Below are positions 1-64,000 of a stretch of 64,000 bases of DNA, piece by piece. The notes below the pieces were generated by a model. It did no database searches and had not been told where the DNA came from. It worked only from the letters and a program-made list of their open reading frames with translations. Made by a program: the position numbers and the translations under genes. Source of the stretch: Sphingorhabdus contaminans (GTDB lineage: Bacteria > Pseudomonadota > Alphaproteobacteria > Sphingomonadales > Sphingomonadaceae). Within the stretch, counting starts at the first letter, position 1. Each line of letters begins with the position of its first letter. Location of the stretch: the NCBI RefSeq assembly GCF_007280415.1, contig NZ_VKKU01000001.1, positions 1,550,001-1,614,000 on the forward strand, written 5' to 3'.

Positions 1-571
1 GATTTGTGGGAATGGCCATGAAGCCATGATAGCCGTCAATCACAACCCAGGGCCCTTCCGGCTTTGCCAGCGCGGCAAGCGGGGCGATGTCGACCACATG
101 ACCGGAGTTGAAAAGCACGTGGCTGGCGAAGATCAGGTCATATTCGTTCCGGCCAGCCTCGGTCGCCAGATCGTCCGGTGGCACCTGTTTCCAGATAATC
201 TTACCGCTTTCCACCCATCGCGCCATTTGCCGTCGGAAACTGTGGAACTCTCCGTCGCTCGACAAGATCCGCAAAGATTGCCGGTCCATCGCGGAAAGGA
301 TGCGTATAAGGAAATCATGGGTATTGGACGAAAAACTGATGGTTGCCGGATCGGGCAAGGCCAGTTCAGACGCGATATGTCCTTGCGCCTCTGACCAGAG
401 GCTTCCCATGATCACGCCCCATTTATGGTCCGCCAGATGGGCGGCGTCTGTCCATGCCGCCATCTGGCCGTCATGGCTTGCATCCGGCCAGAGATGGTGG
501 CTGTGCGCCGCAAAATGCAACCGATCGGGTGCGGCAGATAGCGACCGGCTGAAAAGATGCTTGAAACTCAC
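1..571 (-). CDS. Kynureninase-like PLP-dependent enzyme (class V aminotransferase fold), 3' end beyond window
   Basis: About 190 N-terminal residues are present; the gene runs off the left edge. It begins at a GTG (569-571) whose last two bases, with the next two, form a GTGA overlap with the kynA stop codon, so it is probably translationally coupled to kynA. The frame reads HFAAHSHHLWPD near the N-terminus and VVIDGYHGFMAIPT near residue 180, in the style of class V aminotransferase-fold proteins found beside tryptophan dioxygenase in sphingomonads. The PLP-binding lysine would lie outside the window. From context the likely reaction is kynurenine to anthranilate plus alanine. An ordinary class V aminotransferase or desulfurase-type enzyme remains possible. 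Confidence 0.68.
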   Translation of the reverse strand, partial: MSFKHLFSRSLSAAPDRLHFAAHSHHLWPDASHDGQMAAWTDAAHLADHKWGVIMGSLWSEAQGHIASELALPDPATISFSSNTHDFLIRILSAMDRQSLRILSSDGEFHSFRRQMARWVESGKIIWKQVPPDDLATEAGRNEYDLIFASHVLFNSGHVVDIAPLAALAKPEGPWVVIDGYHGFMAIPTN

Positions 572-1362
572 AATTGCGTCCGCAGCGACCAGAGTTCGGG
601 AAAGGCCCGCTTACTGAGGGTGCTGCTCAAATAGCTCACGCCTGCTGTACCGCCGGTACCACGCTTTCCGCCAATGATCCGCTCGACCGTGATGACATGC
701 TTGTGTCGCCAGGTGGCCATGGCATCGTCCAGATCGACCAGTTTCTCGGCCAGTTGATATAATTCCCAATAACGTTCTGTGTCGCGATAAACTTGTAGAA
801 ATCCGGCTTCGACTTCGGGTGAAAATATATGGGGCTGCGCCCAGTCACGCGATAATTGCCCCAGAGGAACGTCAATTCCTGCCCGCGCCAGGGCAATGAT
901 TGTATCGTCCCAAATACTGGGTTCGGTTAGAGCCTTCATCATTGCCGCACGCGCTTCGGGTCGGTCTTCCTGAAATTTCAGATGCGCACTGTCTTTGAGG
1001 CCAAGCATGAATTCGACGGTGCGAAACTGGTCCGATTGAAATCCGGAACTCGGCCCTAATACGTGCCGGAACCGTGTGTAATCGGATGGCGTCATCGTTG
1101 ACAAAACATCCCAGCTTAATGTCATAACTGCTTGAATACGGCTAACTCTTGCTAGCGCCTTATATGCCGGAACAAGCGCATCACTCCGGATTTGTGCCTG
1201 GGCCAGATGGAGTTCGCGGATCATCTGCTTCAGCCAGAGCTCCTTGGTCTGGTGGATGATGATGAACAGCATCTCGTCATCCAGTTCCGATTGCGGATGC
1301 TGACAGGACAGCAATTCATCAAGCGCAAGATAACGCGCATAGGTCATGGGGGCATCGCTCAT
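568..1362 (-). CDS. kynA: Tryptophan 2,3-dioxygenase
   Basis: 264 residues, the usual size for bacterial TDO, a cytoplasmic haem enzyme that opens the indole ring of L-tryptophan to N-formylkynurenine. Visible family residues are the substrate-side His37 (FIIIHQTKELW), Arg114 (SSGFQSDQFRTVE) and the proximal haem ligand His222 in RHKHVITVERIIGGKRGTGG. It lies 27 bases after the TetR gene and overlaps the kynureninase-like gene by 4 bases, so the three form one leftward operon. No kynurenine formamidase is visible; it may lie left of the window. No strong Shine-Dalgarno is seen at this ATG; Met6 is an alternative start. An imperfect 16-bp palindrome (1366-1381) sits just upstream. Confidence 0.95.
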   Translation of the reverse strand: MSDAPMTYARYLALDELLSCQHPQSELDDEMLFIIIHQTKELWLKQMIRELHLAQAQIRSDALVPAYKALARVSRIQAVMTLSWDVLSTMTPSDYTRFRHVLGPSSGFQSDQFRTVEFMLGLKDSAHLKFQEDRPEARAAMMKALTEPSIWDDTIIALARAGIDVPLGQLSRDWAQPHIFSPEVEAGFLQVYRDTERYWELYQLAEKLVDLDDAMATWRHKHVITVERIIGGKRGTGGTAGVSYLSSTLSKRAFPELWSLRTQL

Positions 1363-1389
1363 ACCGCAACATTAACGTTGCAATTGAAA

Positions 1390-1989
1390 CTATGCCAGCA
1401 AACTATCCAACCACTTTTCCGCAAGTCCCTCCGCCTCGTCGACACTGAAAGGCGCATTGCCGAGACTGAGTTCCAGCCAGAGCCCGTCGACCAACGCCGT
1501 CAACGCGACCGCCATCAGGCGCGGGTCATCAGGCGCACCGGGACAGAGGGCAATGAGGCGTTCCATATCCCGCCGGTTTTCGGCATAAATTTCCTCATGA
1601 ATGCGACCGATAACGGAATCGGTGCGCGACAGGCTCCAGAAAGCAATCCATGTCGCGAGCAATTCGGGGTCGGCGATCGGCTCGCGAAAACTGGCAGTCA
1701 CAAAGGCGAGTAGTCGGCCGCGCGGATTATCGACAGGCACCGTCTCCACCGCATCATGCAGGGCTTTCGCAACCCGTGCGCCGGTTGCACGATAGGTCGC
1801 GGCGACAAGCGCATCGATGCCATCAAAATAGTGCCGCAAAAGACCCGGCGACACTCCTGCTTCCACACAGATGGAGCGGACAGACGTACCTTGCGCACCT
1901 TGCGTTGCCAGACAATGCGCGCAGGCCGCAATCAAGGCCTCTCTGCGGATATCGGCGCTCTCGCGGGTAAAGGCTTGTCGAGTGCTCAT
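1390..1989 (-). CDS. TetR-family transcriptional regulator, BetI-type C-terminal domain
   Basis: 199 residues from the ATG at 1989. The open frame continues upstream to 2280, but that part overlaps the divergent Rieske gene and looks non-coding. The N-terminal helix-turn-helix (about residues 12-58, SVRSICVEAGVSPGLLRHYFDG) is typical of TetR proteins. The C-terminal part (PRGRLLAFVTASF ... TWIAFWSLS) resembles the BetI/TetR_C_6 ligand domain. It is first in an operon with kynA and the kynureninase-like gene. A perfect 9+4+9 palindrome begins 5 bases upstream of its start codon and also lies just before the divergent Rieske gene, so it probably represses itself and both operons. The ligand is unknown; choline-type compounds or tryptophan catabolites are guesses. 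Confidence 0.9.
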   Translation of the reverse strand: MSTRQAFTRESADIRREALIAACAHCLATQGAQGTSVRSICVEAGVSPGLLRHYFDGIDALVAATYRATGARVAKALHDAVETVPVDNPRGRLLAFVTASFREPIADPELLATWIAFWSLSRTDSVIGRIHEEIYAENRRDMERLIALCPGAPDDPRLMAVALTALVDGLWLELSLGNAPFSVDEAEGLAEKWLDSLLA

Positions 1990-1993
1990 GCAG

Positions 1994-2015
1994 TTGTTAT
2001 ACACTCGTATAACAA
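1994..2015. promoter_or_regulatory. Perfect 22-bp palindromic operator between tetR-kynA and the Rieske operon
   Basis: Arms TTGTTATAC (1994-2002) and GTATAACAA (2007-2015) are exact reverse complements around a 4-base spacer ACTC. The site lies 5 bases upstream of the TetR start and 10 bases upstream of the Rieske oxygenase start, the classic position for a divergent TetR operator. Binding by the adjacent TetR protein is inferred. Confidence 0.8.
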
Positions 2016-2025
2016 GGGAATCAAC

Positions 2026-3186
2026 ATGTCCGTTCAAACAATACAGGATCGCGCAGAAGCGCTGGAAGGCTGGAGCCTGCCAGCCTGGACCTACAATGAC
2101 CCCGAATTCGCCAAGCTGGAGGTCGAACGTATTTTTCGCCCCGCATGGCAGGTGGTCTGTCATGTCAGCGACATTCCAAAGGCCGGCGACTGGCATAGCC
2201 TCGACTATGTCGGAGAAAGCGTAATCGTCGTGCGCGGAACGGACCTGTCCCTGCGCGCCTTTACCAATGTGTGCCGTCATCGCGGTTCACGTCTGGTGGA
2301 TGGATCAAGCGGCTGCGCCAAAAAGCTGGTCTGTCCCTATCATGCGTGGACCTATGATCTGGATGGCCGCCTGACCGGCGTGCCAGACAGTGCGTCCTAC
2401 CCCACATTGGACAAGGATAAAGCCGGTCTGGTTTCGGTAGATATGGAAATCTGGCGCGGTTTCATTTTTGTCCGGCTGGAAAGTGGCGGACCATCGGTGG
2501 CGGAGATGATGGCGCCTTATGAAGATCAGGTCGCGCCTTATAAATTTGAAGAATTGAAGGCGCTGGGCCGCGTCACCCTGCGGCCACGTTCCGTGAACTG
2601 GAAAAATGTCGGCGACAATTATTCCGATGGCTTGCACATACCGGTCGCGCATCCCGGCCTGACCCGCCTGTTCGGCAAAAGCTATGGTGTGGAGGCAGAA
2701 CCCCATGTGGACCGCATGTGGGGCGACCTTGTCGACCGGACATCGTCTAACTGGTCTGAGCGCGCGTATCAAAGCCTCCTGCCGCCGGTCCCCTATCTGC
2801 CCGACGCCAATCAGAAGCGCTGGCTCTATTTCAAATTATGGCCCTCTGTCGCCTTTGACATTTATCCTGACCAGGTTGATTTCATGCAATGGCTGCCAAC
2901 GGGTCCGGATAGCTGCCTGATCCGCGAGATCAGCTATGTGCTGGACGACGACCGGCGCGAAATGCGCGCGGCGCGTTACCTGAACTGGCGTATCAACCGA
3001 CAGGTCAATGCCGAGGATACCGAACTCATTACCCGCGTCCAACAAGGTATGGAAAGCCGCACATTTTCCATGGGGCCGCTATCGGACAAGGAAGTCTGCC
3101 TGAAAAGCTTCTGCCGCCGCGTCCGCAATCTGATCCCCGAAGCCTGTCTTGAAAAACGCCCCGCGCCGGGCTGGAGCCACACATGA
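2026..3186 (+). CDS. Rieske [2Fe-2S] non-haem iron oxygenase, alpha subunit
   Basis: 386 residues from an ATG at 2026 preceded by AAGGGA. The Rieske motif is intact: Cys83-x-His85, 17 residues, Cys103-x2-His106. The mononuclear iron site is seen in NWKNVGDNYSDGLHIPVAHP, with His204, His209 and Asp197 as the bridging acid. Families with this layout include carnitine/choline/betaine-type oxygenases (CntA, GbcA) and single-component aromatic ring hydroxylases. No beta subunit, ferredoxin or reductase gene is nearby, so electrons must come from elsewhere. It overlaps the following FAD oxidoreductase by 4 bases (ATGA). Control by the adjacent TetR is likely from the shared operator. The substrate is not determinable; an N-methylated amine or an aromatic acid are both plausible. 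Confidence 0.9.
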   Translation: MSVQTIQDRAEALEGWSLPAWTYNDPEFAKLEVERIFRPAWQVVCHVSDIPKAGDWHSLDYVGESVIVVRGTDLSLRAFTNVCRHRGSRLVDGSSGCAKKLVCPYHAWTYDLDGRLTGVPDSASYPTLDKDKAGLVSVDMEIWRGFIFVRLESGGPSVAEMMAPYEDQVAPYKFEELKALGRVTLRPRSVNWKNVGDNYSDGLHIPVAHPGLTRLFGKSYGVEAEPHVDRMWGDLVDRTSSNWSERAYQSLLPPVPYLPDANQKRWLYFKLWPSVAFDIYPDQVDFMQWLPTGPDSCLIREISYVLDDDRREMRAARYLNWRINRQVNAEDTELITRVQQGMESRTFSMGPLSDKEVCLKSFCRRVRNLIPEACLEKRPAPGWSHT

Positions 3187-4787
3187 CCAAAAAATATGAT
3201 GCCCTGATTATTGGCGCCGGCCATAACGGCCTTGTCTGCGCATTCTACCTCGCCCGTGCGGGCCTCAAAGTCCGCATAGTCGAGCGCCGCGACGTTGTCG
3301 GCGGTGCTGCGGTGACTGAAGAATTCCACCCCGGTTTCCGCAACTCCGTCGCGAGCTACACTGTCAGCCTGCTGCAACCCAAGGTTATTTCGGATATGCG
3401 GCTGGCCGACCACGGCTATCGCGTCATTGAACGGCCCATAAGCAATTTTCTGCCACAGGAAGATGGCGGATATCTGAAGCTGGGTGGCGGACTTGAACGG
3501 ACACAGGCGGAATTCGCGCGCTTTTCCAAACATGATGCTCAGGTTTTGCCGGACTATTATGAAATGCTGGAAAATGTGGCCGACGTCCTGCGTGACCTGG
3601 CCCTGAAATCGCCGCCCAATGTCGGCGATGGTTTGAAAACCTTCATTGACGCAGCCCGCCAGGGACGTGGCCTTATGAAGTTATCGCTCAGCCAGCAGCG
3701 CGATGTGCTCGACCTCTTTACAAAATCGGCACGTAGTTTCCTCGACAGCTGGTTTGAAAGCGAAGCCGTTAAGGCCGCATTCGGCTTTGATGCGGTCGTT
3801 GGCAATTATGCCAGTCCCGATACGCCCGGCAGTGCTTATGTCTTGCTCCATCACGTCTTTGGCGAAGTGAACGGCAACAAAGGCGCCTGGGGCCACAGCG
3901 TCGGCGGGATGGGCAATATCACCCAGATCATGGCCAAGGTGTGCCGTGAACTCGGGGTCGAGATCAGCCTCGAAGCACCCGTCGCCCGCGTGTTGGTCGA
4001 CGGCGAAAAAGTTGCCGGTGTTCGGCTCGAAAGTGGCGAAGAAGTAATGGCCGACCGCGTCGTTTCCAATGTCGGGCCGAAGATTTTGTACGAGCGTATG
4101 TTTGGTGACGGTGACCTGAAGCCGGAATTCAAGCGTCGTATTAAAGGTTTCAAGGCAGGCAGCGGCACCTTCCGCATGAACGTCGCACTTTCCGAATTGC
4201 CCAAATTCACCTGCTTGCCCGAGCCCGGCGAACACCACCAGTCAGGAATCATCATTGCCCCGACTTTGGATTATATGGACCGCGCCTTCCTTGACGCAAA
4301 ACGTGATGGCTGGTCGCAAAAGCCGATTGTGGAAATGCTGATCCCGTCGACCATCGACGACAGTCTTGCACCCCCTGGCCAGCATGTCGCATCACTCTTC
4401 TGCCAGCAATTCGCACCCGAATTGCCGGACGGACGCGATTGGGACGCCGAAGAAGGCAAGGCAGCCGATCTGATTATCGACACGGTGGAGGAATATGCCC
4501 CCGGTTTCCGTGCCTCGGTATTGGGGCGCCAGATTTTGTCGCCCAAGGGGCTTGAACAAAAGTTCGGCCTTGCCGGTGGCGATATCATGCACGGCAATAT
4601 GAGCCTGGATCAACTATGGTCCGCACGGCCGGTCCTGGGGCATGGTGCCTATCGGGGACCGTTGAAGGGCCTTTACATGTGTGGCGCAGGCACGCATCCG
4701 GGTGGTGGCGTGACTGGTGCACCGGGCCATAACTGTGCGGCCGAAATACTGGCGGACCGCAGTTTTCTGGGTCGCCTTTTCGGCTAA
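3183..4787 (+). CDS. FAD-dependent oxidoreductase, phytoene-desaturase/PYROXD2-like
   Basis: 534 residues. The N-terminus carries a Rossmann FAD site, LIIGAGHNGLVCAFYLARAG (residues 9-28), followed by the acidic-end pattern VERRDVVGGAA typical of NAD(P)-binding amine oxidase/phytoene desaturase-like flavoproteins. The C-terminus (GLYMCGAGTHPGGGVTGAPG) is the second FAD-contact motif and is strongly like the PYROXD2/carotenoid-isomerase group. Its ATG overlaps the Rieske gene stop, so the two are almost certainly co-translated and may act in one pathway. There are no carotenoid genes nearby, so a carotenoid role is unlikely. The actual substrate is unknown. A stem-loop follows at 4813-4840. 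Confidence 0.88.
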   Translation: MTKKYDALIIGAGHNGLVCAFYLARAGLKVRIVERRDVVGGAAVTEEFHPGFRNSVASYTVSLLQPKVISDMRLADHGYRVIERPISNFLPQEDGGYLKLGGGLERTQAEFARFSKHDAQVLPDYYEMLENVADVLRDLALKSPPNVGDGLKTFIDAARQGRGLMKLSLSQQRDVLDLFTKSARSFLDSWFESEAVKAAFGFDAVVGNYASPDTPGSAYVLLHHVFGEVNGNKGAWGHSVGGMGNITQIMAKVCRELGVEISLEAPVARVLVDGEKVAGVRLESGEEVMADRVVSNVGPKILYERMFGDGDLKPEFKRRIKGFKAGSGTFRMNVALSELPKFTCLPEPGEHHQSGIIIAPTLDYMDRAFLDAKRDGWSQKPIVEMLIPSTIDDSLAPPGQHVASLFCQQFAPELPDGRDWDAEEGKAADLIIDTVEEYAPGFRASVLGRQILSPKGLEQKFGLAGGDIMHGNMSLDQLWSARPVLGHGAYRGPLKGLYMCGAGTHPGGGVTGAPGHNCAAEILADRSFLGRLFG

Positions 4788-4812
4788 TCTCGGGGTTAAT
4801 CCTCCAAAATGA

Positions 4813-4840
4813 AAAGCCGGGCCTGAACAGACCCGGCTTT
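4813..4840. terminator. Stem-loop terminator between convergent genes
   Basis: AAAGCCGGG (4813-4821) pairs perfectly with CCCGGCTTT (4832-4840) around a 10-base loop. On the minus strand the stem runs into CTTTTCATTTT, so it best serves the receptor gene to the right; on the plus strand it is followed by C residues. Confidence 0.75.
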
Positions 4841-4884
4841 CCCCCCTGTCACCCACGGTGATGAACCGCGGACGTGACTAACTT

Positions 4885-7326
4885 TTAAAAATCACGCGAG
4901 AATTTGATTCCGATCACGCGTGGTTTGATGATGGTGTCATAGAAAGCACCGCCGGTCGGCGTTGCAGGTGTAACACCTGTTCCGCAGACGGTTTCGAGGC
5001 ATTGCACGCCGGTGTTGACGATACCGCGCTCATCAAACAGGTTGGTTGCGAACGCTTCGATATCCCACTGGTCTTTCTTGATACCAAAGGAGAAATCGAC
5101 GGTGGTGTAAGCCCCCAGATTGCCCTTGATGGCGTTTTGTGCGGGACGCAAATCGCTCCGGCGGCTGCCGATATGGTTCACGGCAAACTGCACATGCCCA
5201 TCCCAATCCGAAATCGGGAATTCGTAGCGGGCGACTGCATTACCCTTGAACTTCGCAGTAACGGGCAGACGCGATCCCGCAGGAGCGAGCAATGCATTCA
5301 CTTCACCAGCGGGTCCGGGCAATGTGCAATCAAAGGTTGCGTTTGCAATACGGCAGAAATCACGACGGATTTCCGCGTCATTATAGCTCATGCCCGCGTT
5401 GATCGAGAAGCCGCCAGCGCGATAGCCCACGTCCATTTCGACACCGCGAATACGCGCGATACCGGCGTTGCGGATTTCGGTCAGGCCGTTGGCACCCAGG
5501 AAGGAGAGCTGGATATTATTCCAGTCTTCCTGATAAACCGCACCGTTCCAGCGGAAAGCGCCGAAGGTCGTTTTCCAGCCCAGTTCGTAGTTATCAAGCT
5601 TATCCGAACCATAGGGCGGCAGAGTGCCGCGGCGGTTGATACCGCCCGGACGGAAGCCACGCGACCAGGTTGCATAAACCAGCGCATCGTCGCTGAACTT
5701 GTAGGTGGCATTCAGCTTGTGGATGAATCCTGTGTCCGAGGTCGACTTGTCAACATTGGTACAGGGACTGCCCGCCACCAAAATGGGCACAGGTGTGCCG
5801 GCCGGGTTGGCGCGGCGGGTTGTGCCGTCGGTGTTCAGACATGCGGCTTCGCCGGTCCGGCTGGAATATCCGGAGGAGAAACCGAAGAAACCCTGTAACG
5901 AGTTGTCGAACTTGTAATAACGCAGACCGCCCGTCAGTGAGAGCTTGTCGGTTATGTCGTAGGTCATTTCACCGAACGCCGCATAGTCGCGGTCGACACG
6001 AAGCTGCTTCGTCAGCCAGATATTGCTGGCAGTGCCGGTCACGGTGATCGCATCGGCGATATTATCGATGATGTAATTTTGTTCGATATTGTGCGACTGG
6101 CGCTGGTAGAACAGGCCACCGATAAACCGCAACGGCGCATCGGCAGGGCTTGCGATACGCAATTCGCCGAAGGTCTTTTTATACCGGTCGATACCCTGAA
6201 TATACTGGTTCGGGTTTACGAGATTGCCGGCATTGTCGTAGAAATAATTGCCGTATCCCGCCAAAGCGTCATAGAAATAGGCATAGTCCGAATAGTCGCT
6301 TTCGGTCTCCGTCTTGCGGCGGAGATGACCACCGGCAAGGGTCAGGTCCCAGTTGCCGATCTTACCTTCAATCGTCAGGGCGGCCTGGATCCACTTATCG
6401 CGGCTGCCTTCGGGGTTGTACTGCACGGTCTGCAGTTCGTCCGTGGTCTGGCCGGAGCGTTCCTGCGAATAGCTGCCTTCGGTATTCTGCACCTGACCCA
6501 TGACCGTCGGCTTAATTGTCCAATTGTCGTCGAGGTCAATGCCCAAGGCAAGGCGGGCACCGTAGGTTTCGGCGTCGTTATAGTTTTTCTCGACCAGCGC
6601 AGCATTGTTCTGCGTAATGCCGGATGATGCGTAGGTGCGGGCACCGAAGATATTGTCGATATAGCCGCCATCATCACGGTACCAGCCGACCAGACGTGCA
6701 GCGGCCCCTTCGCTGATGGGAACGTTCAGGAAGCCTTCGTAAATCGCACCAAAGTCGCCATGGGCCACATTGTTGATTTCAACACCGGCGCTGCCGTAGA
6801 ATCCGGAAGGATCGGGCGCGTTTGTGACGAGCTTCAGCGTACCGGCCATCGAGCTCGCGCCGTACAATGTGCCCTGCGGCCCGGCCAAGGCCTCGACACG
6901 GGCGAGATCATAGGCATGCAGATCGAGCGCGCCCTGAATGGTGGTGATCGGCATTTCATCAAGATAGGTGCCGACGGTCGGCAATGATGCCGAGTGGTTG
7001 GCGTTTTCACCGGAGGCTACGCCGCGGAAATAGACCTGTGCAAAGCCGGGACCACCCTGCTGGATTGTCACCGACGGAAGGAATTTGACCACATCCTGCA
7101 GCTCGCTCACCTGCAGCTGGTCAAGCTTTTCATTGCCGATGGCATTGATCGCGATTGGCACATCCTGCAAATTCTGCTCACGCTTTTGCGCTGTAACCAC
7201 GATGACATCGCTGTCCTCGTCGGCGGCATCCTGCGCAAGAGCAGGCATTGCGATACTGAGACCTGTCGATGCGAGCAGCATGGACAAAGTCGTGCGGACT
7301 TTCGATTTACTTTGCATTTGGCGCAT
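4885..7326 (-). CDS. TonB-dependent outer-membrane receptor
   Basis: 813 residues from the ATG at 7326, which has a good AGGGAGGG ribosome-binding site 7 bases upstream; the open frame extends 27 codons further but without such a site. A signal peptide ends in MPALA. It is followed by an acidic stretch and DVIVVTAQKREQNLQDVPIA, a TonB-box/plug start typical of sphingomonad receptors. The plug shows GPQGTLYGASSMAGTL, and the protein ends in phenylalanine as barrel proteins do. It imports an unknown substrate in a TonB/ExbBD-driven way. Position next to the Rieske/FAD oxidase pair suggests, but does not prove, that it brings in their substrate. Nothing in the sequence points to iron or B12 specifically. 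Confidence 0.93.
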   Translation of the reverse strand: MRQMQSKSKVRTTLSMLLASTGLSIAMPALAQDAADEDSDVIVVTAQKREQNLQDVPIAINAIGNEKLDQLQVSELQDVVKFLPSVTIQQGGPGFAQVYFRGVASGENANHSASLPTVGTYLDEMPITTIQGALDLHAYDLARVEALAGPQGTLYGASSMAGTLKLVTNAPDPSGFYGSAGVEINNVAHGDFGAIYEGFLNVPISEGAAARLVGWYRDDGGYIDNIFGARTYASSGITQNNAALVEKNYNDAETYGARLALGIDLDDNWTIKPTVMGQVQNTEGSYSQERSGQTTDELQTVQYNPEGSRDKWIQAALTIEGKIGNWDLTLAGGHLRRKTETESDYSDYAYFYDALAGYGNYFYDNAGNLVNPNQYIQGIDRYKKTFGELRIASPADAPLRFIGGLFYQRQSHNIEQNYIIDNIADAITVTGTASNIWLTKQLRVDRDYAAFGEMTYDITDKLSLTGGLRYYKFDNSLQGFFGFSSGYSSRTGEAACLNTDGTTRRANPAGTPVPILVAGSPCTNVDKSTSDTGFIHKLNATYKFSDDALVYATWSRGFRPGGINRRGTLPPYGSDKLDNYELGWKTTFGAFRWNGAVYQEDWNNIQLSFLGANGLTEIRNAGIARIRGVEMDVGYRAGGFSINAGMSYNDAEIRRDFCRIANATFDCTLPGPAGEVNALLAPAGSRLPVTAKFKGNAVARYEFPISDWDGHVQFAVNHIGSRRSDLRPAQNAIKGNLGAYTTVDFSFGIKKDQWDIEAFATNLFDERGIVNTGVQCLETVCGTGVTPATPTGGAFYDTIIKPRVIGIKFSRDF

Positions 7327-7451
7327 AAAGCGACCCTCCCTTATTACACTCTTGTGAATAGACACCCATTCCTTGCCGCAGCGCAATATATATTCGGTTA
7401 ACGCCATTTTTTGGCACTATTTTGCAATCGTGTGTTGCAATGCCGCAACTA

Positions 7452-9086
7452 TCAGAGGGCGGGATATCTTATCCAAGTAGACCCGAGCGCGGCCTTCAAG
7501 GGATCGAGATGGTGCTCATAAGGCTTCCATTGATCGACGCCATCCCGGTTGATAGGTCGCCGCACCTGCTCGCTCGAGGCGGTACGGACAGCGCGGGTGT
7601 TCGCATGAAAGTTCAGGCAATCCTCCTCAAACGGCACGCCGAGAAAGGCAAGCAACCGCCGGATTTCACCTTCGGGGTCTTCCAATAGCTGTTCGTGAAT
7701 GACCCGGTGGACATAGCCCGGCAGCACCGCATCGAAATGGGCCATGGCGCGCACATAGTCGGAATAATAGCGGCCCATATGCGCCAGATCATAGCTGAAC
7801 GCCTGCCCCTTGGCGAAATGCTGGCGGAAGTTGGAGAAGCAACAATCGAGCGGATGGCGCCGCGCATCGATAATCTTCGCCTTGGGTAAAATCAGCCGGA
7901 TGAAGCCGAGATAGGCCCAGTTGTTCGGCAGCTTGTCGATGAAGAAGGGCTTTGCCGTCTTGCGCTGTATCCGCGTCCGCTCGACATATTCGGCGCCCAG
8001 GGCTGCAAGCCTTTCGGGCTCCATCTCCGCCACGGCAGAAAGCCATGCGGCGCCCTCTTCCTTGCCGTTGTCCGATTCCAACGCGCGCGCTTCCCGCATG
8101 GCCATGGCGGGTATGTCGGGCAGTTCCATCGTGCCTTCGATCTGCGAATGGCTCGATAGAATTTGCTCGATCAGGGTCGATCCCGCACGCGGCATTCCGA
8201 TAATGAAAATGGGATCCGCCGCATCATTTCCTGCCCCTTCCCGAAGTCCAAGAAATTCGGGCGTCATTGTCCCGATCACATGGTCCACCTGCGCCGTGGT
8301 TGTCTGGGGGTCATAATGCAACTCGGCACTGCGCAGCGCATTGCCCGCGGCATAGTGGGCAAAAGCATCTTCATGTGCGGCGCGGTCTTCGCAAGCCTTC
8401 CCCATTGCAAAGTGCAGATGGAAACGGTCTTCATCCGAAAGGCCATCGGATGACAGAGCGGCCTGCATGGCGGCCAAATCCGCATCGGAAAAACGCACGG
8501 TTTTCAGATTGGCAAGGCTCCACCATACCTCGCCTAAAGTCGGTTCCACCGCAAGCGCGCGGTGATAGGCCGCAATGGAGGAATCCTGCTCCCCCACGGT
8601 TTTCAGCATATGACCATAGCTCATCCACAATTTGGCATGGTCGGGGAAGCGTGCGATCAAATCCTTGTAAAGCCCGATGGCCTCGGCATAGCCGCCAATA
8701 CGTCCAAGCGCAGCGGCCTTCAGATTTTGCTGCGCAGGATTGTCGCCCTCTTCCGCAAGCACGGCATCCAGTTGCTCCAGCGCTTCGGGAAAGCGGTTTT
8801 GCTTGTACAAGATCGTGGCGAGATTTGCCCGCGCCGCGCCGAAGGAGGGCGCAAGTTCAAGCGCGCGCCGCAACAAAGCTTCGCTGTCCTTCAACCGGCC
8901 GATCCGCGCCGCAAGTTCCGCCATCATCCGTATGGCCGCCACATCGGTCGGTACATCGCGCAGGCGGCCACGCAACAAAGGCTCTGCATCGTGAAGACGG
9001 TCTTCTGACAGGGCAAGCGCAGCCTCGATCAGCTGCGGATTACGCAAGGCGGCGTCTATCGATTGGCGTGCAGTATCAACGGTCAT
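7452..9086 (-). CDS. Tetratricopeptide-repeat sulfotransferase
   Basis: 544 residues. Residues about 25-190 are TPR-like helical repeats (for example RAALELAPSFGAARANLATI-type spacing). Residues about 290-540 form a Sulfotransferase_3-like domain with the 5'-phosphosulfate motif GMPRAGSTLIEQILSSH (297-313) and a 3'-phosphate motif ARRHPLDCCFSNFRQHF (about 408-424). The family transfers sulfate from PAPS to proteins, sugars or small molecules; TPR fusions are common in proteobacteria and mostly uncharacterised. No signal peptide is seen, so it is cytoplasmic. Its ATG overlaps the stop of the MocA-type gene by 4 bases, placing it last in an xdhC-mocA-sulfotransferase operon, an unusual partner for molybdenum-cofactor maturation genes. 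Confidence 0.9.
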   Translation of the reverse strand: MTVDTARQSIDAALRNPQLIEAALALSEDRLHDAEPLLRGRLRDVPTDVAAIRMMAELAARIGRLKDSEALLRRALELAPSFGAARANLATILYKQNRFPEALEQLDAVLAEEGDNPAQQNLKAAALGRIGGYAEAIGLYKDLIARFPDHAKLWMSYGHMLKTVGEQDSSIAAYHRALAVEPTLGEVWWSLANLKTVRFSDADLAAMQAALSSDGLSDEDRFHLHFAMGKACEDRAAHEDAFAHYAAGNALRSAELHYDPQTTTAQVDHVIGTMTPEFLGLREGAGNDAADPIFIIGMPRAGSTLIEQILSSHSQIEGTMELPDIPAMAMREARALESDNGKEEGAAWLSAVAEMEPERLAALGAEYVERTRIQRKTAKPFFIDKLPNNWAYLGFIRLILPKAKIIDARRHPLDCCFSNFRQHFAKGQAFSYDLAHMGRYYSDYVRAMAHFDAVLPGYVHRVIHEQLLEDPEGEIRRLLAFLGVPFEEDCLNFHANTRAVRTASSEQVRRPINRDGVDQWKPYEHHLDPLKAALGSTWIRYPAL

Positions 9087-9646
9087 GCGCTTTCGGGTCT
9101 AACCAAATCATCCGGCACGTCAATGTCGCGCAACTCGGTGGCGGACGCGTCCATCTTTTCCGCCCCATGCAACAACGAACGCCCACCGGCATCGCCCTTC
9201 ATGTTCAGAAGCTCAGCCCAATAGCCGCGTGGGAAAAGAACCGGCGGCATTGCATGCTGCCCGTTGTAAGACGCGGTAAGAGCCGAGCCTGCAGAAACTC
9301 TGCGGAGCAGCGCTTCGGTGACAAAGGGCATGTCGGCCAGAGTCACCAACACGGCCCTCGCCTCCGTTTGCTCCGCGGCTTTGATCGCCAGATGCAGTGA
9401 GTGCGCCTGCCCTTTTTGCGGATTGGCATTGTCGATAACGGTAAAGCCATATTCGCGATAAGGCTGCGCCAAGAGGGATCCCACGCTACAAACCGCAAGA
9501 CGCCAGCCGAATTCAAGGGTGCTGACGGTGCGTGCAATGTGCAGTCCCACAGGCAAGTTATTCAGCGGCACCGTAAGCTTATCTGAGCCAAAGCGCGTGC
9601 CAAGCCCTGCGGCCAGCACGATGACGGCGATGTCAGCGCAATCCAT
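9083..9646 (-). CDS. Molybdenum-cofactor nucleotidyltransferase, MocA/MobA-like
   Basis: 187 residues if started at the ATG at 9646, giving an N-terminus VIVLAAGLGTRFGSDKL, the nucleotide-binding signature of MobA/MocA-type NTP transferases. The longer frame to 9745 runs back into xdhC and is not needed. LADMPFV near the middle corresponds to the metal-binding Asp motif of this family. It probably attaches CMP to molybdopterin, forming the MCD cofactor used by xanthine-dehydrogenase-family enzymes such as the one encoded just to the right. It overlaps xdhC by 14 bases upstream and the sulfotransferase by 4 bases downstream. Confidence 0.85.
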   Translation of the reverse strand: MDCADIAVIVLAAGLGTRFGSDKLTVPLNNLPVGLHIARTVSTLEFGWRLAVCSVGSLLAQPYREYGFTVIDNANPQKGQAHSLHLAIKAAEQTEARAVLVTLADMPFVTEALLRRVSAGSALTASYNGQHAMPPVLFPRGYWAELLNMKGDAGGRSLLHGAEKMDASATELRDIDVPDDLVRPESA

Positions 9647-10571
9647 CGTTGAACGCCCGCACCATTCCCCCTGCAATTGACAGGGCAATTTCGGGCGCAC
9701 TGATCGCATTGATTGCCACCCCTGCAGGCCCCTCGATCCGTGCAAGCTGGTCAGGAGACGCCCCCATCCCTGCCAAACGCTCTTTCCGTTTCATTTGCGA
9801 GGATTTGGAACCAAGTGCAGCGATATAGGCAGCAGGCGTTTGCAAGGCAGCAAGCAGCGCCGGATCATCAATTTTGGGATCATGACTCAATGTCACAACC
9901 GCCGTGCGCGCATCGGGCGCCAAGGCGCGGATTGCGTCGTCCGGCCAGCGGTCATCCAACTGCGTGTCCGGAAACCGTTCCGCCGTCAGGAAACGGGCGC
10001 GCGGATCGATCAGGACGACATCGACGCCCATGGCCCGTGCAATGCTGGCCAGGGTCGAAGCGATTTCGACTGCGCCGACAATGATAAGCCGGCGGGGCGG
10101 TAAATAGCTGTTAATGAACAATCCCGCCGCGTCACCCTGCACGACGGCGCTGGAACCATTGTCCAGATTGGTACCGATGTGCAGCACCTCGCCAGCCGCT
10201 TGTGCGTCGATGATCGCGCCAAACAGCGAACCGGGAAAAAATTCCGGAGACACATTTTGAACGAGCACGACTATGTCGCCACCACAAGGCAAGCCGACCT
10301 CCCATGCTGCACCATCGGCAACACCGTAACGGCGCAAGGCAAATCCGTTGTCGGCAATGACCTGACGGGCCGTTTCAAGGACGTCACCTTCGACGCAACC
10401 GCCGGACACCGAACCTGTAAAACGCCCATCGGCATGGACCAGCATGTGGGTACCAACCGGACAAGGCGCGGATTTCCATGTTTCCACAACCGTCGCGAGC
10501 GCCATTGGCGCACCGCGCCACGACTGCACGCATGCCAAAATACGGTGATGGTCTGCAGCGCCTGATTTCAT
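9633..10571 (-). CDS. xdhC: XdhC/CoxI-family molybdenum-cofactor maturation protein
   Basis: 312 residues. The N-terminal XdhC_CoxI domain is seen in [21 protein letters not shown] and [16 protein letters not shown]-terminal Rossmann-like domain ([30 protein letters not shown]) ends in [11 protein letters not shown] and EIALSIAGG, as in the XdhC family. Members bind and help sulfurate the molybdenum cofactor before insertion into xanthine dehydrogenase-type hydroxylases. It is first in a leftward operon with mocA and the TPR-sulfotransferase, and back-to-back with the molybdenum hydroxylase genes, its probable clients. The 5' ends of the two divergent transcripts must lie within 10571-10642. 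Confidence 0.88.
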
Positions 10572-10641
10572 GGGGATGGGCCTAGCAAAGGGTTTAACAG
10601 GTTGCTATATGAAACGTATCAGAGGGCGGGAGCTTCATAAA

Positions 10642-11124
10642 ATGACCATATCGACGACCGTAAACGGCAAGACCGTGACATTGAATGCGGAGCCCGACTC
10701 CCCGCTTCTTTGGGCCATTCGCGAGGAACTTGGACTGACCGGCACCAAATTTGGCTGCGGTATCGCGGCGTGCGGCGCCTGCACCGTTCACGTCAATGGA
10801 GAGCCTGCGCGGTCGTGCAGCCTTCCGGTGAGCGAAGTCGCCGGTAAGTCGATTACAACCATCGAAGGTATAAAGGGTGCGGACGGTACATTGCATGCCG
10901 TGCAAAAAGCCTGGATCGCCGCACAAGTTCCCCAATGCGGATATTGCCAGTCAGGCCAGATCATGGCCGCTGTCGCGTTGATCCAAAAGACCGGCAAACC
11001 GACCGATGACCAGATTGACGAGGCGATGACCAACATCTGCCGCTGCGGCACATATCCGCGCATCCGAAAGGCAATCCACGCCGCCACTGGCCAGGCTGCC
11101 ACCGCCGTAGAAGGAGCTGCATGA
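10642..11124 (+). CDS. iorA: Molybdenum hydroxylase [2Fe-2S] subunit (isoquinoline 1-oxidoreductase alpha-type)
   Basis: 160 residues from the ATG at 10642; the frame is open upstream to 10570 but the extra residues do not look like family sequence. Both iron-sulfur clusters are complete: plant-type ferredoxin Cys39, Cys44, Cys47, Cys59, and the second cluster Cys99, Cys102, Cys133, Cys135 in CGYCQSGQ and [14 protein letters not shown]. It carries electrons from the molybdenum subunit encoded immediately downstream (ATGA overlap at 11121-11124). In IorAB-type enzymes there is no FAD subunit; the acceptor is often a cytochrome. The substrate cannot be told from sequence: N-heteroaromatics or aldehydes are typical. 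Confidence 0.92.
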
Positions 11125-13367
11125 TGGCCGATAATCCAACCCTGGAAATGGAACAGCCCGCCCCTGCGAAGCGCAAGGGCGTGAAACGCCGCGCCTTTCT
11201 GATTGGCGGCGTTGCAATTGTTGGTGCCGGTCTGTTCGGTATTTCGATTGCCGACAGCAACGCAGTCAAATCGGCCGCAAAGCTGACAGCCGGTAAGGGC
11301 GAGCACAGTTTTGCAACTTGGCTGAAAATTGCCGAAGACAATGTCATTACCATCTATTCCCCGCACACCGACATCGGTCAGGGTTCGAACACCGGACTTG
11401 CGCAAATGCTGGCGGAAGAACTGGATGCAAATTGGGATCTGGTGAAACTGGTGTCTGCGCCCGCCGAATCCGCCTTTGCCAATACTGGTCTAGGCCGTGG
11501 CTTTCTGGGTGAAATGTCCGGGCAACCGGGGATTATCAACGGCATCCCGCAATCATTCCTGTCATTCCTGGCACGGCAAATGAATTTGCAGATTACGGGC
11601 GGTTCGACTGCGCTGCGTTTTACAGGACAGGTCACTTTCCAGAAAGTTGGCGCAGCGACGCGCCTCGCTTTGATTGAAACAGCGGCCAAAAGGCTTGGCG
11701 TTCCGGCATCGGAACTGACGACGCAAGACAGCCATGTCATTCATGCCAAATCCAGCCGCTCACTGCCTTATGGCAAGCTGGCGGCAGAGGCAGCCACACT
11801 TTCACTGGATAATGATCCGAAGCTTAAAGATCCCAAAAACTACCGTTTGATGCGCCAGTCGATTCCGCGACTGGACATTCCCGCCAAGGTCGACGGGACC
11901 GCGCAATATGGGATGGACTTCGCCGTTCCGGACATGCGGGTTGCCACCATCATGGCTGCTCCGGTTCGCGGCGGCAAACTGACATCCGTGGACGAAGGCC
12001 CTGCCCTTGCTGTCAAAGGCGTTGAAAAGGTTATCAAGCTGGATGACGCGGTTGCCGTTGTGGCCAAGGGCTATTGGGCCGCAATTACCGGTCTGCGCGC
12101 CATGACACCGCAATTTAGCGACGGCGGCAATGGCGGATTTTCCACGGCCTCGATTTTCAAGGCTTATGACGATTTGATTGCCAAGGGCGAACCGGCCGGT
12201 GAAGCTGGCGAAGGTGATGTCAAGGCCGCGCTAGGGGCAAAGCCAGTCGAAGCAAAATATCAGGTGCCGTTCCTGCACCACGCGATGATGGAGCCCTTTG
12301 CGCTGACTGCCCATTTCAAAGATGGAAAGCTGGACATCTGGGGCGGTATGCAGGACCCGCTTGCGTCGAAAATGATGGCCGTCGATGTTTCCGGTCTGGA
12401 CAGCGACAAGGTTACATTCCACCCGATGCTGATCGGTGGCAGCTTTGGCCGCCGTTTACCCATGTATATGGAAGTGGTGAGCCAGGTTACCAAATTGGCG
12501 ATGCAATTGCCCTATCCGGTCAAATTGATCTGGAGCCGCGAAGAAGAGATCGCGCAAGGGGCGTACCGTCCGCAAAGTGCGGCATTGTTGAAAGCCAATG
12601 TTACGGCGGATAAGCGGATTGCCGCCTATTCCAATGATTATGCCCAAACCGAAAGTGCGGAAGCCGAAACGACTTTCATCTATAATCTTCCCGTCGTCGC
12701 GCGGCGGAATTATGAACATAAATCCAACCAGATTACAGGGGCATGGCGTTCGGTAAACTCGACGCAGCAGGGCTTTTACAATGAAAGCTTCATGGACGAA
12801 TTGGCCCATGCCGCTGGTGTGGACCCTGTCGAATTCCGGCGAAACCATTTGAAGGCGGACTCCCGGCATCTGCGCGTTCTGGACGAATGTGCGCGTCTGG
12901 CTAACTGGAAGGCGCCTCTGCCGGAGGGCGTTGGCCGAGGGATCGCCATTGTCGAAAGTTTCAAAACTATTGTGGCGCACGTGATCGAAGCCTCCGTCAA
13001 GGAAGACGGCATGCCAAAGGTACACAAGATTACGACGGTCGTGGACGCAGGCAGTATCGTCAATCCCGATGCTGCCAAGGCGCAGATCGAAGGCGGAACG
13101 ATCATGGGCCTTTCGTCGGCAATTGGCGAAGCTATCACGCTGGAAAAAGGCGCAGTGCAGCAGAGCAATTTTTCCGATTACCCATTGCTGAAACTCGCCG
13201 ATACGCCGTTGGTGCACGACATCCATTTCATCAACAGCGGGGCTTATATGGGTGGTATTGGTGAACCTGGCGTGCCACCGGCAGCCCCGGCGCTTGCGAA
13301 CGCCCTGTTCGCCGCGACTGGAAAACGTGTCCGTAATCTGCCCATTTTGACGCAGGCAAAGGCTTGA
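11121..13367 (+). CDS. iorB: Molybdopterin-binding hydroxylase subunit (isoquinoline 1-oxidoreductase beta-type)
   Basis: 748 residues. Residues about 20-45 form a Tat-type signal ([16 protein letters not shown]), pointing to export as a folded cofactor-loaded complex, with the small subunit presumably carried along. Cofactor motifs include [33 protein letters not shown] and the C-terminal [18 protein letters not shown], whose Glu is the expected catalytic base. The domain order matches single-chain IorB/aldehyde-dehydrogenase (molybdopterin) proteins of this size. It is sandwiched between iorA (ATGA overlap) and a GNAT gene whose TTG start overlaps its stop. The divergent xdhC-mocA genes fit as its maturation factors. 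Confidence 0.93.
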
Positions 13368-13966
13368 GTAGCAGCAGGGCACGACTTCTCGCTCCGACAG
13401 ACAATCTGGAAATTGCGGAGACGCTGGCGCGCGCATTCCAGACGGAAACGGGGTGGAGCTATGTTATCCCGGACCCGAAGCTGCGTGCCGAGCGGCTTGC
13501 GGGCGCATTTCACCTGTTCCTGCGCGACGAACACCGGAAAGGTGCAGTCTACGGAACCGACGGCATTGAGGCAGTTACGCTTTGGCGTGGCCCGGGACAG
13601 GCGCATGACAGCCTGTGGGATCGCGCGCGTTTGATCGTGCCCTTTATCCAGCGGCTGCGTTTCTCTATTTTCCGCGGGCTCGAGGTTGCTGACCTCATTG
13701 AAAAGCATCTGCCCAAGGAACCGGTCTGGTATCTCCATTATGCCGGTTGTGACCCGGCGCATCAGGGCAAGGGGTTTGGCGGCGCGGCGATACGGGCCGG
13801 TCTTGAACGTGCGGATGAAGATGGCCTTCCCGCCTATCTCGAAACCGCCGACGAACATAATGTGCCGCTTTACCAAAGCTTCGGTTTTCAGGTGAAGCAT
13901 ATGTGGCAAGTGCCCGAAGGCCCGCAATTCTGGGGCATGCAGAGGCCGGGCAAGACCCGTCATTAG
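13364..13966 (+). CDS. GNAT-family N-acetyltransferase
   Basis: 200 residues. The start is a TTG at 13364 forming a TTGA overlap with the iorB stop, so expression probably depends on translational coupling. The acetyl-CoA-binding motif A is GCDPAHQGKGFGGAAIRAGLE (about residues 128-148; Q-x-x-G-x-G core), and the domain ends in ADEHNVPLYQSFGFQV, the usual beta-strand/alpha-helix tail of GNATs. The acceptor is unknown; members of this subgroup with long N-terminal halves are generally unassigned. Whether it acts on the hydroxylase substrate or just shares a transcript is open. Confidence 0.85.
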   Translation: MSSSRARLLAPTDNLEIAETLARAFQTETGWSYVIPDPKLRAERLAGAFHLFLRDEHRKGAVYGTDGIEAVTLWRGPGQAHDSLWDRARLIVPFIQRLRFSIFRGLEVADLIEKHLPKEPVWYLHYAGCDPAHQGKGFGGAAIRAGLERADEDGLPAYLETADEHNVPLYQSFGFQVKHMWQVPEGPQFWGMQRPGKTRH

Positions 13967-13989
13967 TCCAAAGGCGACTAGTTACGCGA

Positions 13990-14553
13990 CTAGCCGCCGG
14001 GCATCGTTCCGGGACGAATGAACGGAAACATGTGCGGAATGTAATCGGCCTTACCGAGTGCAACGCCTTCGCTGCGTAAAATCGCATAAGCTGTCATGAG
14101 GTGAAAATAGAATTGCGGCAAAGCCCAGTCGCGGGCATATTGTTCTGCGGTTAGGTCGAAAATCATGCCATTGGGGATTTCATGCGCAATCGGCCGGGAT
14201 TCATCCCCTTCGAGGGCATCGGGTGCCAATGTGCGGAGTAACGTGAGGCATTCCTCGATACGCATTTGCGCGGTGGCGATTGTGCCGGGCTTGTCCGCCG
14301 CATTTCGGCCTTCGTTCACCAGTTCTTCAAATGAAGCCGGAAACGCCCTGCCCTGAAGGCGGTAGACGGCTTCTTGCACCTGCAAACATGTGAAACGGAT
14401 TTGGGTAGATAGCGGAAACATATCCGGCGCGAGACGTGCCAATAGCATAGCCTCCGCTTTATCCGGCATCTGCGTTTCGGCCTTTGCGAGCCAGTCACTC
14501 AATGTCTTCAGCATGTGGCTGTAAGTGGGAACAAGAAGGTTGGTCAAAGTCAT
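13990..14553 (-). CDS. DUF1993 family protein
   Basis: 187 residues from the ATG at 14553, which follows GAGCT-type purines; the longer frame to 14727 would run through the riboswitch and is rejected. The sequence (MTLTNLLVPTYSHMLKTLSDWLAKA ... FYFHLMTAYAILRSEGVALGKADYIP) matches the DUF1993 family, helical-bundle proteins of the DinB/YfiT-like type with no established function. The histidine in FHLMTAY and others could be metal ligands, as in DinB-like proteins. It is convergent with the GNAT gene and divergent from the B12 riboswitch operon; the riboswitch begins 81 bases upstream of its start but on the other strand. Confidence 0.82.
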   Translation of the reverse strand: MTLTNLLVPTYSHMLKTLSDWLAKAETQMPDKAEAMLLARLAPDMFPLSTQIRFTCLQVQEAVYRLQGRAFPASFEELVNEGRNAADKPGTIATAQMRIEECLTLLRTLAPDALEGDESRPIAHEIPNGMIFDLTAEQYARDWALPQFYFHLMTAYAILRSEGVALGKADYIPHMFPFIRPGTMPGG

Positions 14554-14633
14554 GGCGAATAGCTCCTGGGGGTGCCGGCGTTTACGCGGCATTGCATTAG
14601 GGACGTAATCGACATAATAGCTTCTCCACGCAA

Positions 14634-14780
14634 CAGGTCTTTGTGAAAGCAAGGATAATAGGGAAGCCGGCGGAAATCCGGCGCTGTTCCCGCAACTGTA
14701 ACCGGCGAGTTTTGCCCCATATGCCACTGGGAAACTGGGAAGGCGGGGTATGAATTTTGACCCGGAAGCCAGGAGACCTG
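14634..14780 (+). promoter_or_regulatory. Cobalamin (B12) riboswitch
   Basis: The P1 helix is CAGGTCT (14634-14640) with AGACCTG (14774-14780). Between them are the conserved elements in order: AATAGGGAAGCCGGCGG, the B12-box core GCTGTTCCCGCAACTGTAA (14683-14701), GCCACTGG, GGGAAGGCGGG and GACCCGGAAGCCAGGAGACC. It sits in the leader of btuB, about 100 bases before its start codon, and should shut the transport operon down when cobalamin is plentiful. Confidence 0.95.
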
Positions 14781-14883
14781 CCTGTTTGCGGTCTGTCCTT
14801 TGTGCTTGCGGGACACTGGCGCAATCGGGGTTTTCCTCCGCGTGACGACATTGGTTTGGACGTCATGCGAAGGAGAATAGTTC

Positions 14884-16722
14884 ATGACATTACTAAAATA
14901 TTCGGCAGCAGCGCTGGTGCTGTTGCCTGTACCGGCCTTTGCCGACGACGACATCGTCGTCACGGCAAGCGGTTTTGAGCAGCCCCGATCCGAGACCGGG
15001 CAGGCTATTTCGGTTCTGGATGAAGAACGGCTCGAGGAACTGCAGTCCGTCAGCATCAGCGACGCACTCCGCACTCTGCCCGGGATCGCTGTTGCGACGC
15101 GCGGTCCGGTGGGGAGCCAGAGCAGTGTGTTCATCCGCGGCGGCAACAGCTCGCAGACCTTGGTGCTGATTGACGGGGTGCGCATCAACGATCCCTCCAG
15201 CCCCAATGCCGCATTCGACTTCGGCGCGTTGCTGACCGGCAATATCGGACGGGTAGAGGTGCTGCGGGGTCCGAATTCCATCATCTGGGGCAGTCAGGCC
15301 ATTGGCGGGGTCATCAATGTGCAGAGCCTTGCGCCAACCGAAGATCTGGTGGCACGCACCGGGGTGGAATATGGCTATGCCGACAGCGTTCGTGCTTCGG
15401 CCAATCTGTCGGGAACCAGCGGCAGTGTCGAGGGCAGCTTTGGCGGGGCGTTCTACCGCACCGACGGGATTTCCGCGCTGGCCGGCGGTACCGAGAAGGA
15501 CGGATATGATAACTGGTCGGCCAATGGCCGGTTGAAGGTCAATCTGACCGCGAATGTCGCGCTGGATTTCCGGGGATATTACAACCGCGGGACGATCGAA
15601 TATGACTCGCCCTTCGGTGCCGGAGCAAATGCCCTGCCCGTGTCGCGCAACCGGCAGTTTGTGGGCTATGTGGGCGCGCAGTTCGATCTCGCCGATGGGC
15701 GCCTGCGCAACCGTATTTCGTACGCCCGCACCGACATCACCCGCATCGGCACCGATCCTGTGGTGTTCAGCTTCAATAACTTCGACGTAAAGGGAACGAT
15801 CGACCGGTTTGAATATCATGGGTCCTTCGACATCGCCGACGCTGCAACACTTGTCTTTGGCGCGGAGCATGAGAGGACATTTGCCAGCACATCCTTCGAA
15901 GGTGCCCCTGCCGACCGCGCCCGCAACCGGGTGAGCAGCGGCTTTGGCCAGGTTATCCTCCGCCCTGTCAAGGGCCTGACCCTGACAGGCGGCATCCGGC
16001 ATGACGACTATAGCGATTATGGCGGCCAGACGACCTTGGGCGCAAATGTCGCCTACACCCCCAATGATGGCAAAACCATAGTACGCGCAACCTATGGCGA
16101 AGGCTTCCGCGCACCAACCTTGTCCGAAGGCCAGCCGCCCTTTGGCAATCCAGATCTGAAGCCCGAGACCGCGCGCAATTTCGATATCGGCGCCGAACAC
16201 CGGTTCCTGGACGGAAAGGCGCAGCTATATGTCACCTATTTCAATCGCAAGAGCACCGATCTGATCGCTTTTTCTTTCACGACATTCCAGTCGGAGAATA
16301 TCGATAGGGTCAGGAGCGAAGGGGTTGAACTGGGCTTCGCAGTGCAGCCGACCGACAGGTTGAACCTGCAGGCAAATTACACCCTGACCAATGCAATCAA
16401 CCGCTCGGCAGGCGCAAATTTCGGCAACCGTCTTGCGCTGCGCCCCCAACATCTGGGCAGCTTCACCGCCGACTGGCAAACGCCCTGGCGGCTGAAAGTA
16501 GGCGCGACCCTGTTGCTCGCCGGGGACAGTTTCGACAATGCGTCCAACACGGTCCGCCTCGACGGCTATGCCCTCGCCCATCTGCGCGCAGCATTTCCGG
16601 TCAGCGACCGGTTCGAACTATATGGCCGGGTCGAAAATGTCTTCGATACCGATTATGTGCAGGTGGCCGGCTATAACAGCTACCGCCGCAACGCGCATGT
16701 CGGCGTTCGGGCGACATTCTGA
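14884..16722 (+). CDS. btuB: TonB-dependent vitamin B12 receptor BtuB
   Basis: 612 residues, the usual BtuB size. AGGAG lies 8 bases before the ATG. A signal peptide ends in VPAFA and is followed at once by DDDIVVTASGFEQPRSETGQ, a TonB box and plug start. The plug contains VFIRGGNSSQTLVLIDGVRIND and VEVLRGPNSIIWGSQAIGGVI, the BtuB-type pattern, and the chain ends ...HVGVRATF with a terminal Phe. It takes up cobalamin and related corrinoids through the outer membrane with TonB energy. The upstream B12 riboswitch and downstream btuFCD leave little doubt about substrate. Its stop overlaps the btuF start by one base. Confidence 0.96.
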   Translation: MTLLKYSAAALVLLPVPAFADDDIVVTASGFEQPRSETGQAISVLDEERLEELQSVSISDALRTLPGIAVATRGPVGSQSSVFIRGGNSSQTLVLIDGVRINDPSSPNAAFDFGALLTGNIGRVEVLRGPNSIIWGSQAIGGVINVQSLAPTEDLVARTGVEYGYADSVRASANLSGTSGSVEGSFGGAFYRTDGISALAGGTEKDGYDNWSANGRLKVNLTANVALDFRGYYNRGTIEYDSPFGAGANALPVSRNRQFVGYVGAQFDLADGRLRNRISYARTDITRIGTDPVVFSFNNFDVKGTIDRFEYHGSFDIADAATLVFGAEHERTFASTSFEGAPADRARNRVSSGFGQVILRPVKGLTLTGGIRHDDYSDYGGQTTLGANVAYTPNDGKTIVRATYGEGFRAPTLSEGQPPFGNPDLKPETARNFDIGAEHRFLDGKAQLYVTYFNRKSTDLIAFSFTTFQSENIDRVRSEGVELGFAVQPTDRLNLQANYTLTNAINRSAGANFGNRLALRPQHLGSFTADWQTPWRLKVGATLLLAGDSFDNASNTVRLDGYALAHLRAAFPVSDRFELYGRVENVFDTDYVQVAGYNSYRRNAHVGVRATF

Positions 16723-17549
16723 TGAAACGGGTCTGGCCCCTTCTTCTGCTGCTTGGCGGATGCAGCGGCCAACCCGGCATCGCGCCGGGCGGTATCGTTT
16801 CCAACAATCCGTGCATTGATGCCATCCTCGCCGAAATCGCCGCCCCCGGGCAGGTCGCAGCGGTCAGCGTCTATTCGCATGACGCCGACAGCGCCTCGGC
16901 CCCGCTTGCCTGGGCGCGGCAATATCCCGCACTTGGTACCGGCGCTGAAGATATACTTGCCGCAAAACCCCGGCTGGTGCTGACCGGCAATCTTGCCTCG
17001 ACCGGAACCAATGCAGCGCTGGCCAAGGCGGGTATCAAGGTCGTGGCGGTCGGCGTCGCGGCGACGCTGGACGAAGACGTTGCCCAAGTCCGGCAAATTG
17101 CCAAAGCGATTGGCAGGGTCGAAGCTGGAGAGGCTTTGGTCGCGCGCATGCTGGAATCACAAGGCAGCGCACAAAATCAGGTTCCACAAGGCGAGGCACC
17201 CTCGGCGATCATCTGGCAAAATGGAGGTTTCGTTGCGGGCACGGGAACCTTGCAGGACGAACTTCTGCGCCGGCACGGGTTCCGCAACGCCAGCGCCAGC
17301 TTTGGCCTTCAATCCTGGGGCGTGCTGCCGCTGGAAAGCCTGATCCGCAACCCGCCGCAGTTTATCTTCATGCCTGTAGCGCCTGAGGGCAATGCAGACC
17401 GGGAACTTGCATCGCGCCAGAAATTGCTGAAACATCTGGGGAGCAAAACCCGGATCGTGCCGTTTCGCGACCAGCTTCTCTTTTGTGGGGGACCGACCGT
17501 TATCAAGGTTGCTCGGATTTTCGAAACAGCGCGAAGGACCGCCCGGTGA
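16722..17549 (+). CDS. btuF: Cobalamin-binding lipoprotein BtuF
   Basis: 275 residues. The N-terminus is a lipoprotein signal with a lipobox LLGGC; Cys14 would be lipidated, so this substrate-binding protein is membrane-tethered rather than free in the periplasm as in E. coli. The rest is the helical-backbone class of ABC binding protein (IAAPGQVAAVSVYSHDA ... AAKPRLVLTGNLAS), used for B12, haem and siderophores. It is sandwiched between btuB and btuC with 1- and 4-base overlaps, which argues for cobalamin. It delivers ligand to BtuC2D2. Confidence 0.9.
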   Translation: MKRVWPLLLLLGGCSGQPGIAPGGIVSNNPCIDAILAEIAAPGQVAAVSVYSHDADSASAPLAWARQYPALGTGAEDILAAKPRLVLTGNLASTGTNAALAKAGIKVVAVGVAATLDEDVAQVRQIAKAIGRVEAGEALVARMLESQGSAQNQVPQGEAPSAIIWQNGGFVAGTGTLQDELLRRHGFRNASASFGLQSWGVLPLESLIRNPPQFIFMPVAPEGNADRELASRQKLLKHLGSKTRIVPFRDQLLFCGGPTVIKVARIFETARRTAR

Positions 17550-18511
17550 CCGCGCGCTCGATAACACCTTTGTTGCTGCTTCTGACAATCGGGGCGTTCC
17601 TGCTGTCCCTGATGGCGGGTAAGGTCTGGATATGGCCGACGGCTTGGTTTCACAATGCCCCGGACGGCTGGATTTTCCTTGAACTCCGCCTGCCCCGCGC
17701 TCTGCTTGGCCTGTCCATTGGTGCCGTGCTCGGCCTGTCCGGCGCGGTTCTGCAGGGCTATTTGCGCAACCCCCTCGCCGATCCGACCGTACTTGGTGTG
17801 TCGTCCAGTGCAGCTTTGGGCGGCGTGACGGCCATATTCCTCGGCCTCAATATGCTGCCTCTTGGCCTTTTCAGTTGCGCCATGCTGGGTGCGGGTGTGA
17901 GCATCCTGCTGCTGCTGACGCTCGCGCGCGGCGGCGGGCCATTGGGGTTCATCCTTGGCGGTATGGTACTCTCCACACTGGCAGGATCGCTCACCGCCTT
18001 TCTCATCAGCATTGCCCCCAACCCCTTTGCGGCCAGCGAAATCATCAACTGGTTGATGGGTGCCCTGACGGACAGGCTGATAGAAGATGTCATCAAAGCT
18101 CTCCCACTGATGGCAATTGGCGCAGCGCTTTTGCTGACAACGGGACGGGCGCTTGATGCCCTGACGCTCGGCGAAGACGGGGCCCGCAGCATTGGCGTCA
18201 ATCTGGACCAGTTGCGCTGGATAATTGTGGTCGGCGTTGGATTGTCGGTCGGGGCATCCGTTGCCGTATCGGGCGTGGTTGGTTTTGTAGGGCTGATCGT
18301 GCCACATCTGATCCGTGGCATGGTGGGTGAACAGCCGTCGTCCATATTGCTCCCGTCCGCACTGGGCGGTGCCATCCTGACCCTCGTCGCGGACAGCATG
18401 GTGCGCCTTACGCCAGGGCCAACAGAAATAAGGCTGGGCATTGCCATGGCCGTGCTGGGCGCCCCGTTCTTCTTCATGCTGTTATGGAAGCAAAGAGGAC
18501 GCGCGGCATGA
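17546..18511 (+). CDS. btuC: Cobalamin ABC transporter permease BtuC
   Basis: 321 residues from the GTG at 17546, which forms a GTGA overlap with the btuF stop; a longer frame to 17483 is unnecessary. It is very hydrophobic with about ten likely membrane segments. It has the FecCD/BtuC-family signatures: LRLPRALLGLSIGAVLGLSGAVLQGYLRNPLADPTVLGVSSSAALG and a C-terminal GFVGLIVPHLIRGMVG cytoplasmic coupling region. It forms the dimeric inner-membrane channel with BtuD. The family also includes Fe-siderophore and haem permeases; assignment to B12 rests on the operon and riboswitch. Confidence 0.92.
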   Translation: MTARSITPLLLLLTIGAFLLSLMAGKVWIWPTAWFHNAPDGWIFLELRLPRALLGLSIGAVLGLSGAVLQGYLRNPLADPTVLGVSSSAALGGVTAIFLGLNMLPLGLFSCAMLGAGVSILLLLTLARGGGPLGFILGGMVLSTLAGSLTAFLISIAPNPFAASEIINWLMGALTDRLIEDVIKALPLMAIGAALLLTTGRALDALTLGEDGARSIGVNLDQLRWIIVVGVGLSVGASVAVSGVVGFVGLIVPHLIRGMVGEQPSSILLPSALGGAILTLVADSMVRLTPGPTEIRLGIAMAVLGAPFFFMLLWKQRGRAA

Positions 18512-19284
18512 TCCTGCAATGTGATAATCTGTGTTTCACCCATGACATACATCCGGCGCTGGAGGATGTTTCGGCCCGCCTTCATCCCGGAAAATTCAGC
18601 GTCATTCTCGGCCCGAACGGCGCGGGAAAATCGACATTGCTCAATTGTCTGGCAGGCTTGCTGCGGCCACGCTCCGGCTCCGTATTTCTGGACAGCGATG
18701 CGATCCTCGCATTGCCCGACGGCCAACGAGCCAAAATGCTCGGGCTCCTTCCTCAAGGCGCGCAAACTCATTGGGCCATCACGGTTCGCGCGCTTGTCGC
18801 GCTGGGCCGATATCCTCACCGCATAGGTCTCGGACTTTCGGCTGACGATCAACGTGCCATAGACGCAGCCATGAATGCCACAGATACCACTGGCTTTGCC
18901 GATCGTCTGGTCACCGAGCTTTCGGGCGGCGAACGTGCGCGGGTGTTAATGGCGCGCGTCCTCGCGGGTGAACCGCAATGGATTTTGGCCGACGAACCGC
19001 TCGCCAATCTCGATCCCGGCCACCAGATTGATATGCTCCACCTGCTGCGCGATCAGGCGCGTGAGGGTAAAGGTGTTGTCACGGTTTTGCATGACCTGCA
19101 CCATGCGGTGCGCTTTGCCGACCATGTCCTGTTGCTGCACCAGGGCAAGGTCTTTGCCGAGGGTCCGGTTGCCGACGTCTTGACGTCATCCAATCTCGCC
19201 ACCGTTTACGGCATTGACGCGAAGCTGTTCTCGGACGAGGAAGGGGCAATCCAGCTTTTGATAAAAGGTAAGACTGCACCATGA
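18508..19284 (+). CDS. btuD: Cobalamin ABC transporter ATPase BtuD
   Basis: 258 residues from the ATG at 18508 (ATGA overlap with btuC). All ABC motifs are visible: Walker A GPNGAGKST (35-43), Q-loop LLPQGAQ, signature LSGGERARVLMARVL, Walker B WILADEPLANLD and the H-loop VLHDLHHAV. The family is the FepC/BtuD type that powers uptake of B12, haem and ferric chelates. It is a peripheral inner-membrane protein pairing with BtuC. It overlaps the following phosphatase gene by 4 bases. Confidence 0.93.
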   Translation: MILQCDNLCFTHDIHPALEDVSARLHPGKFSVILGPNGAGKSTLLNCLAGLLRPRSGSVFLDSDAILALPDGQRAKMLGLLPQGAQTHWAITVRALVALGRYPHRIGLGLSADDQRAIDAAMNATDTTGFADRLVTELSGGERARVLMARVLAGEPQWILADEPLANLDPGHQIDMLHLLRDQAREGKGVVTVLHDLHHAVRFADHVLLLHQGKVFAEGPVADVLTSSNLATVYGIDAKLFSDEEGAIQLLIKGKTAP

Positions 19285-20438
19285 AACGCGCACTCCCCCT
19301 TGCCCTATTGCTGCTTTCGGGCTGTGCCGCCAATGTCGGCGGGCCGACCGCATCGGCACCTGCGGCACCGCAGAGCGCGCAGGAGGCGCTGCGTCCCTAT
19401 TATGCCGGTTTGGCGACAAAGCTTCCCAAAGCGCCTGCCAATCCCGTGCTGGCCCCGGACGACGTCATCACCCGTTTTGCCTTTGGTTCCTGCGTCAATG
19501 AAAATCGGGACATGAAATTCTGGGACGTCATTGCGGCGCAAAAGCCGCAGGCATTTCTGCTGATTGGCGACAATGTCTATGGCGATACCCGCCCGACCAA
19601 TGGCGCGGACATTCCGACATTGACCGCAAGCTACCGCAAACTCAGCAGCCGTGTGGAATTTGACCGTTTCCGTCGCACCATTCCCATGATGACGACATGG
19701 GATGACCATGATTATGGCGCGAATGACGCAGGCGGCGCCTTTGCCTTCAAGGAATGGGCCGAAAAGGTCTACGAGACCTATTGGAGCAGCAGCGACGAAG
19801 TGAAGGCACGACCGGGCGTCTATGACAGCAAAATTGTCGGCCCGGCAGGCAAGCGCGTGCAATTTATCATATTGGACTCGCGCTTTTTCCGGTCCGATCT
19901 TGCCGTCATGCCCTATCGCGATCCCGCCCCATCGCTCGGCTGGTATATTCCGAACATGGACCCCAAGGCGTCCATACTGGGCAGCGCGCAGTGGGACTGG
20001 TTGGCGCAGGAGTTATCCAAGCCTGCGGAATTGCGTTTCATCATTTCATCAACGCAGGTGATTACGGACGCCCATAATTTCGAGGGCTGGACCAATTTCC
20101 CCAAAGAACGTGACCGTCTTTATGCGCTGTTAGCGGACAAAAAGGTCAATAACGCTATCTTCCTGACGGGTGACCGCCATTCCGGCGCATTCTACAAGAC
20201 ACAGGTGCCCGGCCTTTCGAAGCCGCTATGGGATTTTACGTCCAGTTCGCTGAACTTCGCCTTTGGCAGGGGCAACAGCGGTGAACGGGAGCCCGATCCC
20301 CGCCGGACCGGTGGTCTTTGGTCTATTCCGAATTTCGGCCAGATCGATATCGACTGGAGCAGTAAGACCGTAAAGATGACACTCCGCAAGGATGATGGCA
20401 GCGTTATCGAAGAACAGGTCGTTCAGGCCATCAACTGA
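19281..20438 (+). CDS. PhoD-like alkaline phosphatase lipoprotein, last gene of the B12 operon
   Basis: 385 residues. The signal has a lipobox LLSGC with Cys15, and no Asp at +2, so outer-membrane attachment facing the periplasm is likely. The body is a metallophosphoesterase of the PhoD family: FAFGSCVNEN near residue 70, LLIGDNVYGD, TTWDDHDYGAND, FIILDSRFFRSD and FLTGDRHSGAF. PhoD enzymes are Ca/Fe-dependent phosphodi/monoesterases. Its ATG overlaps the btuD stop, so it is translated with the B12 transporter and lies under the same riboswitch. A role in trimming phosphorylated or nucleotide-loop forms of corrinoids is a hypothesis; simple phosphate scavenging is the alternative. Confidence 0.88.
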   Translation: MKRALPLALLLLSGCAANVGGPTASAPAAPQSAQEALRPYYAGLATKLPKAPANPVLAPDDVITRFAFGSCVNENRDMKFWDVIAAQKPQAFLLIGDNVYGDTRPTNGADIPTLTASYRKLSSRVEFDRFRRTIPMMTTWDDHDYGANDAGGAFAFKEWAEKVYETYWSSSDEVKARPGVYDSKIVGPAGKRVQFIILDSRFFRSDLAVMPYRDPAPSLGWYIPNMDPKASILGSAQWDWLAQELSKPAELRFIISSTQVITDAHNFEGWTNFPKERDRLYALLADKKVNNAIFLTGDRHSGAFYKTQVPGLSKPLWDFTSSSLNFAFGRGNSGEREPDPRRTGGLWSIPNFGQIDIDWSSKTVKMTLRKDDGSVIEEQVVQAIN

Positions 20439-20483
20439 ACGGCCCGTCGCTCTTACGACAGCCGCTGGAGTGATGGATTTTCG

Positions 20484-22049
20484 TCAGGCGATTTTGGGTG
20501 CGCGGGTCTCTCCGGCCACCACGGAATAATCGACCGCCGCCACCTGTTCCATAACCGCATCGCGAATGGCCCGCGCTGTTTCCAACGGCAACGCGATCAT
20601 TTCCAGCGACCCGCCCGAAATACCGAAATTGACAGAGGCCAGACCTTGGCGGCGGGCAATCGGGCCCTGATAGATTTCCACCGTCTGCACCTTCACCTGC
20701 GGCGCGATTGAGAGACGTTGCCGCCACCAGCCCTCGCGCACATAAATCTGCTTTTCATCGATCATGTCGCCATAGCAGCGCCATTCCAGCCACCAGAAGA
20801 ATCCGATTATAACCGGCACGAACAACATCAATCCCGCCTGCCGGAATGGCGCCCCTGCAAAAAACATGGTTGCCCAGACCCCGACGATAAAAGCGGGGAT
20901 CAAGCCGACATAGCGGATCAGCCACCATTTTGCCTTCCCCTGCCGGAACCGCACGGCAGCGTCCGGCTCCCGGATCAGGGCGGCGTGGGCAATGGGCCAG
21001 ATTTCCCCAAGCGTTGCAAATGGCGCAGCGACGAAATTGGTTTCTTCCTTGCTGTCTTGTGCAAGGCTTACAAATTTCAGGCTATGCCAGCCACGGCGTT
21101 TGCGGATCGGTCCCGTCTGAACAACGGCCGCCTGTACGCGGTGTGCCGGCATAACAGCATCGGTCAGGGTCAACAGGCCACGGCGACGGCGGAATCCTTT
21201 GGCCGTGCGTTCCAGCCGGAATCCATAATCCCGAAGCATTGTGCGGATGATACCCGTTGCAAAGCCGACTAATACCAGTGCTCCAAGCGCGACAACAGCC
21301 AAGATGATCTGCGCCGTCCAGCCAATCCCGTTCAGATTTTCAACGGTAACCCCGCGCTCTTCCGCCATGCCGATCCAGTGCCGGAAATCCCAGATTTCAA
21401 AGGGCAGCAGAAAATCAAACTGCTGCGCCAGGCCGCCCAGGACCGCAAAGATCACGAGCGAGAAAGAATAAAGCCCGAATATGAAAACCCGCTTTCCGTC
21501 CATTGCGAAAATGGGTGGCATGTCGGCATCGGGGACCGGTGCATCGGCATGGCTGATAACCGCCTGCCCGCTCTTGTGCGCCTTGACCAATTCGCGCAGG
21601 CGGTTGGCTTCTTCTACACTGACAAAACTCAGCTTCGCATCATCGCCGTCGCCACCGCCGGTTTCGAACTTCACTTCACCCAACCCGAGCAGACGGGCCA
21701 GTGGCTTTTGTTCAATGCTGACATCCTGAATACGCTCAAACGGGATGGAGCGCGCATTGCGGCTGATTATCCCGCTTTCGATGCGGATATCATGTTCGCC
21801 GATATGATAATGGAACCGCATCCATGCGAGCCAACGGAACAGGAGACTGAACAGCAGGATCGCACTGACCGCGGCGATGGAAATCAGTGGATTGTCGGTT
21901 CCTCTTGTGCCGAAAAAGGCGGCAAAGATCGGGAAGATGAGCTGCGGCAAACCGGTGACGAAGCCAACGAAAAGCCCCGAAATATGGAGCTTTGTTCCTT
22001 CACTCCCGGTTACATCGCCGTTCGTCTCTCGGGGGTCGGAATCGGTCAA
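20484..22049 (-). CDS. ydbT: PH-domain membrane protein, YdbT-like
   Basis: 521 residues with several membrane pairs (ILLFSLLFRWLAWM, FIFGLYSFSLVIFAVLGG, IILAVVALGALVLVGFATG, YVGLIPAFIVGVWATMFF, LMLFVPVIIGFFWWL). Between these lie three repeats of the bacterial PH-like domain (DUF304/bPH_2), each recognisable by a turn such as SIPFERIQDVSIEQKPLARLLGLG, PAHRVQAAVVQTGPIRKRRGW and APQVKVQTVEIYQGPIARRQG. Its start overlaps the stop of the YdbS-like gene (ATGA), so the pair is one operon. YdbS/YdbT pairs are widespread inner-membrane proteins; in Bacillus they are linked to resistance against certain antibiotics, but the activity is unsettled. Confidence 0.88.
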   Translation of the reverse strand: MTDSDPRETNGDVTGSEGTKLHISGLFVGFVTGLPQLIFPIFAAFFGTRGTDNPLISIAAVSAILLFSLLFRWLAWMRFHYHIGEHDIRIESGIISRNARSIPFERIQDVSIEQKPLARLLGLGEVKFETGGGDGDDAKLSFVSVEEANRLRELVKAHKSGQAVISHADAPVPDADMPPIFAMDGKRVFIFGLYSFSLVIFAVLGGLAQQFDFLLPFEIWDFRHWIGMAEERGVTVENLNGIGWTAQIILAVVALGALVLVGFATGIIRTMLRDYGFRLERTAKGFRRRRGLLTLTDAVMPAHRVQAAVVQTGPIRKRRGWHSLKFVSLAQDSKEETNFVAAPFATLGEIWPIAHAALIREPDAAVRFRQGKAKWWLIRYVGLIPAFIVGVWATMFFAGAPFRQAGLMLFVPVIIGFFWWLEWRCYGDMIDEKQIYVREGWWRQRLSIAPQVKVQTVEIYQGPIARRQGLASVNFGISGGSLEMIALPLETARAIRDAVMEQVAAVDYSVVAGETRAPKIA

Positions 22050-22519
22050 ATCATGTCTGCCCGTATTGCGGCACGAATGGCTTCGCGCATGGCCAGGGCG
22101 TCGGCATGGAGCAAGCCCGGCAAGGTCACGGTGCTGTTATGGTTGCCCGCCGTATGCACGGTCAGGGTCGCGAGATCATAGCGCCGGTCAATCGGTCCCT
22201 GCTCGACATCGATATGCTGGATTCGGCCAAACGGCACCACGGTGTCGCGAAAGAACATATATCCGCGCACAATCCGCAGCCGGTCGCTCCCCATATCATA
22301 GCCCCAATGGCGGTATTTCCGTTTCGGAACGACAAAGGCCATGAACAGATACAGCAGGAACACCGGCACGAAAATGCTGCCGGGCGGCAATAACTGGGCA
22401 ATTTCTAACACGCCTGCGCCGATCAGGAACGGCAGATAGCCCAAGGCCGATGCGATCCGCGTTGTTGTGACATAGGCGGGATGAAGCGGCGTTACGTCCG
22501 GGTGGGATTCGGTGGTCAT
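22046..22519 (-). CDS. ydbS: PH-domain membrane protein, YdbS-like
   Basis: 157 residues from the ATG at 22519 (MTTESHPDVTPLHP); the longer frame to 22660 overlaps the nitronate monooxygenase gene and is rejected. Two membrane segments (ALGYLPFLIGAGVLEIAQLL and IFVPVFLLYLFMAFVVP) precede one bPH domain with RGYMFFRDTVVPFGRIQHIDVEQGPIDRRYDL, then the usual AGNHNSTVTLPGLLHADALAMREAI end. It is the smaller partner of the downstream YdbT-like protein. Confidence 0.88.
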   Translation of the reverse strand: MTTESHPDVTPLHPAYVTTTRIASALGYLPFLIGAGVLEIAQLLPPGSIFVPVFLLYLFMAFVVPKRKYRHWGYDMGSDRLRIVRGYMFFRDTVVPFGRIQHIDVEQGPIDRRYDLATLTVHTAGNHNSTVTLPGLLHADALAMREAIRAAIRADMI

Positions 22520-22589
22520 AGCGCCGATATGCGCAGACTGTGTTGCATTGGCAAGACGGTTTCGCGCCTGCCCAAAAGCAGACGGGGAC

Positions 22590-23588
22590 TTAGCGGGCCA
22601 GTGCCGCGTCAGCCTCGGCGACCAGCTTGGCGATAATGTCGACCACGGGCCGTTCGACATGGACCATGCCGACGGACTGCCCTGCCATTACAGAACCATA
22701 TTCGACGTCCCCGTCGATCACCGCACGGCGGAGGGCGCCTGCCCAATATTGTTCGATCTCAAGCTGCGCCGCCTCCATATCGATCTCACCGGCGTCGAGT
22801 TTTGCCGCCACTTCGATCTGTTTGCGCGTGAATTCTTCGGTGCCCTTGTTCTTCAGGGCGCGAACCGGAATCACAGGCAGGCGCGGGTCGATCTGCACGC
22901 TCGCCACCGCGTCACGGGCATTGGCGCGCAGGAAGGCGGCCTTGAAATTGGGATGGGCGATGCTTTCATGGGCACAGACAAAGCGAGTGCCGAGCTGCAC
23001 GCCTGCCGCGCCCATTTCGAGATAGCTTGCAATCAAGCCGCCCCGCGCAATGCCGCCGGCGACAAAGATGGGCAGTTGATCACCCAGTTCGGGCAGGATT
23101 TCCTGCGCCAGCACGGACGTTGCGACCGGCCCGATATGGCCGCCTGCCTCGCTGCCCTCGATAATCAGCGCGTCGACACCCGACCGCGCGAATTTCTTGG
23201 CGAGCGTAAGCGCGGGGGCAAAACACATCACCTTTGCGCCCGATTCCTTGATCGCCTCGATACTGCCTTTGGGCGGAAGACCGCCGGCAAGGACGACGTG
23301 GCTCACCGCATGTTTGGCGCATACCGCAATCAGGTCCATGATCTGCGGGTGCATGGTGATAAGGTTCACGCCAAAGGTTCTGGACGTCAGAGCCTTTGTC
23401 GCGGCGATTTCGGCATCGAGCAATTCGGGCGTCATCGCCCCGCAGGCAATCACGCCGAAGCCGCCGGCGTTGGATATGGCGGACACCAGATTGCGTTCGC
23501 TCACCCACGACATGGCGCCACACATGATCGCCACCTCGCATCCCAGAAACTCTGTACCGCGCTGCATGAGGTGGGCAAGTTTGGTCAT
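22590..23588 (-). CDS. Nitronate monooxygenase (2-nitropropane dioxygenase family)
   Basis: 332 residues from the ATG at 23588, which has GGAG about 8 bases upstream. It is a TIM-barrel FMN flavoprotein with the family order: GCEVAIMCGAMSWVSERNLVSAISNAGGFGVIACG near the N-terminus, then LIIEGSEAGGHIG, where the His corresponds to the catalytic base of class I nitronate monooxygenases, then IFVAGGIARGG and GAAGVQLGTRFVCA. These enzymes detoxify alkyl nitronates such as propionate 3-nitronate; many members are annotated only by family. It stands alone between ydbS and lysC. Confidence 0.9.
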   Translation of the reverse strand: MTKLAHLMQRGTEFLGCEVAIMCGAMSWVSERNLVSAISNAGGFGVIACGAMTPELLDAEIAATKALTSRTFGVNLITMHPQIMDLIAVCAKHAVSHVVLAGGLPPKGSIEAIKESGAKVMCFAPALTLAKKFARSGVDALIIEGSEAGGHIGPVATSVLAQEILPELGDQLPIFVAGGIARGGLIASYLEMGAAGVQLGTRFVCAHESIAHPNFKAAFLRANARDAVASVQIDPRLPVIPVRALKNKGTEEFTRKQIEVAAKLDAGEIDMEAAQLEIEQYWAGALRRAVIDGDVEYGSVMAGQSVGMVHVERPVVDIIAKLVAEADAALAR

Positions 23589-23638
23589 GGTATCTCCGTC
23601 ATCCTCCCGCACAAATGGCGGAGGCATGGGTGAAGTAA

Positions 23639-24895
23639 TTATTCCGCATCCAGCCCATAGGCCGTGTGCAAGACACGCACGGCGAGCTCGGTTTCGTCCT
23701 CGTCAATCAGGACCGAGACCTTGATTTCCGATGTCGAGATCGCCTGGATGTTGATCTTGCGATCGGCGAGGCTGCTGAACATGGTGGAGGCGACACCGGC
23801 GTGGCTTTTCATGCCGACGCCGACGACTGAGATCTTCGCGACCTTGGTGTCCGGGATCAGGCGGTTGTAGCCGATTGCGTCGCGCTGGTTTTCCAATATG
23901 TCGGTGCAGCGGGCAAGGTCAGCCTGCGGGCAGGTGAAGGTCACGTCGGTCTCGCCCTTGTCGCGGCCGACATTCTGGATGATCATGTCGACGTTGATAT
24001 TCGCATCGGCCAGCGGCGCGAAGATATGCGCCACGGCACCCGGACGGTCGGGGACGCGGGTCAGGGTGATTTTCGCCTCATTCTTGTCGGCGGCGATGCC
24101 GGTGATCAGCTGGCGTTCCACTTGGGCATTCTCCAATTCTTCGTCGGTCACGATCATCGTGCCGGGGATGCTGTCTGCGTCGGGGGCGTTTTCGTCGATG
24201 AAAGAAGACAGCACCTGCACGCGCACCCCTTCTTTCATCGCAAGACCAACCGAACGGGTTTGCAAAACCTTCGACCCGACCGAGGCCAGTTCGAGCATTT
24301 CTTCATAGGTCACCGCCTTCAGCTTGCGCGCGCGGGCGACGATACGGGGGTCGGTAGTGTAGACGCCGTCGACATCGGTATAAATATCGCAACGGTCCGC
24401 CTTGATCGCCGCGGCAACGGCAACCGCCGATGTATCCGACCCGCCGCGACCCAGCGTAGTGACGCGGTTGTCGTCGGTCAGCCCCTGAAAGCCCGGAATG
24501 ACCGCAATGGAGCCCGAGGCCATGGACGCAAGCAATTCGTCGGTGTCGATCGAACCGATCCGCGCCTTGGCATGCGCATCGTCGGTGTGGATCGGCATCT
24601 GCCAGCCGAGCCAGCTGCGCGCGTTACAGCCCAGCGCCTGCAATGTGATCGCCAGCAGGCCGGAGGTAATCTGCTCCCCTGCCGCAACCACAACATCATA
24701 TTCCGCCGGATCGTATAACGCGTTCGCTTCACGGCAGAAATTGACCAGACGATCGGTGTCGCCAGCCATGGCCGACACAACCACAGCGACCTCGTCCCCG
24801 CGCTCTGCCTGCCGCTTGACCAATTGCGCAACACGGCGGATACGTTCGGTTCCGGCCATAGACGTGCCGCCAAATTTCATTACAATGCGCGCCAT
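23639..24895 (-). CDS. lysC: Aspartate kinase
   Basis: 418 residues. It opens with IVMKFGGTSMAGTERIRRVA, the kinase nucleotide/aspartate motif, followed by VVVSAMAGDTDRL and the TLGRGGSDTSAVAVAAA motif. The last 160 residues hold two ACT domains (VPDRPGAVAHIFAPLADANINVDMI and VGVGMKSHAGVASTMFSSLADRKIN). It phosphorylates L-aspartate, the first step to lysine, threonine, methionine and diaminopimelate, and is expected to be feedback-inhibited through the ACT domains. It is divergent from ubiG, with 54 bases between them, and monocistronic as far as can be seen. Confidence 0.96.
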   Translation of the reverse strand: MARIVMKFGGTSMAGTERIRRVAQLVKRQAERGDEVAVVVSAMAGDTDRLVNFCREANALYDPAEYDVVVAAGEQITSGLLAITLQALGCNARSWLGWQMPIHTDDAHAKARIGSIDTDELLASMASGSIAVIPGFQGLTDDNRVTTLGRGGSDTSAVAVAAAIKADRCDIYTDVDGVYTTDPRIVARARKLKAVTYEEMLELASVGSKVLQTRSVGLAMKEGVRVQVLSSFIDENAPDADSIPGTMIVTDEELENAQVERQLITGIAADKNEAKITLTRVPDRPGAVAHIFAPLADANINVDMIIQNVGRDKGETDVTFTCPQADLARCTDILENQRDAIGYNRLIPDTKVAKISVVGVGMKSHAGVASTMFSSLADRKINIQAISTSEIKVSVLIDEDETELAVRVLHTAYGLDAE

Positions 24896-24949
24896 GAAAA
24901 CCTTACAAAGTCGCTATATTACAATCGGGCGCCCTGATAGGGACAGGAT

Positions 24950-25684
24950 ATGACAAAGGCAAGCACCGCAACGACAATAAACGCCGCCGAAGCCGCACAT
25001 TTTGGCGCACTGGCCGCCGACTGGTGGGACCCGAAGGGCAGTTCGGCGATGCTGCACAAGCTGAACCCAGTTCGGCTGGGCTTTATCCGCGACGCCCTGG
25101 ATACCCATTTTGGCGGCGATGGAAAGACACGGACGCCACTGGCGGGCAAGAGCGCGCTGGATGTCGGCTGCGGCGCGGGGCTGTTATGTGAACCGCTGGC
25201 CCGCATGGGTGCGGCCGTCACCGGTGTCGACGCGGCACCGGAAAATGTCGCGGCGGCCAAGGCCCATGCCGCACTATCCGGCCTTAACATCGACTATCGC
25301 GCCGGTGAAATTGCGGAACAGGGTCTCGGCACATTTGACGTCGTTACGTCGATGGAAGTGATCGAACATGTCACCGACCCCGCCGCCTTTCTCGCTGAAC
25401 TCGCACGCCATCTGAAACCGGACGGCTTGCTTCTGATGTCGACCCCCAATCGCACGGCGGCATCGCGCCTGTTTCTGGTCGAGGCTGCCGAACGGCTGGG
25501 CCAGGTCCCGCGCGGAACACATGACTGGGATCAATTCCTCACGCCCGAAGAACTGACCACGCTGCTGCACGACGCCGGACTGGAGGTTGTGGAAATGCGC
25601 GGGATCGCCTTTTCTCCGCTGAGCGGCCTGCATCTTAGCAATAACAAGGCGCTCAACTATATTCTGTCGGCGCGGTTCGCTTAA
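24950..25684 (+). CDS. ubiG: Ubiquinone biosynthesis O-methyltransferase UbiG
   Basis: 244 residues. The N-terminus INAAEAAHFGALAADWWDPKGSSAMLHKLNPVR is the UbiG-specific opening. It is followed by the SAM-binding motif ALDVGCGAGLLCEPLARMGAAVTGVD and the post motifs FDVVTSMEVIEHV and HLKPDGLLLMSTPNRT. It performs both O-methylations of the ubiquinone ring at the membrane surface. The divergent lysC arrangement next to ubiG is common in alphaproteobacteria. A short hairpin (25687-25707) separates it from convergent dnaB. Confidence 0.95.
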   Translation: MTKASTATTINAAEAAHFGALAADWWDPKGSSAMLHKLNPVRLGFIRDALDTHFGGDGKTRTPLAGKSALDVGCGAGLLCEPLARMGAAVTGVDAAPENVAAAKAHAALSGLNIDYRAGEIAEQGLGTFDVVTSMEVIEHVTDPAAFLAELARHLKPDGLLLMSTPNRTAASRLFLVEAAERLGQVPRGTHDWDQFLTPEELTTLLHDAGLEVVEMRGIAFSPLSGLHLSNNKALNYILSARFA

Positions 25685-25686
25685 CT

Positions 25687-25707
25687 CCCTCTCCCGTTGG
25701 AAGAGGG
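25687..25707. terminator. Short hairpin between convergent ubiG and dnaB
   Basis: CCCTCT (25687-25692) pairs with AGAGGG (25702-25707) around a 9-base loop. There is no clean T-run, so it may be a weak terminator or a degenerate repeat element. Confidence 0.35.
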
Positions 25708-25717
25708 GTAATTCTTA

Positions 25718-27205
25718 TTAATCATAGCCCGCATCGGCATATTGGTCGTCGGCAAGATCGCTAAATCGCGTGATATTCGCCTCAAATTTCATACGCACAC
25801 GTCCGGTCGAACCATGCCGCTGTTTGGCGACAATCAGTTCGGCAATTCCAAAAATCCGCTCCATCTTTTCGCGCCACGCCTCATGCGCGGCTTCGTTGGC
25901 GGGGTCAGGTTGCTTGGCCTTTTCGTAATAATCCTCGCGGAATACGAACCACACCATATCGGCGTCCTGTTCGATCGAACCCGATTCACGCAAGTCGGAC
26001 AGTTGCGGGCGCTTGTCGTCGCGCTGCTCCACCGCACGGCTAAGCTGCGACAGCGCGATAACCGGCACGCCGAGTTCCTTTGCGAGCGTCTTTAAACCAC
26101 GGCTGATTTCCGAAATTTCGTTGACGCGGTTGTCGTTGGCGCGGCTCGACCCCTGCAAAAGCTGGAGATAGTCGACGATGATAAGGCCAATGCCATGCCG
26201 GCGCTGCAACCGGCGCGCACGCGTCCGCAACGCCGCAATGGTCAGCGCGGGTGTATCGTCGATAAAGAGGGGCAGTTCCTGCAATTCCCGGCTCGCGCGG
26301 GACAATTCGCGGAAATCCTCGCGTGAGATTTTACCCATACGCAGCAATTCGGAACTGATGCCCGATTGTTCCGCCAATATACGTGTTGCAAGCTGGTCGG
26401 CAGACATTTCGAGGCTGAAAAAGGCGACCTTGGCCCCTGCCCCCTTGGCCTCTTCGATGCCGTCTTCGCGTTCGCGGATCCAGCGGCGCGCGGCGTTGAA
26501 GGCAATGTTGGTCGCAAGCGAGGTCTTGCCCATGCCAGGGCGTCCGGCGAGGATCACAAGGTCACTATTGTGCAGGCCGCCGCATTTGGCGTTGATGCTG
26601 TCGAGGCCGGTGGTCACGCCCGAAAGATGCCCGCCGGACTGTAAAGCCTTTTCCACATTTTTAATGGCTTCGGTCGACGCGGCCAGAAAGCTCTTCATCG
26701 AGCCTGTTTCGCCTTCGCCCTCGGCAACCTTGTAGAGTGCGCTTTCCGCCGCTTCGATCTGGCCTTTGGGATCGACGCTTTCACTCGTATCCAGCGCGTT
26801 GTCGACCAATGTGCGGCCAACGGTCACCAGTTCGCGCAACAGCGCGAGATCGTAAATCTGCTGCGCAAAATCACGCGCACCGATCAGACCGGCGCCATCC
26901 GCCGTCAATTTGACCAGATAGCCGGGTCCACCCAGTTCCTTCATCGCCTCGTCAGCTTCGAAAAAGGGCTTCAGCGTTACAGGCGTGACCAGCATATTTC
27001 GGTCAATCAGGCGCAAAATCTGGTCATAAATCCGGCCGTGCAACGGTTCGAAGAAATGGCCGGGTTGCAACTTGATCGACACGTCTTCGATGATGCGGTT
27101 GTCGATCAGAATCGCGCCCAGAAATGCAGCCTCCGCTTCGATATTACGGGGCAAGCGTTGGGGTTCAGCTTCGTTAACAGCAGCAAGTCTAATCGGTTCG
27201 GCCAT
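25718..27205 (-). CDS. dnaB: Replicative DNA helicase DnaB
   Basis: 495 residues. The N-terminal DnaB domain starts at LPRNIEAEAAFLGAILID. The C-terminal RecA-like motor has Walker A GRPGMGKTS (221-229), a Walker B-type segment GIGLIIVDYLQLL and the conserved VIALSQLSRAVEQRDDKRPQLSDLRESGSIEQDAD. It unwinds DNA at the fork as a hexamer. A TGTGGACAA DnaA-box-like 9-mer lies 66 bases upstream of the start, and the same 9-mer recurs upstream of dnaN. It is divergent from the UPF0262 gene. Confidence 0.97.
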   Translation of the reverse strand: MAEPIRLAAVNEAEPQRLPRNIEAEAAFLGAILIDNRIIEDVSIKLQPGHFFEPLHGRIYDQILRLIDRNMLVTPVTLKPFFEADEAMKELGGPGYLVKLTADGAGLIGARDFAQQIYDLALLRELVTVGRTLVDNALDTSESVDPKGQIEAAESALYKVAEGEGETGSMKSFLAASTEAIKNVEKALQSGGHLSGVTTGLDSINAKCGGLHNSDLVILAGRPGMGKTSLATNIAFNAARRWIREREDGIEEAKGAGAKVAFFSLEMSADQLATRILAEQSGISSELLRMGKISREDFRELSRASRELQELPLFIDDTPALTIAALRTRARRLQRRHGIGLIIVDYLQLLQGSSRANDNRVNEISEISRGLKTLAKELGVPVIALSQLSRAVEQRDDKRPQLSDLRESGSIEQDADMVWFVFREDYYEKAKQPDPANEAAHEAWREKMERIFGIAELIVAKQRHGSTGRVRMKFEANITRFSDLADDQYADAGYD

Positions 27206-27270
27206 GACGCCCTATCCTTTAGCATGAACGACGGCGCAAGCCCTCCAAAAAATAGAATCGGGGACAGGGC

Positions 27271-27279
27271 TGTGGACAA
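27271..27279 (-). promoter_or_regulatory. DnaA-box-like site upstream of dnaB
   Basis: TGTGGACAA on the plus strand is TTGTCCACA on the minus strand, one base from the DnaA box TTATCCACA. It lies in the dnaB/UPF0262 divergent intergenic region, 66 bases before the dnaB start. The identical 9-mer occurs at 62104-62112 before dnaN. Confidence 0.45.
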
Positions 27280-27353
27280 ATATGTTATCGCGCAATCATC
27301 CTCACCAAAGAGGATTCACTTGCCCCAAAATTATCTCAAGCTAACACAGCAAC

Positions 27354-27836
27354 ATGAGCGACGCGCGCATCATCAAGGTCGAGTTGGACGAAGCCACCAT
27401 TCTCCGGCGCAATGCCGATATCGAGCAGGAACGTCGCGTCGCGATCTTCGACCTGATCGAGGATAATGTCTTCAAACCGCTGCGCGATTTTGGCGACGGC
27501 TATGCCGGTCCCTATCAATTGCATCTGAGTGTCGAGGAAGGACGATTGATCTGGGATATCCGCCGCGAAGACGGAAGCCCGTTCGAAATACTGATCCTCG
27601 GTCTCGGTCGGTTCCGGCGTGTGGTGAAAGACTATTTCGCTATTTGCGACAGCTATTACCAGGCCATCCGCAAAGCGAGTGCCGCCGAAATCGAGACCAT
27701 CGATATGGCGCGACGGGGCATCCACAATGAAGCCGCCGAAATTTTGATGGAACGATTGGAAGGCAAAGTCGAAGTCGACTTTGCAACAGCCCGCCGGCTG
27801 TTCACCCTGATTTGCGTGCTGCATATCAAGGGGTGA
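27354..27836 (+). CDS. UPF0262 family protein
   Basis: 160 residues, the family's usual length. The sequence SDARIIKVELDEATILRRNADIEQERRVAIFDLIEDN and FEILILGLGRFRRVVKDYFAICDSYYQAIR is the conserved core of UPF0262, a small cytoplasmic family found almost only in alphaproteobacteria and with no known function. It has no signal peptide or membrane segment and ends soon after the conserved FTLICVLHIKG. It is divergent from dnaB and followed by a long inverted repeat rather than another gene. Confidence 0.9.
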   Translation: MSDARIIKVELDEATILRRNADIEQERRVAIFDLIEDNVFKPLRDFGDGYAGPYQLHLSVEEGRLIWDIRREDGSPFEILILGLGRFRRVVKDYFAICDSYYQAIRKASAAEIETIDMARRGIHNEAAEILMERLEGKVEVDFATARRLFTLICVLHIKG

Positions 27837-27878
27837 AATCGGCCGTTTTGTTATCGCCGCCTTCACTGCACCAACACC

Positions 27879-28020
27879 GTCACCCTGAACTTGTTTCAGG
27901 GTCCATCATGAAGCACTCCCCGTCGGGTGCTGTTTAAAGCAACCGTGCGGCGTTGGTTGGTTTGCCACAAGATTGAAGGAATGCACGGACAGATGGACCC
28001 TGAAACAAGTTCAGGGTGAC
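27879..28020. repeat. REP/BIME-like inverted repeat, two perfect 29-bp arms
   Basis: Arm 27879-27907 is the exact reverse complement of arm 27992-28020, separated by 84 bases. Each arm also folds on itself: CCCTGAA, a 5-base loop, TTCAGGG. The whole intergenic stretch 27837-28181 (345 bases) has no convincing gene; it holds this element plus about 160 bases in which I see nothing. Elements of this look occur many times in sphingomonad genomes and may act in transcript stability or as RAYT-mobilised REPs. Confidence 0.8.
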
Positions 28021-28181
28021 AGGAACTCTTAGCCAGATTGAGCGAGACTCTAACGAAGATAGAAATGCGTAAACGACCGTAAAAGCATCCTCCTTGCGCT
28101 ACGTCTTTCCAATCACCCCTCGACTCCGCGCATGGTCGGCGGCATTGCAAGACGTGATTCGGGAAAGGGAAATTCAAACGC

Positions 28182-28868
28182 ATGTCTGGTGCTAGGAGCC
28201 GCTCTATTCGATGGGGGTCGATCGTGGCGGTGGTGCTTTTGGCAGCCCTCGGCCTTTGGCATCTCGTCACCGGATGGACGCCTTCACGCGACGAATATCC
28301 GGTGCAGGGAATCGTCGTCACCGCCGCCAATGGCAAACCTGTTTGGTCACGCCTCGGCGCAACAGGTGTCGATTTTGCCTATCTGACGGCGGTCGAAGGT
28401 GCGCAAACCCGCGACAACCAGTTTGAAGCCAATCTGGAAGGGGTGAAACAGGCGGGCATCCGCTATGGCGCGCTCCACCATTTCGATATTTGTCGCCTCG
28501 CATCGGACCAGGCGATGCTGTTCATCACATCGGTTCCGCGTGATCCCGCCGCCTTGCCACCTGCCGTCCAACTCGACTTTACCGAAAACTGCACCAGCCG
28601 TCCCAACCGCGCGCTGATCCTTTCGGAACTCGCAACATTTCTGAATTTGATCGAGGCACATAGCGGTTCGCCCGCGATCCTGTTACTGACACCCGAATTC
28701 GAAAAGGAGTATCAGGTGAGCAGCGCAATTGACCGCACGGTATGGCTGGAAAGAAACTGGATGCTACCCGATTATTCGGCACGTCCTTGGGTCATGTGGA
28801 CAGCAAATTCGGCACGCCGTGTCGATGGCATCGATGGACCCGTCCGCTGGGCCGTGGTGCGTAAATGA
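28182..28868 (+). CDS. GH25 (lysozyme-like) family protein with degenerate active site
   Basis: 228 residues with one N-terminal membrane anchor (IVAVVLLAALGLWHLVTGW) and the rest periplasmic. The fold is GH25-like: GVDFAYLTAVEGAQTRDNQFEANLEGVKQAGIRYGALHHFDIC, then LPPAVQLDF and AILLLTPEFEKEY. However, the usual first strand GxDVSxxQG reads GIVVTAANG, so the conserved Asp is missing. The usual D-x-E pair reads DFTE. It may therefore bind rather than cut peptidoglycan. Its stop overlaps the cytidine deaminase start (ATGA), so it heads a small operon with cdd and dcd. Confidence 0.75.
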   Translation: MSGARSRSIRWGSIVAVVLLAALGLWHLVTGWTPSRDEYPVQGIVVTAANGKPVWSRLGATGVDFAYLTAVEGAQTRDNQFEANLEGVKQAGIRYGALHHFDICRLASDQAMLFITSVPRDPAALPPAVQLDFTENCTSRPNRALILSELATFLNLIEAHSGSPAILLLTPEFEKEYQVSSAIDRTVWLERNWMLPDYSARPWVMWTANSARRVDGIDGPVRWAVVRK

Positions 28869-29287
28869 GCCAGGATCTCGTAAATGCGGCGATCGCGGCG
28901 TCGGCCAATGCCTATGCGCCCTATTCCAACTTCCACGTCGGCGCAGCCCTGTTACTCGACGACGGGCAGATTGTCAGCGGCGCCAATTTTGAAAATGCCA
29001 GCTATGGCATGACCCTGTGCGCCGAAACGGTCGCTATTGCGAAAGCGAACAGCGACGGCACCTTGCGGAAAATCGTCGCCATCGCCGTTGCGGGCGGTCC
29101 GGCCGGACAGGTTGCCGCCAATGATGAGGCCATTACACCGTGCGGACGATGCCGTCAGATCATCAAAGAGGTTGCAGACCTGACCGAGCGCGATATTCCT
29201 GTCCATTGCGCGCACGCAAACGGTTACGATACCTATCTTCTGTCCGAATTGTTGCCGCATGGGTTCGGACCGGCCAATCTGAAATAG
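28865..29287 (+). CDS. cdd: Cytidine deaminase
   Basis: 140 residues, typical of the homotetrameric type. The active site is complete: Cys52-Ala-Glu54 (LCAETVAI) with the proton-shuttling Glu, and Cys93-x2-Cys96 (TPCGRCRQ) as the other zinc ligands. PYSNFHVGAALL and ANFENASYG are the substrate-side motifs. It deaminates cytidine and deoxycytidine to uridines in pyrimidine salvage. It overlaps the GH25-like gene by 4 bases and precedes dcd by 9 bases, so two cytosine-deaminating enzymes are in one operon. Confidence 0.95.
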   Translation: MSQDLVNAAIAASANAYAPYSNFHVGAALLLDDGQIVSGANFENASYGMTLCAETVAIAKANSDGTLRKIVAIAVAGGPAGQVAANDEAITPCGRCRQIIKEVADLTERDIPVHCAHANGYDTYLLSELLPHGFGPANLK

Positions 29288-29296
29288 AGGGAATAT

Positions 29297-29851
29297 ATGT
29301 CCATTCTTTCCGACATCTGGATACGCGAACAGGCCAAGGCCAATGGCATGATTGAGCCGTTTGTCGAGGCGCAGCGCCGCGACGGATGCATCAGTTACGG
29401 ATTGTCATCCTATGGTTATGATGCGCGTGTTGCCGATGAATTCAAGATTTTCACCAATGTTGATAGCTCGATTGTCGACCCAAAGGAATTTGATCCGAAA
29501 AGCTTCGTCGACCGCAAGACCGATGTGTGCATCATTCCTCCCAACAGCTTTGCCCTTGCCCGCACAGTCGAATATTTCCGCGTCCCGCGCGATGTACTGG
29601 TCATCTGTCTGGGCAAGAGCACCTATGCCCGGTGCGGCATCATCGTGAACGTCACGCCGCTGGAACCCGGCTGGGAAGGTCATGTAACGCTGGAATTTTC
29701 CAACACGACACCGTTGCCCGCCAAAATCTACGCCAATGAAGGTGCATGCCAGTTCCTTTTCCTGAAGGGCGAACAGCCATGCGAGACAAGCTATGCCGAC
29801 CGCGCTGGCAAATATATGGGCCAACGCGGCGTCACCTTGCCCAAATTATAA
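29297..29851 (+). CDS. dcd: dCTP deaminase
   Basis: 184 residues, full length. A GAGGGAA ribosome-binding site precedes the ATG. Motifs include [52 protein letters not shown] (with the catalytic Glu) and [13 protein letters not shown], as in trimeric Dcd/DUT-fold proteins. It makes dUTP from dCTP for thymidylate synthesis. It follows cdd closely in the same operon. Confidence 0.96.
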
Positions 29852-29896
29852 AAGTCCGGCGCAGCCTGGCTGCCTGTATAAAAGAGAGGAATGCCC

Positions 29897-31057
29897 ATGC
29901 CAAAGAACCGCGAATTTGACATCATCGTCTATGGCGCCACCGGATATACCGGCCGTCTTGTCGCCGAATATCTGATTGGCAAAACCGGCCTGAAATGGGC
30001 CATGGCAGGGCGCAGCGCGGATAAGCTGGCCGAGGTGCGCGATCTTATCGGTGCGCCTGCCGACACGCCTCTGGTTGTGGCCGATGCGTCTGATCCTGCC
30101 TCGCTGGATGCCATGGCGAAGCGCGCCAATGTCATCCTGACGACCGTCGGCCCCTATCAGCTTTACGGCAACGAACTGGTTGCCGCCTGTGTTGCCAACG
30201 GAACCGACTATACCGACCTGTGCGGTGAGCCGGCATGGATGCGGCAGAAGATTGACGAACATGACGCAGCCGCCAAAGCCTCGGGTGCGCGCATCTGTTT
30301 TTCGGCAGGGTTTGATTCCATCCCCTTTGATCTGGGCGTGCTGATGCTGCAGAAGCATTGCATCGAAAAATTCGGTGCACCTGCCCCCCGCGTCAAAGGA
30401 CGTGTGCGCGCCATGGCCGGCAAGTTTTCAGGGGGTACAGCCGCCAGTTTAAAGGCCACGATGGCGGCGGCGGCAAAGGATCCCGCGGTGATCGGCTACC
30501 TTACCAACCCTTTCAGCCTTGCAGGCGGTTTTGAAGGACCGGCGCAGCCAGCCGGAAACAAGCCGGAATATGATGAAAGTCTTGGCAGCTGGGCAACAAG
30601 CTTTGTGATGGCGCCCATCAACACCAAGAATGTGCACCGCACCAACGCATTGACGGGGCATCTGTATGGCACCGATTTTGTCTATGATGAAATGATGCTG
30701 ACCGGTCCCGGCGATGCAGGACAGCAGGCGGCAGAATATGTTGCCAAAACCCCGATGATCGGCACGCCCGATGATCCCAAGCCGGGTGAAGGTCCGACCA
30801 AGGAAGAACGCGACAATGGCTATTATGATGTGCTGTTCGTCGCCGAATATCCCGATGGGCGCACCGCGCGGTTGAGCGTGAAGGGCGACAAGGACCCGGG
30901 CTATGGCTCAACGTCCAAGATGATTTCGGAAACCGCCATTGGCCTTAGCGAGATTGATGGACCGGGCGGTGTGACGACCCCGGGGGCGGCACTTGGCGCG
31001 GCGCTCGTCGACCGCCTGCAGCAACATGCAGGCCTGACGTTCACGGTCGAAGGGTAA
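29897..31057 (+). CDS. Saccharopine dehydrogenase-like NAD(P)-binding protein (trans-acting enoyl reductase type)
   Basis: 386 residues from the second in-frame ATG (29897), chosen because AGAGG lies 7 bases before it; the first ATG at 29891 has no room for a ribosome-binding site. The N-terminus FDIIVYGATGYTGRLVAEYLI is a Rossmann nucleotide-binding motif. It is followed by NVILTTVGPYQLYGNELVAACVANGTDYTDLCGEP, diagnostic of this Lys9/saccharopine dehydrogenase-like family (also human SCCPDH and mycobacterial Rv2449c/Rv2953 enoyl reductases). There are no polyketide or lipid synthase genes nearby, so substrate and pathway are unknown. Confidence 0.85.
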   Translation: MPKNREFDIIVYGATGYTGRLVAEYLIGKTGLKWAMAGRSADKLAEVRDLIGAPADTPLVVADASDPASLDAMAKRANVILTTVGPYQLYGNELVAACVANGTDYTDLCGEPAWMRQKIDEHDAAAKASGARICFSAGFDSIPFDLGVLMLQKHCIEKFGAPAPRVKGRVRAMAGKFSGGTAASLKATMAAAAKDPAVIGYLTNPFSLAGGFEGPAQPAGNKPEYDESLGSWATSFVMAPINTKNVHRTNALTGHLYGTDFVYDEMMLTGPGDAGQQAAEYVAKTPMIGTPDDPKPGEGPTKEERDNGYYDVLFVAEYPDGRTARLSVKGDKDPGYGSTSKMISETAIGLSEIDGPGGVTTPGAALGAALVDRLQQHAGLTFTVEG

Positions 31058-31099
31058 ACCCTTTCAAAGTGGCGGCCTTGCGCCTATATCGCCCGCATC

Positions 31100-31864
31100 A
31101 TGTTAGGTCGCCTCTTTAAAAAAGCCGCCGCTGCGCGGCCGATTGATACCGCACGGGTTCCGGACGGAATGCGGGTCTATGCCATCGGGGATGTGCATGG
31201 CCGCAATGATTTGCTGCACGATCTGCTCACGAAAATCGAGGCGGACGATATGCAGCGCGGTCCGGCGGATACGCTGATCATTTTTCTCGGTGATTTGATG
31301 GACCGCGGGCCGGACAGCGCCGGTGTGATTGAAACCGCAATGGCGCTACGCGCAGCGGGTCGCAAGGTGCGCTTTTTAATGGGCAATCATGAGGAGGTGT
31401 TCCTGCGCGCCTGCCGGAAAAATGATCCCAAAATCACGCGGTTCTTCATCCGGATCGGGGGGGAGGCAACGGTGTTGTCCTATCCCATCACCCGCGCCGA
31501 ATATATGGCGCTCGACATGCACGAACTGTCCGAACGGCTGCAGACTCTGGTGCCGGAAAGCCATCTGGAATTTATCGACAGTTTTGAGGATCAGATTGTC
31601 CTCGGCGACTACGCCTTCGTCCACGCCGGCATCCGCCCGGGCGTCCCCCTCGCCGACCAGAAACCCAGCGATTTGCGCTGGATTCGCGAGGAATTCGTCG
31701 ACCATCGGGGCGACCTCGAAAAGGTCATAATCTATGGCCACACCATCTACGAAAAGGTCGAAGAAAGGGGGTCCCGGATCGGCATCGACACCGGCGCTTA
31801 TGCTTCAGCCGAGTTAACAGCGATCGGATTGGAAGGCGGCGAACGCTGGTATTTGCAAACCTGA
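31100..31864 (+). CDS. Metallophosphoesterase, PPP serine/threonine phosphatase type
   Basis: 254 residues. The PPP-family metal motifs are all present: GDVHGRND (residues 30-37), GDLMDRGPDS and MGNHEE, followed by the distal histidines in FVHAGIRPG and IYGHTIYE. It is cytoplasmic. Possible activities are protein phosphatase or symmetric Ap4A hydrolase; the short length and the RRPxRADSP-free C-terminus fit the bacterial PrpA/B-like group better than ApaH. It lies between two unrelated same-strand genes with 42- and 17-base gaps, and may be co-transcribed with either. Confidence 0.88.
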   Translation: MLGRLFKKAAAARPIDTARVPDGMRVYAIGDVHGRNDLLHDLLTKIEADDMQRGPADTLIIFLGDLMDRGPDSAGVIETAMALRAAGRKVRFLMGNHEEVFLRACRKNDPKITRFFIRIGGEATVLSYPITRAEYMALDMHELSERLQTLVPESHLEFIDSFEDQIVLGDYAFVHAGIRPGVPLADQKPSDLRWIREEFVDHRGDLEKVIIYGHTIYEKVEERGSRIGIDTGAYASAELTAIGLEGGERWYLQT

Positions 31865-31881
31865 TGCGGTAGCCCAGACCT

Positions 31882-33192
31882 ATGAAAACACGCTTCCTCC
31901 TGGCGAGTCTACTTGCCCTTTCCGCCACTCCTCCCGCAATCGCCGAGGAAAATGCCAATCCGGCACGGTTGAAAGCCGATGTTGAAAAACTCGTCAGCTT
32001 CGGAACCCGCCACACCCTTTCGTCTGCCACCGACCCAAAACGCGGAATAGGCGCTGCACGGCGATGGGCAAAAGCGGAATTCGAAAAAATCGCGCAATCC
32101 TGCAAAGGATGTATGACCACCGAACTGCTCGAACGAACGATGTCCGGTCCCCGCGTTCCAAACGGCGTCAACATTGTCGATGTTCTCGCGATCAAGCCCG
32201 GAAAAATGGGCTGGGATCATGTGATTATCATCGCCGGTCACATAGACAGCCGGGTTTCGGACGTAATGGATTTCACCAAGGACGCGCCCGGCGCAAATGA
32301 CGACGGCTCCGGCAGCGCATTGGTGATTGAGGCCGCACGACTAATGGCCAAACAGCCGCAGAGCGAGGCAACGATCATATTCGCTCTACTGTCGGGCGAA
32401 GAACAAGGCCTGCTGGGCGGACGATTGTTGGCCGAAACTGCAAAAGAGCGCGGATGGAAAGTCACCGCTATGCTCAATAACGACATCGTCGGCAACATCG
32501 TCGGCACTGACGGGCGTAAGGTTGACTCGGTGGTCCGCGTCTTCAGCGAAGGTATCCGCGCATCGGAGGACCTTGCTGCACAGATGGCGAGACGCGGTAG
32601 CGGTGGAGAGGATGACGGACCGAGCCGGGGACTGATGCGTTACGCAAACAAAGTAGCAGAGGCAAATCCCGCCATTGGTCTTGATGTATTTGGTGTGCGA
32701 CGCCCCGACCGGTTTAGTCGCGGTGGGGATCATCTGCCGGCGCTGGAACTTGGTTTACCGGCCATACGGTTCACTGTTGGCGTTGAAAATTACCACCACC
32801 AGCATCAGGATCTACGGACAGAAAATGGCATCGAATATGGTGATACCGTCGACAAGATGGACTTTACCTATCTTGCTAAAGTAACTGCCCTGAATGTCGC
32901 AACGGCAACTGCGCTTGCCAGTGCGCCGCCAGCTCCCGGATCCGCGACTTTAGGCGGGGCAGTATCGTCGGATACCAGCATATCCTGGACAGCAGCCCCA
33001 GGCGCGGTGCGTTATCGTGTTTATCAGCGGCGAGCGGATGCGCAGGACTGGACATTGGCGCAAGAGGTCGAGGGAACCGAAACAGTCCTAAAGGGCCTGA
33101 TCGTCGATGACCACTTTGTCGGAGTGAGCGCCGTAGGGAAAAATGGTGCAGAAAGCACGATCACTTTCGGCGGGCTCCCTCCCCGCAGATAA
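31882..33192 (+). CDS. Secreted M28-family zinc peptidase
   Basis: 436 residues with a signal peptide ending in PAIAEE. The two-zinc aminopeptidase core is intact: IIAGHIDSR, GANDDGSGSALVIEAARL (bridging Asp), SGEEQGLLGG (catalytic Glu-Glu), NNDIVGN and the final His in ENYHHQHQDLRT. The last 90 residues (SISWTAAPGAVRYRVYQRRAD) look like a fibronectin-type III domain. It probably releases N-terminal amino acids from peptides in the periplasm or outside. It is followed by a strong bidirectional stem-loop shared with ctrA. Confidence 0.92.
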   Translation: MKTRFLLASLLALSATPPAIAEENANPARLKADVEKLVSFGTRHTLSSATDPKRGIGAARRWAKAEFEKIAQSCKGCMTTELLERTMSGPRVPNGVNIVDVLAIKPGKMGWDHVIIIAGHIDSRVSDVMDFTKDAPGANDDGSGSALVIEAARLMAKQPQSEATIIFALLSGEEQGLLGGRLLAETAKERGWKVTAMLNNDIVGNIVGTDGRKVDSVVRVFSEGIRASEDLAAQMARRGSGGEDDGPSRGLMRYANKVAEANPAIGLDVFGVRRPDRFSRGGDHLPALELGLPAIRFTVGVENYHHQHQDLRTENGIEYGDTVDKMDFTYLAKVTALNVATATALASAPPAPGSATLGGAVSSDTSISWTAAPGAVRYRVYQRRADAQDWTLAQEVEGTETVLKGLIVDDHFVGVSAVGKNGAESTITFGGLPPRR

Positions 33193-33201
33193 AATCCAAA
33201 A

Positions 33202-33233
33202 AAAGGGCGCAGCCTGTGCAGACCGCGCCCTTT
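33202..33233. terminator. Bidirectional terminator between M28 peptidase and ctrA
   Basis: AAAGGGCGC (33202-33210) pairs perfectly with GCGCCCTTT (33225-33233). On the minus strand the stem is followed by a run of T, so it is a good intrinsic terminator for ctrA; on the plus strand only TTTA follows. Confidence 0.85.
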
Positions 33234-33259
33234 AGCTACTCTCGGGTGAAAGCGGAAAA

Positions 33260-33961
33260 TCAGGCAACCATTGGTTGTTCCATATCGTCGAGATCGCGCA
33301 GCACATAGCCACGGCCCCAGACTGTTTCGATGTAATTTTCACCGCCGCATGCCAGCGCCAACTTTTTGCGCAGTTTGCAGATAAACACGTCGATAATCTT
33401 GAGTTCAGGCTCGTCCATGCCACCATAGAGATGGTTCAGGAACATTTCCTTGGTCAGCGTCGTGCCCTTACGGAGCGAGAGGAGCTCCAGCATGGCATAT
33501 TCCTTACCGGTCAGATGTACGCGGCTGCCGTCAACTTCCACAGTTTTGGCGTCGAGATTGACCGACAATTTACCGGTACGGATAACCGATTGCGAATGGC
33601 CCTTGGAACGACGCACCACTGCGTGGATACGCGCCACCAATTCTTCGCGATGGAATGGCTTGGTCACATAATCGTCGGCGCCGAAGCCGAACGAGCGAAC
33701 CTTGGAATCCATTTCCGAAATGCCGGACAGAATTAGAACAGGCGTCTGCACCTTGGCGACGCGCAGCTTCTTAAGCACGTCATAGCCATGCATGTCAGGC
33801 AGGTTCAAATCGAGCAATATGATATCATAATCGTAGAGCTTACCCAGATCGAGGCCTTCTTCGCCCAGATCAGTGGTGTAGACATTGAACCCTTCGGTTG
33901 CGAGCATCATCTCGATGGCCTTAGCCGTAGTAGGTTCATCTTCAATCAAAAGCACACGCAT
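33260..33961 (-). CDS. ctrA: Cell-cycle response regulator CtrA
   Basis: 233 residues from the ATG at 33961 with GAGGGG just upstream; the frame's 13 extra codons are rejected. It is an OmpR-type regulator: receiver with Asp51 as phosphoacceptor ([14 protein letters not shown]), the hinge, then a winged helix with [56 protein letters not shown], the CtrA signature recognition region. It controls cell-cycle, motility and envelope genes in alphaproteobacteria. A perfect TTAA-N7-TTAA box lies 98 bases upstream, implying autoregulation. The partner degradation adaptor CpdR is encoded at 54896. Confidence 0.97.
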
Positions 33962-34058
33962 TGGGCAAACCCCTCTTTGCTTATTGCAACCCCGAAACAC
34001 GGACCGATCCGGCTGTGTGTCGGGCTTTATTAACCATAAGGGAAATGAACTGAAAAGG

Positions 34059-34073
34059 TTAATTTCGTATTAA
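34059..34073. promoter_or_regulatory. CtrA box in the ctrA promoter region
   Basis: TTAA (34059-34062), seven bases, TTAA (34070-34073) exactly matches the CtrA binding consensus TTAA-N7-TTAA. It is 98 bases upstream of the ctrA start. A further TTAA half site is at 34030-34033. The rest of the 260-base gap 33962-34221 holds AT-rich sequence and no gene. Confidence 0.75.
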
Positions 34074-34221
34074 CGCAGGGAATCCGGCGAGTCGCGACAG
34101 CAAAACCTTCGAAAAAATGACTCAATTCCGCGGATTTAAGACTCGAACTGGACGTGTAAATTTTTTTGGAAATTAAGACTTGGACCGCCAAGGAAATAGT
34201 CAAATTCACGAATTGAGCGAC

Positions 34222-35112
34222 CTACTTTAGCCGCTCTGTTAAAAATTCGATTAAAGCGGTTACCCGTTGAGGGCGAATTTTTCCGGGTGGCGTCACAAGA
34301 TGCAAAGCGACCTGAGGTGCTTTCCATTCTTGCAGTACTTCCACAACAGCACCAGTTGCCAGATCATTTTCGATGATGAAATCGGGGACGACCGCGATGC
34401 CGTGGCCGGACCGGAGACTGTGCAGCATGACGTCGCTGTTGTTGGCACGTAACCGACCTTGCGGCCGGACGACAGCCTCCTCCCCCTTCAAATTTGTGAA
34501 CCGCCACAGTTCGGGTGTCGGCAACAATGAATAGCGCAGACATTCGTGTTCGCCGAGCTCCGCCGGATGTCTCGGCGCACCCATTACGTCGATATAGGTT
34601 GGCGCAGCGACGATGTAAGTTTTGACGTCACGCAGTTTTCGCGCCCTCAAACTACTGTCGGGCAGCGCAGCGATGCGCAACCCAATGTCGAACCCCTCGC
34701 CGATGAGATCAACTTTCGCATCGCTCAAATGCATGTCTATGCTGACCCCTCGATAGGCACATAGGAAATCTGCTACTACCGGCCCGACGTTTGACAAGCC
34801 GAAGCTCATCGGCACAGCCAATCGCACCAACCCTACAGGTTCAGACGCTTCGTCGCGCGCTGCCTCTTCTGCAGCCTGCCCCTCGGCAAGAATTGCCTTT
34901 GCATGCTCGACCAATTTGGCCCCGCTGTCTGTTAGCGCAAGTCGGCGGGAGGTCCGGTGAAACAAAGGGGCACCCACCTGTGTTTCTAGGCGCGTGATCG
35001 CTTTCGACACCGTAGCTTTGGAAATACCCAAGGAGTTTGCGGCTCCGGTAAAGCTCTTATGCTCGACCACACAGCCGAAAATGCTCCACGCTTCAAAATC
35101 AGGCAGTCTCAT
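34222..35112 (-). CDS. LysR-family transcriptional regulator
   Basis: 296 residues from the ATG at 35112 (MRLPDFEAWSIF, the usual opening of this subgroup); a TTG four codons earlier is not needed. Residues 1-60 form the winged helix (SFTGAANSLGISKATVSKAITRLETQVGAPLFHRTSRRLALTDSG) and the rest is the two-lobed effector domain ending in HLVTPPGKIRPQRVTALIEFL. It is divergent from the pirin/wrbA/dioxygenase genes and probably controls them, as in other bacteria where this LysR/pirin pairing occurs. A perfect 7+5+7 palindrome lies 3 bases upstream of its start. Confidence 0.92.
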   Translation of the reverse strand: MRLPDFEAWSIFGCVVEHKSFTGAANSLGISKATVSKAITRLETQVGAPLFHRTSRRLALTDSGAKLVEHAKAILAEGQAAEEAARDEASEPVGLVRLAVPMSFGLSNVGPVVADFLCAYRGVSIDMHLSDAKVDLIGEGFDIGLRIAALPDSSLRARKLRDVKTYIVAAPTYIDVMGAPRHPAELGEHECLRYSLLPTPELWRFTNLKGEEAVVRPQGRLRANNSDVMLHSLRSGHGIAVVPDFIIENDLATGAVVEVLQEWKAPQVALHLVTPPGKIRPQRVTALIEFLTERLK

Positions 35113-35115
35113 AAA

Positions 35116-35134
35116 TGGAAACAATATGTTTCCA
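35116..35134. promoter_or_regulatory. Palindrome in the LysR/pirin divergent region
   Basis: TGGAAAC (35116-35122) and GTTTCCA (35128-35134) are exact reverse complements around AATAT. The spacing is like an LysR or other dimeric repressor site; binding by the adjacent LysR protein is inferred. Confidence 0.6.
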
Positions 35135-35209
35135 ACGTTTCTATTTCAATACCAATTCTAAAGCCTATCTACAGTTCATGACATCCATCCTCGTTGAAGG
35201 AGTGACAAT

Positions 35210-35923
35210 ATGACTGATACCAAAACGAAAATCGAAGTTCGTCCGTTCGCAAGCTTAGGCGCGGCAAATCACGGTTGGCTCGATGCACACCATCATTTTT
35301 CTTTCGCCGAATATTATGATCCCGCCCGCATGAATTGGGGAGCTATCCGCGTCTGGAATGATGACATCATCCAGCCTCAGTCCGGCTTTCCTCCGCATCC
35401 GCATGCCGACATGGAAATCGTCACATATGTTCGTACAGGGGCGATCACCCACAAGGACAGCTTGGGAAATGAAGGTCGCACTGAAGCTGGCGACGTTCAG
35501 GTTATGAGTGCCGGAAGCGGGATTCGCCACGCCGAATATAATCTGGAAAATGAAGCTACGACGTTGTTCCAGATATGGATCATGCCAAACCGCACAGGTG
35601 GCTCGCCAAGCTGGGGAGCAAAACCTTTCCCAAAGGAAAGCCGGTCGGGCACTTGGCAAGTCCTTGCCAGCGGCATCGAAGGCGACACGGACGCGTTACC
35701 CATCCGCACAAATGCTCGCGTCGTCGGTGCAACAATCAAAGCCGGTAAAAGCTTGTCCTATGAGGTAGGTGCAGGCCGCTACGCTTATCTTGTTCCTGCT
35801 ACAGGTGCGATTGAAATAGACGGACATCGCGCAAATGCCCGTGATGGCGTCGCAATCAAAGAAGGCCAGATCACCGTGACGGCCCTTGAAGATGCAGAAA
35901 TAGTGCTCGTCGACTCCCAATAA
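35210..35923 (+). CDS. Pirin-family bicupin (quercetinase-like)
   Basis: 237 residues. The pirin metal motif is visible in [29 protein letters not shown] and SGIRHAEYN, giving three His and a Glu ligand in the N-terminal cupin; the C-terminal cupin is shortened. Bacterial homologues such as E. coli YhhW have quercetin 2,3-dioxygenase activity in vitro; the natural role is uncertain, often tied to redox stress. It is first in a run with wrbA and an extradiol dioxygenase, divergent from the LysR gene, so probably induced by an electrophile or phenolic compound. Confidence 0.9.
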
Positions 35924-35982
35924 CATCAACAAGCCCCAACCGATCAGGGAAGGGGGCAATTTTTATAAAAAGGACATCTCCC

Positions 35983-36582
35983 ATGACAAAAGTTCTTGTT
36001 CTCTATTATTCCAGCTACGGCCATATTGAAACGATGGCGGAAGCGATTGCAAATGGTGCGCGCGGCGCCGGTGCTGAAGTCACTGTAAAGCGAGTTGCGG
36101 AAACGGCCCCTTCCGAAGTAGCGCAGGCGGCGCATTTCAAGCTCGACCAAAAAGCCGAAATTGCCTCTGTCGACGAACTCAAAAACTACGACGCCATCAT
36201 TGTCGGCACAGGCACCCGCTTTGGCCGGATGTCTAGTCAAATGGCGAGTTTTTGGGATCAGGCAGGCGGTGTCTGGATGCGCGGAGAGCTTAATGGAAAG
36301 GTGGGCGCTGCCTTTACCTCGTCTGCCACCCAGCATGGTGGTCAGGAAACCACATTGTTCTCAATCATCACAAACTTGCTGCACTTTGGAATGACGATCG
36401 TTGGCCTCGACTACGGCTTTGCCGGCCAGATGCGCAACGATGAAGTGACCGGCGGCGCGCCTTACGGTGCTACAACGATAGCAAATGGGGATGGTAGCCG
36501 TCAGCCCAGCGAAACAGAACTTGAAGGGGCACGCTATCTGGGCAAGCGCGTCGCGGAAACGGCAGCAAAGCTGATTGCATAA
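35983..36582 (+). CDS. wrbA: NAD(P)H:quinone oxidoreductase WrbA
   Basis: 199 residues, AAGGA before the ATG. It is a flavodoxin fold with the FMN loop [21 protein letters not shown], and the WrbA-specific stretch [53 protein letters not shown]. It reduces quinones by two electrons, avoiding semiquinone radicals. Its place between pirin and an extradiol dioxygenase supports an aromatic/quinone-stress operon under the divergent LysR. Confidence 0.95.
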
Positions 36583-36585
36583 CTC

Positions 36586-37377
36586 ATGATAAGGCAACCC
36601 TCCCTATTTTTGTCGCATGGTTCGCCCATGATCGTTCTGGACAAAAGTCCTGCCAGGACTTTTCTTGAAGGATTGGCGGAGGAGTTGTCTTCTAAACCGG
36701 AAGCGATCGTTGTGATATCAGCTCATTATGATGCGCCTGTCACATCAATCACTTCCGGTCTGCATCCTTCTACAGTCTATGACTTCGGCGGCTTTCCGCC
36801 TGCACTCTACGAGATGGTTTATCCAACGCCTGGTGCACCTGATCTTGCGAACCGTATCCAAAACATGTTGCAGTCGGCAGGCATACCAAGTCGGTTGGAC
36901 AGCGAGGATGGATTCGATCATGGCACGTGGACGCCGCTGTTATTGGCTTGGCCCGCAGCGGACATACCTGTTGTACAGATATCGATTAACGAACGGGGCA
37001 GCCCGCAATCCCACTATGACCTCGGCGTCCAACTTGGCGCTTTGCGTGACGAGAATATCCTGATCGTCGGTTCCGGTTCGATGACCCACAACCTCAGCGC
37101 CTTCTTCAGAGGCAACTTCAGCCATAATGCACCAACCGAGCCCTGGGTGATTGAATTTCTCGATTGGCTGGAAACGAAATTGATATCAGGTGACCATGCC
37201 GCAGTCCTGCGCGCAATCAACGAAGGACCGTACGGCTCCGACAATCACCCCACGATGGATCACATCCTACCGCTCTTTGTGGCTCTTGGTGCGGGCGGCG
37301 TCGAGGGTAAAGCCCACAAGATGCATCACAGCGTCGACCATGCGGTCCTGGCGATGGACATGTGGCGTTTCGACTAG
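36586..37377 (+). CDS. Extradiol ring-cleavage dioxygenase, DODA/YgiD type
   Basis: 263 residues. The LigB-fold metal ligands are seen in FLSHGSPM (His), ISAHYDAP (His) and a later SVDHAVLAMD (His) with Asp/His in GFDHGTWTPLL, as in 4,5-DOPA dioxygenases. Such enzymes open catechol rings at the 4,5 position using Fe(II) or Zn. It starts 3 bases after wrbA. The module LysR-pirin-WrbA-DODA is recurrent and would handle catechols and the quinones they give. It has no good ribosome-binding site, so coupling to wrbA translation is likely. Confidence 0.9.
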   Translation: MIRQPSLFLSHGSPMIVLDKSPARTFLEGLAEELSSKPEAIVVISAHYDAPVTSITSGLHPSTVYDFGGFPPALYEMVYPTPGAPDLANRIQNMLQSAGIPSRLDSEDGFDHGTWTPLLLAWPAADIPVVQISINERGSPQSHYDLGVQLGALRDENILIVGSGSMTHNLSAFFRGNFSHNAPTEPWVIEFLDWLETKLISGDHAAVLRAINEGPYGSDNHPTMDHILPLFVALGAGGVEGKAHKMHHSVDHAVLAMDMWRFD

Positions 37378-37411
37378 ATTGACAGGCCAGCGCCTCGTAA
37401 AGGCATCATAC

Positions 37412-37813
37412 ATGGCCTACAACTTGCCCGAAGATCTTATCGAAGAAACATTTCTCGCCTCAACCGGACCGGGTGGGCAGAATGTGAACAAAGTCGCGAC
37501 GGCTTGCCAGTTGCGGGTCGATGTCTTTGCCCTCGGCCTTGAACCTTATGCGTTCCGGCAGTTAAAAATTCTGGCTGGCAGTAAAATGACGTTGGCAGGC
37601 GAATTGATTGTCACGGCGCGTAACCACCGCACGCGCGAGGCAAACCGGCAGGAGGCGCGTGACCGGATTGTCGAACTGATCGACCGCGCCCATATTCGAA
37701 AGCCGCGCCGTGTGGCGACAAAGCCGAGTAAAGCTGCAAAGGCACGACGTGTCGATGCAAAAAAGGGGCGGTCCACCATCAAGAAAAATCGCGGCAAAGT
37801 GAGTTTCGATTGA
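37412..37813 (+). CDS. arfB: Peptidyl-tRNA hydrolase ArfB (ribosome rescue)
   Basis: 133 residues from the ATG at 37412. The frame remains open back to 37190 inside the dioxygenase gene, which is chance. The class I release-factor catalytic motif GGQ is at residues 21-23 (STGPGGQNVNKVAT). The C-terminal tail (KPSKAAKARRVDAKKGRSTIKKNRGK) is rich in Lys/Arg, as needed to enter the empty mRNA channel of stalled ribosomes. It rescues ribosomes lacking a stop codon as a backup to tmRNA. Confidence 0.93.
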   Translation: MAYNLPEDLIEETFLASTGPGGQNVNKVATACQLRVDVFALGLEPYAFRQLKILAGSKMTLAGELIVTARNHRTREANRQEARDRIVELIDRAHIRKPRRVATKPSKAAKARRVDAKKGRSTIKKNRGKVSFD

Positions 37814-37891
37814 ACTGTTGACCAAAGAAAATCCGGTTTGGCGGAGCGGATATTGGTAGGAAACTTTCCTTGCTTCTTTTAGAGGGACGCC

Positions 37892-38374
37892 ATGTTCGAA
37901 TTTGCAATCAACTCTGCCGCCCCGAAATATGAACTCTATCGTGAACTGGTACGTTCAGCAGATGCGTTGACCGATGGCGAACCCGATGCCGTTGCGAATA
38001 TGGCCAATGTTGCTGCATTGCTTTGGGAATATCTTCCGGACGTCAACTGGACCGGATTTTACCGAATGGTTGGCACAGAGTTGGTTCTGGGCCCGTTCCA
38101 GGGAAAGGCCGCATGTATCCGGATCGCTATCGGTGAAGGCGTTTGCGGCGCGGCGGCAGCCAGCGGTGAAACACAACTGGTCAAGGACGTTCATGCCTTT
38201 CCAGGCCATATAGCGTGTGACGCCAATAGTGCGTCAGAACTTGTCGTGCCGGTCAAGCGCAACGGCGAAGTCATAGCCGTCATTGATCTGGACAGCCCAT
38301 CACTTGGCCGCTTCGATGCCGACGATGCGGCAGGCATTGAGGCATTGGCTGAAATTCTGGCAAACCGGATTTAA
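37892..38374 (+). CDS. msrC: Free methionine-(R)-sulfoxide reductase (GAF domain)
   Basis: 160 residues forming one GAF domain. All three family cysteines are present: Cys75 (KAACIRI), Cys85 (GEGVCGAAA) and Cys109 (HIACDANS), with spacing equal to the E. coli enzyme. The segments DVNWTGFYRM and ELVVPVKRNGEVIAVIDLDSP complete the pocket. It reduces free Met-R-sulfoxide via a cysteine sulfenic acid and thioredoxin. Its place just beyond the quinone-stress genes fits an oxidative-defence stretch. Confidence 0.93.
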   Translation: MFEFAINSAAPKYELYRELVRSADALTDGEPDAVANMANVAALLWEYLPDVNWTGFYRMVGTELVLGPFQGKAACIRIAIGEGVCGAAAASGETQLVKDVHAFPGHIACDANSASELVVPVKRNGEVIAVIDLDSPSLGRFDADDAAGIEALAEILANRI

Positions 38375-38456
38375 TCCGACTGCCTCATTTTGGAACAATG
38401 CCTTGTTACAACAAGCATTTTACATGCGTTGGATTCGCCAACCGGCGTAAAAAATG

Positions 38457-38471
38457 TTAATGACGCTTTAA
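38457..38471. promoter_or_regulatory. CtrA box upstream of the glycine-zipper envelope gene
   Basis: TTAA (38457-38460), seven bases, TTAA (38468-38471) is a perfect CtrA consensus. It is 53 bases upstream of the start at 38524, in a core-promoter position. Confidence 0.65.
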
Positions 38472-38523
38472 CCATTGGCACCGGCATTTCCCGGCGCACA
38501 CGATGCTTGGGGAGTCATTAACT

Positions 38524-39417
38524 ATGAGAACCGTTCTATTTGCAGGCGCTGCGGCCATCGGGTTATTTTCGACCGCACCTTCCTTTGCCGGCGAATCACC
38601 GGCACCGGCGGCGGTATCGGTTCAGAAGAAATCCACCGTGATAGTGAATCGGGCAGGGCCTGATCGCACGAGTGATTTTCGCGAGCCGGAATTCGGCCCT
38701 GAAATGCGGCCCAATGTGCAGGTGTACAACTGGAGTGACGATGCCGTATTCGCCGCACCAGATGGTTCAAGCTACAAATATGATGGCGAATGGGAAGGCA
38801 AATATGTCGATCCGCAAGGCCGCGTTTTTGAAGGCGACTGGAGCGGTCGCGTAACGCGACAGAACGGTGCGAGCTCAGCTTTCCCCGCCCCGCCGCCCCA
38901 TGCACGGATGCCGCACGCCGAACCGGATTATGGCGATGATGGCGAAGGATATGAGGAAGAATATTATGAGGAAGGTGGCTATGCCGTTCCTCCAGGCTAT
39001 GAAAATTATGAGCGTTGCCTGAAAAGCAATGGTGTCAAAGGCGCTGCCATTGGTGCATTGCTGGGCGGAGCGCTCGGCAACCGTATTGCCGGACGGGGTA
39101 ATCGTACGGGCGGCACATTGGTGGGCGCGGGAATTGGCGGCCTGCTCGGCGCGGCCGTCGAAAAGGCCAATGACAAGTGCAAGCAACACCGACCACGTTA
39201 TCCGCACCATTCTGGATATTATGGGCAGCACCATTATGGCTGGGGTGGTGGCTATTACTACTATCCGCAGGCGCCTATTGTAACCGTCACCATGCAGCCA
39301 ACGGTGACGACCACGACCACGGTCACTGAAGAAGTCTATTATGAGACCGTGCGGGCGAAGCCGCGCAAAAAGATTGTCCGCAAATGGAAACCGAAACCAC
39401 GTTGCGTATGCCGGTAA
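38524..39417 (+). CDS. Secreted glycine-zipper envelope protein with a MORN-like segment
   Basis: 297 residues from the ATG at 38524, with GGGGAG 9 bases upstream. A signal peptide ends in PSFAGE. Residues 84-108 (YKYDGEWEGKYVDPQGRVFEG) look like a MORN repeat. Residues about 140-165 are rich in Glu, Tyr and Gly. Residues 169-213 form a glycine zipper (GAAIGALLGGALGNRIAG ... GAGIGGLLGAA) that probably inserts in a membrane. The C-terminus is Tyr/His/Gly-rich, then a Thr-rich stretch and a basic end with CVC. Function unknown. A perfect CtrA box suggests cell-cycle control of a surface component. Confidence 0.8.
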   Translation: MRTVLFAGAAAIGLFSTAPSFAGESPAPAAVSVQKKSTVIVNRAGPDRTSDFREPEFGPEMRPNVQVYNWSDDAVFAAPDGSSYKYDGEWEGKYVDPQGRVFEGDWSGRVTRQNGASSAFPAPPPHARMPHAEPDYGDDGEGYEEEYYEEGGYAVPPGYENYERCLKSNGVKGAAIGALLGGALGNRIAGRGNRTGGTLVGAGIGGLLGAAVEKANDKCKQHRPRYPHHSGYYGQHHYGWGGGYYYYPQAPIVTVTMQPTVTTTTTVTEEVYYETVRAKPRKKIVRKWKPKPRCVCR

Positions 39418-39427
39418 AGTAATTTGG

Positions 39428-39452
39428 GCCGCCGCCGCTACGCGGCGGCGGC
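39428..39452. terminator. GC-rich hairpin between convergent genes
   Basis: An 11-bp perfect stem, GCCGCCGCCGC (39428-39438) with GCGGCGGCGGC (39442-39452), closes a 3-base TAC loop. No T-run follows on either strand, so termination efficiency is uncertain. Confidence 0.45.
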
Positions 39453-39476
39453 TTGACCAACAGATTTTCGATTAAG

Positions 39477-40232
39477 TTAAGCCGTCTGCTCTGCGGCAGT
39501 GGGCTCGAAACGTTCCCATCCTTCGGGTCCGAGGCGCTCCAGAGGCGTGTAGCGGATTTTGTACTGCATGCGTGCCGCGCCTTCGACCCAATAGCCCAAA
39601 TACACATAAGGCAGCCCCGCCGCCTTTGCGCGCATGATATGGTCAAGAATGATATAATTGCCGAGACCGAGCCGACCCTCGGCATCCGGATCGTAGAAGC
39701 TGTAAATCATCGAAAGACCATCCGCCTGTTGATCGGTCAGGCAGGCACCGACCAGTTCGCCCAAACGGCCGAACCGACCGGGCGTACGATATTCGATAAC
39801 ATTGCTGCGGACGGGTGACTGTTCGACCATATCGGCATAGTCCATATCGTCCATATTGGTCATTCCGCCGACAGGATGCCGCTTGCCGAGATAGCGGCGC
39901 AGCAGATCATATTGCTCGGACGTCGACCAGGGCCGGCACGCACTTACCACTAGATCGGAATTGCGGCGGATTATCCGGCGTTGCGTAGTATTAGGCTGAA
40001 AATCATTGGTGAGTACGCGCACCGACACGCAGGCTTTGCAGTCGATACAGCTTGGGCGGTAGGCAACATTCTGGCTCCGCCGAAAGCCGATCCGGCCAAG
40101 TGCATCATTCAATTCGTCGGCATGTGGACCGTTCAGTTCGGTGAATACCTTGCGTTCTGTCTTACCTGGCAGGTACGGGCACGGGCCGGGGTTAGTGACA
40201 AAAAAACGAGGAAACCGAACGGGTGCGCTCAT
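39477..40232 (-). CDS. bpt: Aspartate/glutamate leucyltransferase
   Basis: 251 residues. The N-terminal [17 protein letters not shown] and [21 protein letters not shown] (three Cys) and the middle [11 protein letters not shown] are typical of the bacterial ATE1-like Bpt proteins. The C-terminus holds [27 protein letters not shown]. It adds Leu to N-terminal Asp or Glu, marking proteins for ClpS/ClpAP degradation. It is convergent with the glycine-zipper gene. Confidence 0.95.
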
Positions 40233-40338
40233 CGAATAAAGATCCTCAAGACCTAAATGTTGGTGAATTATTTACCCTGTATGCACCGATGTCAGTAATG
40301 TGAAAAGAGCATTTACCATGAAAGTTGTAAACAGACCT

Positions 40339-41559
40339 CTACTTGTTCAGTTCCACGCGCTCCACAAGATACCCTGCACCGTTCAAACCATCCACAAGCC
40401 CTTGTAATTGCTCGGCATCTCTTGCCTCGCACTCAATGTCGGTAATCAAGCCTTTGGCGGGGAGAGTCGTAAAGATTCGCTGGTGGTAAATCTCGATTAT
40501 ATTGACGTTATGCTCATTAAAAAGGCGCATAACTTTATACAAGGCACCAGGGCGATCCTGAAGAGTGAGGCGCAAGCGTGCCAGCCGTCCCGAACGGGCA
40601 AGGTCACGCAAAAGAACATTTGCCAACAACCGCGTGTCGATGTTCCCGCCGCACAAAACCACGCCGACATTTTTGCCGGCAAAAATTTCGGGATTGGCCA
40701 TTACCGCGGCAAGTCCGGCTGCACCGGCACCTTCCACAACGGTCTTTTCAATTTGCAGAAGCAGGCTGACCGCAGTCTCTAACTGCGCCTCGCTCACGAG
40801 AACAATATCGTCGACGAGATCGCGAATGACTTCGCTCGTAAAACTACCGGGAACCTTAACCGCAATGCCTTCGGCAAGCGTGTCGCCTTCACAAGGCAAT
40901 TGCTGGTTCTTCAGCAACGCATACATTGACGGATATAACTCTGCCTGCACACCGATCAGGCCGATATCCGGCTTTAACGCCCGCGCTGCCGTGCCCATAC
41001 CGGACAACAACCCGCCACCTCCGATTGGGACGACAAGCATATCGAGTGCATCTATGCTTTCCAGCATTTCGAGCGCTACCGTTCCCTGCCCTGCGGCAAC
41101 ATTGGGATCGTCGAATGGATGGACAAAGGTCAAACCCTTTTCAGCCTCCAAAAGCCGGGCATGCTTATAGGCATCGTCAAAAGTCTCGCCATGCAGAACC
41201 ACTTTGCCACCGACGCTTTCGGTTTGCATAACTTTTACGGTCGGTGTCGGAATAGGCATTACAATAGTTACCGGGATCCCGAGGCGGGTGCCATGATAGC
41301 TAAGACCTTGGGCATGGTTGCCAGCAGATGCCGCAATCACGCCCTTGGATCGCTGCTCATCGGTCAACAGCAACAAGGCGTTCAGCGCACCCCGTTCTTT
41401 GTACGCAGCGGTGAACTGGAGATTTTCGAACTTCAGATAGATGTTCGCACCCGTCAGTTTGGAAAGCGTCTGGCTGTGTAGAGTTGGGGTGGCCACAATG
41501 GAGTCACGAATGCGTTCATGGGCGGCGCGGATATGATCGAGTGTTAGTAAGTGTGACAT
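40339..41559 (-). CDS. ilvA: Threonine ammonia-lyase with C-terminal ACT domain
   Basis: 406 residues. The PLP lysine is Lys54 (FTAAYKERGALNALLLL), where most family members have SFKxRGA. The phosphate-binding loop is PIGGGGLLSGMGTAAR. The last 75 residues (LTLQDRPGALYKVMRLFNEHNVNIIEIYHQR) are a single ACT domain. This layout (TIGR01127 type) is the short catabolic/biosynthetic threonine dehydratase, making 2-oxobutyrate for isoleucine. It is divergent from the 3-hydroxyisobutyrate dehydrogenase-like gene. Confidence 0.93.
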   Translation of the reverse strand: MSHLLTLDHIRAAHERIRDSIVATPTLHSQTLSKLTGANIYLKFENLQFTAAYKERGALNALLLLTDEQRSKGVIAASAGNHAQGLSYHGTRLGIPVTIVMPIPTPTVKVMQTESVGGKVVLHGETFDDAYKHARLLEAEKGLTFVHPFDDPNVAAGQGTVALEMLESIDALDMLVVPIGGGGLLSGMGTAARALKPDIGLIGVQAELYPSMYALLKNQQLPCEGDTLAEGIAVKVPGSFTSEVIRDLVDDIVLVSEAQLETAVSLLLQIEKTVVEGAGAAGLAAVMANPEIFAGKNVGVVLCGGNIDTRLLANVLLRDLARSGRLARLRLTLQDRPGALYKVMRLFNEHNVNIIEIYHQRIFTTLPAKGLITDIECEARDAEQLQGLVDGLNGAGYLVERVELNK

Positions 41560-41616
41560 GGTGCCCGCGCACTATCCTATCTGGCGCTTGCTGCAAACAC
41601 AGATTACAGCACACCC

Positions 41617-42486
41617 ATGACTAGAATAGCTTTCATCGGTTTGGGCGTCATGGGCGGCCCGATTGCACGACATCTGAAACAGGCAGGGCATGAGCTGACG
41701 GTTTATAACCGCTCGCGTGCTAAGGCGGAGGCGTGGGTTGCGGCCCATGGCGGTACATTGGCTACATCGCCTGCGGAAGCGGCGCGCGCATCCGAGGTTG
41801 TCATTTCCTGCGTAGGCACTGACGATGATTTGGCCGGTGTTACGCTGGGACGCGATGGGGCCTTTGCCGCTATGGCGAAAGGAAGCCTGTATATCGACCA
41901 TACAACAGTGTCGGCGCGTATAGCACGACAATTGGGCGTCGAGGCCAAATCGCGCGGACTGCTCGTGGTCGACGCGCCTTTGACCGGCGGGCAAATCGGT
42001 GCCGAAAATGGAACATTGTCGATCATGTGTGGTGGCAGCGAAGCATCAATGGATGCCGCCCGCCCGATCATGGAGCCCTATTCAAAGCGCATCGTCCATG
42101 TGGGCGGGCCAGGAACCGGACAGACAACAAAAATGTGTAACCAGATCGCCTTTGCGGGCGTTATCCAGTCGCTATCCGAAGCCTTGCGCTTCGCCCAATC
42201 CGCCGAACTGGATATCGGCAAGGTCTATGAAGCCATCTCGGGCGGTGCTGCGCAAAGTTGGCAAATGGACAATCGTTGGGCCACGATGGCCGAAGACAAA
42301 TTCGACTTCGGTTTTGCAGTGGATTGGATGCGCAAGGATCTCGGGCTCGCTTTTGAAGAGGCACGTGCTCTGGGCGCGACTTTACCGATTACAGCATTGA
42401 TTGATCAATTTTACGCCGATGTACAGCAGATGGGCGGCGGCAGGCTTGATACCAGCGCAATCGTAAAGCGGTTACCCAAGGGATGA
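41617..42486 (+). CDS. 3-Hydroxyisobutyrate dehydrogenase family NAD(P)-dependent reductase
   Basis: 289 residues. The N-terminal Rossmann motif is IAFIGLGVMGGPIARHLKQAG. DAPLTGGQIGAENGTLSIMCGG is the substrate-binding signature of beta-hydroxyacid dehydrogenases. The catalytic Lys is in GGPGTGQTTKMCNQI. Members act on 3-hydroxyisobutyrate, tartronate semialdehyde or related acids; which one applies here is not clear. It overlaps the following amidohydrolase by 4 bases and starts a three-gene operon. Confidence 0.88.
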   Translation: MTRIAFIGLGVMGGPIARHLKQAGHELTVYNRSRAKAEAWVAAHGGTLATSPAEAARASEVVISCVGTDDDLAGVTLGRDGAFAAMAKGSLYIDHTTVSARIARQLGVEAKSRGLLVVDAPLTGGQIGAENGTLSIMCGGSEASMDAARPIMEPYSKRIVHVGGPGTGQTTKMCNQIAFAGVIQSLSEALRFAQSAELDIGKVYEAISGGAAQSWQMDNRWATMAEDKFDFGFAVDWMRKDLGLAFEEARALGATLPITALIDQFYADVQQMGGGRLDTSAIVKRLPKG

Positions 42487-44195
42487 TAAAGACCATGCGC
42501 ACCCGATTTTTATTAGGCACATTATGTGCACTTTCCGCTTTTTTTGTAACTGCGCCTGCAAACGCAGACGGTCTTGTCGAAAATGTAAATGGCATCACGC
42601 TTGATGCCGACGGCAAGGTCATCCGGTTCAATGCAATTCTGATTGGCAAAGACGGCAAGGTAACCGAGCTTTTAACCAAAAAGGACAAACTGCCACCCAA
42701 GCTCGATTTTCGCCATGATGGCAAAGGCGCCACGATGTTGCCGGGCCTGATAGATGCGCATGGCCATGTCATGGGGCTTGGTTTCCAGTTACTTACTCTG
42801 GATCTGTCGGGTACCAACAGCCTTGCGGAAGCGCAGGCGGCTATCCGGGAATATGCCGCCAAAAATCCTGATCGCCGCTGGATTATCGGAAGGGGATGGA
42901 ATCAGGAAAAATGGGGTCTGGGCCGTTTCCCCACTGCGGCCGATCTCGATGTCGCCGTCGGCGACCGACCTGTCTGGCTGGAACGTGTTGATGGGCATGC
43001 CGGCTGGGCGAACAGCTTCGCGATGGAGATTGCCGGTGTGACCGCGGCATCCAAATCACCACCTGGCGGGCGGATCGAAATGGCGGGTGGCAAACCCACT
43101 GGCATTTTCGTCGATGCAGCCTCAGAACTGGTCGGCAAATTTGTACCCGTTCCCAAGCCTGCCGAACGGGACATTGCCCTGGGCGAAGCACAAAAGAAGC
43201 TTCTCTCACAAGGTATCACGGCAATCGCCGACATGGGCACGTCGTTGGAAGACTGGCAAAGTTATCGCCGGGCAGGCGACGGCGGCTGGCTTTCGATACG
43301 CATATTTGGTTATGCGGGCGGCATAGAAAATATGGTTGCGATTGCGGGACCAAGGCCAACCCCCTGGCTCTATGACGACAAGCTGCGTCTGGGTGGCGTA
43401 AAACTTTATCTGGATGGCGCCTTAGGCAGCCGCGGTGCTTGGCTCAAAAAGCCATATGCGGATGCTCCGGGTCAGACCGGACTGCAATTTCTTGCAAGCG
43501 CCGAAATCCGCAATTTGATGGTGCGTGCTTCGATGGACGGCTTTCAAACGGCAATCCACGCTATTGGCGATGCGGCCAACGCAGAAGTAATCGGCGCAAT
43601 CGAAGAACTTTCGGAAACGTACAAGGACGACCGCCGCTGGCGTATTGAGCATGTTCAGATTGTCGATCCCATTGATCTTCAGAAGCTTGGCAAGCATGGA
43701 ATCATATCCTCCATGCAACCTGTACACCAGACATCGGATCGTATCATGGCAGAAGCGCGATTGGGCCGGGAGCGGCTTAAAGGGGCCTATGCCTGGCAAT
43801 CCATCGCGAAAGCAGGCGGCAACCTGGCTTTCGGATCGGATGTTCCCGTTGAATCTGCTGATCCCTTCGCCGGACTCGCAACGGCAATGACGCGCGAAGA
43901 CGCAGCCGGACAACCTTTTGGCGGATGGCGTCCTGAAGAACGCGTCTCCCGGGAACAAGCCCTTGCAGGTTTTACAACAGGAGCGGCATTTGCTGCTTTT
44001 GCCGAGGGAAAGGTCGGTTCACTCACCCCCGGACATCATGCGGATTTCATATTGATAAATGTCGACCCCTTGCTTGCAAGCCCGGCGGAACTGCGTAAAG
44101 CAGTTGTGTCCGAAACTTGGGTTGGCGGAAGACCCGCTTATCAAAGCTCTGCAGCAACCGCCGCGCAGAATATAAAAGATGGAGAGAGACGATAA
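42483..44195 (+). CDS. Secreted amidohydrolase 3-family protein (YtcJ-like)
   Basis: 570 residues. A signal peptide follows Met5 and ends in APANADG. The exact start (42483 or 42495) is unclear: the first overlaps the previous stop by ATGA, the second has AAGGGA about 10 bases upstream. Metal ligands are His-x-His in LPGLIDAHGHVMGLG, a His pair in QTAIHAIGDAA and IEHVQIVDP, and Asp in FGSDVPVE. The family acts on N-acyl or cyclic amide bonds, but YtcJ-type members have no agreed substrate. Operon with an HIBDH-like and an NADP-oxidoreductase gene. Confidence 0.88.
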   Translation: MIKTMRTRFLLGTLCALSAFFVTAPANADGLVENVNGITLDADGKVIRFNAILIGKDGKVTELLTKKDKLPPKLDFRHDGKGATMLPGLIDAHGHVMGLGFQLLTLDLSGTNSLAEAQAAIREYAAKNPDRRWIIGRGWNQEKWGLGRFPTAADLDVAVGDRPVWLERVDGHAGWANSFAMEIAGVTAASKSPPGGRIEMAGGKPTGIFVDAASELVGKFVPVPKPAERDIALGEAQKKLLSQGITAIADMGTSLEDWQSYRRAGDGGWLSIRIFGYAGGIENMVAIAGPRPTPWLYDDKLRLGGVKLYLDGALGSRGAWLKKPYADAPGQTGLQFLASAEIRNLMVRASMDGFQTAIHAIGDAANAEVIGAIEELSETYKDDRRWRIEHVQIVDPIDLQKLGKHGIISSMQPVHQTSDRIMAEARLGRERLKGAYAWQSIAKAGGNLAFGSDVPVESADPFAGLATAMTREDAAGQPFGGWRPEERVSREQALAGFTTGAAFAAFAEGKVGSLTPGHHADFILINVDPLLASPAELRKAVVSETWVGGRPAYQSSAATAAQNIKDGERR

Positions 44196-45214
44196 TGGCA
44201 CGTGCATGGACTTTGGCTAGCCGTCCTGCGGGACTTCCCAACGACAGCAATTTCGCAATGGTCGAAACACCGGACGCTCCGCTGGCCGACGGCGAATTTC
44301 GCGTGACGAATAGCTGGCTGTCGGTCGACCCCTATATGCGGGGGCGGATGAACGATGCAAAAAGCTATGCGGATCCATTCCAATTGGGTGAGCCCATGAC
44401 GGGCGGAGCCGTTGGTACTGTCACCGACAGCCGAAATGCCGATTTTCCGGTCGGCGCCAAGGTTTTGCATATGGGAGGCTGGCGCGACTCTGTGGTACTG
44501 GGAGGCGGCACCACTTCGCCCGCAGGAATGCCTCCTGTCCGGCTACCTGAATTGGGCGTGCCCGACCAACACTGGCTCAGCGTTATTGGAATGCCGGGCG
44601 GAACAGCTTGGTTCGGGCTACTTAAAGTCGCTGAGGCAAAGGCTGGAGAAGTTGTATTTGTGTCGGCAGCAGCTGGTGCCGTTGGCTCGACAGTTACACA
44701 AATCGCAAAGGCGAAAGGCATGAAGGTCATCGGCTCTGCAGGTGGCGCCGACAAATGCGCCTGGGTCAAGGAGCTCGGCGCGGATGCGGTTATCGATTAT
44801 AAGGCCGGTAAAGTGCTGCCCCAATTGATGGCTGCTCTCAATGATTTGGGTGAAACGGGTATTGATGTGTATTTCGACAATGTGGGCGGCGAACATTTTG
44901 ATGCTGCGCTGGCCACTTCGCGCGAATGGGCTCGTTTCGCGATATGCGGGATGATTGATGTCTACAACGACTTCAAGGCACAACCTATGCAGTATCTGCC
45001 GATGATCATCGGCAAACGCGTAACCATCAAAGGGTTTTTGTACCCTGATTTCTACGCACAGGTGCCGGAGTTCAACGCCGACATGGCCCAGTTGATCACA
45101 TCAGGCGCCGTTACCGGTCGCGAAACAGTGAAAGAAGGTCTGGAGAAAACTCCCGAGGCATTTCTGGGACTTTTCAGCGGCGAAAACACGGGCAAAATGC
45201 TCGTAAAACTCTGA
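44195..45214 (+). CDS. NADP-dependent MDR-family oxidoreductase (alkenal/one reductase type)
   Basis: 339 residues from the ATG at 44195, one base inside the amidohydrolase stop (TAATG) with GGAGAGAG upstream; the longer frame is rejected. The CurA/leukotriene-B4-dehydrogenase pattern is seen in DPYMRGRM, the nucleotide loop VSAAAGAVGSTVTQIAKAKGMKVIGSAGG and the DVYFDNVGG stretch. There are no zinc ligands, so it is a zinc-free MDR reductase that saturates alpha,beta-unsaturated carbonyls using NADPH. It ends a three-gene operon followed by a stem-loop. Confidence 0.9.
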   Translation: MARAWTLASRPAGLPNDSNFAMVETPDAPLADGEFRVTNSWLSVDPYMRGRMNDAKSYADPFQLGEPMTGGAVGTVTDSRNADFPVGAKVLHMGGWRDSVVLGGGTTSPAGMPPVRLPELGVPDQHWLSVIGMPGGTAWFGLLKVAEAKAGEVVFVSAAAGAVGSTVTQIAKAKGMKVIGSAGGADKCAWVKELGADAVIDYKAGKVLPQLMAALNDLGETGIDVYFDNVGGEHFDAALATSREWARFAICGMIDVYNDFKAQPMQYLPMIIGKRVTIKGFLYPDFYAQVPEFNADMAQLITSGAVTGRETVKEGLEKTPEAFLGLFSGENTGKMLVKL

Positions 45215-45250
45215 ATTAAGTCTCTTTATACATAATCCGCCTGAATGAAT

Positions 45251-45277
45251 GCTCGTCCGGGAGAGTTCCGGACGGGC
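45251..45277 (+). terminator. Stem-loop after the oxidoreductase operon
   Basis: GCTCGTCCGG (45251-45260) pairs with CCGGACGGGC (45268-45277), one G-T pair, loop of 7. There is no T-run, so termination is only probable. Confidence 0.5.
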
Positions 45278-45334
45278 GCTATTCCGTAACGTCAACTATT
45301 TGATTGTTGCACAATAGCATCACTCCCGAAATTT

Positions 45335-45348
45335 CGCGGAATTCCGCG
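45335..45348. promoter_or_regulatory. Perfect 14-bp palindrome upstream of the second TonB-dependent receptor
   Basis: CGCGGAATTCCGCG reads the same on both strands. It lies 70 bases upstream of the receptor start, next to the imperfect inverted pair ATTGT-TGC-ACAAT at 45303-45315. It could be an operator for an unlinked regulator. Confidence 0.35.
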
Positions 45349-45417
45349 CTGTAGCGCGATGACATTCGTATGCGCATTGGGTAGAAGGCATCAAAACAAT
45401 TTAAAACAGGAGAGAAG

Positions 45418-48156
45418 ATGATGTTGCGACGTGTGACCCCTATAAGCCACGCCCTCAGGTTATCAGCAGCGTGCATTGCACTTGCTATTCCTGGCGCAGT
45501 GTATGCACAGGAAGAACCTCAAGCCGAAGAAGCTGCTGCCCAAGACGACGAAATCGTCGTGACAGCACAAGGCCGTACCCAACTCTTGTCCGACGTTCCC
45601 GTCGCTATTTCGGCTGTAAATGCTGAAACGCTGCAGAATAGTGGCGCTAACGACATACGCCAGTTGAACCAGGTTGCTCCATCATTGCTGGTATCGTCAA
45701 CCGGTTCGGAAGCAAATGGTTCGGCGCGTATTCGCGGTATCGGTACCGTCGGCGACAACCCCGGTCTTGAAAGCTCGGTTCCCGTTTTTATCGACGGTGT
45801 TTACCGTTCGCGTTCGGGCATCGGTCTGAACGAACTTGGCGAAATCGACCGTGTCGAAGTGCAGCGCGGCCCTCAGGGAACTCTCGGCGGTCGTAACTCG
45901 TCGGCGGGTCTGATCAGCATTTACTCGAAAAAACCGGAATTCAGCTTCGGCGGTAGCGGCGAACTGACCTATGGCAATTATGATTTCATGCGTGCCGCAG
46001 CCGGCTTTACCGGCCCAATCTCGGAACAACTCGCTTTCCGCGTTGATGGTGTTTACGTAAAGCGTGACGGTTTTTACCGCGACGATCAAACCGGTCGCGA
46101 CGTCAACAATCGCGATCGCTATTTCCTGCGTGGACAGTTGTTGTTCGAACCGTCGGATGCACTTTCTGTCCGGCTGATTGCGGACTACACATTCCGTCAG
46201 GAAGAGTGCTGTGCCGCAACCTATGTCGATGGCACGGTCAATCCGTTCATCGGCAATCTGAACAATCCGTCGACGCCACTTAGCCCGCTGCAGACGACGG
46301 GTAACAACATCATCAATGTGTTGCGGGATTTGGGTCAGCCTCTGGCCGCCCTAAATCAGGGTTATGGCCGACTGATTTCAGTTAGCCCGAACCGCGTCTT
46401 TACAGGTGAGACCAAGGATTATGGCTTCTCCGGCCAGATCGACTATGATCTCGGCGGAGCGACCTTGACCTCGATTACCGCCTATCGCCAATATCGTTCG
46501 GGTCAGGCTTCTGATACCGATTATAGCGAAGTCGATATCCTGTTCCGCGCACCGAGCGACGATGCCTATCGCCAGTTCCACACCTTTACGCAGGAACTCC
46601 GCCTGCAAGGTGAAGCCTTTGGCGGGAAGCTCGACTGGCTTGTTGGCGGTTTCTACGCCAACGAAAAGCTAACCGTTCGCGACAATCTGCGTTTTGGTAA
46701 CCAATATGGCCGCTTTGCGAACTGCCGTATCATTTCCGGTGGCGGCCTAGCCTTTGCCTACAGCCCGACATCGCAAAGCTGTATCAACCCGGCCCTGCGC
46801 CCGACCGTTTCGGGTGCTCTGGGTGCAGCAGGTCCGCTTGTTCTGGCCGCTCTGGATCGCCTCGACACCATGAACAATGTCGGGACGACCAACGACCGCT
46901 ATTTCCAGAATGGCACCAACTGGGCGCTGTTCACGCACAATATCTTGCATATCACCGATACGCTCGATCTGACGCTTGGTCTGCGGTACACGTCTGACAA
47001 GAAGAAGTTCAATGCCACATTCGGTAATGACAATACAATCTGCACGGCCAACCAGGCGGCGCTTAGTTCGCTCCTGACCACGCCGCTTGCTGCTACGGCC
47101 GGAGGAATCATCGGACTATCCTGCCAGGGCAACTCGACCGCAGAACTTAACGGCGTTTCTATCCGGGATAAGCGGAGCGAGGACGAGTTCACCGGTACCG
47201 CCATCTTGTCGTGGAAACCGACCGACGATCTGCTGCTCTACACCAGCTTTGCGCGGGGTTATAAAGCAGGCGGCTTCAACCTTGACCGTTCGGCACTGAA
47301 ATCCCCGATTGCGACCTTCGCCTCTGTGGGCGGAGCGCAAGCGCTGGTAGGCAATCTGCAGTTCGATCCCGAACTGGTCGACAGCTATGAAATCGGCGCG
47401 AAATATTCGACCGGACCGCTCAGCGTCAGCTTGTCGGCTTTCCGTTCGGATTTCAGCAACTTCCAGCTCAACACCTTCAACGGAACCGTATTCCTAGTGC
47501 AAACCATCAATGGCTGCTCAACAAGCCTCGGAGGTGCGGATCGCGACTTGAGCTCGGCAACGGGTGCATGTGCGGCTGGTGATGTCGGTTATGGCGTTCG
47601 TGCCGAAGGCTTCGAATTGGAAGCATCGCTGGTTCCAGCCCGTAACTTCCGCGTTGCGGCTGGCCTGACCTACTCGAACACGGCCTATCGCAACAATCTG
47701 GTCGGCAATAAGTCGGGTGCCCCTCTGGACGCTGCACTGCGTAAGCTTCCGGGCGACAATCTGTCGAACGCGCCAGAGTTGGTTGCCACGTCCAGCGTGA
47801 CATGGACTCCTGAAATCGGAAGCAGCGGCCTGACCGGCCTGTTCTATTTCGACGGACGTCTGACAGGCGACTATAACACCGGTTCCGATCTCTTCCCGCA
47901 AAAGGAGCAAGATGGTTTTGCGGTGTTTAACGCCCGTATCGGCCTGCGTGGTCCCGATGAAGCGTGGGGCATTGAACTTTGGGGTCAGAACATCTTCAAT
48001 CAGGATTATGCGCAGGTGGCATTTAACACGCCATTCCAGGCAGGAACCACCTCGGCTCCGTTCGTGGATCCGCAATATCCCGGTGGTCGCCAGCTCTTCT
48101 CGCAGTTCCTTGCCGAGCCTCGCACATATGGGATCACATTGCGCGGCAAATTCTAA
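45418..48156 (+). CDS. Large TonB-dependent receptor
   Basis: 912 residues, AGGAG 5-8 bases before two adjacent ATG codons (45418, 45421). The signal peptide ends in GAVYA and is followed by an acidic spacer and DDEIVVTAQGRTQLLSDVPVA. The plug contains ARIRGIGTVGD and VEVQRGPQGTLGGRNSSAG. A pair of vicinal Cys (QEECCAAT) and other Cys in loops may form disulfides. The chain ends GITLRGKF with terminal Phe. No substrate can be inferred: neither Fur nor riboswitch signals are upstream, only a palindrome. It stands alone before a terminator. Confidence 0.92.
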   Translation: MMLRRVTPISHALRLSAACIALAIPGAVYAQEEPQAEEAAAQDDEIVVTAQGRTQLLSDVPVAISAVNAETLQNSGANDIRQLNQVAPSLLVSSTGSEANGSARIRGIGTVGDNPGLESSVPVFIDGVYRSRSGIGLNELGEIDRVEVQRGPQGTLGGRNSSAGLISIYSKKPEFSFGGSGELTYGNYDFMRAAAGFTGPISEQLAFRVDGVYVKRDGFYRDDQTGRDVNNRDRYFLRGQLLFEPSDALSVRLIADYTFRQEECCAATYVDGTVNPFIGNLNNPSTPLSPLQTTGNNIINVLRDLGQPLAALNQGYGRLISVSPNRVFTGETKDYGFSGQIDYDLGGATLTSITAYRQYRSGQASDTDYSEVDILFRAPSDDAYRQFHTFTQELRLQGEAFGGKLDWLVGGFYANEKLTVRDNLRFGNQYGRFANCRIISGGGLAFAYSPTSQSCINPALRPTVSGALGAAGPLVLAALDRLDTMNNVGTTNDRYFQNGTNWALFTHNILHITDTLDLTLGLRYTSDKKKFNATFGNDNTICTANQAALSSLLTTPLAATAGGIIGLSCQGNSTAELNGVSIRDKRSEDEFTGTAILSWKPTDDLLLYTSFARGYKAGGFNLDRSALKSPIATFASVGGAQALVGNLQFDPELVDSYEIGAKYSTGPLSVSLSAFRSDFSNFQLNTFNGTVFLVQTINGCSTSLGGADRDLSSATGACAAGDVGYGVRAEGFELEASLVPARNFRVAAGLTYSNTAYRNNLVGNKSGAPLDAALRKLPGDNLSNAPELVATSSVTWTPEIGSSGLTGLFYFDGRLTGDYNTGSDLFPQKEQDGFAVFNARIGLRGPDEAWGIELWGQNIFNQDYAQVAFNTPFQAGTTSAPFVDPQYPGGRQLFSQFLAEPRTYGITLRGKF

Positions 48157-48178
48157 AGATCGCGAATAGCACTACAAA

Positions 48179-48206
48179 AAAAGGCCCGCAGCGATGCGGG
48201 CCTTTT
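48179..48206. terminator. Bidirectional terminator between the receptor and rhlE
   Basis: GGCCCGC (48183-48189) pairs with GCGGGCC (48196-48202) around AGCGAT, extended by flanking AAAA/TTTT. T-runs occur on both strands, so it serves both convergent genes. Confidence 0.9.
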
Positions 48207-48229
48207 CTTTATCAGCATTTCAAAAACTT

Positions 48230-49582
48230 CTAGCTACCGAAACCTACGCTCAGGAATCCGGGCATCGGACCGTTCCAGCCGTCATCGCCCACCACCGCGT
48301 CGGGCGCTGGCGCTGGCTTGGACTTCGCACGCGCGGACTTCGGGGCATCCGGCTTTGTGGCACGGGGCGATTTCGCCTCTTCTTGCTTTTCGACCTTATC
48401 CTTAGGGGCTGCCGCTTTGCGTCCGCGTTTGGCGGGCGCCTTTTCATCTTGTTCCGCAGCAGGCGCTTCGACCTTGCCAAGGCGGGTGATCTTGTTGCCA
48501 ATCAGCTTTTCGATATTCTCGATTGCTTCCTCGTCCGCTTTGGTGACGAAGGTAAATGCCCGGCCTTTCGCCCCTGCCCGTCCGGTGCGGCCGATCCGGT
48601 GCACGTAATCATCGGGGTGCCAGGGCGCATCAAAATTGAAAACATGGCTCACGCCTTTGACATCAAGTCCGCGCGCCGCAACATCGGACGCGACCAGATA
48701 ATCGATATCGCCGTTCTTGAACGCTTCCAGTTGTTTCTGGCGTGTGGCCTGATCAATGTCGCCATGGATCTCGCCCGATCGCATTCCGTGCCGTTGCAAG
48801 CTGGTATTCAATTCGCGAACGGTTGTTTTACGGTTGCAGAAAATGATCGCATTCGATGCATTTTCACTACGAATAAGGTCGCGCAACACTTCCCGCTTTT
48901 TCATCGGCGCCACATTGACGAGGAATTGTTCAATATTGGTGTTGGCCGTGGCGGGGCGTGCCACTTCGATATATTTCGGGTTCGACAAAAACTTGTCGGC
49001 CAGTTTCTTGATAGGCGGCGGCATTGTTGCCGAAAACAGTAATGTCTGCCGTGTCGTGGGCAACTTAGTGCAGATATGTTCGATGTCGGGAATGAAGCCC
49101 ATATCGAGCATCCGGTCGGCCTCGTCGATCACGAGCATCTCGCACCCCGTCAGCAAAATCTTTCCGCGTTCGAAAAGGTCCATGAGGCGGCCCGGCGTCG
49201 CGATCAGAACATCGACACCCTTTTCAAGTGCCTTTACCTGATCACCCATTTGCACGCCGCCAATAAGCAGCGCCATCGAAAGCTTGTGATATTTTCCATA
49301 TTTTTCAAAATTTTCAGCCACCTGGGCCGCGAGTTCCCGGGTAGGTTCCAAAATCAGGCTTCGCGGCATACGGGCACGGGCGCGACCGTTGGCGAGCACA
49401 TCAATCATGGGCAACACAAAGCTGGCGGTTTTTCCTGTTCCGGTTTGCGCAATGGCGATCAGATCGCGCATCATCTGCACTTGAGGGATAGCAGCGGCCT
49501 GTATGGGGGTCGGCTCATCATAGCCAGCCTCGGTAACGGCCTTCAATAATTCATCAGACAAGCCGATATCGGCAAAACGCAT
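48230..49582 (-). CDS. rhlE: DEAD-box RNA helicase RhlE
   Basis: 450 residues from the ATG at 49582 (MRFADIGLSDELLKAV); the longer frame is non-family sequence. All motifs are visible: Q-motif PTPIQAAAIP, AQTGTGKTASF, PTRELAAQV, DEADRMLDMGF, SATMP, then HGDIDQATRQ, ASDVAARGLDVKGV and HRIGRTGRAG. The C-terminal 70 residues are a basic Ala/Lys/Pro-rich tail ending in a conserved GPMPGFLSVGFG-like motif. It unwinds RNA in ribosome assembly and mRNA turnover. Confidence 0.95.
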   Translation of the reverse strand: MRFADIGLSDELLKAVTEAGYDEPTPIQAAAIPQVQMMRDLIAIAQTGTGKTASFVLPMIDVLANGRARARMPRSLILEPTRELAAQVAENFEKYGKYHKLSMALLIGGVQMGDQVKALEKGVDVLIATPGRLMDLFERGKILLTGCEMLVIDEADRMLDMGFIPDIEHICTKLPTTRQTLLFSATMPPPIKKLADKFLSNPKYIEVARPATANTNIEQFLVNVAPMKKREVLRDLIRSENASNAIIFCNRKTTVRELNTSLQRHGMRSGEIHGDIDQATRQKQLEAFKNGDIDYLVASDVAARGLDVKGVSHVFNFDAPWHPDDYVHRIGRTGRAGAKGRAFTFVTKADEEAIENIEKLIGNKITRLGKVEAPAAEQDEKAPAKRGRKAAAPKDKVEKQEEAKSPRATKPDAPKSARAKSKPAPAPDAVVGDDGWNGPMPGFLSVGFGS

Positions 49583-49703
49583 ATAATTGTTCCGGAAAAG
49601 CGAAAAAGGCCAAACAACGCAGCCGAAACGCGTCTTGGCTTGCGCGGCCTTTGGTCTGCCGGGGCACAAATGTCAAGGAAATTGGCGGTATCGGCTATGC
49701 TGG

Positions 49704-50210
49704 TCAGCGCGGAACAAGCAGGCGGAACTTATCGACCTCGCACTTTGCGCCCGTGCGGGCGTGCAACATGTCACGGTCGACACACAGCTTCCCGTCATAG
49801 GGTCGCTCCATATAGGCACCGGCGTAAAATTCGCGGGCCAGACATCCATCGCCGAGATAGGCGCGGATCAGCACACCATCACGGGTCAAAAGTTCGAGCG
49901 TATCCTTTGTCCCCGGACGTGACCCTGCGAGCTTGTCGATCCACAGGCACTTGCCGATCTTTTGCTCTTTATATTTTACGACCAACGGCTTTTTCGCTTT
50001 GGCAGCAGGCGCACTTATCGGTGCAAAAGACTGGCTTGGAAGACGAACGATAACGCGCTGGTCGACACGAACCTGATAAAATCGGTCCTTTAACCGCAGG
50101 ATCGGAGCGAAGGCATTATCCGAAGGCACAACTTCGATTTGCGCCAGTGCATCCCGCGACACCGTCGTCAAAGCAATTCCCAAGACTATGATGGACAAGG
50201 CAATGCGCAA
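49704..50210 (-). CDS. Secreted protein of unknown function
   Basis: 168 residues with a signal peptide ending in RDALAQ. The mature part begins EVVPSDNAFAPILRLKDRFYQVRVDQRVIVRLP, has a basic stretch and ends in a domain with three Cys (GKCLWIDKL, GDGCLAREFYAG, LCVDRDM). It is not a family I can name; similar small periplasmic proteins occur in Sphingomonadales. Coding is supported by the signal peptide, the length and its position between same- and opposite-strand genes with normal codon use. Confidence 0.7.
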   Translation of the reverse strand: MRIALSIIVLGIALTTVSRDALAQIEVVPSDNAFAPILRLKDRFYQVRVDQRVIVRLPSQSFAPISAPAAKAKKPLVVKYKEQKIGKCLWIDKLAGSRPGTKDTLELLTRDGVLIRAYLGDGCLAREFYAGAYMERPYDGKLCVDRDMLHARTGAKCEVDKFRLLVPR

Positions 50211-50304
50211 AAGTGAATCCGGTATCGAGTTGAAGTTCGGACGGCTTTAGCCGATAGGGTTGAACAGGGTATGAATTGGGCAAGTCCGGGCCGCTGTCAA
50301 TGAT

Positions 50305-51744
50305 TTGGAACAGGTTGTGGCAAATATAGATGTTTTGTCGGAATTGAAGGATTTTTTGGGGCCTAAAGGGTTTAATGACGACCCGCATGCTATGGCGCCG
50401 TGGCTGACAGATTGGCGTGGTCGCTATACCGGTCGTGCTGCAGCGCTGGTTTCCCCCGCGAATACGCGCGAAGTTGCGGAAATTGTCCGATGGGCGGCAC
50501 GGCACCGGACCGCAATTGTACCGCAGGGCGGGAATAGCGGCATGGTCGCAGGCGCTACCCCGGACGGCAGTGGCAACCAGATTATCCTGTCCCTGCGTCG
50601 TATGGACAAGATACTCGCCTTCGATACCGACAACGGGCTGGTCCATTGCCAGGCGGGTGTCATTTTACAGAATCTGCATGAAGCCGCTTCGGCGAAAGGA
50701 CGTCGTTTTCCCCTGACACTGGGCGGAAAGGGATCAGCCACAATAGGCGGGCTCGTGTCGACAAATGCCGGCGGCACGCAGGTTCTTCGGCATGGCACAA
50801 TGCGTCAGTTAGTAGCCGGTATAGAGGCCGTCCTTCCAGACGGATCGATTTATGATGGCCTGTCACCGCTCAAAAAAGACAATCGGGGTTATGACCTGAA
50901 ACATCTGCTGATCGGTGGCGAAGGAACTATCGGTATTGTGACATCCGCAATTGTTCAAACCGTACCCGCCTTGGTAGACCGCTGCGTCGTCTGGGTTGGG
51001 GTCAACAGCCCTGATGATGCCTATCGCCTTCTTTTGTTCATGCAGACACAGGCGCGCGAAAAGCTGGAAGGATTTGAGATACTTCCGCAGAGGGCCCTCA
51101 ACGCAGTTATAAAGCACATTTCGGGCACAAGAGCCCCTCTGGAAACCGAACACCGCTGGCATGTGCTTATGGAACTCGTGCAGGATGACCCGAGCCAGAC
51201 TGCGCCCGCAACGCTTGCAACCAATTTGCTCGAGCAAGCAATTGAAGCCGCATTGATCCAGAATGCTACCCTGGCCAGTAGTGAGGCACAGGCCGAAGCC
51301 TTCTGGAAAATTCGCGACTCGATCGCAGAAGCGGAGCGTGCCGAAGGCCCCGCGCTGCAACATGATATCAGCGTCCCGGTCGCCGCGATGTCCCGCTTCA
51401 TTATCGAAGAATCGCCGGTAATTGAGCGAGAATGGCCCGGGACAAAAACCGTGGCCTTTGGTCATCTCGGGGACGGAAACATACATTTTCATGTCAAGGC
51501 ACCGCCGGATGTCGATACAGCCCATTGGTACGCAACGGACGGAAAGGCGATAACATCCCATATCTATGACCGCGTTCTCGCCTATGCGGGCTCTCTTTCT
51601 GCTGAACATGGCATTGGCCAGGCAAAAATAGCGGAGTTTGCACGTTTGACGGACCCAACACGCCTATCCGCCTTGAAAGCCATCAAGAATGCTTTCGATC
51701 CGTTGGGCATCATGAATCCGGGAAAACTTGTTCCACTTGCGTAA
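50305..51744 (+). CDS. FAD-linked 2-hydroxyacid dehydrogenase (D-2-hydroxyglutarate/glycolate-oxidase GlcD type)
   Basis: 479 residues from a TTG at 50305; a GTG at 50317 is equally possible, and no ATG is available before the family domain begins (DVLSELKDFLGPKG). The FAD_binding_4 domain shows RHRTAIVPQGGNSGMVAGATPD and LGGKGSATIGGLVSTNAGGTQVLRHG. The FAD-oxidase_C domain shows FGHLGDGNIHFHVKAP, SAEHGIGQAKI and NPGKLVP at the end. These enzymes oxidise D-2-hydroxyglutarate, D-lactate or glycolate, passing electrons to a flavoprotein. Absence of linked serA or glcEF leaves the substrate open. Confidence 0.88.
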   Translation: MEQVVANIDVLSELKDFLGPKGFNDDPHAMAPWLTDWRGRYTGRAAALVSPANTREVAEIVRWAARHRTAIVPQGGNSGMVAGATPDGSGNQIILSLRRMDKILAFDTDNGLVHCQAGVILQNLHEAASAKGRRFPLTLGGKGSATIGGLVSTNAGGTQVLRHGTMRQLVAGIEAVLPDGSIYDGLSPLKKDNRGYDLKHLLIGGEGTIGIVTSAIVQTVPALVDRCVVWVGVNSPDDAYRLLLFMQTQAREKLEGFEILPQRALNAVIKHISGTRAPLETEHRWHVLMELVQDDPSQTAPATLATNLLEQAIEAALIQNATLASSEAQAEAFWKIRDSIAEAERAEGPALQHDISVPVAAMSRFIIEESPVIEREWPGTKTVAFGHLGDGNIHFHVKAPPDVDTAHWYATDGKAITSHIYDRVLAYAGSLSAEHGIGQAKIAEFARLTDPTRLSALKAIKNAFDPLGIMNPGKLVPLA

Positions 51745-51809
51745 ATGCCCCTGTCCGCCTAAAGCGCCGCATCAAATTTTTGTCGCAATAACAACATATG
51801 GAGTTTCCG

Positions 51810-52589
51810 ATGGCCACCGCGCCCCAAGCCGCTAACTTGCCGCTTCTTTACAAGGACCTAGTTCCTCTCAACAGCAATGAGCATGCGACTTGGAAGTCGC
51901 GTATGCTTGAAAATGCGAAGTTCATGGAAGGCCAGCACGCCATTCCGCTGACGATCGAGGAATTTGTTCCCGCATCGCGGAATTATCCGATCATCTTTTC
52001 GGCGTCGGACAATCCTGTTCCTTTGGTTCTCATGGGTATGAATGAGGGCGTAAATACCTTCATGAACGACGAAGGCCAGTTCGACCGCCCGGTTTATGTG
52101 CCCGCCTATATTCGCCGCTATCCTTTCATGCTGGCAAAGCTGCGTCCCGACACGGACGAACTGTCGCTTTGCTTTGACCCCACATCGGGCGCTGTTGGTG
52201 AATTTGACGAAGGTACGCCTCTTTTTGAAGGCACGCAGCCTAGCGAAAACACCAAAGCCATTTTGAAATTCTGCGAAGATTTTGAAAATGCCGGTGCACA
52301 GACCCACGCTTTTGTTGAAGAACTGCAAAAGCTCGACTTGCTGATGGATGGCGAAGTTTCGATCCAGCAGGAAGGTCTTGAGAAGCCTTACATCTATCGC
52401 GGCTTCAAGATGGTTGATGAAAACAAACTGCGTGAATTGCGTGGTGATGCGGTTCGCAAGTTGAACCAGAACGGCATTCTAGCCCTCATCCATGCACATC
52501 TCTTCTCGCTCCAGCTGATGCGCGAAGTATTTGCGGTTCAGGTAGCCCAAGGTAAGGTGCCGCAAGTGACGGAATTGCCAACCGGTTGA
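51810..52589 (+). CDS. SapC-family protein
   Basis: 259 residues from the ATG at 51810, chosen because GGAG lies 6 bases upstream; an ATG at 51798 is also in frame. The sequence LPLLYKDLVPLNSNEHATWKSRMLENAKFMEGQHAIPLTIEEFVPASRNYPIIF and VYVPAYIRRYPFML matches the SapC family. It has been linked with S-layer or surface protein secretion in Campylobacter, but in alphaproteobacteria it often neighbours TonB receptors and has no firm function. It has no signal peptide. It is followed by a cytochrome b561 gene 49 bases on. Confidence 0.85.
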   Translation: MATAPQAANLPLLYKDLVPLNSNEHATWKSRMLENAKFMEGQHAIPLTIEEFVPASRNYPIIFSASDNPVPLVLMGMNEGVNTFMNDEGQFDRPVYVPAYIRRYPFMLAKLRPDTDELSLCFDPTSGAVGEFDEGTPLFEGTQPSENTKAILKFCEDFENAGAQTHAFVEELQKLDLLMDGEVSIQQEGLEKPYIYRGFKMVDENKLRELRGDAVRKLNQNGILALIHAHLFSLQLMREVFAVQVAQGKVPQVTELPTG

Positions 52590-52638
52590 TTTTAGGTTTA
52601 TCATGCCGTCACTTCGTTTCTTGAGGGGGAGTGACGGC

Positions 52639-53163
52639 ATGACAAAATATAGCAAAACCGCCATTGCGTTGCATTGGATCATCGCAATTCTGATTGTTGC
52701 CAATGTAGCTTTGGCAAGCATGGCCGAAGATCTTCCGCGTGCGGCACGCGCCGCTTACATGGATCCGCACAAAGCGATCGGCATATCAATATTGGCGCTA
52801 TCCGTATTCCGCCTGTTTTGGCGCATCGGGCACAAGCCGCCTCCCTTGCCAGAAAAACTAACTGGATGGCAAAGCACGCTTGGGAAAGCGGTCCACGCGC
52901 TTTTCTACTTTCTGATCATCGCTGTCCCTGTCACGGGCTGGCTCATGGTATCTGCGAGCCCTGGCGCACCGCCCGTCGATTTCTTTGGTCTGTTTACGGT
53001 CGATCTACCCGTTTCAGACAGCAAAGCCCTGTCGGGCGTCGGTCATGAAGGTCATGAAATTCTAACCAAGCCGCTGGTAATTCTGATCTTCCTTCACATT
53101 CTGGCGGCGCTCAAGCATCAGTTTATCGATCGGCTTCCTTTCCTGCAGCGAATGTTCCCTTAA
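52639..53163 (+). CDS. Cytochrome b561-family protein
   Basis: 174 residues from the ATG at 52639 with GGGGGAG 8 bases upstream; the open frame starts earlier but lacks a site. Four membrane helices are seen: IALHWIIAILIVANVALA, KAIGISILALSVFRLFWRIG, AVHALFYFLIIAVPVTGWLMV and ILIFLHILAALKHQF. The His residues in ALHW, DPHKAIG, VHALFYF and HILAALKHQF are likely haem b ligands. Such small proteins move electrons between quinol and periplasmic acceptors, for example in superoxide oxidation (CybB type). Probably in a short run with SapC. Confidence 0.88.
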   Translation: MTKYSKTAIALHWIIAILIVANVALASMAEDLPRAARAAYMDPHKAIGISILALSVFRLFWRIGHKPPPLPEKLTGWQSTLGKAVHALFYFLIIAVPVTGWLMVSASPGAPPVDFFGLFTVDLPVSDSKALSGVGHEGHEILTKPLVILIFLHILAALKHQFIDRLPFLQRMFP

Positions 53164-53208
53164 GTTGATCTAGACAACTACCCGGGAACAAGCTCCCCCG
53201 GAACATGT

Positions 53209-53607
53209 CTAATATCGATGTTCAGTGAGCGCCAGGGCTTGGGTAAAGAGCAGATCACGTGCGTCATCGCCCAGCATTTCGTGAAGCAACCGTTCAAATT
53301 GTGGACGGTTGCGTAGCGATGCCCACCTTAGTGCCTGCACCATAACCATTTCATCCACACTTGGCGTAGCGCAGCATGGCCTATGTAACCCGAATGGTTC
53401 AGGCCAGATCTGCGTCATTGTTTCCATGAACAAACTGAAGCGGACCGCTCGCTGTTCAGAATGAAGATAGTTTAGCAACCTGCCATGGAGGTCCATGGCG
53501 GACTTGCGGAGAAGGCACCAACTGCGTGCGGCCAAAATGTAGCGGGCATCCGACGCCGGCATTTCCAAAAGTGTTAGCGGACGTTGGACGAACAGGTCGA
53601 TGAGCAT
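53209..53607 (-). CDS. Unknown protein with a Fur-type palindrome in its promoter
   Basis: 132 residues. AGGAG lies 7 bases before the ATG at 53607. It has no signal peptide or membrane segment and is probably helical: LTLLEMPASDARYILAARSWCLLRKSAMDLHGRLLNYL and MVMVQALRWASLRNRPQFERLLHEMLGDDARDLLFTQAL. Conserved-looking Cys are in RPCCATPS and SWCLL. I do not recognise the family. A perfect 11+7+11 palindrome containing GATAAT-type Fur half-sites is centred about 38 bases upstream, so repression by iron is expected. It may be a small iron-homeostasis protein; a role in metal or haem handling is a guess. Confidence 0.7.
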   Translation of the reverse strand: MLIDLFVQRPLTLLEMPASDARYILAARSWCLLRKSAMDLHGRLLNYLHSEQRAVRFSLFMETMTQIWPEPFGLHRPCCATPSVDEMVMVQALRWASLRNRPQFERLLHEMLGDDARDLLFTQALALTEHRY

Positions 53608-53630
53608 GAACGATCTCCTATAACTGTCAT

Positions 53631-53659
53631 TTATTGATAATCATTCTCATTATCAATAA
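53631..53659. promoter_or_regulatory. Fur-box-like perfect palindrome
   Basis: TTATTGATAAT (53631-53641) and ATTATCAATAA (53649-53659) are exact reverse complements around CATTCTC. The core matches the Fur consensus (GATAATGATAATCATTATC) in GATAAT..CATTATC. It sits 24-52 bases upstream of the leftward gene's start and about 27 bases upstream of the predicted promoter of the rightward small RNA. Confidence 0.8.
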
Positions 53660-53685
53660 ATATTTTCACAGTTCATTGCTCTTTG

Positions 53686-53714
53686 CTTGTCAGATGCTCT
53701 TTTTACCCCAACAT
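53686..53714 (+). promoter_or_regulatory. RpoH-like (heat-shock type) promoter of the predicted small RNA
   Basis: CTTGTCA (53686-53692), a 13-base spacer, then CCCCAACAT (53706-53714) resembles the sigma-32 consensus CTTGAAA/CCCCATnT with proper spacing. Transcription would start near 53720. Alphaproteobacterial RpoH consensus sequences differ somewhat at the -10, so this is a prediction. Confidence 0.5.
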
Positions 53715-53719
53715 CTGTA

Positions 53720-53875
53720 AAATATTCGTCGGTCAGACTTGATTTTGAAACATAACCTCCCCATTCTTGGTTCAGGACGGAAATATCCCCTCCCATTTTC
53801 GTCCTATGGGTGCCGTTAGGCGGCACCACCTCCCTGAACCTTGGCCACCCCGAATTTATTCGGGGTGGTTTTTTT
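53720..53875 (+). ncRNA. Predicted structured small RNA with CU-rich loops
   Basis: About 155 nt between a sigma-32-like promoter and a strong terminator, with no reading frame. An outer helix GGTTCA (53769-53774)/TGAACC (53835-53840) encloses two hairpins. Hairpin 1 has a 10-bp stem (53775-53784/53795-53804, one G-T) and a loop ATCCCCTCCC. Hairpin 2 is a 7-bp stem, GGTGCCG (53809-53815)/CGGCACC (53821-53827). Together they form a three-way junction. Single-stranded ACCTCCC is at 53828-53834 and ACCTCCCC at 53755-53762. These motifs are anti-Shine-Dalgarno, as in Rhodobacter CcsR and related sRNAs. Neighbour: a Fur-boxed gene on the other strand. Confidence 0.6.
53845..53875 (+). terminator. 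Strong intrinsic terminator of the predicted small RNA
   Basis: CCACCCCGAA (53845-53854) pairs with TTCGGGGTGG (53859-53868) around TTTA, followed by seven T. No plus-strand gene precedes it except the predicted RNA. Confidence 0.88.
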
Positions 53876-53891
53876 ATGGGCGGGAAGCGGC

Positions 53892-54761
53892 TTATTCCGC
53901 CGCGATCAGCGTTGAAGAGCCAAGAGCTTGCTTTGCCAAAGCACGAGCCAGATTGGCTACCAACAACGAAATGGAACCGAGAAGGTGAGTCGGTTCACGC
54001 AGGTTCGAATCGAGATAAAGCGAACGATCGACTTCCAACTGCAACGCATGAACATTGGATCGCGGTCGCGCATGACGGCGAAGGATATGTTCGCCGGAAT
54101 AAGGATGGTTCAATGCCGCGCGATATCCCGACAGCCGGATCTGCTCCACCAAAAGCTCAGAAAAGGGTGAAGAACAACTCTGCCCGAAACGATCTCCCAC
54201 CACGAACTGCGGCGGCGTACCACTCTGCGATTGCCGGATGGGTGGCATGCTGTGCAGATCAAGCAGAATAGCGACCCCGAATTTCGCGTGCATAAGCTTC
54301 AACAGCTCATCAATTTCGGCATGATAGGGCCGGTGGTAGCTTTCAATACGGGCGTTTATATCTGCCATCTCAAACTGGCATTTCCAGATATCTCCATCGC
54401 CAGCCAGTCGCCTTGGTACAAGGCCAAGTCCGCCACGCTGCTTGAGACCCGGCGCAGGATAATCCGCCGCGTTCGCACTTCGAACCATTTCCACGTCAAG
54501 GTCGCGCTCGTCCCGGTTGAGGTCGATCCAGGCCCTGGCCTTGTGCGCTACAATGGCAGGAATTCCACTGCCGACCGACGCACGCAGCAGAAGGTCGGCG
54601 TAACGATCCTCTAGTCGGATGAGCGACTCGCGCGGTAGCCTCAAAGACTGAAACACAATTTCCGGATAATCCCGACCAGCATGCGGAACGGACAGGAGAA
54701 CGGGAAGCGACAATTGCTGTTTCCCGTAAACGGTAAATCCGTCCTTCTCCGTCATGGTCAT
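53892..54761 (-). CDS. N-formylglutamate amidohydrolase family protein
   Basis: 289 residues from the ATG at 54761 (AGGACG about 8 bases upstream); the frame is open to 54956 without family sequence. Motifs: LPVLLSVPHAGRDYP, LEDRYADLLL, ARAWIDLNRDERDLD and AILLDLHSMPP, then LQLEVDRSLYLD, all of the FGase (HutG-type) family. It removes the formyl group from N-formylglutamate in histidine degradation or may act on related N-formyl compounds. No hut genes are in the window. It is divergent from cpdR. Confidence 0.9.
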   Translation of the reverse strand: MTMTEKDGFTVYGKQQLSLPVLLSVPHAGRDYPEIVFQSLRLPRESLIRLEDRYADLLLRASVGSGIPAIVAHKARAWIDLNRDERDLDVEMVRSANAADYPAPGLKQRGGLGLVPRRLAGDGDIWKCQFEMADINARIESYHRPYHAEIDELLKLMHAKFGVAILLDLHSMPPIRQSQSGTPPQFVVGDRFGQSCSSPFSELLVEQIRLSGYRAALNHPYSGEHILRRHARPRSNVHALQLEVDRSLYLDSNLREPTHLLGSISLLVANLARALAKQALGSSTLIAAE

Positions 54762-54895
54762 TTCACATCGTCCTGCTACCTTATCGATGTCTTGGCACAT
54801 TTTAGCGGTTTTGGTGTAAAAAATTAAAACTCTGCGGTTATGGGACAGCGATGTGATGCGCATTTGATTCCGCGCAGTAAGAAAAAGGACGTTCG

Positions 54896-55273
54896 ATGAC
54901 CCGTATTTTGCTTGCAGAAGATGAACAGGCAATGCGCGAATATCTGGCGCGGGCACTGGAGCGGTCCGGATATGAAGTTGTATCAGTCGACCGCGGAACA
55001 GAAGCGGCGCCTTTGTTGGAGAGCGAACATTTCGACCTGCTGCTGACCGATATTGTGATGCCGGAAATGGACGGTATCGAACTGGCGCGCCATTGCAGCA
55101 AGGTATCGCCGCAGACCGAGGTCATGTTCATCACAGGCTTTTCAGGCGTCGCATTGCGCGCAGGCGAGTCGATGCCCAATGCCAAAATCTTGTCCAAACC
55201 CTTCCATCTGAAGGATCTGGTGCTAGAGGTCGAACGTCTGTTCGCCAAGGAAAGCTTCGGCGAGCTTAAATAG
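54896..55273 (+). CDS. cpdR: CpdR-type single-domain response regulator
   Basis: 125 residues, receiver domain only. Phosphoacceptor Asp52 is in LLLTDIVMPEMDGIELAR. TRILLAEDEQAMREYLARALERSGYEVV, MFITGFSGVALRAGE and KILSKPFHLKDLV match the Caulobacter CpdR pattern. In its unphosphorylated state CpdR primes ClpXP at the cell pole and controls degradation of CtrA and PdeA. CtrA is encoded at 33260-33961. A tRNA gene follows 43 bases on. Confidence 0.92.
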   Translation: MTRILLAEDEQAMREYLARALERSGYEVVSVDRGTEAAPLLESEHFDLLLTDIVMPEMDGIELARHCSKVSPQTEVMFITGFSGVALRAGESMPNAKILSKPFHLKDLVLEVERLFAKESFGELK

Positions 55274-55316
55274 GCTTGAATGATACGGCAAGCCCCGCTA
55301 GAGGCTGCCGCAGCGT

Positions 55317-55391
55317 GGGCGTATAGCTCAGTGGTAGAGCACTGTGTTGACATCGCAGGGGTCGCAAGTTCAATCCTTGCTACGCCCACCA
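55317..55391 (+). tRNA. tRNA-Val (GAC), with encoded CCA
   Basis: The cloverleaf is complete: acceptor GGGCGTA (55317-55323)/TACGCCC (55381-55387), D arm AGCTCAGTGGTAGAGC, anticodon stem CTGTG/CGCAG with loop TTGACAT (anticodon GAC at 55349-55351), and T arm with GTTCAATCC. CCA is encoded at 55389-55391 after discriminator A. Confidence 0.95.
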
Positions 55392-55405
55392 TTTTCCCCC
55401 TTATG

Positions 55406-56479
55406 TCAACTTTTGCTCGGCGCGTGCCCGAACCAGCGTTTATATGCCCGCGTGAAGGCGGACAATTCGCTATAGCCGAGCAGCAGGGCAATTTCGCTTA
55501 ACGAGCGTTGGTCCTCCATAAAATAGAGCTTGCACAGATCCTGCCGCACAAGATCGACCAGTTCGCGAAAAGGATAATTTTCCTCCACCAATTTACGGCG
55601 CAAGGTGCGCTCGCTCATTCCGAATGATTTGGCCATTCGGTCCAAAGTCGGGGGCGATTTGTCGATTTCGGTGGAGAGATAGAAATAGCTATAGGCAAGA
55701 TGCTGCCGCCCCTGCGCCATCCAGTCGGCCGGTTGCTGGTATCGTTGTATGGCCGCATCAAAAAGGCGCGGGTTTGCAAGGGGAGATGGCCGAAACAGCT
55801 GACGCGCTGCGATCTCCATGCGTGTTGTCGGCTTTGAGAATTCCACGGCACAACCGAAGGCAGCCTCATATTTCGCGACTGCAAATCTTGGCTTATGCTG
55901 AAAATGCAATGCGCGCAGCAATGGTCGTTCGCCCAATATCTGCCGCGATAACCGGGCATAGGTAGCCACCGAAAATTCAATCATCGGGGCATAAGGCACG
56001 ACAAAGTCGGGGTGGCATTCCCATGTCAGAAAGGGCGGCTTGCCTGTCGGTTCGAATGTCGTGCGATATATATTCTGCCGCAAAATCTGAATACCGACAT
56101 TTGCCTCGATAACCGATGCCAGATTTGCCTCGAGCCGTGTTGCGAAACCCAGATCCGAAAAATTCTGCATGGCGGCCTTTTCGCCGAGCCGCAAATGGAT
56201 CGACGGGTCCTTGAAATGCTGTTCCACCACATTGAAAAAGCGTAACGCCAAGGGAGCCGAGAGGCGGCTGAGCGGGTTGCGCAGGCGAGCCTCGTCAATG
56301 CCTACGGCGGACAATAACGCCCGTTTGTCGCCCCCTTCGGCAACTGCCGCTCGCAATATACGAACAAGCAAGCTGGCAGAGATCGTGTCCGGCGCAAGCA
56401 CTCGGGCGTCTTGCGATAAAGTTTTCACCCACCTGTATATGCGACTACTCCTGCATGCCGTAGCGGAAGGATTGAACAT
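55406..56479 (-). CDS. AraC-family transcriptional regulator (ArgR/OruR-like, with Arabinose_bd-type N-terminus)
   Basis: 357 residues. Residues 30-220 (ASLLVRILRAAVAEGGDKRALLSAVGIDEARLRNPLSRLSAPLALRFF) form the cofactor-less AraC_arabinose_bd-like domain found in PA-type lipid and amino-acid regulators. The C-terminal 100 residues are two helix-turn-helices: TLDRMAKSFGMSERTLRRKLVEENYPFREL and SLSEIALLLGYSELSAFTRAYKRWFG. The start at 56479 is the only ATG near the 5' end; its first 30 residues are not family-like. It is divergent from the acyl-CoA thioesterase gene, which it may control. Confidence 0.88.
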   Translation of the reverse strand: MFNPSATACRSSRIYRWVKTLSQDARVLAPDTISASLLVRILRAAVAEGGDKRALLSAVGIDEARLRNPLSRLSAPLALRFFNVVEQHFKDPSIHLRLGEKAAMQNFSDLGFATRLEANLASVIEANVGIQILRQNIYRTTFEPTGKPPFLTWECHPDFVVPYAPMIEFSVATYARLSRQILGERPLLRALHFQHKPRFAVAKYEAAFGCAVEFSKPTTRMEIAARQLFRPSPLANPRLFDAAIQRYQQPADWMAQGRQHLAYSYFYLSTEIDKSPPTLDRMAKSFGMSERTLRRKLVEENYPFRELVDLVRQDLCKLYFMEDQRSLSEIALLLGYSELSAFTRAYKRWFGHAPSKS

Positions 56480-56550
56480 GCCCCGGAACCAAAGGCAAGT
56501 CCGATTTCGGAAGGCTTGCGGGGCAAAATATCTCTCGCTAAGCCCGCCTT

Positions 56551-57324
56551 ATGAACCTAGCTGCCATTCTGGAACAATTCCAACCGAACGCGTCGAGCCA
56601 TACAATTTCGATACCGCCCAGCTGGCATCAGGGGCGGACATCCTATGGCGGACTGAGCTCTGCCCTTGCCTATCAGGCAGCGAAATTGTCGGCAGAAGAT
56701 CTGCCACCGTTGCAGTCCGCACAGATCGCATTTGTCGGTCCCCTGGCGGGAGATGTCGAGGTGACTGCGACCATATTGCGCAGAGGCAAGAACACGGCAT
56801 TCGTGAAATCGGAAATCCGCAGTTCTGACGGTGTCGGATTGTCCTGCACCTTCATCTTCATGAACCGCCGCGCCAGTCATCTGGCCTATGAAGGACTCTC
56901 TCGCCCCGTTTTCCCACCAATTCCAGCCGACGAAAATGCGCGTAGTGGCCCACCAGAGTTTTTTACCGGGCATATGCAATATCCCGACAAAAGACTGGAG
57001 CTCGGCATGGCAACAAACCGTTTGTCGAGCTGGCACCGTTTTACCGAACATGACGGACTGGACCATGTGGCGGAACTGCTCTGCATCGGGGACGCGTTGC
57101 CGCCTTCGGCTATGGGGTTGATGACAGAAAAAGGCATGGTCAGTTCGATGAACTGGCAAATCAACATGCTGACCGATGCACCGGCAACCCGCAACGGCTG
57201 GTGGTTTCTTGAAAGTGAAACCCATCAGGCCGGCAACGGGGCCAGCAGCCAGTATATGACCGCATGGAACAGCGAAGGCCTACCTATGCTGACCGGAATG
57301 CAGTCTGTCGCGATTTTTGTCTAA
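56551..57324 (+). CDS. Acyl-CoA thioesterase (TesB-like double hotdog)
   Basis: 257 residues. Two hotdog halves can be read: HTISIPPSWHQGRTSYGGLSSALAYQAAKLSAE and later SSWHRFTEHDGLDHVAELLCIGDALPPSAMGLM, with the closing ESETHQAGNGASSQYMTAWNSEGLPMLTGMQSVAIF. This is the 4HBT_3/TesB-like family. It hydrolyses acyl-CoA to free acid and CoA. It is divergent from the AraC regulator and tail-to-tail with the cyclopropane synthase gene, their stop codons overlapping over 57321-57324. Confidence 0.88.
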   Translation: MNLAAILEQFQPNASSHTISIPPSWHQGRTSYGGLSSALAYQAAKLSAEDLPPLQSAQIAFVGPLAGDVEVTATILRRGKNTAFVKSEIRSSDGVGLSCTFIFMNRRASHLAYEGLSRPVFPPIPADENARSGPPEFFTGHMQYPDKRLELGMATNRLSSWHRFTEHDGLDHVAELLCIGDALPPSAMGLMTEKGMVSSMNWQINMLTDAPATRNGWWFLESETHQAGNGASSQYMTAWNSEGLPMLTGMQSVAIFV

Positions 57325-58562
57325 CGGGCCAGCAAGTCTCGCTCGGCCTGTGCAATATAATCCCGTGTGATCGGCAGGCTGCGGCGGTTGCGAATATATT
57401 GGATCTGGTAGTTGCACATCCCGCCAGATTCAAACGCAGCGGTCGCGCCGGCAAGATAGAACGTCCACATCCGGAAAAATCGCTCGCCATATTGGGCTTC
57501 GATAGCTTCACGGTGCGTGTGCACCCGTGCGTACCATTCGCGCAACGTCAGCGCATAATGTAGTCTGAGATTCTCGATATCGCTGTGAATCAGCTTCACC
57601 TGCTCGCTAGCGGCGAGTGTTTCCGACAAAGCTGGAATATAACCGCCCGGGAAAATATATTTGCGGGTGAATGCATCGGTCGCGCCAGGCTTTCCCATCC
57701 GCCCGATCGTGTGGAGCAACATCACACCATCATCTTTCAACAGATTGGCACAGGCGCGGAAAAAGGTTTCAAACTGGGGTACGCCGACATGTTCGAACAT
57801 GCCCACCGAGACTATCCGGTCAAAATAGCCCGGCGCGCGTTTAGCGAGGACACGATAGTCCAGCAGTTCAAACCGGACCTTATCGGCCACCCCGGCCGCA
57901 TCCGCCCGTTCCCGCGCGAGCTTCAGCTGTTCTTCACTGAGCGTGATCCCCAATACTTCGACATTCGCAACACGGTTGAGATAAAGCGCCATCCCTCCCC
58001 AGCCGCACCCAATGTCGAGCACTTTCTGTCCCGGCTGTAGGGCGAGTTTTGCTGCAATATGGGCCTTTTTGGCGAGTTGGGCGCGTTCAAGACTGTCGTC
58101 GGCTTCCGACCAATAAGCGCAGCTATACTGCATGTCATCATCAAGCCAGAGCCGGTAGAAATCGTTCGAAACGTCATAATGATGTGCGACATTCGCCTGG
58201 GAGTTTGCCAGCGAATTAAGCTGCGTGAACGGGCGTGCAAGATGCCGGATCCATTTGCGAAATGGCTTTGGATCACCGATTTCTCCGCCATTCTCCCACA
58301 GATTATTTCTCCGGATGATTTCGATGAAGCCCATGATGTCGTCATTGTCGATGGTCACATCGCCATTCATATAGGCTTCGCCCATTCCGAGCCTGGGGTT
58401 GAGCAGAATGCGCGAAATAGCTGACGACGACTTGATCCGCATCGTGACATCAGGCCAGCCGGATTGTCGCTCTCCATAACGGCTTTCTTCGCCTTTGTGA
58501 GACAGGATCGTGAGACTACCTTGCTTAATCCTGCCATTCAAAATGCGGTCGAGCATCGTCAT
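57321..58562 (-). CDS. cfa: Cyclopropane-fatty-acyl-phospholipid synthase
   Basis: 413 residues from the ATG at 58562 with GAGGA 9 bases upstream. The N-terminal lipid-binding domain (LTILSHKGEESRYG ... MGEAYMNGDVTIDNDDIMGFIEII) precedes the SAM methyltransferase core: VAHHYDVSNDFYRLWLDDDMQYSCAYW, QKVLDIGCGWGGMALYL, FDRIVSVGMFEHVGVPQFETFF and RKYIFPGGYIPALSE. It adds methylene to membrane lipid double bonds, toughening the membrane in stationary phase or acid. Its final codon region overlaps the convergent thioesterase gene. Confidence 0.95.
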   Translation of the reverse strand: MTMLDRILNGRIKQGSLTILSHKGEESRYGERQSGWPDVTMRIKSSSAISRILLNPRLGMGEAYMNGDVTIDNDDIMGFIEIIRRNNLWENGGEIGDPKPFRKWIRHLARPFTQLNSLANSQANVAHHYDVSNDFYRLWLDDDMQYSCAYWSEADDSLERAQLAKKAHIAAKLALQPGQKVLDIGCGWGGMALYLNRVANVEVLGITLSEEQLKLARERADAAGVADKVRFELLDYRVLAKRAPGYFDRIVSVGMFEHVGVPQFETFFRACANLLKDDGVMLLHTIGRMGKPGATDAFTRKYIFPGGYIPALSETLAASEQVKLIHSDIENLRLHYALTLREWYARVHTHREAIEAQYGERFFRMWTFYLAGATAAFESGGMCNYQIQYIRNRRSLPITRDYIAQAERDLLAR

Positions 58563-58656
58563 TTTAGATATTCCTCGGGTTAAGTCCCCCCCTATTTCGT
58601 TGTTATCACGTCTATTGTTACGGCAGCATTTTGCAATTTCCCGCCTGAAGCAATCT

Positions 58657-59625
58657 TTATCTTTCTGCGGACCGTGGATTCTGCCCGCGCGCAAAGCGCA
58701 AGGCGAAGAACACCAGACCAATGACGACAAAAGTATCGACAAAGGTCGTGTAAAAAAGCCAACTGTCAGTCGTCAACAACTTGGCCGCAGCATAGTTCAA
58801 CGCCGCCATGATGATTCCGATGCTTCCCATTGCAATGGCAAAACGCCCCGGATTCAGGTCGGAATAAGGCATATAGCGTGCAAGTCCTTTGCCGATATAC
58901 GGTCCGCCGCGGATTCCGTCGATCAGGAATATGCCAGCCGCAATCAAACCCGTAATGGTACCTCGCAACTTTATCCATTCATCGTCGTTCAGCCATAACG
59001 CCAGACCTGCCGAAATACACAACATCGCGATTCCAAACAGCGCAAGGCCGCCGGTCACATCAATTTTGGTGACCCGCTGGAACAGCACCAATCCAATGCC
59101 GACAACCACGCCAACCATTGCGGCGGTTTGAAGGTCGGTCAATTTGGCGATCACGTAGAATAACAAGCCGGTCGCCACGTCTACCGCGAAGGGCAGCCTG
59201 TTTTCCTTCGCGAATACACCGCCATTCATCGGTGCACCTGATGTGCCCTGGGCCATTTTCAGACTAGCCGACAGACTGTTGTTTTCGGTTGCCGCATCCC
59301 GGTACTTTTCCGGATAGGCCGGCGTCTGTCCTTTGTGACTTTCATAGATGATCTGGCCATCCAGTCGCGCGACGATCCCTGTGGTCCAAATTCCGATATA
59401 GCCGAATTCCACTTCGACACTCCGTCCGTCGGGAAGTGAGGCTTTCAAAAAATGGTTGCGGACTGCGTCAGGCCCGAACACCGGAGTGCGGTCCGAGGCC
59501 TGCTCTACACCAAGCATGGAAAGCGATGAATGCAGCCCGTCCCCCTTTGCGCGGCTGACGACGGAAAAATCTATGCCGTCAACGCGGAAACGTCGGGTCG
59601 GGTATCGCCACCAGGTAAAGCTCAT
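58657..59625 (-). CDS. Inner-membrane septation protein A (YciB/IspZ)-like protein with an N-terminal extension
   Basis: 322 residues from the ATG at 59625, four bases after the rlmN stop, so translation is probably coupled. Residues about 1-120 are a soluble beta-rich domain (MSFTWWRYPTRRFRVDGIDFSVVSRAKGDG ... RSVEVEFGYIGIWTTGIVARLDGQIIYES). Residues about 150-315 carry five or six membrane helices in the YciB/IspZ pattern (DVATGLLFYVIAKLTDLQTAAMVGVVVGIGLVLFQ ... FLIDGIRGGPYIGKGLARYM ... NYAAAKLLTTDSWLFYTTFVDTF). The family affects cell-envelope integrity and septation. YciB is normally about 180 residues, so the front domain is extra. Confidence 0.75.
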   Translation of the reverse strand: MSFTWWRYPTRRFRVDGIDFSVVSRAKGDGLHSSLSMLGVEQASDRTPVFGPDAVRNHFLKASLPDGRSVEVEFGYIGIWTTGIVARLDGQIIYESHKGQTPAYPEKYRDAATENNSLSASLKMAQGTSGAPMNGGVFAKENRLPFAVDVATGLLFYVIAKLTDLQTAAMVGVVVGIGLVLFQRVTKIDVTGGLALFGIAMLCISAGLALWLNDDEWIKLRGTITGLIAAGIFLIDGIRGGPYIGKGLARYMPYSDLNPGRFAIAMGSIGIIMAALNYAAAKLLTTDSWLFYTTFVDTFVVIGLVFFALRFARGQNPRSAER

Positions 59626-59629
59626 ATGC

Positions 59630-60871
59630 TCAGCCGAGCGCCGCCTGCTTTTCTTCAGCCAGCCGGTCAAGTTCGGCGCGGCTCTTCTTTTCGCTCGAGG
59701 ATTTCAGCTGACCACAGGCTGCCATGATGTCGCGTCCACGCGGCGTACGTATCGGTGCACTAATGCCTGCTTCAAAGATGATGCTCGAAAACCGCTTAAT
59801 GCGTTCGGGATCGGAACATTCATAAATCGCCCCCGGCCACGGGTTGAACGGGATCAGATTTACCTTTGCGGGCAATTTATACTGCCGGATCAGGTTGATC
59901 AGTTCGCGCGCATCCTCGTCACTGTCATTCTTATCCTTCAGCATGACATATTCGAATGTGATCCGCCGCGCGTTGCTGACCCCGGGATATTCCGCACAGG
60001 CCCGCAAAAGTTCGTCCAGCCCATATTTGCGGTTGATCGGAACGATTTCGTCGCGAATTTCCTTGGTTACGGCGTGCAGCGACACAGCCAGATTCACGTT
60101 AATCTCTTCGCCGGCACGTGCCATCATGGGCACAACGCCGCTGGTCGACAAGGTAATGCGCCGCCGCGAAAGGCCCAGCCCGTCGCCATGCATAACGATC
60201 TTCATCGCGTCGCGGACATTGTCGAAATTATAAAGCGGTTCCCCCATGCCCATCAACACGATGTTCGTCAGCATACGACCGTCGGCGGTATAATGGCCGA
60301 CGTCGTCATCTTCGTCATCTTCATCGGCGGAACTGGCCATATTGCCCTTGGGCCATTCACCCAGAGCATCGCGCGCCAGCATGACCTGGCCAACAATTTC
60401 GCCCGGTGTCAGATTACGCACCAGCCGCATCGTCCCGGTGTGGCAAAATCGGCAATTGAGCGTGCAGCCGACCTGACTGGAAATACACAGGGTCCCCCGG
60501 TCCGCGTCGGGAATGAAAACCATCTCAAAATCCTGTGCGTCGTCGGTCCGCAACAGCCATTTACGTGTGCCGTCGGAGGAGACTTGCGCCTCGACCACTT
60601 CCGGCCGGCCAATCACGAAACGGTCGGCAAGCCAAGGCCGCATTGATTTGGCAATATCGGTCATAGCCTCAAAGGAGGTTACGCCCCGATGGTAAATCCA
60701 GTGAAAAACCTGCTTAGATCTTAGCTTCGCCGCCTTTTCATCCAGTTGGGATTCTTCGAACAATTGCCGAATCTGCAAATGGCTAAGGCCAATGAGGTCA
60801 ATTCGACCATCGGCACGCGGAGTGATGGCGCGCGGGGTTACGACAGGATCAATATGGCCGGGAATCTGCAT
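59630..60871 (-). CDS. rlmN: Dual-specificity RNA methyltransferase RlmN (radical SAM)
   Basis: 413 residues. Radical SAM cysteines are Cys136, Cys140, Cys143 in [12 protein letters not shown]. Further motifs are [53 protein letters not shown] and the resolving Cys in AACGQL near the end. It makes 2-methyladenosine at A2503 of 23S rRNA and A37 of some tRNAs. Residues 181-190 ([10 protein letters not shown]) are an acidic insert between the nucleotide-binding strands not present in the E. coli protein. The YciB-like gene follows closely downstream. Confidence 0.96.
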
Positions 60872-60916
60872 GATGGCCGGGGATATAGGGATGTAGCCTG
60901 CAAATTGCTAGCGATG

Positions 60917-61408
60917 CTATTTGGCGGAGGTAACGCATCCTATCGCCGCCGCATCGATGGCGCTAGGTGCGCCGCGAAGCGAATAGGCGTCCACGATGGA
61001 ACGCCCGTCGCGGCCAATGGATTCCACGCTCAAGGAGGTGGCGGAGCGGATGGCAGCGATGATGGCGAGATCCATCCGCCGATCCATTGCCCAGCCCGTA
61101 TTACCCTCCGCCCGCAAACGGAAACGACGACCACCTGCACTCAGGGTAATGCCACTGTTGCTCGATCTCTCCCGGGAAAGCCGGACATAAATCTGGTGCG
61201 TAACATTGCGCTTTGGCCAGAAACCGATCGACAGAAACGCTTTGGCGGTTGGCTTTCCGGACGTTTCCTCGGGCGCTGCAATCGCATAGCAACGCAGAGG
61301 TGTGTCGTCGCGGAATGCGGCCCAGCTGTAATAAACTCCCAATCGATCTTTGGCCGCAAGGGGCGCGGCCAACACTGCGGCACCCAGCAGCCAGATGCGC
61401 AATCTCAC
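60917..61408 (-). CDS. Invasion-associated locus B (IalB)-like periplasmic protein
   Basis: 163 residues, signal peptide ending in APLAAK. The mature part shows YYSWAAFRDDTPLRCYAIAAPEE, WPKRNVTHQIYVRLSRER and GWAMDRRMDLAIIAAIRSATSLSVESIGRDGRSIVDAYSLRGAPSAIDAAAIGC, which resembles the IalB-like domain (two conserved Cys, W/F near the front). IalB is linked with host-cell entry in Bartonella, but the domain is widespread in free-living alphaproteobacteria with unknown role. Its start overlaps the histidine phosphatase stop by 4 bases (ATGA). Confidence 0.72.
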   Translation of the reverse strand: MRLRIWLLGAAVLAAPLAAKDRLGVYYSWAAFRDDTPLRCYAIAAPEETSGKPTAKAFLSIGFWPKRNVTHQIYVRLSRERSSNSGITLSAGGRRFRLRAEGNTGWAMDRRMDLAIIAAIRSATSLSVESIGRDGRSIVDAYSLRGAPSAIDAAAIGCVTSAK

Positions 61409-62049
61409 GCCCGCTCCCCTGAACCTTCACCATCGATAATCAAATGCTCTTCGCCGTCGCGGATCATGACCATGCTGCCTTGCGCCAGGCTGGGGGCGAT
61501 GGGCGCATCGAAGCGGGAGAGCGACGGTTGCCCCAGCATTACGCCTCGTAACACACGGGCTGTCATCCCATGGCAGATAACCAGCATGTCCTGCTCGAAC
61601 GATTGTTCCGCAACCCAGTGGGACAATCTGCGCGCGACATCATCATACCATTCGCCCCCTTCGGGCCGGACCGAGAAAAGCCGATGCTCCATATCGACAA
61701 TAGGGCCGATTTCCGCAGCAATGTCAGCATAAGTCCGACTGGACCAGGTACCGACATCGATTTCCAGCAACCGGTCATCGCGATATGCCTTGTGCCAGTC
61801 GGCATCAATCTCCTCGGCAATCAACGCCAGTGTCTGCAACGCCCGTCCTGCCGTCGAGGACCAAAGTTGCGGTCTGGGATCATCGCCCAGAAAATTCTGC
61901 AGCGCCCGTCCCATCAGCTTTGCCTGGACACAGCCGTCCCATGTCAGCGGCGTATGCAACTCCGCCTGACCCTGCATGCGCGCGATTTTGTTGAACACAG
62001 TTTCACCGTGCCGTGCGATGAAAACCCTTTTTCCCCCGGTCGAAATCAT
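61405..62049 (-). CDS. Histidine phosphatase family protein
   Basis: 214 residues from the ATG at 62049 (MISTGGKRVFIARHGETVFN); the longer frame's first 12 residues are not family-like. The catalytic RHG motif is at residues 13-15, the second catalytic His is in LVICHGMTARVLRG, and the substrate Arg/Glu are in WSSTAGRALQTLALIAEE and LLEIDVGTWSSRTYADI. It is a cofactor-independent phosphoglycerate mutase/phosphatase-like enzyme; substrate unknown. It overlaps the IalB-like gene by 4 bases. It is divergent from dnaN. Confidence 0.9.
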   Translation of the reverse strand: MISTGGKRVFIARHGETVFNKIARMQGQAELHTPLTWDGCVQAKLMGRALQNFLGDDPRPQLWSSTAGRALQTLALIAEEIDADWHKAYRDDRLLEIDVGTWSSRTYADIAAEIGPIVDMEHRLFSVRPEGGEWYDDVARRLSHWVAEQSFEQDMLVICHGMTARVLRGVMLGQPSLSRFDAPIAPSLAQGSMVMIRDGEEHLIIDGEGSGERA

Positions 62050-62103
62050 GGTGGCGCTTATTCCACAGCTTATTGCACATGGCAAAAGCTATCGACTTGC
62101 CCT

Positions 62104-62112
62104 TGTGGACAA
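62104..62112 (-). promoter_or_regulatory. DnaA-box-like site upstream of dnaN
   Basis: TGTGGACAA here is identical to the 9-mer upstream of dnaB (27271-27279) and is one base from the DnaA box on the other strand. It lies 79 bases before the dnaN start. A near-match TTATTCCACA is at 62058-62067. Confidence 0.45.
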
Positions 62113-62191
62113 AGCGGTTAAGGAAGATTCGCCGAAAGAATAGCGCTTTCCGGCGGATTTACGGGCAGGCAGCCCGATTAGGGGAATTGGA

Positions 62192-63307
62192 ATGAAAGCC
62201 ACGATAGAACGCGCGACCCTGCTGAAAAGCCTGAGCCACGTCCAATCGGTTGTCGAGCGGCGCAACACCATCCCCATTCTGTCGAACGTCCTGATCGAAG
62301 CGAGCGGCAACGGCCAGATCAAACTGACCGCGACCGACCTTGATTTGCAGATTGTCGAGACCTTTGCCGCCGATGTTGAAATTCCCGGCGCAACCACCGT
62401 GTCGGCCCACACATTATTTGAAATCGCCCGCAAGCTTCCCGATGGCAGCCAGGTGCAGCTCCATGCCGCTGATGGGCGCATGGCCGTAAATGCCGGTCGC
62501 GCCCGTTTCAGCCTGGCGACATTGCCACGTGATGATTTCCCGATGATTGCCGAAGGTGAATTGCCGACATCTTTCGAAATTCCGGCAAGCTCTCTGGTGC
62601 AGATTATCGACAAGACACGCTTTGCCATTTCGACCGAGGAAACCCGCTATTATCTGAACGGCATTTTCCTGCACGTTACAGAAGATGCGGAGCCGGTGTT
62701 GAAAGCCGCGGCAACCGATGGACACCGCCTTGCCCGCGTCACCCTGCCCCGTCCGGCAGGCGCAGAGGGCATGCCCGACATCATCGTACCACGCAAATGC
62801 GTCGCCGAGATCCGCAAGCTTCTGGATGAAAGCGGCGACAATTCCATTCAGGTTGATCTGTCGGCATCGAAAATCCGTTTCACCTTTGACAGCGTGATCC
62901 TGACATCCAAGCTGATTGACGGAACCTTTCCCGATTATAGCCGGGTCATTCCAACCGCGAATGACAAGCTGCTCAGGATTGATCCCAAAGCATTCAGTCA
63001 GGGTGTCGACCGTGTTGCGACCATCGCGACCGAGAAAACCCGCGCTGTCAAAATGGCGTTGGATAAGGACAAGATCACCCTTTCCGTGACGTCGCCCGAA
63101 AACGGTACGGCAGCGGAAGAAGTGTCGGGTCAATATTCAAGCGATGGCTTCGAAATCGGTTTTAACGCACGCTATCTGATGGATATATTGAGCGAGATCG
63201 AAGGCGATGTGGTCGAACTCCATCTCGCCGACGCCAGCGCACCGACGCTCATTCGCGAGAATGACAAATCAAGCGCGCTCTATGTGCTGATGCCGATGCG
63301 GGTTTGA
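62192..63307 (+). CDS. dnaN: DNA polymerase III beta subunit (sliding clamp)
   Basis: 371 residues, full length. The N-terminal domain opens MKATIERATLLKSLSHVQSVVERRNTIPILSNVLIEA and the sequence continues through three clamp domains (TRFAISTEETRYYLNGIFLHV in the second, and the ending DNDKSSALYVLMPMRV type in the third). As a dimer it encircles DNA and holds DNA polymerase III and other factors. It stands alone, away from dnaA, as in many alphaproteobacteria. GGGGAATTGG precedes the ATG. Confidence 0.97.
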   Translation: MKATIERATLLKSLSHVQSVVERRNTIPILSNVLIEASGNGQIKLTATDLDLQIVETFAADVEIPGATTVSAHTLFEIARKLPDGSQVQLHAADGRMAVNAGRARFSLATLPRDDFPMIAEGELPTSFEIPASSLVQIIDKTRFAISTEETRYYLNGIFLHVTEDAEPVLKAAATDGHRLARVTLPRPAGAEGMPDIIVPRKCVAEIRKLLDESGDNSIQVDLSASKIRFTFDSVILTSKLIDGTFPDYSRVIPTANDKLLRIDPKAFSQGVDRVATIATEKTRAVKMALDKDKITLSVTSPENGTAAEEVSGQYSSDGFEIGFNARYLMDILSEIEGDVVELHLADASAPTLIRENDKSSALYVLMPMRV

Positions 63308-63343
63308 TCACTCAAACCCGCTCGAACAGTCCCTAAAATCAGT

Positions 63344-64000
63344 TCACTCGGCCGCTTCGGCCATTGCGATATCCTGTGGTCCGCGCACAACGGTGCCCGG
63401 CAATGCCCCTGTCATGGCACCGTCGCGGAAGGTTACAACGCCTGACTTGATCGTGGCGACATAGCCTTTAGCTTTCTGCAGCAGCCGCTTCCCTCCGGCC
63501 GGCAGATCAAAGGCGAGCCATGGCTTTTGCAGGCGGAGATTGTCGAAATCAATCACATTAATGTCGGCAAGATAGCCGGGCTTCAGCACGCCCCGATCAT
63601 TCAGCCCGTACAGGCGAGCGGTATCATGGCATTGCCGTTTGATCGCAAGTTCCAGGGGGATCGTCCCTGCCTTGCGGTCACGCGCCCAATAGCTGAGCAA
63701 AAATGTTGGCGCCGCAGCATCGCAGATGGTGCCGCAATGCGCACCGCCATCCGACAAGGATGCAAGCGTGTCTTCCGATTCCAGTAATTCCTTGGTGAAA
63801 TCCAGATTGCCGTCCATGTAATTGAGGATGGGCAAATAGATCATGCCGTTGCCATCGTCCTGCATCAACTGGTCATAGGCATATTCCGCAGCTTCCTTGC
63901 CCGCGGCACTGGCGAAACCGAAGATGCTCTCTTCACGCGTAGGTTCGTAGCTGAAGTCTTCCAGCAGCGGAAACTGCATGGCCCATGCCGCTGTCACCAG
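63344..64000 (-). CDS. Amidohydrolase family protein (N-acyl-D-amino-acid deacylase type), 5' end beyond window
   Basis: 219 C-terminal residues; the start lies right of the window. The metal-binding Asp is in LASLSDGGAHCGTICDA. The C-terminal closing motif is typical: ALELAIKRQCHDTARLYGLNDRGVLKPGYLADINVIDFDNLRL, then VATIKSGVVTFRDGAMTGALPG. This matches amidohydrolase 3/D-aminoacylase family proteins, which hydrolyse N-acyl-D-amino acids. Without the N-terminal HxH motif the substrate is uncertain. Confidence 0.82.
   Translation of the reverse strand: MVTAAWAMQFPLLEDFSYEPTREESIFGFASAAGKEAAEYAYDQLMQDDGNGMIYLPILNYMDGNLDFTKELLESEDTLASLSDGGAHCGTICDAAAPTFLLSYWARDRKAGTIPLELAIKRQCHDTARLYGLNDRGVLKPGYLADINVIDFDNLRLQKPWLAFDLPAGGKRLLQKAKGYVATIKSGVVTFRDGAMTGALPGTVVRGPQDIAMAEAAE

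Follow-up and report, generated by a model that had tools for sequence, protein, structure and literature searches.

A probable αR8-family small RNA gene with a predicted RpoH-type promoter in Sphingorhabdus contaminans

The window, a stretch of 64,000 nucleotides of the Sphingorhabdus contaminans genome, contains a predicted small RNA (sRNA) gene next to the convergent gene for N-formylglutamate amidohydrolase (FGase), whose stop codon lies 17 bases from the sRNA terminator. The closest upstream gene on the plus strand, encoding cytochrome b561, ends at 53163, and a small minus-strand gene (53209-53607) stands between it and the sRNA locus. When neighbour genes were compared across genomes, the gene for the response regulator CpdR was found at the same loci as the sRNA and FGase. 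The features of the locus are as follows:

53738-53766, plus strand: predicted promoter CTTGAT-N16-CCCATTC, RpoH1-like, conserved in 30 Sphingorhabdus loci
53773-53875, plus strand: sRNA gene of about 100 nt, probable orthologue of αR8 (MmgR/SuhB/SisA), from covariation, an RF00519 score of 33.2 bits and synteny
53774-53805, plus strand: hairpin 1, an extra 5' hairpin with a C-rich loop (covariation)
53787-53794, plus strand: CCCCUCCC, first predicted anti-Shine-Dalgarno (anti-SD) seed, in the loop of hairpin 1 (conservation)
53809-53827, plus strand: hairpin 2, the counterpart of the first hairpin in the αR8 Rfam model (RF00519 alignment)
53828-53842, plus strand: linker ACCUCCCUGAACCUU, single-stranded and invariant, second predicted anti-SD seed (αR8 10-mer region)
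53845-53875, plus strand: intrinsic terminator, with its stem at 53845-53868 and T-run at 53869-53875
53892-54956, minus strand: FGase (PF05013, E 5e-61), the convergent neighbour marking the αR8 locus
54896-55273, plus strand: CpdR response regulator (NF046022, 185.8 bits, cut-off 180), the second conserved neighbour

The 132-aa protein encoded on the minus strand in the region 53209-53660 has no match in Pfam or NCBIfam. A strong Fur-box-like palindrome (53636-53654, 16 of 19 matches) lies just upstream of its gene. In another genus, at least two sRNA loci (L094, L095) have a homologue of this protein as a neighbour, with no obvious Fur box there. A plasmid collection searched with the sRNA gave no match.

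The initial annotation had described a plus-strand terminator at 53845-53875 that no coding gene precedes, and this is confirmed, the next gene (53892-54956) being on the minus strand. The sRNA stretch folds better than all 200 of its dinucleotide shuffles (z -4.95). In an alignment of 30 homologues from the genus Sphingorhabdus (A1), RNAalifold recovered both hairpins and the terminator without being supplied with a structure. An explicit count over the same alignment found that 96.8% of cells pair and that 11 of 24 pairs are changed on both sides, with a covariation score that none of 500 shuffles reached and a signal that was destroyed when partners were slid by 1-3 columns. In hairpin 1, 93% of cells are paired, and six of its nine counted pairs are changed on both sides; in hairpin 2 the figure is 100%, with four of six pairs so changed. 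The two hairpins read from the single sequence, the first with a C-rich loop, are thus upheld by shuffles, RNAalifold and covariation. The third helix proposed with them, an outer helix pairing 53769-53774 with 53835-53840, is not: it forms in the window sequence, but only 48.3% of its cells pair over the 30 homologues, no better than shuffled. Compensatory changes, looked for in all three helices, are present in hairpins 1 and 2 and in no pair of the outer helix, and the three-way junction that this helix would close is not conserved.

The conserved unpaired parts of the RNA are the loop of hairpin 1 and the linker CUCCCUGAACCU. The loop reads CCCCUCCC in nearly all Sphingorhabdus copies and is C-rich in many other genera (CCCCUCAU or CCCCCCUUUCG); the columns of the linker are invariant both in A1 and in a second alignment (A2). 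RNAalifold on a family-wide alignment did not return hairpin 1, owing to a stem of variable length that is aligned wrongly; within the genus the program recovers it, and it is visible in single sequences. By comparative evidence the sRNA gene is real, with its transcription predicted. It is highly improbable that the locus is the 3' end of a longer plus-strand transcript, read through from cytochrome b561, or just the stretch where the convergent gene is terminated. Cytochrome b561 does end a short way upstream in several relatives, but in the window the minus-strand gene separates it from the sRNA, and the flanks in most other genera yielded none, with promoter, hairpins and linker still in place. 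As for FGase, the 17-base distance to its stop codon would suit a shared terminator region; however, the gene lies on the opposite strand and reads toward the locus, and the T-run suits the plus strand only.

Conservation upstream of the RNA is concentrated at CTTGAW...CCCAT (53738-53766), directly before hairpin 1. The sigma-32-like promoter named in the initial annotation, CTTGTCA-N13-CCCCAACAT, is not conserved even among the closest relatives; the site was wrong, although an RpoH type remains the most likely one for the conserved element. Since the 5' end of the sRNA is placed from the promoter position and its 3' end from the terminator, the predicted RNA starts elsewhere than had been thought and measures about 100 nt rather than about 155 nt. 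Similarly, of three anti-SD motifs proposed before, those at 53787-53794 and 53829-53834 are present and conserved, whereas the CCTCCCC at 53755-53762 coincides in part with the -10 element, ahead of the predicted start, which makes it untranscribed promoter and not an RNA motif. The kind of gene had been recognised correctly: a separate trans-acting sRNA that ends at a terminator and carries anti-SD seeds. Its start, its junction and the number of its motifs are revised here.

RpoH1 promoters of Alphaproteobacteria have the published consensus CTTGAA-N15-16-CCTATAT, and rpoH1 is the only rpoH gene reported from Sphingomonadales (PMC4843759). We scored against this consensus 30 copies of the wider family, nearly all from Sphingomonadaceae genera other than Sphingorhabdus. 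They match at a mean of 10.6 of 13 positions, versus 7.0 in shuffled windows, and 26 of the 30 loci reach at least 10/13, versus 1 of 242 and 0 of 406 random intergenic windows from two genomes; random intergenic windows score about 7/13. The promoter in the window itself has only 9/13 matches, and many Sphingorhabdus copies fit the consensus less well than do those of other genera. In six Sphingorhabdus genomes the dnaK promoter reads CTTGTG-N15-CCTATAT, and groES has a similar element followed by a CIRCE-type inverted repeat. It is possible, if somewhat doubtful, that the same αR8 orthologue, with the same mechanism, is read instead by the housekeeping sigma factor and is linked to growth or nutrients, like SisA and SuhB, rather than being a stress RNA. 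Sphingomonad σA promoters are lax (TTGNNN-N17-TANNNN in Zymomonas; PMC7566282), and the σA spacing also fits the conserved promoter (TTGATT-N17-CATTCT); in addition, SuhB is regulated by growth rate in Sphingopyxis (PMC6563040) and SisA is nearly constitutive (PMC12559287). However, the C before TTG, the AA after it and the CC before the -10 element recur family-wide, and intergenic windows almost never reach such RpoH1 scores. As predicted from sequence, the sRNA promoter is most likely of the RpoH type, and lax σA recognition could account for part of the match. Sister-family αR8 genes (L031, L033, L044, L046, L047) have CTTGAW-N15/16-CCTAAAT-like promoters, at 11-12/13.

The initial annotation did not recognise the family and proposed a covariance search against Rfam. 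The sole meaningful match in this search is suhB/mmgR (RF00519), aligned at full length (positions 1-77 of 77; E 1.4e-5 in a 171-base search) with 33.2 bits, below the gathering threshold of 41 bits, which is a curation cut-off for automatic annotation and not a biological feature. Orthologues fall below this cut-off too, with up to 39 bits within the genus and up to 39.8 in other genera. The core layout of αR8 is present, namely a hairpin, a single-stranded anti-SD motif containing CUCCCU and a terminator hairpin, and the linker coincides in position with the CCUCCCU of RF00519. FGase lies beside the sRNA in 29 of 30 Sphingorhabdus loci and in 21 of 24 loci of other Sphingomonadaceae genera; it lies beside αR8 in 16 of 21 sister-family loci, and beside none of the nine second-site αR8 copies of the genus. 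αR8 adjoins FGase in most species, including sisA of Caulobacter (PMC12559287). Because this synteny is shared with above-threshold αR8 genes of sister families and with sisA, we identify the sRNA as the αR8 gene of Sphingomonadaceae, and thus as a member of a known family, by synteny together with the sub-threshold RF00519 match.

A DNA search detects the sRNA in 32 of 61 relatives, nearly all of them Sphingorhabdus, while a covariance model built from the window RNA (R1) matches 208 of 298 genomes of the order. In a class-wide draw, R1 matches 15 of 289 genomes, three of these from the same family, and those matches outside the family that were checked (G048, G057) fall on αR8 loci. A 5' hairpin outside the Rfam model is formed by sister-family αR8 RNAs too, in some of them with a C-rich loop, and the three-hairpin form may for this reason predate Sphingomonadaceae; the two-seed form is regular in this family. 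Computation supports the RNA structure, the orthology, the promoter type and the target-site enrichment described below. We consider it probable that the sRNA is the Sphingomonadaceae orthologue of αR8, about 100 nt long, with its own RpoH1-type promoter, acting as an Hfq-assisted anti-SD repressor, repression being predicted.

A second αR8 copy in the same genome (G000:C2:321245-321320) scores 44.4 bits, above the RF00519 threshold. It has a different seed, CAUCCUCUCCUAAAGACUU, occupies a site without FGase and is present across the genus.

The earlier comparison with CcsR1-4 of Rhodobacter does not hold. RF02344, the model of the αr14/CcsR family, scores 15.3 bits on the window for a cut-off of 58.8, which is reached in none of the 61 relatives' genomes; membership is rejected, and the FGase synteny points to αR8. 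An αr14 or cuckoo RNA (NfeR1, CcsR1-4) would share the C-rich hairpin loops and the RpoH-like promoter, and other genera yield full-length but sub-threshold RF02344 matches of up to 32.8 bits, which most likely reflect shared C-rich seeds. Yet NfeR1 and its kin have an unpaired CCUCCUCCC in all three hairpins (PMC10746234), whereas the window RNA has no CCUCCUCCC: it has one loop with CCCCUCCC, its sole C-rich loop motif and a shorter one, one linker motif, and a terminator loop without a motif. We accordingly give this assignment very little credence.

Repression through the anti-SD seeds was examined indirectly, by way of the ribosome-binding sites of genes for TonB-dependent receptors (TBDRs). 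In the window's genome, GGGAG occurs at SD distance in 21 of 45 TBDR genes versus 27 of 364 other ORFs (p 1.9e-10), the latter including three TBDRs, which works against the effect. On the same 45 and 364 genes, AGGGAG is found at SD distance in 12 TBDR genes versus 4 other ORFs (p 9.8e-10) and TCAGGGAG, the complement of CUCCCUGA, in 4 versus 0 (p 1.3e-4), whereas AGGAG is not enriched on TBDR genes (p 0.096). In an 800 kb sample from a second genus (G243), GGGAG precedes 6 of 9 TBDRs versus 33 of 554 other ORFs (p 5.4e-6), and AGGAG none of the nine. These p-values are nominal, about ten motifs having been tried, and the tests cover a sample of genome stretches. TBDR start codons were called automatically; that GGGAG is enriched and AGGAG is not argues against a mere artefact of start calling. 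Overall duplex energies of the seeds did not differ significantly between TBDR starts and other genes (linker, p 0.45; loop, p 0.055), and another anti-SD RNA might also explain the preference for GGGAG. The ribosome-binding sites of TBDR genes (L204-L252 in G000; L273-L312 in G243) prefer GGGAG over AGGAG, unlike those of other genes.

SisA represses TBDR and other mRNAs, its anti-SD 10-mer pairing upstream of the start codon with Hfq (PMC12559287), and Sphingopyxis SuhB acts on a 5' UTR with Hfq (PMC6563040). The window's genome has an hfq gene and 46 plug-domain matches. In four of four Sphingorhabdus genomes searched, Hfq is encoded by a single ORF that holds two Hfq domains in tandem (L236, G000:C1:953427-953858).

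For the window RNA, we infer transcription, Hfq binding, stress induction and repression. The sRNA, about 100 nt long, would be transcribed from its own promoter, of the RpoH1 type (CTTGAW-N15/16-CCYATNT). In this RNA the αR8 core (hairpin 2, the CUCCCUGAACCU linker and the terminator) is joined by a 5' hairpin displaying a further C-rich seed, CCCCUCCC. Both seeds are complementary to Shine-Dalgarno sequences of the GGGAG type. Pairing there, aided by Hfq, would block translation of many mRNAs, TBDRs foremost, and outer-membrane uptake would be trimmed. We tentatively put forward, as an open bet rather than the expected outcome, that an ancestral αR8 became an RpoH-driven two-seed regulator in Sphingomonadaceae, shutting down TBDR synthesis under protein-folding stress, with the GGGAG sites of TBDR genes kept as its shared target.

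The αR8 family is already known, and widely conserved in Alphaproteobacteria; what is new is modest: the locus has been placed and its boundaries corrected, a predicted RpoH-type promoter and a second seed are described, and matching SD sites are enriched on TBDR genes. A previously unannotated spot can now be assigned to an sRNA family that ranks among the most widely conserved in Alphaproteobacteria, and whose syntenic copy the Rfam threshold misses in these sphingomonads. The results offer a concrete hypothesis, leading from the heat-shock sigma factor through αR8 to TBDR mRNAs of the GGGAG type. If one anti-SD RNA acts on the genes of 46 plug-domain proteins, it would provide a simple global control of nutrient uptake. 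The main text of Zymomonas sRNA papers contains no sequence matching the sRNA, and a literature search for CUCCCUGAAC returned only an unrelated microRNA paper.

Among known systems, αR8 (MmgR of Sinorhizobium, suhB of Rfam, SisA-D of Caulobacter) shares with the window RNA its FGase setting, its core and its anti-SD seed. The window RNA differs in having one more hairpin at its 5' end, where a second C-rich seed lies, in its linker (CUCCCUGAACCU, where αR8 has UUUCCUCCCU), in its RpoH1-like promoter and in a RF00519 score below the cut-off. SuhB of Sphingopyxis granuli TFA, from the same bacterial family, is an RNA of αR8 type that depends on Hfq and represses through a 5' UTR, but is reported as 61 nt (PMC6563040); it may correspond to the second-site copy G000:C2:321245 rather than to the FGase-side locus. 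The αr14/cuckoo RNAs (NfeR1, Rhodobacter CcsR1-4; RF02344) share C-rich anti-SD loops, a link to stress and the hairpin layout, but have seeds in all three hairpins and a different locus. sX13 of Xanthomonadaceae (RF02232) likewise has hairpins with C-rich loops; the window matches it at full length but weakly (22.9 bits, cut-off 50), and it belongs to another class of bacteria, the resemblance being most likely convergence. Finally, an RpoH-driven αR8 would, if true, be to σ32 what the porin-repressing sRNAs of enterobacteria are to σE, which drives them.
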